Assembly: GCA_001798595.1 (NCBI GenBank)
Contig: MGSS01000158.1
Coordinates: 1-35,826, forward strand
DNA from: Deltaproteobacteria bacterium RIFCSPLOWO2_12_FULL_60_19
GTDB taxonomy: Bacteria > Desulfobacterota > Binatia > UBA9968
Direction: 5' to 3'
Length of the DNA: 35,826 nucleotides
Within the stretch, counting starts at the first letter, position 1; every line of letters begins with the position of its first letter. Position numbers and translations under genes: made by a program. Shown piece after piece: positions 1 through 35,826 of this stretch. Under the pieces are notes generated by a model, which saw nothing but the letters and a program-made list of their open reading frames with translations, made no database searches and had not been told where the DNA came from.

Positions 1-1
1 C

Positions 2-553
2 TATGCGTTAAAGAAGTTGGGGTTGAACCCGGAGAAAGACGTAACGATCGTTGGGGCCGGCGGGGCGGGAGAGCGGTTCGCGGCCGTAAGCGGCGGGCAC
101 CTTCAGGCAACGGTTGTCCAGCCGCCTTTTACGCTGCTTGCCCGCAAAGCCGGTTTCCCGATACTGGTCGACCTCTCGAAGGAGGAGTTCGACTACATCA
201 TCTCCGGGCCGCTCACCACGCGATCTTTCATTCGTTCGGACAGAGAAACCGTCATGAATTTCATGCGCGGCCTCGCCGATGGCATGGATTTTTATCGCGA
301 CGAGAAAAACAAAGACCAGGTCATCAAGTTTGTTGGCGACTACTATCGATCCAATGCCGTCGAGGAGTTGGACGAGACGCGCCGAGCCTACAGCCAGCTG
401 ACTCCGGGACTGCCGGTCATCGCGGTCAAGTCGATCGAAAATTTTATCGCCAACGACCGGGTCCTCTCGACCATGAACCTCAAGGCGGCGGATATTCTCG
501 ACCTGTCGTTCCTGGAGAAACTCGAGGAAGAACGAAAAGCCAGAGGGCGCTAG
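2..553 (+). CDS. ABC transporter substrate-binding protein, NMT1/SsuA-like (5' truncated by window edge)
   Basis: This is the C-terminal part of a periplasmic solute-binding protein of the NMT1/THI5/SsuA type. The frame is open to the window edge; residues before the first internal start read YALKKLGLNPEKDV, a typical mid-protein SBP segment, so the true start lies upstream. A later stretch with FIRSDRETVMNFMRGLADG matches the usual helix in which the family tracks repeated import cycles. Such proteins capture a small organic ligand in the periplasm and hand it to an ABC permease, but no permease or ATPase is present in the window. It ends 8 bp before the enoyl-CoA hydratase, so the two are probably co-transcribed and the ligand may feed the CoA pathway. 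Ligand unknown. Confidence 0.85.
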   Translation, partial: YALKKLGLNPEKDVTIVGAGGAGERFAAVSGGHLQATVVQPPFTLLARKAGFPILVDLSKEEFDYIISGPLTTRSFIRSDRETVMNFMRGLADGMDFYRDEKNKDQVIKFVGDYYRSNAVEELDETRRAYSQLTPGLPVIAVKSIENFIANDRVLSTMNLKAADILDLSFLEKLEEERKARGR

Positions 554-561
554 AAAGGCGA

Positions 562-1362
562 ATGATGCAAAACACTACTGTCATCTACGAAGTCACAAAC
601 CAGATCGGCTGGATCACGCTCAACCGGCCCGACGTGATGAACGCGATCAATCAGGAAATGAGCGGCGAGATTGTGAGCGCGTGTCGTCAAGCGGAGGAAG
701 ACGAGACTGTCCGCATCGTTATCTTCAAAGGCGCGGGCGAAAAGGCGTTCTCCAGCGGCATGGATTTAAAAGAAAGGGCGCAGGGCGCGCCGGTCTCGGT
801 CATCGAGAGAAGGCAGGTGAAGACGGCGTCGGAGGCCAACACTCCGACCAAGGCGGTGGCCACTATCGCCAAGCCGACGATCGCCGCGATCAACGGCTAC
901 GCCGTCGGCGGCGGCTTGGAATTGGCGCTCGCGTGCGATCTCAGAATTGCCACGGAGGACTCCAAGCTCGGTCTCACCGAGGTTCGGCATGGGATTTTGC
1001 CCGGGGCGGGCGGGACCCAGCGGCTGGCGCGCGCTGTGGGGATCGCCAAAGCATTGGAGATCTGTCTCCTGGGTCAACTGATCGACGGCAAGGAGGCGTT
1101 CCGCATCGGCCTGGTGAATCAAGCCGTGGCGCGCGAAGAGCTGATCGCGGCCGCGGAGCGCATGGCGCAGACGCTGCTCAAGGGCGCGCCGTTTTCGCTC
1201 CGCTATATAAAGGAAGCAATCCGCAAGGGCTTTGACCTTCCGCTGGAGGAAGGGTTGCGCCTGGAGGCGGACCTCTCGGCGCTGATCGGCACGACCGAGG
1301 ACAGCAAGGAGGGGCCGCGCGCCTTTACGGAGAAGCGGGCGCCGGTTTGGAAAGGGAAGTAA
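562..1362 (+). CDS. Enoyl-CoA hydratase/isomerase family protein
   Basis: A 266-residue crotonase that should hydrate a trans-2-enoyl-CoA to the 3-hydroxyacyl-CoA in the cytoplasm. The oxyanion-hole motifs are present ([11 protein letters not shown] near 61-71 and [16 protein letters not shown] near 111-126). Both catalytic glutamates of classical hydratases are visible: E120 in GGGLELA and E140 in GLTEVRHG. Their 20-residue spacing matches Glu144/Glu164 of the rat enzyme, so a true hydratase is likely. PGAGGTQRL follows as in the family. The start is ATG at 562 (a second ATG follows at 565), with a GAAAGG-like ribosome site just upstream. It lies 8 bp after an SBP gene and is followed by an inverted-repeat element. 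Confidence 0.93.
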
Positions 1363-1364
1363 GA

Positions 1365-1498
1365 GTCTGCCTGATGCGCCTCTCCGGCCTGATGCAATAC
1401 GGGCGTCGTCCGCTCGACAAGAGTGGTGATGGGATCTTTGGGGTACGCTTGTGTCTCCTCGTCCGGTGCATCAGTCCTTCGACGCGCCCCAGGCAGAC
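1365..1498. repeat. Imperfect inverted-repeat element (~134 bp)
   Basis: The outer 9 bp GTCTGCCTG (1365-1373) is the exact reverse complement of 1490-1498. An inner block CTGATGCA (1389-1396) is the reverse complement of TGCATCAG (1467-1474). The two blocks are separated by 15 bp on both arms, so the pairing is in register over about 32 bp. The element fills most of the gap between the hydratase and the CoA ligase. It contains the alternative GTG start of the ligase, which argues for the later ATG. It could be a miniature mobile element or a structured RNA; no transposase is nearby. Confidence 0.6.
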
Positions 1499-1528
1499 CA
1501 AGTTGAGAGAGTAAGGAATGAAGCGCGA

Positions 1529-3043
1529 ATGACGACTCCGTTACTCATAGCCGACGCGCTTAGGCGGAACGCCTGGAAGTATCCGGTTAAACTCGCCGTC
1601 AAAGACGCCAGGCGGCAGGTCACTTATCGGGAGCTTAACGCCAGGGTCAACCGGCTGGCCCGCGCTCTCCTGGGGATGGGCATCGGGAAAGGCGATCCCG
1701 TGGCGCTCCTGGTCGGCAACCGGATCGAGCATCTGGAGATTTTCTTCGCGCTGGCGAAGATCGGAGCTTTGTCGGTTCCGCTCGATGTGAAGTGGCGCGC
1801 GCTGGAGATGGGCGCCGTTCTATCCTCGCTCACGCCCGCCGCGCTGTTTCTTGAGACCGCGTGCGCGGATGAGTTCGCGAAGGCAAAGGCGGCAAACCAT
1901 CTCGCGTCGCTTAAAACGATAGAGCTCTCGCAGGCAGCCTACGGACGTTTGGTGGATGAAGGGGAGGCCGAAGAGCCGGCGGTAGAGGTCGGGGAAGACG
2001 ATCCCGTCGCCGTGCTGATCACTTCGGGGACCACAGGCCTTCCCAAGGGCTGTCTGACGACTCACCGGGCCTATGTTCTTCACTGCATCAACAACGCCAT
2101 CGAGAAAGGACTTGGGGTGCATGACACGGGGCTGCTCGCCTCGCCGATCTACTTCAGCGCCGGAAGATCGTTTACGCTGGGGATCTTGTACTTCGGCGGC
2201 ACGATGATTTTGCACGAGCGGTTCGATCCGGTCGAAGTTTTAACGACGATCGAGAGAGAAAAGGTGACTTATCTCGGGGCCGTTCCGACCATGTGCGAGC
2301 GGCTGCTGCAGGTCCCTGACGTGGAGAAGTTCGATACCAGCTCGCTTCGCTGCCTCGCCATCACGGGTGGAAAAGTCCACGGCCCGGTGTTGGAAGGGCT
2401 CAGAAAATATATCACGCCGAATATCTATCGGACCTACGCCTCTACAGACTCCGGCCAGATGGCCATTGCCAAGCCTGGAGATATGGAGGCGAAGCCCCTC
2501 TCGGCGGGCCGTCCCGTCTGGTGCGTCGAGCTGCGCGTCGTCGACGACGCGCGCAACGCCGTGCCCGTCAACGAAGTGGGGGAGATCGTCTGCAAGAGTC
2601 CGCTCGCCACCCAGGGTTATTACAAAAATCCGGAGGCGACCGCCGCATCGTTTCGCGACGGCTGGTTTCACACCGGCGACCTGGGCTATTTCGACGAGGA
2701 CGGCTATCTCTATGTCGTGGGGAGAAAGAAGGATATGGTGAAAAGCGGCGGGATCAGTATCTATCCACTGGAGATAGAGACGGTGCTGTATCATCACCCC
2801 GACGTGCTGGAAGCGGCGGTGTTCGGCCTGCCCGATCCGAAGTGGGGAGAAGTCGTGACGGCGGTGGTCGTTCCGCGCAAGGGGGCCGCGCTTCGCGGCG
2901 ACGAGCTGATTCAATTTTGCAAGGAGCGTCTGGCTTCTTACAAAGTTCCGAAATCGGTGGAGATCGTTGACTCGCTGCCGCATACTGAGTTGGGGAAAGT
3001 GGCTAAGGATAGCTTAAGGGAAACTTTCAAATTATTGCTCTAA
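1529..3043 (+). CDS. AMP-dependent acyl-CoA synthetase/ligase (ANL superfamily)
   Basis: A 504-residue adenylate-forming enzyme that would activate a carboxylic acid to its acyl-CoA using ATP. Motifs in order: phosphate-binding loop SGTTGLPKG (166-174), YASTDSG (303-309) in place of the usual Y-G-x-T-E, hinge region HTGDLGYFDEDGYLY (381-395), GRKKDMVKSGG (398-408) and the C-terminal catalytic lysine in ELGKVAKD (K490). I prefer ATG 1529, preceded by TAAGGA. An in-frame GTG at 1451 would add 26 residues, but these lie in the inverted repeat. The neighbouring hydratase and hydratase/lyase-like genes point to an unsaturated or hydroxycinnamate-like acid. The exact substrate cannot be read from sequence. 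Confidence 0.93.
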   Translation: MTTPLLIADALRRNAWKYPVKLAVKDARRQVTYRELNARVNRLARALLGMGIGKGDPVALLVGNRIEHLEIFFALAKIGALSVPLDVKWRALEMGAVLSSLTPAALFLETACADEFAKAKAANHLASLKTIELSQAAYGRLVDEGEAEEPAVEVGEDDPVAVLITSGTTGLPKGCLTTHRAYVLHCINNAIEKGLGVHDTGLLASPIYFSAGRSFTLGILYFGGTMILHERFDPVEVLTTIEREKVTYLGAVPTMCERLLQVPDVEKFDTSSLRCLAITGGKVHGPVLEGLRKYITPNIYRTYASTDSGQMAIAKPGDMEAKPLSAGRPVWCVELRVVDDARNAVPVNEVGEIVCKSPLATQGYYKNPEATAASFRDGWFHTGDLGYFDEDGYLYVVGRKKDMVKSGGISIYPLEIETVLYHHPDVLEAAVFGLPDPKWGEVVTAVVVPRKGAALRGDELIQFCKERLASYKVPKSVEIVDSLPHTELGKVAKDSLRETFKLLL

Positions 3044-3067
3044 GATGCTAAAAACACAGGAGTGTTT

Positions 3068-3880
3068 ATGGCTGAATACAAGACGATCCTGGTAGAGAAG
3101 AAAAGCGGCATCACGACGGTCACATTCAACCGGCCGGAGCAGCGCAACGCGATGAGCCCGCAGCTTCACCGCGACATGCACGCTGCGCTGACCGAACTGC
3201 GGTACGACAAAGAGACCAGGGTGATTATTTTGACCGGCGCGGGCCCGAGCTTTTGCGCCGGACAGGATTTAAAGCAGTATTTCCTCGAGATGGACTCGCA
3301 GCCGCAGAGCGTTCGCGATGAGGTTCGCGACTTGTCGCGGCGCTGGCGCAACGAGCTGCTGCGCACGATGCCGCAGCCGGTGATCGCCATGATCAACGGC
3401 TGGTGCTTCGGCGGCGGTTTCACAGTCGTCACCGCCGCGGACATCGCGATCGCCGCCGAGGACGCCGTATTCGGTTTGTCCGAGGTGAACTTCGGCCACT
3501 TCCCCGGCGGAGAAGTCACTATCGTGCTCACCGAGCATCTCCAGCCCAAGCACGGACTTTTCTACGCGCTCACGGGCAAGACCTTCACGGCAAAAGAGGC
3601 GGAGCGCATCGGGCTTATCACCAAAGCGGTGCCGCGCGCCGATCTTGAGAAGGAAACGATGGCCATCGCTGAAAATCTGCGTGAGAAGGACCCCGTTGCG
3701 TTGAAGGCCGTGAAAGAGGCGTGGTACTACACGTTCTATAGTCCGCCCGATGTGGCGTATGAAATCTCCGGGCTTATCTCTCAGCGCGTAACGCAGCAGC
3801 ACGGCGGACGCCCGGGCATTCAACAGTTCAAGGAGAAGAGATATCAGCCGGGGTTGGGGGCGTATAAGTGGGAGAAGTAG
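3068..3880 (+). CDS. Hydroxycinnamoyl-CoA hydratase/lyase-like crotonase
   Basis: A 270-residue crotonase closest by eye to p-hydroxycinnamoyl-CoA hydratase/lyase (feruloyl-CoA to vanillin plus acetyl-CoA). The block NGWCFGGGFT (110-119) then FGLSEVNFGHFPGG (135-148) has the single catalytic glutamate (E139, Glu143 in the Pseudomonas enzyme). The first glutamate of classical hydratases is absent. Y71 in KQYF matches the conserved Tyr75. The residue at Ser123 of the Pseudomonas enzyme is Thr119 here. ATG 3068 is chosen because AGGAG (3058-3062) sits 5 bp upstream; a GTG at 3062 overlaps that site. The C-terminal GLGAYKW also matches the family. A second paralogue lies at 6126-6956. The substrate may differ from ferulate. 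Confidence 0.85.
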   Translation: MAEYKTILVEKKSGITTVTFNRPEQRNAMSPQLHRDMHAALTELRYDKETRVIILTGAGPSFCAGQDLKQYFLEMDSQPQSVRDEVRDLSRRWRNELLRTMPQPVIAMINGWCFGGGFTVVTAADIAIAAEDAVFGLSEVNFGHFPGGEVTIVLTEHLQPKHGLFYALTGKTFTAKEAERIGLITKAVPRADLEKETMAIAENLREKDPVALKAVKEAWYYTFYSPPDVAYEISGLISQRVTQQHGGRPGIQQFKEKRYQPGLGAYKWEK

Positions 3881-3882
3881 GG

Positions 3883-3914
3883 GGAGAAACGGAGAAACGA
3901 AGAAACGGAGGGGA
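3883..3914 (+). repeat. Short 8-bp tandem repeat in leader of SBP gene
   Basis: GGAGAAAC is present twice in a row (3883-3890, 3891-3898), then GAAGAAAC (3899-3906) and GGAGGGGA (3907-3914). This brings several purine-rich, ribosome-site-like blocks immediately before ATG 3918. No complementary arm is visible, so it looks like a half-element of the repeat-arm palindromes described elsewhere. Confidence 0.6.
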
Positions 3915-3917
3915 CGC

Positions 3918-4943
3918 ATGAGGTACTTGCCGCTGTGTAGAGGAGCGCGAGCGCTGTTGGCAGGCGTAGTCGTCATGGCGACCAGCGCCGTGTTCGCGCA
4001 GGACTGGACGGTAAAAGCGCGTGAGGAGAAATCGCTCGTCCTTTATCACACCACCAATGTTCCCGACACACAGAAGATTCTCGATGGGTTCCGCCAGCGC
4101 GCGCCGTATCTGGCCGTCGAGCCGTTTCGCGCGACGGGAGAAAAGCTGATTCAACGCATCACCACCGAGATCAAGGCCGGCCGCCATCTGGCGGATGTCT
4201 ACATCATCAGCGGTCTCCAGGCCTGGCTGCTGAAAGACGCCGGGTATATTGCGCCGTACCGTTCGCCCGAACGCGACCGGGTGAACTCCGCGCTGAAAGA
4301 CCGCGAGGGCTACTGGAGCGGAATCTACTGGAACCTGGAGGTGCTGGGCTACCAAACAAAACTCGTGCCGGCTCATGAAGTGCCGAAGCGGTGGGAGGAT
4401 CTGGCAAGCCCCCGGTGGAAGGGCCAGGTCGGCTTAGAGGAGGAGGATGTCCAGTGGTACGCCTCCATCTTGCAGCTTATGGGGGAGGAGAAGGGGAAAG
4501 AGCTGATGCGCCGGATCGCCCAACAGCGCCCGCAGATCCGCCGCGGCCACACATTGCTCGGCCAGCTCATGGCTGCGGGAGAATTCGCCCTCGCGCCGAC
4601 GTTGCGCGTCCATGAAGCGGAAGCTCTGCGGCGGAGAGGCGCCCCCGTCGACTGGCACGCCATCGAGCCGCTGGCGCCGAACCCGCCGGTTTGCGTCATG
4701 TTGCCGAAAAGCGCGCCCCGGCCCAACGCCGCCAAGGTGTTTATCGACTATATTCTTTCCCGCGATGGACAGGAGGTCCTCCGGCAAATGGGCCGCAACA
4801 GCTCGCGGGTCGATGTCGAGCAGTCGATCGCGCGGGTGACGAAGGTCAAGCTCATGGAGATGGATTGGGAGAAAGTGCAAAAAAACTACGCCCGCTATGC
4901 CACGGAGTTCCGTGAGATCTTCGTCGCTGGGGCGGCGCATTAA
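3918..4943 (+). CDS. Extracellular solute-binding protein, Fe3+-type ABC SBP fold
   Basis: A 341-residue exported binding protein. Residues 1-27 form a signal peptide: basic start MRYLPLCRGAR, hydrophobic core LLAGVVVMATSAVF, cleavage near FAQ. The body matches the iron(III)/thiamine/putrescine-type SBP group: early strand LVLYHTTNVPDTQKIL, then DVYIISGLQAWLL, RWEDLASPRWKGQVG, and a late block with KVFIDYILSRDGQEVL. The signature RRGHTLLGQLMAAGEFALA is shared with the next gene and with the SBP at 23915, so the three form one paralogous family. It is 37 bp after the lyase-like gene and 17 bp before its paralogue. The iron-type name reflects fold only; with catabolic neighbours the ligand may be organic. 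No ABC membrane components are present. Confidence 0.85.
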   Translation: MRYLPLCRGARALLAGVVVMATSAVFAQDWTVKAREEKSLVLYHTTNVPDTQKILDGFRQRAPYLAVEPFRATGEKLIQRITTEIKAGRHLADVYIISGLQAWLLKDAGYIAPYRSPERDRVNSALKDREGYWSGIYWNLEVLGYQTKLVPAHEVPKRWEDLASPRWKGQVGLEEEDVQWYASILQLMGEEKGKELMRRIAQQRPQIRRGHTLLGQLMAAGEFALAPTLRVHEAEALRRRGAPVDWHAIEPLAPNPPVCVMLPKSAPRPNAAKVFIDYILSRDGQEVLRQMGRNSSRVDVEQSIARVTKVKLMEMDWEKVQKNYARYATEFREIFVAGAAH

Positions 4944-4960
4944 ACGGAGGCGAGAAAAAA

Positions 4961-6007
4961 ATGGGATCTTTGACTTCTTTTCCACGCGGCGGAGGAAGGA
5001 TTGCGTCATTGTTGCTTTCCCTGATTCTTGTTTTCTCTGGTTTTGGTGGCGATATAGGCTGGGGCCAGACGGAACACGCGTCAAAGCTCGTCGAGGGCGC
5101 AAAAAAGGAAGGCAAGCTCGTCTGGTACACCTCGATGGCGATCGACACCTCGAAGCCGATTCTGGATGAGTTCCTGAAAGAATATCCCTTCGTCAAAGCC
5201 GATCTCGTTCGCGCAGGGGAAGAGCAGCTCTTAAGCCGCATCATGACCGAGACCCGGGCGGGGAGATGGCTGTTCGATGTGGTCTCGACGAGCGCCGTAC
5301 AGGTGCTGGCGCTGAGAAACTTTCTGTCTCCGTATGCGTCCGTGGAGACCCGCGCCTACAGCGATGAGCTAAAAGATTCCAAAAACCGATGGACGGCGAT
5401 CTACAACAACAACCTCATCCTGACCTACAACACTAAGATGGTGTCGGCAAAAGAAGCACCCAGAGACTACGGCGACCTTTTGGACGCGAAGTGGAAGGGC
5501 AAGATCCTCATGGACTCGACCGACTATGATTGGTACGGGACGCTGGCGAGCTTCTGGGGCAAGGAAACAGCCAGGCGGTATCTGGAACGCCTGGCCCAGC
5601 AGAATCCCGCTTGGCGCAGGGGGCATGGCCTGTTGGCGCAGCTTGTAGGCGCGGGGGAAGCTCCTCTGGGTTGGGCCTACAGCTTTCGCGTCGAGAGGAT
5701 GAAGAAAGAGGGCGCGCCGATCGACTGGGTGGAGAGCTTCAATCCGATCGTGACGACGATCAACGGGATCGGCCTGAGCGTGAAGGCGAGCAACCCGAAC
5801 ACGAGCCGGCTCTTCATCGACTTCATTCTTTCAAAGAAGGCTCAGGAGATGATTCGAGACATGCGGCGCATCCCCGCTCGGAGCGACGTGAAGCCGCTGG
5901 CGCCGAAGATGGACCAGTCCAAACTGCGCCTCAAGCTCGTCCCCGGAGAGGTTTCTGTCAACATCGATCAGTACGCCGAGGAGTTCAGAAAGATATTCGG
6001 CCTTTGA
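4961..6007 (+). CDS. Extracellular solute-binding protein, Fe3+-type ABC SBP fold (paralogue)
   Basis: A 348-residue exported SBP following its paralogue by 17 bp. The signal peptide is long (core ASLLLSLILVFSGFGG, likely cleaved before QTEHASK near residue 35). Shared family marks: VWYTSMAIDTSKPILDEF, DVVSTSAVQVL, DAKWKGKILMD, RRGHGLLAQLVGAGEAPLG, a GAPIDW block and LFIDFILSKKAQEMI near the C-terminus. The start ATG 4961 is preceded by GGAGGCGAG. The tandem arrangement suggests duplication followed by ligand divergence. Ligand unknown. Confidence 0.85.
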   Translation: MGSLTSFPRGGGRIASLLLSLILVFSGFGGDIGWGQTEHASKLVEGAKKEGKLVWYTSMAIDTSKPILDEFLKEYPFVKADLVRAGEEQLLSRIMTETRAGRWLFDVVSTSAVQVLALRNFLSPYASVETRAYSDELKDSKNRWTAIYNNNLILTYNTKMVSAKEAPRDYGDLLDAKWKGKILMDSTDYDWYGTLASFWGKETARRYLERLAQQNPAWRRGHGLLAQLVGAGEAPLGWAYSFRVERMKKEGAPIDWVESFNPIVTTINGIGLSVKASNPNTSRLFIDFILSKKAQEMIRDMRRIPARSDVKPLAPKMDQSKLRLKLVPGEVSVNIDQYAEEFRKIFGL

Positions 6008-6062
6008 GTTCCATTTCCGTCAAGGCTGCTGAAAACCCTGTCAAACGCTTCGTTCGTCCCGC

Positions 6063-6092
6063 TTGACACCCGATTCGACGGTCAACTATGCT
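6063..6092 (+). promoter_or_regulatory. Probable sigma70 promoter for the second hydratase/lyase-like gene
   Basis: A perfect -35 hexamer TTGACA (6063-6068) is followed after 18 bp by TATGCT (6087-6092), 4 of 6 to the -10 consensus. Transcription would start near 6099, about 27 bp before ATG 6126 and its strong AGGAGG site (6111-6116). This implies the gene can be expressed independently of the upstream SBP pair. Confidence 0.55.
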
Positions 6093-6125
6093 CGCGGTCA
6101 AAGTTCGTTAAGGAGGAACAAAACG

Positions 6126-6956
6126 ATGGGGACGAAGAATTATCAGACCGTGAAGGTTGAGAAGGATAACGGGATTACGTGGGTGACGCTCAACCGGCCG
6201 GAGAAACGCAACGCTATGAATCCGCAGCTTCACTACGACATGCTCGACGCGCTGACGGAGCTGGAGACGGACAAGGAAACGCAGGTGGTGGTGTTGACCG
6301 GGGCGGGGGAGGCGTGGTGCGCGGGACAGGATTTGCGGGAATATTTCCGCGCGACGGACAACAACCCGGTGGAGCGGCGGCGCGCGAGCTGGGCGTCGCA
6401 GGAGTGGCGCTGGCGGCGGCTGTTTACCTTTCCCAAGCCAACTATTGCGATGGTCAACGGTTACTGCTTCGGCGGGGCCTTCACGCCGTTGATCGCCTGC
6501 GATTTCGCCATCGCCGCAGAAGACGCGATCTTCGGCCTGAGCGAGATCAACTGGGGCATCTTCCCGGGTGGATTGGTCAGCCGGGTGTTGGCGGATGCGT
6601 TGAGCTATCGCGACGCGCTGTACTACATCATGACCGGCGATCCGTTCGACGGGAAGAAGGCGGCGGAGCTGAAGCTCGTAAACTTCGCCGTCCCAAAAGC
6701 GAAGTTGAAAGATGAGACGGTCAAGCTGGCGAAGAAACTCATGGAGAAAAATCCTCAGACGCTGCGCGCGGCGAAGGAGGTTTACAAATTCTGCCGCACG
6801 ATGGACTACGCGCAGGCCGAGGACTACATGTCGGCGAAAGGGATCGCGCTCCGCGCGACGGACCCGGAGAAGGGGCGCGAAGAGGGGACAAAACAGTTCC
6901 TCGACGAGAAGAGCTTTCGGCCGGGGCTGGGCGCTTACCAGCGCAAGAAGAGTTAA
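6126..6956 (+). CDS. Hydroxycinnamoyl-CoA hydratase/lyase-like crotonase (second copy)
   Basis: A 276-residue crotonase strongly resembling bacterial feruloyl/p-coumaroyl-CoA hydratase-lyase along its length: KVEKDNGITWVTLNRPEKRN, LTGAGEAWCAGQDLREYF, IAMVNGYCFGGAFTPL, IFGLSEINWGIFPGG. The catalytic glutamate equivalent to Glu143 is E140, the Tyr75 equivalent is Y73, and Ser123 is replaced by T120. A tyrosine (Y234, in AEDYMSAK) lies near the family's Tyr239 but may be offset by two residues. The start is ATG 6126 with AGGAGG 9 bp upstream; a longer frame to 6063 would overlap the promoter. Expected reaction: hydration of a 4-hydroxycinnamoyl-CoA and retro-aldol release of an aldehyde plus acetyl-CoA. 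Substrate not proven. Confidence 0.87.
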   Translation: MGTKNYQTVKVEKDNGITWVTLNRPEKRNAMNPQLHYDMLDALTELETDKETQVVVLTGAGEAWCAGQDLREYFRATDNNPVERRRASWASQEWRWRRLFTFPKPTIAMVNGYCFGGAFTPLIACDFAIAAEDAIFGLSEINWGIFPGGLVSRVLADALSYRDALYYIMTGDPFDGKKAAELKLVNFAVPKAKLKDETVKLAKKLMEKNPQTLRAAKEVYKFCRTMDYAQAEDYMSAKGIALRATDPEKGREEGTKQFLDEKSFRPGLGAYQRKKS

Positions 6957-6967
6957 GGGCTACGGGT

Positions 6968-7066
6968 ATTTTAGATTTTCGATTGCCGATTTTCGATTGG
7001 TGAATCTTCAGCCAAAGGCTGATCCGCCTCAGGCGGAAAAATCCAAAATCTAAAATCGAAAATGGG
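6968..7066. repeat. Palindromic element with repeated-oligomer arms (GATTTTAGATTG type, copy 1)
   Basis: The left arm (6968-7000) iterates degenerate units such as ATTTTAGATT, TTCGATTG and CCGATTTTCGATTGG. The right arm (7037-7066) carries the complementary series AATCCAAAATCTAAAATCGAAAAT. The centre holds two perfect mini-hairpins, AGCC-AAA-GGCT (7010-7020) and CCGCC-TCA-GGCGG (7024-7036). It fills the gap between the crotonase and the acyl-CoA dehydrogenase. Similar arms recur at 20466-20592 and 21556-21664. Confidence 0.75.
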
Positions 7067-7092
7067 TGGGGTTCCTGGGGGCGTAGGGGAAG

Positions 7093-8250
7093 ATGGATTT
7101 CAATCTGCCTGAAGAGCTTCAGTTGCTGAAAGAGACATTGCGGCGGTTTGTCGACAAGGAGCTGATTCCGCTGGAGCGGGAGTTTCGCCCGGAGGGCGAG
7201 GAGATGCCGGAGCGCTTGCTCAAGCCGCTGCAAGAAAAAGTGAAGGCGATGGGGCTGTGGATGCTCGACGTCCCGCAGGAGTACGGCGGGGCCGGGCTCG
7301 GCCTGCTCGCGCGCTGCGTCATCCAAGAAGAAGTCTCCCGCACCGTGGTCCTGCCGTTTCGCGGCAGTGAGCTGTTTGGCCACGACGTGCGGCCGGTGCT
7401 GTTCCACTGCAACGCAGAACAAAAGGAACGTTTTCTCAAACCCGTTCTTCAGGGCGAGATGCGCGTCTGTTTCGCCCAGACCGAGCCGGACGCGGGCAGC
7501 GATCCCGCCAGCATACAGACGCGCGCGGTGCGCGACGGCGAGCACTTCGTTTTAAACGGCACCAAGCGCTTCATCAGCGGCGCGGGCCGGGCGGACTACG
7601 CCCAGGTGATGGCGGTCACCGACCCGGAGAAGCGAGCGCGCGGCGGCATCACCTGCTTCATGGTCGATATGAAAAGCCCCGGCGTCATCCTCGACCGCCA
7701 GTGGCCGACGATGATGGGCGACGCGCCGTGGCAGATTGTGTTTGACGGCGCGCGCGTGCCCGCCGCGAATGTGATCGGCAAGATCGGCGAGGGATTCTCG
7801 CTGGCCCAGCAGTGGATTCAAGACGGGCGCATCAAAGGTCACGGCGCGCGTCCCGTCGGCATCGCGCAGCGGGCGCTGGAGATGATGATGGACTATTCGC
7901 GTCACCGCGTGACCTTCGGCCGGCCGCTCGCGGAGCGCCAGGCGGTGCAGTTCATGATCGCCGACTCGGCGACGGAGCTTCGAGCGGCTCGTCTTCTGGT
8001 TCACGAGTGCGCGTGGCGTCACGACGGGGGGGAAGACGTGCGGAATCTCTCCTACATGGTAAAGATCACTTCCACCGAGATGGCGAGCCGGGTGGTGGAT
8101 CGCGCGATCAAGGTCCACGGCGGCATAGGTCTGACCAAGGATTTGCCGCTCGAATGGTGGTATCGCCAGGTGCGGAGCATCCGCATCACGGAAGGGGCGA
8201 CGGAAGTTCTGCGCTGGCGTCTGGCGCAAAACCTCCTCAAGGGCCGATGA
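7093..8250 (+). CDS. Acyl-CoA dehydrogenase family protein
   Basis: A 385-residue flavoenzyme that would introduce a 2,3 double bond into an acyl-CoA, passing electrons to an electron-transfer flavoprotein. Family signatures: CFAQTEPDAGSDPA (126-139), the FAD-binding part near FVLNGTKRFISGAG, the helix DYSRHRVTFGRPLAERQAVQ, VHGGIGLTKDLPLEWWYR (341-358) and RITEGATEVLRW with E367 at the usual catalytic-base position. Length is normal. ATG 7093 follows GGGGAAG. Its last codons and stop lie inside an inverted-repeat element (8237-8366). Position after the ligase and crotonases supports a CoA-ester degradation block. Confidence 0.93.
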   Translation: MDFNLPEELQLLKETLRRFVDKELIPLEREFRPEGEEMPERLLKPLQEKVKAMGLWMLDVPQEYGGAGLGLLARCVIQEEVSRTVVLPFRGSELFGHDVRPVLFHCNAEQKERFLKPVLQGEMRVCFAQTEPDAGSDPASIQTRAVRDGEHFVLNGTKRFISGAGRADYAQVMAVTDPEKRARGGITCFMVDMKSPGVILDRQWPTMMGDAPWQIVFDGARVPAANVIGKIGEGFSLAQQWIQDGRIKGHGARPVGIAQRALEMMMDYSRHRVTFGRPLAERQAVQFMIADSATELRAARLLVHECAWRHDGGEDVRNLSYMVKITSTEMASRVVDRAIKVHGGIGLTKDLPLEWWYRQVRSIRITEGATEVLRWRLAQNLLKGR

Positions 8251-8366
8251 AAAAGGACCATCTACGGCGTTGTGCTCGGCTCGTTTCGCTCGACGTACTG
8301 GAGAGGACGCCTGCGCTCGCGGACCTTTGCACGCCTTGTATCTGGGACCTTTTTGATCGGCCTTGA
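8237..8366. repeat. Inverted-repeat element overlapping the acyl-CoA dehydrogenase stop codon (~130 bp)
   Basis: The left end TCAAGGGCCGATGAAAAAGG (8237-8256, continuing ACC) pairs with the right end GGACCTTTTTGATCGGCCTTGA (8345-8366); the reverse complement of the right end differs by one base insertion and two substitutions. The interior is rich in GCTCG and CGCTCG blocks. The left arm encodes the last residues and TGA of the dehydrogenase. The run ACCTTTTTGATC in the right arm could also act as a weak terminator. The following SBP gene lacks a signal peptide. Confidence 0.65.
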
Positions 8367-8427
8367 AGAGAATTGTGAAAGAATAGAAGCTTAAGGCGTG
8401 TCACCAGTTCCCACGTTCAGGTTAGGA

Positions 8428-9351
8428 ATGGCTACGATTAAACTGGTTGCCGGTTACGCGACGATCGGGCAGGGCGCGGGTCCGATGATCGTGACTGAGA
8501 AGGCGGGCCTGTTCGCAAAGCACGGGCTTGAGGTCGAGACTCGGCTGATGGGCGGCGCGACGGGCGTTGTCAGAGGCCTCATCAGCGGAGAGATCCTGTT
8601 CGGCAATCTGGCGGCGCCGGCTCTTCTGAAGGCGGTCCTAACGCAAAGCGCGGATCTTGTATTTCTCACCGGCGGCATCAACCAGCAGTTTTTAGCGGCC
8701 CGGCCGGGCATCAGAGATCGCAAGGAGTTAGACGGCGCAAGGATCGGCCTGGTCGGCGACCCCGGACTGAACGACGTGCTGGTCCACTTCGTGATGGAGC
8801 AACTGGAGAAAGAAGGTGTTAGCGGTCTTCGCCTTGCGCCGATCCCAAGCGGCGGGAGAGAAGGCATGGCGCTGCTTCTTCAAGGGCAGTGCGACGCTCT
8901 CGTGATGACGCCGCCTGAAGCTATCGAAGCGAGGCGGCAAGGTTGCTCGTTTCTCGTGGATTTTGCCGAGTTCGGCTTAAACTACGCTTTGGGCGGCATC
9001 GCGACGCGGCAAAGAACAGTCGAACGCGAGCCGGACGTCACAAAGAGATTCGTTCGAGCCTACGTGGAGGGGATGCACCGCTACCGGACGGACCGAGATT
9101 TCACCATTCAGGTGCAGCAGGAGTACAGCGGCATCGCCGACCGCTCGATCGCCGAAGAGACTTACGATCTCACCCAGCCTGGAATGCCGAAAGTACCTTA
9201 CCCTGTGCCTGAGGCCCTTGCCAAAGCGCTTAAAGTTATGTCCAGAGACTTGCGGCCCGCTGCGACCGCCGACCCTCGCCGCTTCGTCGACGATCGTTTG
9301 ATCCGCGAGCTGGAACAAGAAGGGTTCATCGCCTCACTGTACGCGGTTTAA
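8428..9351 (+). CDS. ABC substrate-binding protein, NMT1/THI5-like, without signal peptide
   Basis: A 307-residue SBP-fold protein. It begins directly at the first strand of the mature domain (MATIKLVAGYATIGQGAGPM) and then shows typical NMT1 features: KAGLFAKHGLEVE, GLISGEILFGNLAAPALLKA, GITNQQF-like GGINQQFLAARPG, and FVRAYVEGMHRYRTD. ATG 8428 follows AGGTTAGGA. An in-frame GTG at 8398 adds only MSPVPTFRLG, and a TAA at 8392-8394 closes the frame, so no export signal can be gained. Either the protein works in the cytoplasm as a ligand-binding or enzymatic protein, or its leader was lost, perhaps with the upstream repeat. Its 3' end overlaps the convergent hydrolase gene by 26 bp. Confidence 0.8.
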   Translation: MATIKLVAGYATIGQGAGPMIVTEKAGLFAKHGLEVETRLMGGATGVVRGLISGEILFGNLAAPALLKAVLTQSADLVFLTGGINQQFLAARPGIRDRKELDGARIGLVGDPGLNDVLVHFVMEQLEKEGVSGLRLAPIPSGGREGMALLLQGQCDALVMTPPEAIEARRQGCSFLVDFAEFGLNYALGGIATRQRTVEREPDVTKRFVRAYVEGMHRYRTDRDFTIQVQQEYSGIADRSIAEETYDLTQPGMPKVPYPVPEALAKALKVMSRDLRPAATADPRRFVDDRLIRELEQEGFIASLYAV

Positions 9352-10108
9352 GTCTCTTTTGGGGGCACGACGTCACGAAGGCGCTGAAGATTTTTTTCTG
9401 CCAACGGTCTCTATGCGTAAGGAATTCCGGATGCCACTGGACGCCGAGGACGAACGAATGGTCTTTACTCTCGATCCCTTCGATCACGGAGTCGCCGGCG
9501 GTGGCGTTAACGAGCAATCCTTTACCCAGTTCCTTCACCGCCTGGTGGTGCGTGGTGTTGACCTCCAACGAGGCGCGGCCCACGATGGCTCTCAGCTTCG
9601 TGCCCTCGTGAATCCGGACTTCATGTCCGCCGCGATCCTTCAACGCGCCTTGCTCGTGTTTTCCGGCGCCGGCGATCTGCGTCCCGATGTCCTGATAGAG
9701 CGTGCCCCCGACGGCGACGTTGATCGCCTGCGCGCCGCCGCAGATGCCTAGGAGCGGCAGGTCGCGCTTGAGCGCGAGTGAGATCAGCCCCAACTCGAAT
9801 TCCGTCCGCTCCTTGCGGATGTGGCGCAGGCCGTCGATCGGCTTTTCGCCGTAGAATTCAGGATGGATGTCGAAATTTCCGCCGCTCACGACGAGGCCGT
9901 CCAGCCGGTCCAGGTTGGTCCGCATCGTCGCGCGAGAGCCGGTGATCAGCAGCACCATAGGGACGGCGCCCGCTTGTTCGATCGCCCGCGCGTAGCGCGC
10001 CTGGAGGACGATCAACGGCTCGCCTTTTCCGTCGGGCTTCGACGTCGGGGCAGTGGCGACATCGGGCGTAATTCCGATGAGCGGCTGCCTGCGGGAGCGC
10101 CCGGTCAT
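9326..10108 (-). CDS. Gamma-glutamyl-gamma-aminobutyrate hydrolase-like (peptidase C26, class I GATase fold)
   Basis: A 260-residue class I glutamine-amidotransferase-fold hydrolase resembling PuuD, which cleaves gamma-glutamyl amides such as gamma-Glu-GABA. The nucleophile elbow GICGGAQAIN puts Cys at 123; the catalytic His226 and Glu228 are in GVQWHPEF. DGLVVSGGNFDIHPEFYG (70-87) is the usual GG-D-x-P loop of the family. Its ATG overlaps the stop of the upstream lytic transglycosylase by 4 bp (TCAT at 10105-10108 on the + strand), so the two are translationally coupled. The 3' end overlaps the convergent SBP by 26 bp. The true substrate may be another gamma-glutamyl compound. Confidence 0.88.
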   Translation of the reverse strand: MTGRSRRQPLIGITPDVATAPTSKPDGKGEPLIVLQARYARAIEQAGAVPMVLLITGSRATMRTNLDRLDGLVVSGGNFDIHPEFYGEKPIDGLRHIRKERTEFELGLISLALKRDLPLLGICGGAQAINVAVGGTLYQDIGTQIAGAGKHEQGALKDRGGHEVRIHEGTKLRAIVGRASLEVNTTHHQAVKELGKGLLVNATAGDSVIEGIESKDHSFVLGVQWHPEFLTHRDRWQKKIFSAFVTSCPQKRLKPRTVRR

Positions 10109-12144
10109 TTCTCTCCTCCGTAGAGCTTGCGGTAGATTCTCAAATTGCGCAGCACGAGCTTCACGTAGAGCCGGGTCTCGCTGTAAGAGATTCGCTCGAT
10201 GAACTCGTCCTCTTCGACGGGGCCGATCTGTCTTTCCCAGCGCGCCACGGCGTTCTCGCCGGCGTTGTAGGCGGCGATCGCCTTAGCGAGGTTGTTAGAA
10301 TAGCGTCGCAAGAGATCTTTGAGATATTGCGTGCCGAGCGTGAGGTTGAGCACGGGCTCGAAGAGCCGCTCGCGGTCGGGTGACTGAAGGCGAAGCTGTC
10401 GGGCGACGCGGGCGGCCGTCGGTTGGAGCAGCTGCATTAAGCCGAGGGCCGACGCGCGGGAGATCGCATTAGGGTCGAACAAGCTTTCCTGACGGATCAG
10501 TCCCACGACGAGGTATGGATCGAGGCCCTTCTCCTGCGCCAGCTTTTTGACGGTCTCCCAGTAGGCCAACGGGTAGCGGTAACGAAACAGGTCGTCGGAG
10601 CCGCCGGCGAGCTGTCCCGCCAGCACGACGCTGCGGTTGAACGCCAGGTTGCGCTCATACTCTCGGACGAGGAGCAGGCGGAGCGGCAGCGGCTCGACGC
10701 CGCGGTTTCTCATCTCGTCCAGCTCGGCGGTGGCCAACTGGTTGAGCGCCAGCTCCGCCAGCTCGCGCGCCCGCGCGAGGCGAAACGCCTGCGTCGCATT
10801 CAACTGCGGCTCCGGCGCGCTCGCCGGATTCGATTCGGCGGCTCTCTTTTCTTCGACCGCCACTCCCATCCGCTCGAGCCATCCCGCGGCCGCGCCCTTA
10901 TAGTAGCTCTCGTCAGGGTCCCGCAGGATACCGAGAAAAATCTGCTTCGCCTCTTCCTGGCGTTCCGTTCGATAGGCCATGCGGGCCTGCCAGTAGAGCG
11001 CCGCCGCGCCGTACCTCGTGTTGTCCCGCCGAGCCGCGAGCCGCTTAAATGCCGCGTAGGCGGCGTTGTCGTCGCCGCGCAGATAGTAGAGCCACGCGGG
11101 CCTCCAGCCCGCCTCTTCGCGCAGCTCGCGGTCCCGCGATCGCTCGGAGAGAGCCTGATATTGCGCCAGGGCCTGGTCGATGTTGCCCAGGAATTCGTAG
11201 ATGCGCGCGGAAGCGAACTGGGCGTGATCGACGTGCGCGCTCGACGGGTAGCGCTCGCGCAGCCGCCCGAAGTGCTCCAGGGCCTTGAGATTCTCGTCGC
11301 GGTTCCAGTAGATCATCGCGAGGTGGTGCAGCGCCGTGGGCGCCTCCGGGCTGTCCGGGAATTGCTGGACGATTTCCGTCAGCAGCGGCACGGCTTCGTC
11401 TCGCCTGCGCTGCGCGCGATAAACGCTCGCCAGGCTCGTCAGCAGCCGCGGCCGAAGGTCGCTCCGGGGCGTTTGCGCCAGCAGGGCGCGATAGAGCTTT
11501 TCAGCTTCAGGGTAGGCCTGCTCCCGGGTCAACGTCTCCGCTTCGCTCAACTGCGCTTCCGGCGTCGCCAGGCCGAAGAGGTCGGGATACTTCTCCCGCA
11601 GGGCGGCGACCTCTTTTCTTACCGCCGCGCCCCAGCGGGAGAGGGGCGACGATCCCCGCAGCTCCTGGTAGGTGGAATAGCTTTGTTTGAACTCGCCCGT
11701 GATACTATAGGCCTGGCCGAGAAGATAGGACGCCTCGTCCAAAATCTCCCCTTTAGCCTGCAGGGCGCGGAGCGCGCGCAGCTGTTCTATCGCTTGCGCA
11801 TAGTTTGTCTCCGCTAAAGAGAGCTTCGCGAGATCGAGGGTCGCCTGCGGGCGCCAGATGCTCTGAGGAAAGTTTTGCTGAAGCCTGGCGATGTGCCGTT
11901 TCGCGCTGTCGCGGTCTTGCCGGGCGAGGGCGAGCTGCGCGAGATAGTACAGGCTGTAATCTTCCAGCGGGTAGCCGCGGTCGAGAGTCTTGAGAAAAAG
12001 GGCTTCGGCCTCCGCTCCTTTATTTTGCGAGAACAGCGCATAGGCCGTGGAAAATAGCTCGCGCGGGGCGATTTCCTCGGCGGCGAGGGAAGACGCCCAG
12101 CAAGGCCAGGCAAGGGCGAGTAGGAAGGTCCAAACTTGCCGCAT
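10105..12144 (-). CDS. Soluble lytic murein transglycosylase, Slt-type with TPR-like repeats
   Basis: A 679-residue periplasmic protein. A signal peptide (MRQVWTFLLALAWPCWASSLAAEE) is followed by about 450 residues of alpha-helical TPR-like repeats (for example DYSLYYLAQLALARQDRDSA, APTALHHLAMIYWNRDENLKA). The C-terminus carries an SLT domain. The catalytic Glu is E553 in LIRQESLFDP; the other family marks are SRASALGLMQLLQPTA, NLTLGTQYLKDLL and AIAAYNAGENAVARW. It should cleave peptidoglycan glycan strands to 1,6-anhydro-muramoyl ends during growth or recycling. The helical part corresponds to the ring-shaped U domain of Slt70. It overlaps the downstream hydrolase by 4 bp. A weak hairpin (AAAAC/GTTTT) lies upstream, toward the esterase gene. 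Confidence 0.92.
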   Translation of the reverse strand: MRQVWTFLLALAWPCWASSLAAEEIAPRELFSTAYALFSQNKGAEAEALFLKTLDRGYPLEDYSLYYLAQLALARQDRDSAKRHIARLQQNFPQSIWRPQATLDLAKLSLAETNYAQAIEQLRALRALQAKGEILDEASYLLGQAYSITGEFKQSYSTYQELRGSSPLSRWGAAVRKEVAALREKYPDLFGLATPEAQLSEAETLTREQAYPEAEKLYRALLAQTPRSDLRPRLLTSLASVYRAQRRRDEAVPLLTEIVQQFPDSPEAPTALHHLAMIYWNRDENLKALEHFGRLRERYPSSAHVDHAQFASARIYEFLGNIDQALAQYQALSERSRDRELREEAGWRPAWLYYLRGDDNAAYAAFKRLAARRDNTRYGAAALYWQARMAYRTERQEEAKQIFLGILRDPDESYYKGAAAGWLERMGVAVEEKRAAESNPASAPEPQLNATQAFRLARARELAELALNQLATAELDEMRNRGVEPLPLRLLLVREYERNLAFNRSVVLAGQLAGGSDDLFRYRYPLAYWETVKKLAQEKGLDPYLVVGLIRQESLFDPNAISRASALGLMQLLQPTAARVARQLRLQSPDRERLFEPVLNLTLGTQYLKDLLRRYSNNLAKAIAAYNAGENAVARWERQIGPVEEDEFIERISYSETRLYVKLVLRNLRIYRKLYGGEK

Positions 12145-12198
12145 GAAAGTAACCCAAGTCTATACGAAAACCGCGCGTTTTGAAAATCCGCGTCGGGC

Positions 12199-13971
12199 CT
12201 ATCTGGCAGGCGCCTGCATCCGCTCGCGCGACTCCACGACCAGATCGTAGAGCCCCTGCCGCGCCTCTTCATCGACGATGTTGGGGGAGGCGCCTAGGTT
12301 GGCGGCGACCTCGTCCTGGCTGAAAATGAAGGCCTTCCAAACCTCGGGGGGATAGGATTCCAGGGGCAGGGCAAGACCGCCGTGGGGGGAGCCGTGGGGG
12401 ATGGTGACGTGATGGCTTTGCGATCCGACGCCGCCTAGGGTGTGACAGTACACGCAGCCGTTGCGGAAGGTCAGGGCCTCGTAGAGTTCTTTGGGAAGAT
12501 GGCGGAGCGGCTCGAGCGGATCTTTCTCCGTCAGCTGAAAGCTGTTCTCGGTCAGGGCGTAGTGTGACGCCTGGGGTCCGAACTCCGGGGGCGCCGGCTC
12601 CAGAAAATGAATGAACGCGCCGAGCGGCCGCGCCATCATCGGAGGCGGCGGGCTCTCCTTCCACGAATATTCGCGCAGCCCCCGATAGAAAACGCCCAAT
12701 CGAAATAGATTCCGCTCGTCGTCGATGCCGATGACGATGACCGGCTTGTAGGGCTCGATCCGCCGCCGGTCCCAGAATATTTTTTCGTTGCGCAGGTTGG
12801 TGATGGTGAGGTAGTTTCCGCCGCCGATTTTTTCCTGCGGCACGGAATCCAGGTAGGAGAGAAGATCGATGGCCGCATAGGATTCGAGCGGCAGATCCAG
12901 CAGCTCGTATCTCATCGTGGTGTAGACCGGCAGCAGCTTGGCCACCAATCGCTGGTCGACGGGAAAGGAGCGAAGCAGTTTTTCGTCGCGCCAGAAAGGC
13001 AGGGTCGAGAACGGCAGATTGGGCCAGCTGCGTTTTGTCCCGAAGAACCACGCCCTCGGCTCCGGCAGGGGCGCTACTTTGAGAAATTCGAGAATCAGCT
13101 CGCGCACCGGGTTATCCACGCCCGCCAGTTGCGTAAGAGAAAAATGGTTTCGGTCGGGGATAAGGTACTGCTCGACCCTTGAATGACCCGCGGCGCGGAG
13201 CGCGTTGGCGAATTTTCTCGCTTCCAGGGGGAAGCCGGGAAAGTCGCTCTCAGCCGCGAGGATGAGAAACGGCGGAGCGGCGGCGCGGATGTGGGTCGTC
13301 GGGGAGGCGGCCTTGAGGATGTCCGGATTCTCGCCGAAGGTCTGCTGAACGGCCGCTCTCTGCTGGTCCGAGCTTGCCGCTGTTGGATGGAGATTGTAAA
13401 TCCCGCTGAGGGCGATGACGCCCGCCAGCGATTGGGAACTCAGGCGGTGAGCGCCCAGATACGCAGGGTCCAGCGCCACCAGCGCGGCGAGATGTGCTCC
13501 TGCCGAATGACCGGCAAGGACGATCCGTCGGCCGTCGTATCCATACTTGTTAGCCTCGCGCGCGAGATGGGCGACGGCGGCGGCTACGTCTTGGGCCTGG
13601 GTGGGATGGCGGTGGGTCGGCGCGAGACGATAGCGAACCAGAGCGACGGCGACGCCGCTAGGCACGAGCGCGTCGGTTACATCCGGGCCGATCCGATAGT
13701 TATCGTCGGAAAGCAGCCAGAATCCGCCGTGGACAAAAACAACCAGCGGCGGTTTCACCGCGGATTTCGGCGGCAAATATAAATCCAAGGTCTGGCGACG
13801 GTCGACGGTTTTCGCTGTTGTCTTGGTGTAGGGGATATCGCGAACGATGCTCGGTTTGGAGGCCGCTACGGATTGAGCGGGGGCCGCGGGCGGCGTTGTA
13901 GTCCCCAGATTGTATAGAGCCCACAAGGCTAGGCTGAGTGCTGCGGCGCGGAAATGGAAAAGGGGATGCAT
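12199..13971 (-). CDS. Exported alpha/beta-hydrolase (BD-FAE esterase) fused to a C-terminal CxxCH (cytochrome c-like) domain
   Basis: A 590-residue fusion. Residues 1-33 are an export signal or membrane anchor. Residues about 40-298 are an esterase/lipase domain: oxyanion motif HGGFW (81-85), nucleophile Ser156 in GHSAGA, likely acid D243 in ESDFPG and His276 in DRNHF. Residues about 300-480 form a middle region I do not recognise. Residues 495-590 contain CVYCH (506-510; 12442-12456), a c-type heme attachment site. It is preceded by LPKELYEALTFRNG, and H520, H521, H526 and H530 follow as possible distal ligands. Export is consistent with periplasmic heme attachment. Possible roles are an ester-hydrolysing redox protein or a two-domain catabolic enzyme; this is inference. 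It is divergent from the LLM oxidoreductase operon, sharing the 13972-14120 region. Confidence 0.8.
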   Translation of the reverse strand: MHPLFHFRAAALSLALWALYNLGTTTPPAAPAQSVAASKPSIVRDIPYTKTTAKTVDRRQTLDLYLPPKSAVKPPLVVFVHGGFWLLSDDNYRIGPDVTDALVPSGVAVALVRYRLAPTHRHPTQAQDVAAAVAHLAREANKYGYDGRRIVLAGHSAGAHLAALVALDPAYLGAHRLSSQSLAGVIALSGIYNLHPTAASSDQQRAAVQQTFGENPDILKAASPTTHIRAAAPPFLILAAESDFPGFPLEARKFANALRAAGHSRVEQYLIPDRNHFSLTQLAGVDNPVRELILEFLKVAPLPEPRAWFFGTKRSWPNLPFSTLPFWRDEKLLRSFPVDQRLVAKLLPVYTTMRYELLDLPLESYAAIDLLSYLDSVPQEKIGGGNYLTITNLRNEKIFWDRRRIEPYKPVIVIGIDDERNLFRLGVFYRGLREYSWKESPPPPMMARPLGAFIHFLEPAPPEFGPQASHYALTENSFQLTEKDPLEPLRHLPKELYEALTFRNGCVYCHTLGGVGSQSHHVTIPHGSPHGGLALPLESYPPEVWKAFIFSQDEVAANLGASPNIVDEEARQGLYDLVVESRERMQAPAR

Positions 13972-14071
13972 AGTTCAAAATGGTTAAGGCAAACCGCTCG
14001 ATCGGAAAGAATATCGGACGAGAAGATTACATGTCAACTAAACGGCGGCGGGCGGTGATGGTTGTTTTCGC

Positions 14072-14100
14072 TTGACAGAAACGCGGCGTGGAAATATGGG
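14072..14100 (+). promoter_or_regulatory. Probable sigma70 promoter of the LLM/HyuAB operon
   Basis: A perfect TTGACA (14072-14077) is followed after 17 bp by TATGGG (14095-14100), a weak -10. The strong GGGGAGGAG ribosome site (14107-14114) and ATG 14121 follow. An upstream GTG at 14088 would fall inside this promoter, which supports the ATG start. Confidence 0.4.
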
Positions 14101-14120
14101 TGGGAGGGGAGGAGTTTTCG

Positions 14121-15197
14121 ATGCAGCATTGGGAAATCGGCATCCAGCTGTGGCCCTGGTACTCGGTGAAGCAGCTGCTCGCCTACGCGGAGCGGGCGGT
14201 GGAGTCCTATCCGTTCGACCAGATCTGGATGTGCGACGAGTTTCAATACGAAGACTCCATGACCGTGCTGGCGGCGATGGCGATGCGCCTCAACGTCTCG
14301 GTCGGCACGATGGTGACTTTTCCTCATCGCAATCCCATGGAGCTGGCCCAGCGCTTCTCCAGCGTCGCGGGCCTGATCCACGAGGGGCGGGAAGTTTCAG
14401 CCGGCATCGGCGCCGGCGGCGCGGTCCAGGAGCAGGTGGTGAGCGAGAAGACCGCGCCGATGGCGGTGATGGAGGAGACCACGCGCTTTCTAAAATCGCT
14501 ATTTGCCGGCGAGAGCGTCGAGCTGAGTAACTATCCCAAGCTCTCCGCGCGCTTTCGCTATAATCAGCGAACCAAGGCAAAACTCTATTTCCCGCCGAAA
14601 CCTAAAGTTCCGGTCTATCTTGCCGCCGGCGGGCCGAAGATGTTCGAGATGGCCGGAAGGTTGGGCGATGGCGTGATCCTGACTCAACTGAATCCCTGGA
14701 CATCGCTCTCCGGCATCCGCCGCGGCATGTTCCAGCAGGCGGTGCAGATGGTTGAAAACGGGCGCAAAGCGGCCGGCGGCAACGGAGGGTTCAAAAAAAT
14801 CTACAACCTCCACATCTCCGTTTCCAAGGACGGGGACAAGGCCAGGCAGTGGGCCAAGCGCAACACTTCCTACGGACTGGCGGGCAGCAGGGCGCGTTAT
14901 CCCGATGTGCTCCAGGCGACCGGCGTGAATCTCGCCGACGTAGAGACCGTGCGCGACGCCTACGTCAAAGGGCTGGGCGTCGAGGAGGCGGCGCGGCGGG
15001 TATCGGATGAACTACTCGAAGACGCGGGCTTCATCGTCGCCGGCACGCCGAAAGAGGTCCTGGCCAAGTGCGAGGCGATCTTGCCCCTGGTGCGCGACTA
15101 CGGCGTCGATCAACTCGTAGTCGGCGTGCCGCTGGGGCCGAACGTTCCCGAGGCGCTGGAAATCATCTCGAAGGAGATCATCCCCGCGCTCAAATGA
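14121..15197 (+). CDS. LLM-class (luciferase-like) flavin/F420-dependent oxidoreductase
   Basis: A 358-residue TIM-barrel oxidoreductase of the bacterial luciferase / methylene-tetrahydromethanopterin reductase superfamily. Recognisable segments are the N-terminal IGIQLWPWYSVKQLLAYAE, FDQIWMCDEFQYEDSMTV, NVSVGTMVTFPHRNPM (normally contacts the cofactor phosphate region), SAGIGAGGAVQEQVV and the later VPVYLAAGGPKMFEMAGRLGDGVI. Members use FMN or F420; sequence alone does not decide which. It is the first gene of a coupled operon: its stop overlaps the start of the small CxC protein by 4 bp. In this setting it could oxidise or monooxygenate the substrate before HyuA/HyuB action, which is inference. 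Confidence 0.87.
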   Translation: MQHWEIGIQLWPWYSVKQLLAYAERAVESYPFDQIWMCDEFQYEDSMTVLAAMAMRLNVSVGTMVTFPHRNPMELAQRFSSVAGLIHEGREVSAGIGAGGAVQEQVVSEKTAPMAVMEETTRFLKSLFAGESVELSNYPKLSARFRYNQRTKAKLYFPPKPKVPVYLAAGGPKMFEMAGRLGDGVILTQLNPWTSLSGIRRGMFQQAVQMVENGRKAAGGNGGFKKIYNLHISVSKDGDKARQWAKRNTSYGLAGSRARYPDVLQATGVNLADVETVRDAYVKGLGVEEAARRVSDELLEDAGFIVAGTPKEVLAKCEAILPLVRDYGVDQLVVGVPLGPNVPEALEIISKEIIPALK

Positions 15198-15451
15198 AAC
15201 GGCTGTCCTCGAATCTCTACCTCGATCTCGTGAGCGGCAGGGAGATGGTCCATTGCCGGTGCGGCGCCGTTTTGGGGCCGGGCGACCAGGACCCCAAGAG
15301 TCTCCTGGCCGTAAAACGCGCAGACCTATCGAAGGCCGGTCCGAAAGTAAATCCCTATGGCATCGGCGCAAAGCGCTTTTTCCTGCGGGAGTATTATTGT
15401 CCGGCCTGCCGCCGTCTGATTGAAACCGAAGTGGCATTACAGGAACCATGA
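15194..15451 (+). CDS. Small cysteine-motif protein, acetone carboxylase gamma-like
   Basis: An 85-residue protein with a CRCG motif (near 17-20 of the start region after VH) and a C-terminal YYCPACRRLIETEV. The paired CxC and CxxC suggest a zinc ribbon. Small proteins of this kind accompany HyuA/HyuB-type subunits in acetone and acetophenone carboxylases as the gamma subunit, and I base the assignment on this pattern plus position. Both ends overlap the neighbouring genes by an ATGA (15194-15197 and 15448-15451), so it is translated as part of the complex. Its presence leans toward an ATP-dependent carboxylase rather than a simple hydantoinase. Confidence 0.72.
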   Translation: MKRLSSNLYLDLVSGREMVHCRCGAVLGPGDQDPKSLLAVKRADLSKAGPKVNPYGIGAKRFFLREYYCPACRRLIETEVALQEP

Positions 15452-17523
15452 AATTCGTTCTTGGCGTCGATACCGGAGGGACCTTTACCGATTGCGTGGC
15501 CATCGGCGAGGACGGCTCCATCGTCTGGGACAAAGCCCACACGACGCCCCAGGACCACGCCCAGGGAATTCTCGCGGCGATTGAAAACACGACGGCGCGC
15601 CTCGGCCTCTCGCGTTCCGAGCTGCTCGGCTCGACTGTGGCGCTGGGCATCGGTTCCACCGTCGGGCTGAACGCGCTTTTGGCCCACGCGGGCGCCAAGA
15701 CCGGCCTGCTCACGACCCGCGGCCATGAGGACAATATCTTCATCGGCAGGATTCACCAGAAGGTCGCGGGTCTCGGCGAGGAAGAGATCAAAGACGTCGT
15801 CCATCTGGACAAAGCCTCCCCGCTGGTACCCCGGTCGCTGGTCAAAGGAATCAACGAGCGGGTGGATTACAAAGGCGCGATCCTGGCGCGGCTCGATCTG
15901 CAAGAGGTCGAGCGCGCCGTGGCGGAGCTGGCCGGCCAGGGGATCGAATCGCTCGCGGTCTGTTTTCTCTGGTCGTTTATGAACCCTCAACACGAGCGCG
16001 CCGTGCGCGACCTCGTCAAGCAACGCTTCCCCAAGCTCTTCGTCACGATTTCGAGCGAGGTCTCCCCGCTCCTGGGAGAATACGAAAGGGCGAGCACGAC
16101 CGTCATCAACGCGGCGTTGGGGCCGATCGTGGCGCGCTTCATGGGACGCCTGGTCGAAAATCTGCGCTCCGCCGGTCTCAAGAACCCGGTGCTGGCGATG
16201 CACTCGCTCGGTGGCGTGGTCCCGTGCGAGGAAGCCGGCGACAAGGCCGCCCACATCATGGCCTCGGGGCCGGTCGGGGGAGTGATGGGGGCGATGAGCA
16301 TGGGGCGGATGCTCGGTCACAAAAATATCATCATCACCGACGTGGGCGGCACGAGCTTCGACGTCGGTCTGATCGTCGAGGGGCGGCCGGCGCTCAACCG
16401 TCAGCCGGTGTTCGAAAAATACACGCTCGCGCTGCCGATGATCGACGTCGTTTCGATCGGCGCGGGCGGAGGAAGCGTCGCCTGGGTCGATCCGCAGAGC
16501 CGCCTGCTCCAGGTCGGTCCGCGCAGCGCCGGCGCTCTGCCCGGCCCCGCCTGCTACGGACACGGAGGAAGCGAGCCGACCGTAACCGACGCGAATCTCT
16601 TGTTGGGCCGGATCGACGCCGGGACGTTTTTCGGCGGCCGGAAAAAATTGGACGGCGACCTGGCACGAAAAGCAATTGAAGAAAAAGTCGCTTGGCCCTT
16701 GGGCCTTGACCTTTTCGCGGCGGCAAAGGGGATTTTAGAAATTGTCGACGCCCACATGGCCGATCTGGTGCGAAGAGTCACGGTCGAAAAGGGGTATCAT
16801 CCCTCCGACTTTGTGATCTACGCGTACGGCGGCGGCGGGCCGTTGCATGTAGGCTCCTACGCGCGCGACATCGGAGTCTCCGAGGTGGTGGTTTGTCCTT
16901 ACGCGCCGGTTTTTTCCGCCTTCGGCATCGCCGGCTGCGACATCCAGCGCCAATACACACGCTCGCGGCCGATTACGCTGCCGGCGCGCGCCGCCGAGTT
17001 CAACGCGATCTTCCGCGAGCTGGAGGGAGAGGCCGCGCGCGCCGCGGTAAGGTCGGCGGGAGAGTTGGAACTGGAGCGCTCGCTCGACATGAAATTCCGC
17101 CGCCAGGTTCACAACGTCCGCATTCCCGCCCCCGCCGGCGATCTGGACGACAAGGCGATGGAAGGGCTGGTTGTGAGCTTCGAGCAGGCCTATGAAAGGA
17201 TTTACGGCAAGGGGACGGCGTACAGAAAGGCCGGCGTCGAGGTCAGCAACTTCATTGTAACGGCGACCACGAAGACGTATAAGCCAAGGCTCAAGGAAGA
17301 AGAGTCGGACGGGGCGAGTCCGCAAAGCGCGCGCGTGGGCGAGCGCCGGGTCTATTTTGACGGATTCATTGCAACGCCGGTGCTCAACATGGAGCGGCTG
17401 CGCGCCGGCAACGTTATCGCCGGTCCCGCGGTGGTCGAAAGCCCGGCGACTTCGCTGCTGCTCCATCCGGGCCAGACGGCGAAGGTGGACCGCTATCGCA
17501 ATCTGCTGGTGAAAGTAGGGTAG
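15448..17523 (+). CDS. hyuA: Hydantoinase/oxoprolinase family protein, subunit A (ATP-binding)
   Basis: A 691-residue HyuA-type subunit, normal in length. The N-terminal nucleotide-binding loop GVDTGGTFTDCVA (6-18) and the second ATPase motif TDVGGTSFDVG, followed by IGAGGGSVAWVD, place it in the ASKHA-type hydantoinase A/N-methylhydantoinase/acetone carboxylase beta group. With HyuB it would use ATP to open a cyclic amide or to activate a ketone for carboxylation. It starts at ATG 15448 inside the stop of the small cysteine-motif gene and ends 4 bp before hyuB, so subunits are made in fixed ratio. Substrate unknown. Confidence 0.93.
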   Translation: MKFVLGVDTGGTFTDCVAIGEDGSIVWDKAHTTPQDHAQGILAAIENTTARLGLSRSELLGSTVALGIGSTVGLNALLAHAGAKTGLLTTRGHEDNIFIGRIHQKVAGLGEEEIKDVVHLDKASPLVPRSLVKGINERVDYKGAILARLDLQEVERAVAELAGQGIESLAVCFLWSFMNPQHERAVRDLVKQRFPKLFVTISSEVSPLLGEYERASTTVINAALGPIVARFMGRLVENLRSAGLKNPVLAMHSLGGVVPCEEAGDKAAHIMASGPVGGVMGAMSMGRMLGHKNIIITDVGGTSFDVGLIVEGRPALNRQPVFEKYTLALPMIDVVSIGAGGGSVAWVDPQSRLLQVGPRSAGALPGPACYGHGGSEPTVTDANLLLGRIDAGTFFGGRKKLDGDLARKAIEEKVAWPLGLDLFAAAKGILEIVDAHMADLVRRVTVEKGYHPSDFVIYAYGGGGPLHVGSYARDIGVSEVVVCPYAPVFSAFGIAGCDIQRQYTRSRPITLPARAAEFNAIFRELEGEAARAAVRSAGELELERSLDMKFRRQVHNVRIPAPAGDLDDKAMEGLVVSFEQAYERIYGKGTAYRKAGVEVSNFIVTATTKTYKPRLKEEESDGASPQSARVGERRVYFDGFIATPVLNMERLRAGNVIAGPAVVESPATSLLLHPGQTAKVDRYRNLLVKVG

Positions 17524-17527
17524 GGCC

Positions 17528-19366
17528 GTGCAAGAACAACGCCTGGATCCGATCCGTTTCGAGGTGCTGCGCCATCGGTTGTGGTCGATCGGCGCCGAGG
17601 CGGCGAGCGCGATCAAAAATATCTCCGGCTCGCCGATCGCCAGCGAGGCGCACGATTTCAACACCTGCATCATGAGTCCCACGGGGGAAGCCGTGGTGAT
17701 GGGCCCCTACGTCGCCTCGCTCGCCATCGGCCAGGGACTGGTCGTGAAAACGATTCTCGACAAATATTCCGACAACCCCGGTTTCTTTCCCGGCGACATG
17801 TTCCTCTGCAACGATCCCTATTCCGGCGCGCTGCACCAGAACGACGTGACTCTGGTTGCGCCGGTGTTTCACGCGGAAAAACTTATCGCCTGGACGGGCG
17901 CGACGATCCACCAAGTCGATGTCGGCGGCTCCTCCAAGGGAAGCCAGGCGGCCACCGGCGCGAAGTCGATCTTCGAGGAGGCGCCGGTGATCCCGCCGAT
18001 CAAGATTATGGAGAAGGGCAGGCTCAGGCGCGATCTGGAGGAGGAGTATCTCATCCGCTCGCGCACCCGCGATCTGAACGCTCTCGACCTCCGGGCGAAG
18101 ATATCGGCGAATCTGGTGATGGCGGAACGGCTCGGGGCCCTGGCGGAGCGTTACGGGGCGGAAATGCTGGGCGAGGTCTTGACGCGCATCGTCGACGTGA
18201 CCGAGACGAAGCTCAGAGCGCGGCTTAGCGAGCTGCCCGACGGCGAGTGGCGCCACACTTCGTACATCGACTACGACGGCGAGGTCTATGCAATTCGCCT
18301 GAAGATGGCCAAGCAGGCGGATCAGCTCACGCTCGACTTCACCGAGAGCTCCCGGCAAGCGCCCGCGGTGATCAATTGCACCTACTCCGGCCTGCTCGCC
18401 GGCGTCCAGGCGGGCGTGCTCGCCTATCTTTGCTACGATATCCCGATGTGCCCGGCGGGAATTCTTCGCCCGCTCGAAATCGTTTCAAAAAAGGGAACCG
18501 TCGTCGATGCCGCGTGGCCCGCGGGAGCGGCGAAGGCGACGACGGCGGGAAGTTTCGTCAGCACGACGGCGGTGAGCGCCTGCCTGGCGAAGATGCTCGA
18601 CGCGAGCGACACGCACCATTCGAAACTCATGGCCTGCTGGAACGGCGCGTCGGGGCAGCAGGAGCTTTTCGGCCTGGATCAGCGCGGCCAGCCCTTCGGC
18701 TCCACGATTCTCGACGGCATGGCGGGCGGCGCGGGCGCGCGCTACGACCGCGACGGCATCGACACCGGCGGCTTTGTCCGCTCGCTCGGCTGCGCGATCG
18801 CCAACGTGGAGACCTACGAGTTTCGCTATCCCGTCCTCTATCTCTACCGGCGGCAGGAAGCCGACACCGGCGGGCCGGGAAAATTTCGCGGCGGCGCGGG
18901 CGTGGGGCTGGCGATGACGCCGCACGACGTAGAAGAGATTCCCACCTGCGTGATCCACGGCTGCGGGATCGAGCAGCCGGCATCGTCCGGTATAGCCGGC
19001 GGCTATCCGGGCAGCACGACGCAGTTCAATATCCGTCGCGGCACGTCCGTCCAAGAGCGATTGAAGCGGGGCGAAGTTCCGGTCGATTTCAATCTCATGG
19101 ACGGTAAGCTCGAGCCCAAGTCGAGCGAGGAGACGTTTCTCAGAAAAGGCGATGTTTTCGAACGGGTTGCCTGTGGCGGAGGTGGATTCGGCGATCCGAT
19201 CGAGCGCGATCCGCAGATGGTTTTAAGTGATGTGCAGAACGGCCTGGTAAGCGGGCGCTCGGCGAAGGAGATTTACGGGGTCGTCTTGCGCGGGGATCTT
19301 CAAGGCGTGGACGAGGAGGGAACGAAAAAGAGGCGGGAGCAGATTCGCGCGGAACGGGCGAGTTGA
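17528..19366 (+). CDS. hyuB: Hydantoinase B/oxoprolinase family protein, subunit B
   Basis: A 612-residue HyuB-type subunit. Recognisable parts are the start DPIRFEVLRHRLWSIGAEAA, SPTGEAVVMGPYVASLAIG, PGDMFLCNDPYSGALHQNDV, WTGATIHQVDVGG (metal- and substrate-site region), a mid-protein DFTESSRQAPAVINC, and the glycine-rich GGPGKFRGGAGVGL and CGGGGFGDPIERDP near the end. Start is GTG 17528 with AGGG upstream, 4 bp after hyuA. It forms the catalytic partner of HyuA in hydantoinases and in acetone/acetophenone carboxylases. About 8 bp separate it from the isochorismatase-like gene. Confidence 0.93.
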   Translation: MQEQRLDPIRFEVLRHRLWSIGAEAASAIKNISGSPIASEAHDFNTCIMSPTGEAVVMGPYVASLAIGQGLVVKTILDKYSDNPGFFPGDMFLCNDPYSGALHQNDVTLVAPVFHAEKLIAWTGATIHQVDVGGSSKGSQAATGAKSIFEEAPVIPPIKIMEKGRLRRDLEEEYLIRSRTRDLNALDLRAKISANLVMAERLGALAERYGAEMLGEVLTRIVDVTETKLRARLSELPDGEWRHTSYIDYDGEVYAIRLKMAKQADQLTLDFTESSRQAPAVINCTYSGLLAGVQAGVLAYLCYDIPMCPAGILRPLEIVSKKGTVVDAAWPAGAAKATTAGSFVSTTAVSACLAKMLDASDTHHSKLMACWNGASGQQELFGLDQRGQPFGSTILDGMAGGAGARYDRDGIDTGGFVRSLGCAIANVETYEFRYPVLYLYRRQEADTGGPGKFRGGAGVGLAMTPHDVEEIPTCVIHGCGIEQPASSGIAGGYPGSTTQFNIRRGTSVQERLKRGEVPVDFNLMDGKLEPKSSEETFLRKGDVFERVACGGGGFGDPIERDPQMVLSDVQNGLVSGRSAKEIYGVVLRGDLQGVDEEGTKKRREQIRAERAS

Positions 19367-19373
19367 AAACGTC

Positions 19374-19970
19374 ATGGCTGGCAGGAGCGTCTTACTCATC
19401 GTTGACATGCAGAACGAGCTGCTCCATCCTGAAGGCAAGCTTTACGGCCACGGTTTTCCTCGGGAGTTCGACCGGCTCGTGCCCAACGTCCAGGCCGTGC
19501 TCGCCGCCTCGCGGGCGAGGGGAGTGGCGGCGGTTTTTGTTTACACGGCGTATCATCCGAGCTTCGTTGACGCCTCGCCGCTCTCGCCCAGCCGCAAGAG
19601 CGGCTCGCTGGTCGAGGGGAGCTGGGGCGTGAAGATCCTCGAAGAGATCGCGCCGCGAGACGGCGAAGTGGTGATTCGCAAGCGCCGCCCAAGCGCGTTC
19701 TATGAAACGCCGCTGGATTCGGTTCTGCGTGGGCTGGGCGCGCAGTCGCTCTTTATGTGCGGCGTAGCGACGAACCGGGCGGTCGAGTCCACGGCGCGCG
19801 ACGCTTTCAATCGGGATTACCACGTGTTCATCGTCGCCGACGGCTGCGCGGCCCGAAGCGTGGCGGCGCACGCGGCATCGCTGGAGAGCCTGGGGGGATT
19901 TTTCGGAAAGGTGGCGAGGGCGGAGGAGGTGGAGGGGATGTGGGAGGCGGAAGGGAAAGGTAGAAAGTAA
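19374..19970 (+). CDS. Isochorismatase-family cysteine hydrolase
   Basis: A 198-residue cysteine hydrolase. The full triad of the family is visible: D11 in LLIVDMQNELLHP, K103 in VIRKRRPSAFYET and C129 in FMCGVATNRAVESTARDA, with the usual Val-Ala cis-peptide site after the cysteine. The family includes N-carbamoylsarcosine amidase, nicotinamidase, ureido-acid amidases and isochorismatase. Behind HyuA/HyuB, hydrolysis of an N-carbamoyl or amide intermediate is attractive: a hydantoinase product is an N-carbamoyl amino acid. This is inference. ATG 19374 is 7 bp after the hyuB stop with only a weak ribosome site, suggesting coupling. Confidence 0.88.
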   Translation: MAGRSVLLIVDMQNELLHPEGKLYGHGFPREFDRLVPNVQAVLAASRARGVAAVFVYTAYHPSFVDASPLSPSRKSGSLVEGSWGVKILEEIAPRDGEVVIRKRRPSAFYETPLDSVLRGLGAQSLFMCGVATNRAVESTARDAFNRDYHVFIVADGCAARSVAAHAASLESLGGFFGKVARAEEVEGMWEAEGKGRK

Positions 19971-20018
19971 AAATGCAAAATGCAGAGACACTAGACGCCA
20001 ACAGCTAGAGGAGGTTAC

Positions 20019-20453
20019 ATGGAGAAGGTGAAAATGATTTCGAGGAAACGGGACGTCAAGCTGGTGCCGGCGCGCACCGGAGGGAGGCGGTTGGAGGTGG
20101 TCTCGCCGCGGCTGGGCTATCCGGTGAGGACGATGCTGACCTTTTATCGGGAGATCCCGGCGGGCGGGCAGTCGGGCACGCACCGCCACCGCAACGAGGC
20201 GATCATCTACATCGTAAAAGGGAAGGGCTACACCATGGTCGAGGACGAGCGGGTGGATTGGGAGGAGGGAGATATTCTCTGCATCCCCGTCATGGCCTGG
20301 CACACCAACGTGAACCTCGACCCTAAAGAGCCGGCGCTGTTTCTGGCCACCATTAACCGCCCGCTCATGGAGTCGCTCGATCTCTTTTACATCGAGGACA
20401 AAGAGAAGATCGACTACGACTACGAGGTCGGGAAGACGATCGAGAGAAAATAA
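20019..20453 (+). CDS. Single-domain cupin with complete metal site
   Basis: A 144-residue cupin. Motif 1 GTHRHRNEAIIYIVKGKG supplies H55, H57 and E60; motif 2 GDILCIPVMAWHTNVN supplies H95, so all four metal ligands are present. It could be a small dioxygenase, isomerase or metal-dependent binding protein; the sequence does not distinguish these. AGAGGAGG precedes ATG 20019. It opens a cluster in which cupins alternate with solute-binding proteins. Upstream, AAATGC repeated at 19972-19984 may be the remnant of another repeat arm. Confidence 0.85.
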   Translation: MEKVKMISRKRDVKLVPARTGGRRLEVVSPRLGYPVRTMLTFYREIPAGGQSGTHRHRNEAIIYIVKGKGYTMVEDERVDWEEGDILCIPVMAWHTNVNLDPKEPALFLATINRPLMESLDLFYIEDKEKIDYDYEVGKTIERK

Positions 20454-20465
20454 AAACACGCAAAG

Positions 20466-20592
20466 AATTTTGGATTGCCGATTTTGGATTTTGGATTGAG
20501 GAGAAACAAAGACATGGATAAAATTTCCTGGACCCGATTCTTGGGTTCTTGCTCCGACAATCTAAAATCTAAAATCCAAAATCTAAAATGGG
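20466..20592. repeat. Palindromic element with repeated-oligomer arms (GATTTTAGATTG type, copy 2)
   Basis: The left arm (20466-20500) iterates TTTTGGATT and GCCGATTTTGG units; the right arm (20558-20592) has the complementary AATCTAAAATC, TAAAATCC and AAAATCTAAAATGGG. The roughly 57-bp centre contains the ribosome site and ATG 20514 of the next gene. The right arm is translated as residues 16-23 or so of that protein. The centre resembles that of copy 3: both have AAAGACATG followed by an AAAA block and a GA(C/T)CCCG block. Confidence 0.75.
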
Positions 20593-21557
20593 CGGGGTTT
20601 CTTCTAATCCTTCTCTTGCTCGCGGGGTCTGTGGGGATGGCCGAGGCGCAGCAGGCGAAGAACATGCCGCGCGTCGGCTATCTGGCTCTGCGCTCAGGGC
20701 CGTCGTCGCATCGGGACGCCTTTGTGCAGGGCTTGCGCGACCTCGGCTATGTCGCGGGACAAACCGCCGCGATAGAGTACCGATACGCGGACGGCATCCC
20801 CGAGCGGTTCCCGGCACTGGCTGCCGAGCTAGTCAAGCTCAACGTCGACGTCATCGTGACCGCCTCTGCCGCGGCGGTATTGGCGCTCAAGGAGGCAACC
20901 CGCGCGGTTCCCATCGTCTTCGGCGCGGCCAGCGATCCGGTCGCCGCCAACCTCGTCGGCAGCCTGAAGCGGCCGGGCGGTAACATCACCGGGCTTTCCA
21001 GCTTCGCGCCGGAGGCAGCCGGCAAGCGCCTCGGCCTTTTCAAGGAGATCTTTTCCAAAGTATCCCGCGTGGCGGTGCTTTCGGACCCGACCACGATTCT
21101 CAACACCGTCGAGTGGACGGAAACGCAAGCCGCGGCGCGGCCGCTCGGCGTGGATCTATTTTTGCTGGAAGTTCGTCGTCCCAACGACCTCCAGCCGGCA
21201 TTCGACTCCGCCGTCAAGGAGCGCGCCGGCGGCCTCGTTGTGTTGACGAATCCCTTAACCAATAATCAGCGTGCGCGGGTGGCCGAGCTGGCGGTGAAGC
21301 GCGCGTTGCCGGCGATCTACAACGATCGGGATTTTGTTGAGGCCGGGGGTCTCATGTCCTACGGCCCGGAGTTGAACGATCTGTACCGGCGCGCCGCCGG
21401 CTACGTGGACAAGATCCTGAAGGGCGCCAAGGCCGGCGACTTGACCGTCGAGCCGCCGGCGAAGTTTGAATTCATCGTCAACCTCAAAGCCGCGAAGCAG
21501 ATCGGTGTCGCTATTCCACCGGAAATGCTGAAGCGGGCGGACCAGGTGATGCAATGA
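20514..21557 (+). CDS. ABC transporter substrate-binding protein, TrpX-like (PF04392 type)
   Basis: A 347-residue SBP of the ABC_sub_bind group related to TrpX and the Rossmann-like periplasmic proteins. Marks: MPRVGYLALRSGPSSHRDAF, QGLRDLGYVAGQTAAIEYRYADG, LVKLNVDVIVTASAAAVLALKEAT, VPIVFGAASDPVAANLVGSL, KRPGGNITGLSSF and the C-terminal LKAAKQIGVAIPPEMLKRAD. The signal peptide is odd. The hydrophobic core WAGFLLILLLLAGSVGMAEA is preceded by a 25-residue n-region whose last part (NLKSKIQNLK) is encoded by a repeat arm. No in-frame ATG exists between the repeat and the core. The stop TGA (21555-21557) overlaps the next repeat. An earlier in-frame start at 20475 is less likely. Confidence 0.85.
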   Translation: MDKISWTRFLGSCSDNLKSKIQNLKWAGFLLILLLLAGSVGMAEAQQAKNMPRVGYLALRSGPSSHRDAFVQGLRDLGYVAGQTAAIEYRYADGIPERFPALAAELVKLNVDVIVTASAAAVLALKEATRAVPIVFGAASDPVAANLVGSLKRPGGNITGLSSFAPEAAGKRLGLFKEIFSKVSRVAVLSDPTTILNTVEWTETQAAARPLGVDLFLLEVRRPNDLQPAFDSAVKERAGGLVVLTNPLTNNQRARVAELAVKRALPAIYNDRDFVEAGGLMSYGPELNDLYRRAAGYVDKILKGAKAGDLTVEPPAKFEFIVNLKAAKQIGVAIPPEMLKRADQVMQ

Positions 21558-21664
21558 TTTTAGATTGCCGATTTTTGATTTTAGATTAAGAAGAAAAGAC
21601 ATGAGCAAAACATTGATCCCGTTCTTCGGCAATCGGCAATCGGAAATCTAAAATCGAAAATGGA
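21556..21664. repeat. Palindromic element with repeated-oligomer arms (GATTTTAGATTG type, copy 3)
   Basis: The left arm (21556-21587) reads as GATTTTAGATTG, CCGATTTTTGATT, TTAGATT. The right arm (21628-21664) has GGCAATCGGCAATCGG then AAATCTAAAATCGAAAATG. The left arm begins inside the TGA stop of the upstream SBP. The centre has a small open frame, ATG 21601, giving a 16-residue peptide that ends in the right arm; its start (MSK...PFFG) resembles the start of the copy 2 protein (MDK...RFLG). Confidence 0.75.
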
Positions 21665-21676
21665 AAGGGAGGGAAC

Positions 21677-22237
21677 ATGAGAGACGGCGGTCGAAAGAGA
21701 GTTAGGAAAAAATTAAAGCGGGAATTGCAGGCGAAGGATACCTGGTATCCCCGCCTTATCAAAGAACTCGAGCAGATGAATCACCGGGCGGAGACGGGGA
21801 AGATCGTCGTCCGCGCCAAAGAGACGCCATGGATGCAGAACCGCAACGCCAAAGTGCGTTACTACTTCATGCCCTACAAGACCGACACGGCGCTGCAGAC
21901 GATGCAGGCCTTCGAGCATGTCATCCATCGCCACTCCGGCAAGCATCGTCACCAGGGCGGCCTGGCGATCTTCGTTCTGGACGGCACGGGCTACACGCTG
22001 GTGGATGGCAAGCGCCACGATTGGAAGGCCGGGGATCTCATTCTCCTGCCGATCAGGCCGGGCGGCGTCTCGCACCAGCACTTCAACGCCAATCCCAACA
22101 AGCCGGCGCGCTGGCTCGCGTTGATCACGAACACCTACCGGGCGCACCTGGGCTACGAGATCGTCCAGATCGAAGATTCGCCGGATTGGAAGGGGTCATG
22201 GGAGAAAAGTGTCAGGCACCAGGCTGGTTCAAAGTAG
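21677..22237 (+). CDS. Cupin-domain protein with His-x-His site
   Basis: A 186-residue cupin with a basic N-terminal extension (RKRVRKKLKREL). Motif 1 is SGKHRHQGGLAIFVLDG: HxH is present but the usual Glu three residues later is Gly. Motif 2 is PIRPGGVSHQHFN, giving one or two more histidines. A three- or four-His site is therefore possible. AAGGGAGGGAAC lies just upstream of ATG 21677. The stop TAG (22235-22237) is inside the next repeat, and the last residues are encoded at its edge. The neighbouring gene is a close paralogue that lacks all these ligands. Function unknown; binding or dioxygenase-like chemistry are both possible. Confidence 0.82.
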   Translation: MRDGGRKRVRKKLKRELQAKDTWYPRLIKELEQMNHRAETGKIVVRAKETPWMQNRNAKVRYYFMPYKTDTALQTMQAFEHVIHRHSGKHRHQGGLAIFVLDGTGYTLVDGKRHDWKAGDLILLPIRPGGVSHQHFNANPNKPARWLALITNTYRAHLGYEIVQIEDSPDWKGSWEKSVRHQAGSK

Positions 22238-22325
22238 TTCAAAGTTGTTCAAGGTAGTTCAAGTCGTTCAAACCATTTTGAACCACGTTGAACAGTTTTG
22301 AACCCCTTGAACAAGTCGAACAGGG
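22225..22325. repeat. Palindromic element with repeated-oligomer arms (GTTCAAAG type)
   Basis: The left arm (22225-22271) is five copies of a degenerate roughly 10-bp unit: GTTCAAAGTA, GTTCAAAGTT, GTTCAAGGTA, GTTCAAGTC, GTTCAAACC. The right arm (22276-22325) is the complementary series: TTTTGAACC, ACGTTGAAC, AGTTTTGAACC, CCTTGAAC, AAGTCGAAC. The element lies between the two paralogous cupins and contains the stop codon of the first. It has the same architecture as the other palindromes but an unrelated unit sequence. Confidence 0.8.
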
Positions 22326-22351
22326 GTAAACGACTCACGGAGACACAGAAA

Positions 22352-22858
22352 ATGAAGAAACAAGAGAACTTGTTGGATGCCTTGATCGATTTGCGAGACC
22401 GTTACCGGCGGCAGGCGGAGCGGGGAATCAAGATCGTCCGCGGCGACGATCTCCCATGGGAGATAAACCGCCAGGGAAAGATGCGCTGGTATCTGCACCC
22501 GGCGAAAGATGACACTGCGATCCGCAGCCTGGTCGTCTATATGCAGGAGATCGAGCCGGGTGGACGGTCGGGAAAGCAGGCGTCGCCGGGCGGCATCGTC
22601 CATTATATGCTGGACGGCAAGGGCTACGTCGTGGTGAACGGCAAGAAGCATTCATGGACGAAAGGGGATTGCGTCGGCCTGCCGATTCTATCGCGGCCCG
22701 TCGAATATCAATTTTTCAACATCGACAAAAAGCTCGCGGCGCGCTTCATCGCGGCGACGCCCAATTTGTTTGAAGTTCTCGGTGTCGATATGGGAACGCG
22801 CTTTGAGCAGTTAGAGCCGGCCTCGATCTGCTCCAAGAGCTCAGGAAGGAGGCGCTAA
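22352..22858 (+). CDS. Cupin-fold paralogue lacking metal ligands
   Basis: A 168-residue paralogue of the preceding cupin. The alignment is clear: SGKHRHQGGLAIFVLDG in the neighbour is SGKQASPGGIVHYMLDG here, and GGVSHQHFN becomes RPVEYQFFN. Both motif 1 histidines and both motif 2 histidines are thus replaced (Gln, Ser, Tyr, Phe). The flanking fold signatures DGKGYVVVNGKKHSWTKGD and GLPIL remain. It is likely non-metal, perhaps a structural or regulatory partner that forms a heteromer with its neighbour, or a ligand-binding protein; this is inference. ATG 22352 has GGAGA upstream; a TTG further upstream would lie in the repeat. It ends 1 bp before the next SBP. Confidence 0.8.
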   Translation: MKKQENLLDALIDLRDRYRRQAERGIKIVRGDDLPWEINRQGKMRWYLHPAKDDTAIRSLVVYMQEIEPGGRSGKQASPGGIVHYMLDGKGYVVVNGKKHSWTKGDCVGLPILSRPVEYQFFNIDKKLAARFIAATPNLFEVLGVDMGTRFEQLEPASICSKSSGRRR

Positions 22859-22859
22859 G

Positions 22860-23897
22860 GTGAACTCCATGCAGTGTCGTTGGATCCGTCCGGCCGTTAT
22901 TTTTTCTCTGGCGGCGGCGTTGGCTCCGGTCTCAGACGCGCTCCCGGCCCAGGACAAAGGTAAAAACATCGCAGTCAACCAGGGAATCTCCTCACCGGAC
23001 TTCGGTTACCTGCCGTCCTATCTCGCCCGGGCGAAGGGCTTCCTTGCCGCCGAAGGGCTCGATTTAAAGATCATCGTGATGCGCGCGAACGTCTCGGTGC
23101 CGGCGCTGGTCACGAACGAGGTGCAGTTCGCCGTCCACGGCTCGGCCATGAACGCCGCCCTCAGAGGCGCGCCGCTCAAGGCGATCTTCTTTACCTACAA
23201 TACGTCGATTTTCCAGTTCACGGTGCGGCGCGAAATCCAGAAGCCGGAAGATCTCAGGGGGAAGGTCATCGCCATCGCCAGCCCCGGCGGCTCGCAGGAT
23301 CAGGCGACCCGGCTGATTCTCAAAAAGCTCGGTCTCGATCCGGAGCGGGACGTGAGCCTGCTTGCGGTCGGCGACGCCAAGGCGCGGGTCATCGGAATGG
23401 AGACCGGTCAGATCGCCGGCTCGGCGAACAATCTCGACATCGCCGCCGAGCTGGCTCGGAAAGGCTATCGGATCATCGCCAACTCGGCGGAGGTTTATCC
23501 CGTGCCTTTTTCCGGGATGGCGACCAACGACCAGGTGCTGAAAAAAAATCCCGAGATCGCAAGAAAGTGGCTGAAGGGACACGTCAGGGCGCTGCTTTTT
23601 ATCAGGCAGAATCCGGATGAGGCGGCGCAGATTGCGGCCAGGGAATTAAAGCTCGCCCCCGACGTGGCGCGCGAGGCGATCCGTCAGGCGTTGGGGTTCA
23701 TGACTCCGGACGACCCGGGAGGCTTTACGGAGAAGGGGATGCGGCTGCACATCCAGTATAACGCCGAGCGGATCAACATCGATCCGGACAAGGTAAAGAT
23801 CGCCGACGTCGCCGACGTGACTCTGCTGAGAGAAGTGCAGCGGGAGTTGGGGGTTCAGTGCCGCGGCGGTTATCTCTGCCAGCCGGCGGGAAGATAA
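22860..23897 (+). CDS. ABC substrate-binding protein, NMT1-like
   Basis: A 345-residue exported SBP. Signal peptide: MNSMQCRWIRPAVIFSLAAA then LAPVSDALPAQ, cleaved near residue 30. The mature part has GISSPDFGYLPSYLARAKGFLAAEGLDLK, VQFAVHGSAMNAALRGAPLKAI, RGKVIAIASPGGSQDQATR and ILKKLGLDPERDVSLLAVGDA, all typical of the NMT1/SsuA family. GTG 22860 is chosen because AAGGAGG (22846-22852) is 7 bp upstream; ATG 22869 is also possible. It is packed against the ligand-less cupin (1-bp gap) and 17 bp before the iron-type SBP. Ligand unknown; likely organic. Confidence 0.88.
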   Translation: MNSMQCRWIRPAVIFSLAAALAPVSDALPAQDKGKNIAVNQGISSPDFGYLPSYLARAKGFLAAEGLDLKIIVMRANVSVPALVTNEVQFAVHGSAMNAALRGAPLKAIFFTYNTSIFQFTVRREIQKPEDLRGKVIAIASPGGSQDQATRLILKKLGLDPERDVSLLAVGDAKARVIGMETGQIAGSANNLDIAAELARKGYRIIANSAEVYPVPFSGMATNDQVLKKNPEIARKWLKGHVRALLFIRQNPDEAAQIAARELKLAPDVAREAIRQALGFMTPDDPGGFTEKGMRLHIQYNAERINIDPDKVKIADVADVTLLREVQRELGVQCRGGYLCQPAGR

Positions 23898-23914
23898 GGC
23901 AGGAGGAGAGCAAG

Positions 23915-24994
23915 ATGAAGCTCATAGGCTGGCTGATGACGGCGCTAGGATTGTTTCCCTGTTCTATCCTTTTCGCGCAGAGCTCCGGCGAGATTCTCTC
24001 GAAGCTTGGCGATCTCGCTCCTGCGGAGCGCGAGTCGAAGCTGATCGAAGGCGCCAAGCGGGAAGGGGCGGTGAGCGCCTATTCGAGCGAGGACAATGAG
24101 CTGCTCGGCCGCTACCGCGCGGCCTTCGCCAAAAAGTATCCGTTCCTCAAGCTCGAGTTCTGGCGCGCCGGCGGAGGCAAGATCGTCGAGCGCGTGCTCA
24201 TGGAGCATCGCGCGAAGAAGCTCGGCGCCGACGTTGTCGGGATATCCTTCGACGAACTGGTTGTGGTCCAACGGGAAGGGGTGCTGGCGCGCTACGAATC
24301 TCCCGAGCGAAAATTCTATTCGGCCGCCCTGAAGGACAAGCAGGGCTATCACACTTCGACCAATATCATTCCGACGGTCATCGCCTACAATACCAGGTTG
24401 GTCAAGGCCGACGAATCCCCCAAGGATTATCCAGATCTCCTTCACGCGAGGTGGAAGGGGGAGATATCGATCGACACCGAGCCGTCGCGGGCGGTGATGG
24501 GTTGGTTGCTGAGCTGGGGGGAAGAGAAAACGCGCGCCTACATGCGCGGGCTGGTCGCCAACGGGGTTTTGGTCCGGCGCGGCCATTCGCTCCAGACCCA
24601 ACTGCTGTGCGCTGGAGAAGCTAAAGCGGCCGTCGAGCTTTACGCTTACCGGGTCGCGCAGGTGATTCACGAGCGAAAATGTCCCGTAGGTTTCGTTTTC
24701 GGTCGCCCGACGCCGGCCGCAGTCGCGCAGCTCTGGGGCGCATCCGCCGCCACCGAACATCCGCACGCCGCCGCGATGCTGGTCGATTTTATCCTGAGCG
24801 AGGAGGGGAGCAAGATCGTCGCCGCCAGCGGCCGCATCCCGACCCGGCGGGGCGTTAAGGCGTTATACGACGAGGTTTCGAATCTGGAGGAGAGGGGGGT
24901 GCCGCTCCTGGTGATATCGCCGGAGGAAGGGTTCAAGCTGCGGGACAAGACAAACCAGTTGATCGAGGAGATTCTGATTCGGAAAGGAAAGTAG
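23915..24994 (+). CDS. Extracellular solute-binding protein, Fe3+-type ABC SBP fold (third family member)
   Basis: A 359-residue exported SBP. ATG 23915 follows AGGAGGAG (23901-23908). The signal peptide is MKLIGWLMTALGLFPCSILFAQ. The body shares the family signature of the two genes near 4-6 kb: GAVSAYSSEDNELLGRYRAAF, ADVVGISFDELVVVQ, LLHARWKGEISID, RRGHSLQTQLLCAGEAKAAVE and AMLVDFILSEEGSKIV. The conserved GAPxDW block is changed to KCPVGFVFGRPTP, so the ligand may differ. Its stop TAG lies inside a 28-bp palindrome. It sits between an NMT1-like SBP and the bicupin. Confidence 0.86.
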   Translation: MKLIGWLMTALGLFPCSILFAQSSGEILSKLGDLAPAERESKLIEGAKREGAVSAYSSEDNELLGRYRAAFAKKYPFLKLEFWRAGGGKIVERVLMEHRAKKLGADVVGISFDELVVVQREGVLARYESPERKFYSAALKDKQGYHTSTNIIPTVIAYNTRLVKADESPKDYPDLLHARWKGEISIDTEPSRAVMGWLLSWGEEKTRAYMRGLVANGVLVRRGHSLQTQLLCAGEAKAAVELYAYRVAQVIHERKCPVGFVFGRPTPAAVAQLWGASAATEHPHAAAMLVDFILSEEGSKIVAASGRIPTRRGVKALYDEVSNLEERGVPLLVISPEEGFKLRDKTNQLIEEILIRKGK

Positions 24995-25018
24995 GGGCGA
25001 CCGGCCGGTCGCCCTTAC
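24991..25018. repeat. 28-bp REP-like palindrome at the SBP stop codon
   Basis: GTAGGGGCGACCGG is followed directly by CCGGTCGCCCTTAC; the reverse complement differs at a single base. The core 24995-25014 is a perfect 20-bp palindrome. The TAG stop of the SBP is positions 24992-24994. There is no T-tract, so a classical terminator is unlikely; RNA-end protection or a short interspersed repeat fits better. Confidence 0.7.
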
Positions 25019-25033
25019 ACCTTCGGAGAAAGC

Positions 25034-26119
25034 ATGACACCGGAAGAAATTGCGCGCCAGCCGATTACGGATCGGCGGAGTTCTTACGTGAAGTGGGTGG
25101 AGTCGGAGGGGCTGCCGCTCGTCCATGGATTCTTTATCGGCGACGTCAGGACGGTTTCGTTGGGACATTGGGAGCGCATCGGCGGCCCGGCGGCGCGCGT
25201 TTGCCTCGAAGGCGCCGGAGAGACGGACGACGCCTACATCTGCGAAATTCCGGCCGGCAAGTCGCTCAAGCCGCAAAAACATTTTTTCGAAGAGCTGGTC
25301 TATATAGTCAAAGGCCGCGGGGCCACCACCGTATGGCAGGACGGCGGCGCCAAAAGGACCTTCGAATGGCAGGAGGGATCGCTTTTCTCGCCGCCGTTCA
25401 ACGCCTGGCACCAGCACTTCAACGGCAGCGGCAGCGAGCCCGCCCGATTCGTCGGTGTCACCAGCGCGCCGATCATGATGAACCTTATCCACAACACCGA
25501 TTTCATTTTCGGCTGCGACTATCATTTCAAAGACCGGTTCAACTCGGAGGGGGATTATTTCAACGGCGAGGGGCGATGGCTGCCCGGCCTGGTCTGGGAG
25601 ACTAACTTCGTAGCGGACGCGCGCAGCTTTCAATTAATGGACCGCAAGGAGAGAGGCGCCGGCGGCCAGCTCGCCCATTTCGAGCTGTCGGGCAATACGA
25701 TGTGCGGTCACATCGCTCAATTTCCGGTAGGCACCTACAAGAAGGCCCACCGCCATGGGCCGGGCGCGCATGTGTTGGTCCTGAGCGGGAAGGGCTATTC
25801 GCTCATGTGGCGCGAGGGCGAGCCGATGCAGCGATTCGATTGGGGGCCGGGCAGCCTGGTGGTGCCGCCGGACCGGTGGTTTCACCAGCACTTCAACGCC
25901 GGCTCCGAACCCGCCCGCTATCTGGCGCTGCGCTGGGGAAGCAAAAAATTCTACGGGATTATGGGGGAGGGCAGCGACCGGCCGTTCAAGAGCATCAAGC
26001 TGGGCGGAGATCAGATCGAATATGAGGACGAAGACCCGGTCGTCCGGCGCATGTTCGAAGAGGCGCTCGCCCAAGCCGGAATCGAGAGCAAGATGGCGCC
26101 GTTTTACGCGAAGAAGTAA
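25034..26119 (+). CDS. Bicupin (two-cupin-domain) protein
   Basis: A 361-residue protein with two cupin domains. In the N-terminal half, motif 1 is KPQKHFFEELVYIVKGRG (one His plus Glu) and motif 2 is PPFNAWHQHFN. In the C-terminal half, motif 1 is KKAHRHGPGAHVLVLSGKG and motif 2 is PPDRWFHQHFN. The halves thus have different metal sites. Length is near that of gentisate-type dioxygenases, but the usual sequence marks are not evident. Similar bicupins are often labelled as ethanolamine ammonia-lyase-activating-like, without firm function. The last 24 codons are duplicated at 30168-30242. It is convergent with the REC-GAF kinase, 9 bp apart. Confidence 0.83.
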   Translation: MTPEEIARQPITDRRSSYVKWVESEGLPLVHGFFIGDVRTVSLGHWERIGGPAARVCLEGAGETDDAYICEIPAGKSLKPQKHFFEELVYIVKGRGATTVWQDGGAKRTFEWQEGSLFSPPFNAWHQHFNGSGSEPARFVGVTSAPIMMNLIHNTDFIFGCDYHFKDRFNSEGDYFNGEGRWLPGLVWETNFVADARSFQLMDRKERGAGGQLAHFELSGNTMCGHIAQFPVGTYKKAHRHGPGAHVLVLSGKGYSLMWREGEPMQRFDWGPGSLVVPPDRWFHQHFNAGSEPARYLALRWGSKKFYGIMGEGSDRPFKSIKLGGDQIEYEDEDPVVRRMFEEALAQAGIESKMAPFYAKK

Positions 26120-26208
26120 TCCCCCGTTTCAGCCGCCGTGGGCCGTGGGTGTCGGCGTTGTGGGGATCGTGACCGTAAAGGTCGAGCCTACGCCCGGCGC
26201 GCTCTCCA
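26045..26208. repeat. Direct duplicated segment, copy A (bicupin tail plus kinase 3' end)
   Basis: This 164-bp stretch matches 30168-30331 without gaps, with about 10 mismatches counted by eye, only 2 of them in the first 98 bp. It covers the last 25 codons of the bicupin (+ strand), the intergenic bases and the last roughly 27 codons of the kinase (- strand). Homology stops sharply at 26045 on the left and fades into diverged kinase sequence on the right. Confidence 0.85.
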
Positions 26209-27790
26209 CGGCGAGTGTCCCACCGAGCAGCTCGGTGAACTTCTTGACTATGTAAAGTCCCAAGCCTACACCACCATAGGACCTAGTCTCTGAGCTGTCT
26301 ACTTGACGGAACTTCTCAAATATGACGGGGAGCGACTCTTGAGGAATTCCTATCCCTGTGTCTGTTACCTTGAACTCCACTGCCTTGGCCTGCGGAACAT
26401 ATCGGGCCGAGATGGTGATAGCGCCCTCCTCGGTGAATTTTACCGCATTGTTAACAAGGTTCTGAAGGATGTGTTTAAGCTTCTCACTGTCAGTCTTAAC
26501 CACCGGCAAGTCGGGGGGATAGTCCCAGTTGAGGGTAAGTTTTTTATCCAGAGTCCTGTCATAGCCCAGCCTCAGCGTGGTGAGAAAAAAACCCAGATTG
26601 ACTTCATGAGGCCCCAGCCGGGTCTCCCCCGCCTCGATGCTGGTTGCCTGAAGAATGTCGCTCAACATGCTCAGCAGATCCCCGGAGCGGCAGATCACCT
26701 TTCCCAGCGTCTCCTCTTGCTTCGGGTTAATCTCCCCTAAAACCCTGTCCTTGATGATCCCCGTATAGCCCATGATCACGCTAAGGGGTGTCCTGAGTTC
26801 ATGGGACATGACGCTCAGAAACTCGTCCTTCACCTTATTAGCCCTCTGCAACTCAGCTGCCTGGTTTTTTGTCTGCTCGTAAAGCTGCGAGTTGTGAATC
26901 GCTATGGCCCCTCGGCCCGCAAGTGTGGCGAGAAACTCGCCCTCTTTGTTGCTGAAAGTTTTTCCCTCTTTCCCGGAAAATGAGATGAACCCCAGGGTGT
27001 TGCCCTTGACCACCAATGGGACTCTCAGATAGGAGACCGGTCCGAGTTCGAGGTGAGACATCGGGCGCCCGCCTTGAGGGGAGGTTTGGAGCCTGGTGAC
27101 AGGGGGAGACATAAGGGAGCTATCTTCCAACATTCTCTGAGGCAAGTCTTCCACCACTTCCGACCTGTGCCTTTCCCATTCCTCTTCGGTACTATTCCGA
27201 TGGGCCACGGCCTCTAGTTTCCTCGTCACTAGATTAAATAGCCTGATGATGGTGGCATAGTTCGGGAGAACGCTATCGATCTTTTCCAGTAGGATGTCCA
27301 GGACGGCGCGGAGATCCAAGGTGGAAGCGATGGCGACGTCAATCTCATGTAAGGCCCGAAGGCGCTTCAAGTTGTGTTGATTCTCTTCTTCGACCCGGTT
27401 GCGTTCCCGCCGCATCTCCGCCTCGCGCAACTCCCGCTCAATTGCGGGCACAAGTCGTGCCAAGCTGCCTTTCATGACGTAGTCGTGCACGCCGGCTTTC
27501 ATGGCTGCCACCGCGGCGTCCTCGCCAATGGCGCCTGAAACGATGATGAAAGGCAGGTCGAGCATGCTTTGCTGAAGCAGCTTCAATGCGGCAGGGGCAG
27601 TGAACTGCGGCATGGAATAATCGGAGACGATAATATCCCATGTCTGCTTATTAAGCGCCGCTTTCATAGCTGCGGCGGTATCGACCCGCTCGTACAGGGG
27701 GTCATAACCGCCGCGCCGCAGTTCCCCTAGGAGCAACGCGGCATCGTCTTCTGAATCCTCGACGATCAATACACGGAGCGGCCTGCTCAT
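26129..27790 (-). CDS. REC-GAF hybrid sensor histidine kinase
   Basis: A 553-residue cytoplasmic signalling protein. It has an N-terminal receiver (D57 in IIVSDYSMP, E11/D12 acid pocket, K107 in YVMKGS), a GAF-like sensor domain at about 145-305, a HisKA domain with phospho-acceptor H330 in SVMSHELRTP, and a C-terminal ATPase with an N-box LVNNAVKF, G1 box DTGIGI and G2 box GGVGLGL. The receiver can accept phosphate from another kinase, so it fits a phosphorelay. It lies directly after the single-domain regulator (start and stop adjacent) and is probably co-transcribed with the PAS kinase. By eye it is less GC-rich than the surrounding genes, a possible sign of different ancestry. The last residues share near-identical DNA with the kinase at 30252-31736. 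Confidence 0.92.
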   Translation of the reverse strand: MSRPLRVLIVEDSEDDAALLLGELRRGGYDPLYERVDTAAAMKAALNKQTWDIIVSDYSMPQFTAPAALKLLQQSMLDLPFIIVSGAIGEDAAVAAMKAGVHDYVMKGSLARLVPAIERELREAEMRRERNRVEEENQHNLKRLRALHEIDVAIASTLDLRAVLDILLEKIDSVLPNYATIIRLFNLVTRKLEAVAHRNSTEEEWERHRSEVVEDLPQRMLEDSSLMSPPVTRLQTSPQGGRPMSHLELGPVSYLRVPLVVKGNTLGFISFSGKEGKTFSNKEGEFLATLAGRGAIAIHNSQLYEQTKNQAAELQRANKVKDEFLSVMSHELRTPLSVIMGYTGIIKDRVLGEINPKQEETLGKVICRSGDLLSMLSDILQATSIEAGETRLGPHEVNLGFFLTTLRLGYDRTLDKKLTLNWDYPPDLPVVKTDSEKLKHILQNLVNNAVKFTEEGAITISARYVPQAKAVEFKVTDTGIGIPQESLPVIFEKFRQVDSSETRSYGGVGLGLYIVKKFTELLGGTLAVESAPGVGSTFTVTIPTTPTPTAHGG

Positions 27791-28240
27791 CTAGGCCCTC
27801 ATCCCGCTCGGCGGTGCCTCGTTGAGGACGACCCAATAGAGTCCCAGCTGCCCAATGGCCGCAGCAAATTTTTCAAAGTCCACTGGCTTGCGAATGTAGC
27901 TGTTAGCGCCTGAGCTATAGCCTTGAATGATGTCTTGCTCCTCTTTGGATGAGGTGAGAATGACCACGGGAAGGAGTTTTGTCCTCTCGTCGGCGCGCAC
28001 GCGCCTGAGCACTTCCAGTCCGTCCATCTTAGGCAGCTTTAAATCCAGCAGGATGACCTGCGGCCCCACGCCCGTATCGCGGCCCGCGTGGGCCCCCGTG
28101 GCAAACAGATAATCCAACGCTTCAGCCCCATCCCGTACGACTACCACCTCGTTCGCAATCTTGTTTTTCTTGAGTGCCCTCAGGGTCAACGCCTCGTCAT
28201 CTGGATTGTCCTCCACGACGAGGATGATTTTTTCCTTCAC
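27791..28240 (-). CDS. Single-domain response regulator (Rcp1-like)
   Basis: A 149-residue stand-alone receiver. Acid residues E10 and D11 sit in VVEDNPDDEALTL, the phospho-acceptor is D66 in VILLDLKLPKMDG, the switch Ser/Thr are in VVILTSSKEEQDI, and the conserved Lys is in SYIRKPVDFEKF. There is no DNA-binding domain, as in the cyanobacterial phytochrome partner Rcp1 (comparison of type only). The start is the GTG at 28240 (28238-28240 on the + strand) with AAGGA upstream; a longer frame to 28312 would overlap the kinase stop. Between two kinases, it probably shuttles phosphate from the PAS kinase to the REC-GAF kinase. Confidence 0.9.
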   Translation of the reverse strand: MKEKIILVVEDNPDDEALTLRALKKNKIANEVVVVRDGAEALDYLFATGAHAGRDTGVGPQVILLDLKLPKMDGLEVLRRVRADERTKLLPVVILTSSKEEQDIIQGYSSGANSYIRKPVDFEKFAAAIGQLGLYWVVLNEAPPSGMRA

Positions 28241-28260
28241 GTTTTTTTCCTTTCCGTTTG

Positions 28261-30003
28261 TTAAAGTATGAAATAGAAGGTTGCGCCTTTCTCTACTGCG
28301 CCTTCGGCCCAAATGCGGCCGCCATGGCGCTGAACGATCCGCTCTACGGTAGCAAGCCCGATACCGGTGCCTTCGAACTCGGTGCTTCCGTGGAGGCGCT
28401 GGAAAGCGCCGAATAGCTTGTTGGCATAGGTCATGTCAAAACCCGCCCCGTCGTCTCTCACGAGATAGGTCGATTTGTGATCGTCCTGGATAACCCCGAC
28501 TTCTATTTTGGCCTGGGTATGCTTTCCAGTAAACTTCCAGGCGTTGCCAAGCAGGTTCTCCATGACTATCCTTAGCAGGCCCGGGTCTCCGTTAACTGCT
28601 AATCCTTCGGCGATGGCGAATGTCACCTGGCGCTCCGGCTGCATCCGCTGGAATTCCTCCGCAATGTTTCGCGCCAAGGCGCTAAGGTCGACCCTCTCAC
28701 GACGCATGTCGGTGCGCGTCACGCGGGACAGACTCAGGAGATCATCGATCAGTTCAGCCATGCGCTGGCTGGCTGCGCGCACACGGCCGAGGTACTCCCT
28801 GCCCTGAGGGTTCAGTTGGTCCGCGCAGTCCTCCAGAAGCGCCCGACTGAATCCGTCGATGCTCCTGAGGGGCGCGATCAGGTCGTGCGAAACCGAGTAA
28901 CTGAAAGCCTGCAACTCTTTGTTGGCCGCTTCGAGTTGCCCCGTGCGTTCGATGACCCGCTGCTCCAGTTCCTCGTTAAGCTTTCGGACTTCTTCCTCTG
29001 CCCGCTTGCGCTCGGTGATGTCGCGGATCACGCTTGAAACAAGGATTCCTTCGTCCGTTTCTAACGGGCTTAGGCTGATTTCCACGGGGAACTCGCTGCC
29101 GTCCTTTCGCCGCGCATAAAGCTCAAGACCTGCGCTCATTGGGCGCACCCGCGGATCGCTAGAGAAGCCCGCACGGTGGTTGGGATGCGTCGCCCGGAAA
29201 CGCTCGGGGACAAGGATCTCAACGGCCTTTCCAAGCAACTCCTGTCGGTTGTACCGAAACAACTTCTCGGTCTGAGCATTGACCAACACAATGCGGCCTT
29301 CTCGGTCGACGATCACCATCGCATCAGGAGCAGATTCCAACAGTCCCTTAAATCTCTCCTCCGCCCTTTTGGTCTCGGCGTAGACTTTCTCGTTGAACCG
29401 CCAGGCGATGATGCTTCCAATGCAGGACCAGAGCACAAAGAAGGCGTGGATGCCGGCCCACGTCCAGGGAGCGCTGATCGCGGCCGCGTGATTATAGACT
29501 TCCTCAGGCCATAGGACGCCAACGACGCCGTGATGCACAGCGACATAGAGGACCGCCAGGCCGTAAGGAACCCAATCCTGGTACAGAGCGAGAAAAACGA
29601 GCATGACGAAGAAGTGGAAGTGCAACTCGATGTAGCCGCCCGAAAGATGCACGAGGATGGCGGAGGAGCTGATCAGACCAAAACCAACGAGGCTGGCTCG
29701 CAATGTGCGGCTCATTGCCCTCCGGCTCGCCAGGAGCGCGCATACGGCGACAACCAGCCCCTCCGCGACCGTGTGGAGCACGGTGCCATCGCGGAACAAC
29801 GCCTCGAACTTCAGCTCCCAGCTGTAGCCGAATAGCGGCCCTACAAGCGCGATGATGAGCGCATGGAACCAGGTCAATCCCAGCAGAAACCGGTGCCTGC
29901 TGCGCCACATCTCGTCCGGCAGGGATCCCCCTGAAGGCACAAAGGACCATAAACGTCTCATGACTAGGGAGAGGGAGATATGTTTGATTACACTATCGCT
30001 CAT
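28261..30003 (-). CDS. Membrane PAS-domain sensor histidine kinase
   Basis: A 580-residue kinase. Residues about 38-205 form five or six membrane helices, with the histidine-rich strip [21 protein letters not shown] (within 124-144) and HH at 157-158. A PAS domain covers about 213-330 ([20 protein letters not shown], then [15 protein letters not shown]). A coiled-coil linker leads to HisKA with H373 in [14 protein letters not shown] and an ATPase domain (N-box [11 protein letters not shown]1 DDGAGF, G2 GTGIGL). This is the phytochrome-type HisKA class. The ATG at 30003 has GAGAGAGA upstream. It heads a three-gene - strand operon with the receiver and the REC-GAF kinase. The signal is unknown; the membrane histidines could bind metal or heme, which is inference. 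Confidence 0.9.
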
Positions 30004-30167
30004 GGCATTCTCTCTCTTGGATTCAATCTTATGAGCTGAGAATTAGCTATTTACGCTACGATACGGCGCTTTTGTTTTCAAGGATTTGCAACTGCTAGAG
30101 CTTTAGAGGAGTAGGGAGCGCTGAAGCCGCGCATCAGAGGCATAAAAATGTCTCGATCAGAAGATCA

Positions 30168-30242
30168 CGGCGCATGTTCGAAGAGGCGCTCGCCCAAGCC
30201 GGAATCGAAAGCAAGATGGCGCCGTTTTACGCGAAGAAGTAA
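30168..30242 (+). pseudogene. Fragment of the bicupin gene (C-terminal 24 codons plus stop)
   Basis: In the bicupin frame this reads RRMFEEALAQAGIESKMAPF and then YAKK with a TAA stop. It is identical in protein sequence to the end of the bicupin at 25034-26119, with a single silent base change. There is no upstream part of the gene and no start, so it is a dead fragment carried with a duplication of the neighbouring kinase 3' end. Confidence 0.85.
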
Positions 30243-30331
30243 CCCCCCGTTTCAGCCGCCGTGGGTCGCGGGTGTCGGCGCAGTCGGGATGGTGACTGTA
30301 AAGGTCGAGCCTACGCCCGGCGTGCTCTCCA
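30168..30331. repeat. Direct duplicated segment, copy B
   Basis: Copy of 26045-26208 (see that entry). Here the bicupin part is an orphan fragment and the kinase part is the 3' end of the second membrane kinase. The match ends on the left exactly where the unrelated 30004-30167 intergenic sequence begins. Confidence 0.85.
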
Positions 30332-31736
30332 ACTCAACGACTCCTCCCATGAACTCAGTGAGTGTTTTGACGACGTAAAGCCCCATCCCGATACCGCCGT
30401 AGGGACGGCTGAGCGAGCTGTCCGCCTGGTGGAACAACTCAAAGATCGTCGGGAGAACCTCGGGCGCGATGCCGATGCCGGTGTCTGCCACCGTGAACTC
30501 GACAAATCGGGAATCAGGGGTTAGGGATTGGCGGGAGGCCCCAATTCCTAATTCCTGATCGCTAATTCCTATCACCCAGGCGGAGACCGTCACCTGCCCT
30601 TTTTCCGTAAATTTAATGCCGTTGTTGATAAGGTTTTGCAGAATCTGCCTGAGCTTTGTGGCATCGGTCGTCACCGTGGGCAAGTTGTAGTCACAATCCC
30701 AAACCAGAGTGACATCTTCCTTGAAGGAGGCCGCGTAGAACAACTTCAGATCGGCGATGAATTCTTTGAGATCAACTTCATGGTAGGCCAGCTTCAGCGT
30801 TTGCGATTCCATCGTGGTCGCCTGGAGAATGCTGTTGATCATGCTGAGCAGGTCCAGGCCGTGGTGCAAAACCTTCTTCAGCATCGTTTCTTGACTGGGG
30901 GTGATGTTTCCCAGCGTCTTGTCCTTGATGAGCCCCGAATAGCCCATCATGATGCTCAACGGCGTCCTTAGCTCGTGGGACATGATGCTGAGAAATTCAC
31001 TCTTTACCCGGCTGGCGCGCTCCAGCTCTGCAGCCTGCGTCTTAGCCTGTTCGTACAGGTTTTGCAGGTCGTGGGTCTGCTCCCGGACGGTCTGCGAGAG
31101 CTTGTCGGCGAATTCTTTTTCGACGATCGCCCAACGGTGTTCGCGCTTCCAGCGCTCGGTGAGATAGCCGTAAAAGAGGGCGGTGGTGAAGATGAAGGGA
31201 ACGCGAATCAGCGCAGGGGATGTCCAACCCGATTGGGCCTGGCTGGGGCCGACCAGAATGGCCAGATCCACGAGGCCGATCAAGGCGCCGGCGCCGGCGA
31301 TCAGCAGAAGATTCTGTCCCATCGCCGCCAGAAACAGAACGAAGAAGTAGAGGAAAAAAATATTGTCGCCCGTTTCGCGTCCGTACCAAAGCCCGAAGGC
31401 GATCCAGGCAATGTCGAAGCATACCAGCGCCCCCACGATCGCTGGACGCGTAAGCCGCTCTTCCGGCACCTGCGACAACAGGACATTGGAGAGGAGCGCG
31501 CCGGCGATAATGGCTGCGATCAGGGTCGGGGAGGATGTCGTTCCCTCGAACAGGAAGAGATAGGCGGCGGCGGCGATCAGCACATAGCGAAGCAGAACCA
31601 GGGTCGAGGCTTCGCGGCCCGATTCGGGTGGCGCGCCTTCTTTCGCTATCTCCGGAACGCAGTCCTGCATGGTCGCGAATTCGCCGGCCGTCCGCGAAAT
31701 GTTAGTAGGGGCTGCACGCTGAGTCTCTGCAATCAT
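30252..31736 (-). CDS. Membrane sensor histidine kinase with an in-frame repeat insertion
   Basis: With the ATG at 31736 the protein has 494 residues. It contains about six membrane helices (roughly residues 45-190; segments such as YVLIAAAAYLFLF and IFFLYFFVLFLAAMG), a coiled coil, HisKA with H254 in SIMSHELRTP, and an ATPase domain (N-box LINNGIKF, G1 DTGIGI, G2 GGIGMGL). From the coiled coil onward it is a paralogue of the REC-GAF kinase. Between the strand ending SAW and VEFTVADTGIGI it has 17 extra residues relative to that paralogue, encoded by a palindromic repeat (30508-30569). The start is uncertain: no clear ribosome site is seen, and ATG 31670 is an alternative. No regulator is adjacent upstream. 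Confidence 0.87.
   Translation of the reverse strand: MIAETQRAAPTNISRTAGEFATMQDCVPEIAKEGAPPESGREASTLVLLRYVLIAAAAYLFLFEGTTSSPTLIAAIIAGALLSNVLLSQVPEERLTRPAIVGALVCFDIAWIAFGLWYGRETGDNIFFLYFFVLFLAAMGQNLLLIAGAGALIGLVDLAILVGPSQAQSGWTSPALIRVPFIFTTALFYGYLTERWKREHRWAIVEKEFADKLSQTVREQTHDLQNLYEQAKTQAAELERASRVKSEFLSIMSHELRTPLSIMMGYSGLIKDKTLGNITPSQETMLKKVLHHGLDLLSMINSILQATTMESQTLKLAYHEVDLKEFIADLKLFYAASFKEDVTLVWDCDYNLPTVTTDATKLRQILQNLINNGIKFTEKGQVTVSAWVIGISDQELGIGASRQSLTPDSRFVEFTVADTGIGIAPEVLPTIFELFHQADSSLSRPYGGIGMGLYVVKTLTEFMGGVVELESTPGVGSTFTVTIPTAPTPATHGG
30508..30569. repeat. Palindromic repeated-oligomer element inside a kinase gene (GGAATCAGG/TTAGGGATT type)
   Basis: The left arm (30508-30531) reads CGGGAATCAGGGG then TTAGGGATTGG. 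The right arm (30541-30569) is CCAATTCCTAATTCC then TGATCGCTAATTCC, whose reverse complement aligns with the left arm over about 20 bp with a few mismatches. The 9-bp loop is GCGGGAGGC. It is translated on the - strand as ISDQELGIGASRQSLTPDSR in the kinase ATPase domain and keeps the frame open. Confidence 0.75.
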
Positions 31737-31987
31737 AAGGGGGCGTTGGCCGAGCAGACCCGGTGTTTGAGCTAATGGCGAACCAAACGGCTGTATCTTA
31801 GTCCAAATGGGTGCCTCCGAGCAAGCTCTTCGTACCGTGCCCGGAACACGGGATAATCCGCGACGTTCGGCGTGAGGTCGGAAAAGTTGCTGTCGCAGGA
31901 TGCGCGCGGCGCGAGGTTGAAGCGGCCGGTTCGGCGTGATACTTGAGCTTGACAGTCGCATGCACGTGTAGACACGGAGGAAAAATA
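31737..31987. other. 251-bp divergent intergenic region
   Basis: This region separates the - strand kinase from the + strand CoxG-like gene and should hold both promoters. A TTGACA lies at 31949-31954, but no good -10 follows at normal spacing. The - strand between about 31915 and 31772 can be read as an open protein-like tail ending ARRHPFGLRYSRLVRH, which may be a decayed gene end or chance. Confidence 0.4.
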
Positions 31988-32419
31988 TTGAAGATCGAAG
32001 GAAGTTACACCTTTCAGGCGCCGAGGGAAAAAGTTTGGACCGCGCTGCTGGACCCGCAAATCATTGCGCAGTGCGTGCCGGGCTGCGAGGGGCTCAAGGA
32101 GGTTGGCCCGGATCAATACGAAGCCACGATGAAGATCGGCATCGCTTCGGTCCAGGGGGCTTACAAAGGGAAAATCAGGATTAAAGACAAGCGCGCGCCG
32201 GAGCACTATGTGCTCAGCGGCGAGGGGACGGGTGGACCCGGGTTCATGCAGGGCGATGTGGCGATCGATCTTACGGAAGAGAACGGCAAAACGATTCTCA
32301 AATACAGCGCCGAACCTAAAATCGGCGGGCTGATCGCCGGCCTGGGGCAGAGGATGTTGGGCGGCGTCGCCAAGATGATGGTGGAGCAGTTTTTCAAAAA
32401 GGTTGAATCACTTGTTTGA
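31988..32419 (+). CDS. coxG: CoxG-like SRPBCC-family protein (carbon monoxide dehydrogenase subunit G family)
   Basis: A 143-residue START/SRPBCC-fold protein. The start is TTG 31988 with CGGAGG (31975-31980) upstream, giving MKIEGSYTFQAPREKVWTAL; longer frames would extend into the promoter area. Family marks are ALLDPQIIAQCVPGCEGLKEV, QYEATMKIGIASVQGAYKGKI and GEGTGGPGFMQGDVAIDL, matching CoxG, which assists membrane recruitment of carbon monoxide dehydrogenase. No coxL, coxM or coxS genes lie nearby and the C-terminal membrane anchor of classical CoxG is missing, so it may serve another molybdo-enzyme or be a lipid/ligand-binding protein. It overlaps the glycosyltransferase gene by a few bases. 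Confidence 0.83.
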   Translation: MKIEGSYTFQAPREKVWTALLDPQIIAQCVPGCEGLKEVGPDQYEATMKIGIASVQGAYKGKIRIKDKRAPEHYVLSGEGTGGPGFMQGDVAIDLTEENGKTILKYSAEPKIGGLIAGLGQRMLGGVAKMMVEQFFKKVESLV

Positions 32420-33254
32420 CTGTGCCGCGAAGCCCCTCGTAAGCGTCATCATTCCCACTTACAATCGCCGGCCGATGGTTTGCGAGGCGATCGATTCGGT
32501 TCTCGCGCAGCGCTATCGCCCGTTTGAGCTGATCGTGGCGGACGACGGGTCCGACGATGAAACGGCGGAGGAGATCGGAAGAAGATACGGCCGCTCCGTT
32601 CGCGTCGTGTCTGATCCCCATCGCGGCGTCGCGGCGTCGCGCAACCTTGGAGTATACAACTCCACCGGCCCCTATCTCGCCTTTTTAGACTCCGACGATC
32701 TGTGGCAGCCGAATAAGCTCCAGGCGCAGGTGGCGTTCATGCAGGCCGACCCGAGCGCAGCGATCTGCCAGACGGAAGAGATCTGGATCAGACACGGGAG
32801 GCGGGTCAATCCGAAGATGAGGCACCGAAAAGCTTCGGGCGACCTGTTTCGAGCGAGTCTCGAACTCTGTCTCGTCAGCCCGTCGGCGGTGTTGATGACG
32901 CGAGAGCTGTTTGCCCGGGTGGGTGGCTTCGACGAATCGTTTCCGGTCTGCGAGGACTACGACCTGTGGCTGCGGATTTCGCGCGACACACCGATCCATC
33001 TCATTCCGGAGCAACTGGTGATTAAACGCGGCGGGCACGTCGATCAATTGTCGCGATCGACGTGGGGCTTCGACCGGTTCCGCGCGCTGTCGATCAAGAA
33101 ATTGCTCGATGCCGGTTTGCCGGGCGACAAGAGAAGGTGGGCGCTTCAAGTTCTGGAGCGGAAAACGGCCATCCTGGCCCAAGGGGCGAGGAAGAGGGGT
33201 AAGAGGGAAGAGGCGGCGGGCTACGAGGCTATGTTGCAGAGTTCATTGAGTTGA
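32412..33254 (+). CDS. Family 2 glycosyltransferase
   Basis: A roughly 280-residue GT-A-fold glycosyltransferase. N-terminal VSVIIPTYNRRPMVCEAIDS, FELIVADDGSDDETAEEI, the metal-binding region LAFLDSDDLWQPNKL and the later GGFDESFPVCEDYDLWLRI (acceptor-side ED motif) define family GT2. The start is probably TTG 32412, about 9 bp after AAAAAGG; a TTG at 32403 is the alternative, and both overlap the end of the CoxG-like gene. It would transfer a sugar from a nucleotide-sugar to a lipid or polysaccharide; donor and acceptor are unknown. Its TGA stop (33252-33254) lies inside a palindromic repeat. Confidence 0.9.
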   Translation: MFDCAAKPLVSVIIPTYNRRPMVCEAIDSVLAQRYRPFELIVADDGSDDETAEEIGRRYGRSVRVVSDPHRGVAASRNLGVYNSTGPYLAFLDSDDLWQPNKLQAQVAFMQADPSAAICQTEEIWIRHGRRVNPKMRHRKASGDLFRASLELCLVSPSAVLMTRELFARVGGFDESFPVCEDYDLWLRISRDTPIHLIPEQLVIKRGGHVDQLSRSTWGFDRFRALSIKKLLDAGLPGDKRRWALQVLERKTAILAQGARKRGKREEAAGYEAMLQSSLS

Positions 33255-33395
33255 TTGGGTGGATTGGGTTCATTGAGTTGATTGAGTTTTTGAGTTAGAC
33301 GCAACAAACTCAACAAACTCAAGTAACTCAACAAACTCAAGTAACCCAACAAACTCAGAAAGAGCTATGAACCCAAGGAACTCAACAAACCCAAT
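33240..33395. repeat. Palindromic element with repeated-oligomer arms (TTGAGTTGATTG type)
   Basis: The left arm (33240-33296) iterates TTCATTGAGTTGATTGGGT and shorter TTGAGTT units. The right arm (33301-33395) has many CAACAAACTCAA and AAGTAACTCAA units, the complementary series. The left arm contains the glycosyltransferase stop. The right arm contains the start ATG (33367) and about nine codons of the next gene. It is the longest of these elements in the window and has its own unit sequence. Confidence 0.8.
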
Positions 33396-33933
33396 CGACG
33401 ACCCGGTCAAGGGCTACGCCACGAGCAGGGGCTTCCACAAACGGACCCTCGACCGTTGGCTCGCCCTAAAGGAGGCTGACGCGGCGGCGCTGCTGGCGCT
33501 GGTTCAGGAGCTTAAGGTCGGCGAGAATCATCTCAAAGATTTTCTCGATTGGCTTGAAGAGATAGCGCTCAGGGACGGTGTCAGCGTCGCCGCGATCCTG
33601 GCCCGCGACGAAATGAGCCGCGTCGTGTCGGACCCACGCCTGGGGCGAAACGACAAGCTTAAGCGCCTCAAGGACGAGCTGCGCCGGCTGCGTTTTCCGC
33701 GTCTGGCGAAGATCGAGGAAGAGATCCAACGGCGGGTGCGCGCGATGAAGCTCGATCCGGGCCTATCCGTGAACGTGCCGGCGGGTCTCGAAGGCGGCGC
33801 GGTGATCCTTAAAATACAGGCGACGAGCTACGACGAAGCAAGACGGTTAACCGCCCGGCTCGGCGATGTCATGGAGAGGGCTGAAATGAAGGAAATTTTT
33901 TCGCTGTTACACGGAGATGGTACCGAGTGGTAA
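33367..33933 (+). CDS. Uncharacterised protein coupled to the SPL-like radical SAM gene
   Basis: A 188-residue cytoplasmic protein that I do not recognise. The N-terminal MNPRNSTNPI is encoded by the right arm of a palindromic repeat; the well-formed sequence starts at about DDPVKGYATSRGFHKRTLDRW. The middle is helical and charged (KLKRLKDELRRLRFPRLAKIEEEIQRR split between 97 and 125). The C-terminal part LSVNVPAGLEGGAVILKIQATSYDEARRL looks like a beta-alpha domain that could bind a ligand or nucleic acid. No signal peptide or membrane helix. Its stop is 1 bp before the preferred start of the radical SAM gene, so the two are probably one functional pair. Only GAAAGAG precedes ATG 33367; no later ATG fits the domain start. 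Confidence 0.75.
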   Translation: MNPRNSTNPIDDPVKGYATSRGFHKRTLDRWLALKEADAAALLALVQELKVGENHLKDFLDWLEEIALRDGVSVAAILARDEMSRVVSDPRLGRNDKLKRLKDELRRLRFPRLAKIEEEIQRRVRAMKLDPGLSVNVPAGLEGGAVILKIQATSYDEARRLTARLGDVMERAEMKEIFSLLHGDGTEW

Positions 33934-33934
33934 G

Positions 33935-35029
33935 ATGAAAGACTTCCAGCCACAAGAGATCGTCGTCGAATCCGGCTCCGAGGGCGGCGTCATCTACAGA
34001 AACCTCAAGCGCGCCTTCCCGCAAGTGCCGTTCATCGCCGGGGAGCGGCTTCAGGCCGACGCTTCATCCATTGCTTCGCTCGACGGCTTCGGAGACGCCA
34101 AGCGCCGTTTGCTGCTCGCGCGCCATCGCGGCGAGTTTCTCAAAAAGTGTCCCGGCAGCGACGGTCAGGTCTGCTGCAACTATTTCGTCATCAATTTCGC
34201 CAGCAACTGTCCGATGGATTGCAGTTACTGCTACCTCCAGGAGTATCTCGCGGAAAATCCGGCGCTCAAGGTCTTCAGCAACGTCGATGACCTGATCCGC
34301 GAGGCGGACGATCTGCTGACGCGCCACCGGAAGTTTTTCTTTCGCATCGGCACGGGCGAGATCACCGACAGCCTGGCGCTCGATCCCTACATCGGCTTTT
34401 GCGCCGAAGTGGTGCCGTTCTTCGCCGAGCAGTCCAACGTCCTGCTGGAGCTCAAGACCAAAAGCGATTGCGTGGACGGACTACTCACCGTCGATCCCAA
34501 AGGGCGGGTGGTGGTCTCGTGGTCGATGAATCCGCAGAAGGTGATCGACGCGGACGAGCACGGCACCGCGTCGCTGGAGGAGAGGCTCGCGGCGGCGCGC
34601 CGCTGCCAGGCCGCGGGCTACAAGCTCGGCTTTCACTTCGATCCGATCGTCGAATATCCCTGCTGGGACGCGGACTACCGCGATATGGTCGGGCGGATTT
34701 TTGCCGCAGTGGACTACCGCAGGATCGCCTGGGTCAGCATGGGCGTGCTGCGCAACACGCCTGCGCTCAAACGGACAATGCGGGGACGCTTTCCCGAAAC
34801 AACGCTGCTGTCCGGCGAGCAGATTCTTTGCCCCGACGGCAAGATGCGCTACTTCCAGCCGCTGCGCGTCGCGATGTATCGCAAAATGCTCGGCTGGATT
34901 CGCGAAGCCTCGCCTACCGTCTTCGTCTATCTCTGCATGGAATCCAAAGAGGTCTGGGAGCAGGTTTTCGGTTTCGCCCCAAGCTGCGAGAAAGAACTCG
35001 GCGCGCGGATGGCGGCTGTCGCCGGTTAA
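33935..35029 (+). CDS. Spore photoproduct lyase-like radical SAM protein
   Basis: A 364-residue radical SAM protein. The cluster motif NCPMDCSYC (C92, C96, C99) is the CxxxCxxC that binds a 4Fe-4S cluster. Downstream ELKTKSD, VVVSWSMNPQKVI, AARRCQAAGYKLGFHFDPIVEY and GRFPETTLLSGEQI match the SplB family, which repairs thymine photoproducts in spores. The region that should hold the hydrogen-donor cysteine (Cys141 in Bacillus) appears here as RIGTGEITDS, without cysteine. The organism shows no other sporulation sign, so it may act on another substrate. ATG 33935 is preferred; ATG 33917 adds six residues and overlaps the previous gene. Confidence 0.85.
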   Translation: MKDFQPQEIVVESGSEGGVIYRNLKRAFPQVPFIAGERLQADASSIASLDGFGDAKRRLLLARHRGEFLKKCPGSDGQVCCNYFVINFASNCPMDCSYCYLQEYLAENPALKVFSNVDDLIREADDLLTRHRKFFFRIGTGEITDSLALDPYIGFCAEVVPFFAEQSNVLLELKTKSDCVDGLLTVDPKGRVVVSWSMNPQKVIDADEHGTASLEERLAAARRCQAAGYKLGFHFDPIVEYPCWDADYRDMVGRIFAAVDYRRIAWVSMGVLRNTPALKRTMRGRFPETTLLSGEQILCPDGKMRYFQPLRVAMYRKMLGWIREASPTVFVYLCMESKEVWEQVFGFAPSCEKELGARMAAVAG

Positions 35030-35131
35030 CTCGTTACCTGTCTGCTCGTTGGACCGACGCGGGTTGACCCGACTCGACGAACCAGGACCGAGATCCTTCG
35101 CTGCGCACGGCATGACACGGGAGAGAGCCGT

Positions 35132-35166
35132 CATCCGGAGGAAAGAGCAGTATCCCTCCCCGGATG
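35132..35166. other. Hairpin between convergent genes (possible terminator)
   Basis: CATCCGG-AGG (35132-35141) can pair with CCTCCCCGGATG (35155-35166), with a two-base bulge. It lies in the 153-bp gap between the radical SAM gene and the convergent outer-membrane gene. No T-run follows on either strand, so terminator function is unsure. The nearby GATCCTTCGCTGCGCAC resembles common interspersed sequences. Confidence 0.35.
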
Positions 35167-35182
35167 CCCCGCGATCAAGTCA

Positions 35183-35826
35183 TTAAAACACATCCGGTAT
35201 ACCGCTGAATCGGTAGCCGATCTTAACACCGACGCTGCCGTCAGCCCGGACCGTTCTGCTGCCGTTGAGCACATCCAGAGCACTGAAGCCGTTGGTCTTC
35301 TGGAGGCCGAGGGAGAAGCCGTTAGGCCACAGCGCTTCGATCCCAAATCCGAACTCCCAGCGAAACGCAGAGTCGCTGTCTTGGAAACTTTTGGCGTTTG
35401 TAAACTGCGGCTCGGGATTCGCCAACCGCTTCATGTCAAAACTCATGTAGGTCCAACCGAGCCCAAGGTTAAAGTTTGCCAGGAGTCTGGCGCTGCCGAG
35501 AGTCCAGCCCCATTTTGCGAGGTCGGAGGTATGCTTAAGCCCCAGTATAAAACCCAGCGTCATCGCGTCGGCTATGCGATCCTGGAATTGGCCGTTGTGA
35601 TCGTAGGGCTTGTGCCGGGCGACATTGAGCGCCGGTATGATCCAGAAGCTGTAGAAGGGATTCAGGCTGAAGACATCGGTGAAAAAACCCGGCGCCGTGT
35701 ATTCTCCCCGGATGTAGGCCGAACCGTTGAGGGGAAGCGCGCCGTCGAACCATCGGGCCCCTGTGTAGAACTGGAGGCTGTGCAGCAACGCGATCGCCGG
35801 CGGAACCAGCCCGGCGAGGCTTATCG
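35183..35826 (-). CDS. Putative outer-membrane beta-barrel protein (5' truncated by window edge)
   Basis: At least 214 residues; the frame runs open to the window edge, so the start lies outside. It has alternating hydrophobic/aromatic strands and glycine-rich turns (YIRGEYTAPGF, LANFNLGLGWTYMSFD, WEFGFGIEALWPNGFSLGLQK, SVGVKIGYRFSG) and ends in phenylalanine. These are hallmarks of Gram-negative outer-membrane barrels recognised by the BAM machinery. The visible N-terminal segment ISLAGLVPPAIALLHSLQ could be the end of a signal or a preceding strand. I cannot name the family; transport of hydrophobic compounds is possible but not shown. Confidence 0.65.
   Translation of the reverse strand, partial: ISLAGLVPPAIALLHSLQFYTGARWFDGALPLNGSAYIRGEYTAPGFFTDVFSLNPFYSFWIIPALNVARHKPYDHNGQFQDRIADAMTLGFILGLKHTSDLAKWGWTLGSARLLANFNLGLGWTYMSFDMKRLANPEPQFTNAKSFQDSDSAFRWEFGFGIEALWPNGFSLGLQKTNGFSALDVLNGSRTVRADGSVGVKIGYRFSGIPDVF

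Follow-up and report, generated by a model that had tools for sequence, protein, structure and literature searches.

A predicted BD-FAE-type esterase with a conserved, CxxCH-bearing C-terminal extension in one bacterial family

The window analysed here, a stretch of 35,826 nucleotides, encodes an esterase prolonged at its C-terminus by two conserved regions, the second of which carries a CxxCH motif. The fusion is a real, narrowly distributed and conserved new architecture built on a known type of esterase. As to what the whole protein represents, the chances seem about even, judging from the sequence, that it is an exported BD-FAE/HSL-like esterase followed by a middle region of unrecognised fold and by a tail bearing a single covalent c-type heme, in a fold far from that of class I cytochromes.

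Gene and Domain Organization

The gene lies on the minus strand, running from an ATG at 13971 to 12199 and specifying 590 amino acids plus a stop codon; on the plus strand of this interval, stops interrupt the first reading frame. An earlier, sequence-only reading had placed the feature correctly at 12199-13971, to which we add the strand. The same reading had described a three-part polypeptide composed of an esterase, an unrecognised middle region and a CVYCH-containing tail, and this description is borne out, the same order being found in relatives. The gene is not a chance open reading frame: a second copy, 68% identical over residues 30-588, is present in the host's own genome, and five more members of the family have the parts in this order.

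The N-terminus (residues 1 to about 32; 13876..13971, minus strand) is hydrophobic and resembles a signal peptide by eye; across relatives it is hydrophobic yet poorly conserved. Its character makes it likely that the protein is exported and is either periplasmic or secreted. The esterase domain follows (residues ~42-298; 13078..13848, minus strand). It matches two Pfam families, BD-FAE (PF20434; residues 62-243, E=7.9e-36, 124 bits against a curated cut-off of 26.8) and Abhydrolase_3 (PF07859; residues 77-276, E=4.9e-21, 75.9 bits against a curated cut-off of 25). Matches to NCBIfam, mostly to esterases and lipases, were confined to the N-terminal half, and none attained its curated cut-off. 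The solved esterase nearest by sequence is 4zrs, with which S156, within the nucleophile elbow GHSAG (residues 154-158; 13498..13512), D243 (13243..13245) and H276 (13144..13146; all on the minus strand) can be aligned, as can the HGG of residues 81-83. From what is known of the family, we take the 4zrs residues opposite S156, D243 and H276 to be its catalytic Ser, Asp and His. D243, H276 and HGG are invariant in a five-row alignment of the copies, and GHSAG is intact in all six copies that can be read at this point, the copy from genome G024 being masked there. The Pfam matches, the 4zrs alignment and the conservation among copies together uphold the earlier claim of a complete BD-FAE-type triad, S156-D243-H276.

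In all these respects (a common alpha/beta-hydrolase domain, an HGG oxyanion motif, a GHSAG elbow, the Asp and the His), the N-terminal half resembles the HSL-like esterases of the two families, and by analogy with them it would use the usual Ser-Asp-His mechanism. The protein differs from the solved esterases in having some 300 further residues after the esterase domain, with the CxxCH among them: the alignments of the best 60 of 86 matched solved sequences all end at or before residue 288 of the fusion protein. The protein is predicted to be a BD-FAE/HSL-like carboxylester hydrolase with a lineage-specific C-terminal extension.

Distribution and Conservation of the Fusion

A profile of the C-terminal region identified seven copies of the fusion in six of the family's 25 genomes: two in the host genome (G000) and the others in G009, G008, G020, G024 and G011, two copies being broken in their assemblies. 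A search with the whole protein in 97 genomes, the host's own included, agrees with this picture: among the matches listed, all those extending past residue 340 fall in the window's bacterial family. The search for the same fusion in relatives, recommended in the sequence-only reading, thus brought to light the three-part order in five further genomes. Not all copies are continuous. That of G009 (contig C478, locus L006) has a single in-frame TAG and is otherwise conserved downstream; that of G024 contains a masked stretch, and that of G011 is split into two frames by such a stretch. G013 (C205:1512-1619, locus L062) has no more than roughly the final 36 residues, within a 49-residue frame; this piece is either a remnant or an assembly fragment.

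Outside the family, the 148 genomes of the class yielded one further weak match (G030, E 5.7e-4, 53 positions, in a frame with a TAG), and two phylum samples of 395 genomes each yielded no convincing copy. Matches at E<=1 occurred in 35 of the 395 genomes of one sample, only G000 falling below 0.001 and G468 coming next at 0.00138; in the other sample, weak matches were obtained in G147 (0.00345) and G472 (0.00992). We take the matches in G030, G147 and G472, and the others at E<=1, to be due to chance. Five weak loci were viewed as plus-strand frames; three of them are on the minus strand, and the two on the plus strand sit in long frames with no CxxCH in view. Plasmids gave no match by tblastn, and none of 39 candidate stretches from viral contigs held a copy. 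A contig scan with two exact peptide patterns only returned three loci, labelled Deltaproteobacteria DP_1, Syntrophobacter sp. SbD2 and Deltaproteobacteria DP_20, which repeat the copies in G011, G020 and G024. No convincing stand-alone version of the middle or the C-terminal domain came out of the phylum, class, plasmid, viral and contig-pattern scans. As for published work, no title in the mostly non-subscription literature searched describes a fusion of an esterase or hydrolase to cytochrome c; the titles that matched were those of a study of nitrite-reductase domains in Chloroflexi and of a biomineralization review. Among the best-matching titles on BD-FAE and other esterases and on PruR (see below), none names such a fusion.

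The partial copies raise the question of whether the C-terminal parts might be without function, or in decay, at the end of an otherwise ordinary esterase. The in-frame TAG of G009 and the 36-residue remnant of G013 could be read in this way, as could two changes in the tail, namely the absence of 12 residues in G024, shortly before a TSN, and the loss of His510 in G008. Nonetheless, we consider decay improbable. Among five copies, dN is lower than dS in every one of the ten pairs for the middle region and likewise for the C-terminal region; for the esterase this holds in all six pairs that yielded a figure, masked sequence having prevented the calculation in the four that involve G024. The two regions are conserved about as well as the esterase itself, and NGCVYC, SHH and GGxAL are invariant in all seven rows of the tail alignment. 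The short signal region is poorly conserved, and dS was not computable for it in five of the ten pairs.

The CxxCH Tail

The C-terminal region (residues 481-582; 12226..12531, minus strand) contains CVYCH at residues 506-510 (12442..12456, minus strand), confirming the motif noted earlier in this part of the protein. CVYCH is the sole C..CH in the 69,926 residues encoded by all six frames of the window, and the window protein has no cysteines besides C506 and C509. In the five copies whose cysteines were counted, none occurs elsewhere in the window, C91 and G020 copies, whereas the G008 copy has three extra ones near its N-terminus and the G024 copy two (residues 15 and 169). Both motif cysteines are present in all seven copies, as are the V and Y between them. 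His510 is kept in six copies, G008 reading CVYCN, and residue 511 varies among T, S, G and E. Residues 519-521 (12409..12417, minus strand) are Ser-His-His in every copy and include candidate metal or distal ligands. According to the sequence-only reading, the motif had to be conserved in homologues if it was to hold heme. On this point the proposal largely survives, because the fusion, the triad and the CxxCH recur in relatives: the cysteines are kept throughout, and the histidine is missing from one copy.

Heme attachment is the leading reading of these data, with a probability near one half. A serious contender, somewhat less probable but close behind, holds that the tail is not a cytochrome at all; instead, C506/C509 and H520/H521 would make up a Cys2His2 zinc or iron site or a structural disulfide, with His510 incidental. 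In keeping with this possibility, these four residues are invariant in all seven copies, including the one that lacks His510, and the V and Y between the cysteines never change, unlike the varied residues found at these positions in the CxxCH motifs of the same genome's cytochromes. The similarity of the tail to true cytochrome c domains is also weak (see below). On the other hand, an incidental role for His510 fits poorly with its retention in six of seven copies next to a variable residue 511, and a zinc-finger Pfam match, found in one of six members scanned at E=0.042, is not meaningful.

The relationship to cytochromes was evaluated with 26 c-heme domains from the same genome, each having one CxxCH and a downstream Met motif. 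The profile of the family's tails scored 28.6 against this set. None of 150 fully shuffled controls reached this value (mean 10.0), and one of 150 did when only the CxxCH was kept (mean 22.3); against a subset of eight MPN-type domains, 16 of 150 motif-kept controls equalled the real score. The window tail alone scored 30.0 over 17 columns, a value reached by three of 150 motif-kept controls, and the seven copies taken singly ranged from 16.9 to 34.2, the G008 copy with its CVYCN being lowest. Left out in turn, the 26 real domains all scored between 39 and 115 over 73-102 columns, a test in which they are favoured by having close paralogues in the same genome; the window tail scores under every one of them. 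Since the scores beat most controls but the alignment is local, the tail would seem to be more than a bare motif, yet it is no recognisable class I cytochrome. Membership in class I was therefore rejected, all 26 real domains scoring higher than a tail whose similarity is confined to a local stretch.

The best match of the tail to the Pfam cytochrome models (PF00034, PF13442) had E=0.17-0.2, under the cut-off, and the window's own match to PF13442 reached 12.4 bits against a cut-off of 27. In a low-confidence structural model, the tail shares with the class I and cbb3-type cytochromes c of these families a CxxCH that follows a predicted helix by a few residues, and a helix predicted at the C-terminus; ahead of this last helix it has PN where cytochromes have MPN. 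A loose, low-confidence alignment over the full length sets GASPN opposite the MP that usually bears the Met ligand. The tail has no conserved Met: five copies have S before the PN, a sixth has F, and the seventh (G024) reads TSN. Thus, the tail is set apart from class I cytochromes by the lack of a significant family match, a likeness found only around the motif, the lack of a conserved Met and the existence of one CxxCN member. In a second structural search, conducted with a model of pLDDT 51, the diheme cytochrome 2fwt came eighth for the tail (Z 3.7), amid unrelated folds of equal Z. The two models against which a heme pocket might be judged are too poor to decide the matter, with pLDDT values of 51 and 46.

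If the protein is exported to a compartment in which c-heme ligation operates, its CxxCH should become loaded with heme, a consideration that speaks against the disulfide or metal-site alternative. Cytochrome_CBB3 is matched 30 times in the host genome at E<=0.1, 12 of these matches exceeding the curated cut-off, and such a number of cytochromes would imply some c-type maturation in this bacterium. One protein of the cytochrome-c-assembly family is encoded; it is CcsB-like, although its 173 bits fall short of the 187.6 cut-off, and its gene adjoins hemA, a location in which it could, we presume, specify a HemX-like protein instead. No ResB was found in the host genome. Multi-heme proteins are encoded on contigs C112 (loci L074 and L077), C97 and C46 of this genome, together with proteins that combine several c-heme domains, some of them containing repeated "MWN" blocks.

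Taken together, covalent heme attachment appears plausible: the cysteines in all seven copies and the histidine in six speak for it, and the position of the tail below all 26 cytochrome c domains and the one copy without His speak against it. If heme is attached, the small tail would most likely carry a single c-type group in a fold strongly diverged from that of class I cytochrome c. H510 would be the proximal ligand, and with no Met to act as the distal ligand, this role might be filled by a histidine of the conserved SHH (520/521), or the iron might be left open. Such a tail might equally well serve in docking, sensing or stabilising as in electron transfer coupled to hydrolysis. One could tentatively envision an exported hemo-esterase in which an undescribed middle domain is combined with a single heme c in a small, undescribed fold (marked by the lack of a Met ligand and by an invariant NGCVYC followed mostly by H and then by SHH), the redox state of the heme gating, sensing or following hydrolysis.

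Covalent heme binding would make the protein an unusual case of a serine esterase, an enzyme that uses no cofactor, joined to a redox cofactor, and the tail would found a small new family of heme domains. Should the tail prove to be a metal site or a disulfide, it would caution against equating a CxxCH with heme, even where the protein seems to be exported and the bacterium is rich in cytochromes. In both cases, seven sequences now provide an anchor for two conserved regions to which no named family corresponds.

The Middle Region

The middle region (residues 312-480; 12532..13038, minus strand) is kept in relatives and has no significant sequence match in Pfam, NCBIfam or the PDB. Among the matches listed in a Pfam scan of the whole protein, none lies past residue 285, and the part after residue 300 gave no significant hit in Pfam or NCBIfam (best E values 0.042 and 0.049). 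The region was thus rightly called unrecognised when first noticed. AlphaFold models, built from four sequences only, had a mean pLDDT of 51.3 for residues 301-590 and of 45.9 for the whole protein, in which the well-known esterase domain was poor as well; a Foldseek search with the model returned nothing at E<=0.001.

A lead came from the second structural search, in which pterin-binding PruR proteins (a group that includes 7kom, 7kos, 7kou and 7kp2) stood at the top of a weak list: 7kom, 7kos and 7kou occupied rows 1, 2 and 4, with Z of 4.0-4.1 and 95-100 residues aligned, spanning positions 22-166 of the model (residues 322-466). By eye, the pattern Y-x-P-[VA]-I-V...D-x-E-x-N of the middle region also recalls KYxPIxA..DG in 7kom. 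These likenesses raised the possibility of a SUOX/PruR-like pterin-binding fold, which would make the protein an esterase followed by a pterin domain and a heme-like tail. We regard this as unlikely. The structural matches come from a model of pLDDT 51, the search tool itself describes Z values around 4 as common background, and unrelated folds, kinases among them, appear in the same list at Z of about 3-4. Sequence profiles lend no support: in the comparison with 19 PruR-like sequences, 63 of 200 and 74 of 200 shuffles equalled the real score, and against four PruR chains alone the profile gave E=0.058 over 15 columns. PF00174 (Oxidored_molyb) had no match in the six fusion members scanned. 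Viral contigs scanned with one PruR chain gave no match. Because the lead failed the direct profile test, the SUOX/PruR fold was rejected as a claim and the middle region is given no fold assignment.

Genomic Context

The fusion gene is followed, 54 bp past its stop, by a gene for a soluble lytic transglycosylase (SLT with TPRs; 10105..12144, minus strand) and then by one for a Peptidase_C26/gamma-glutamyl-GABA hydrolase-like protein (9326..10108, minus strand). Divergent from it on the upstream side is a gene for a luciferase-like (LLM class) oxidoreductase (14088..15197, plus strand). Reading of N-termini showed no SLT or Peptidase_C26 gene next to the copies in relatives, within the reach of the contigs; therefore, no function is drawn from these two neighbours. 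In G008, G020, G024 and G011, a substrate-binding protein is encoded upstream of the fusion, NMT1/SsuA-like in G020, where it was scanned, and alike by eye in the others; in G009, the protein encoded divergently from the fusion is weakly SsuA-like, and the C91 copy has a similar frame at its side. A cupin gene stands between those for the substrate-binding protein and the fusion in G020 and G024. The G020 cupin, the one scanned, is weakly related to gentisate/5-aminosalicylate dioxygenases, as is a cupin encoded in the window (25034-26116, plus strand), which is 46% identical to it. These hints are circumstantial; they would suit a neighbourhood concerned with taking up and degrading small molecules, aromatic ones perhaps.

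It had been proposed from the sequence alone that an esterase carrying heme would couple hydrolysis to electron transfer, for example by oxidising an alcohol or phenol released in the reaction. The sole pointer in this direction is the gentisate-dioxygenase-like cupin beside two of the relatives' copies, and the redox coupling of hydrolysis is at present unsupported speculation. Elsewhere in the window, two adjacent frames of 186 amino acids (21677-22237 and 22298-22858, plus strand) look alike by eye over their first 70 residues, which are basic and include a "PW" block; the two are possibly tandem paralogues.
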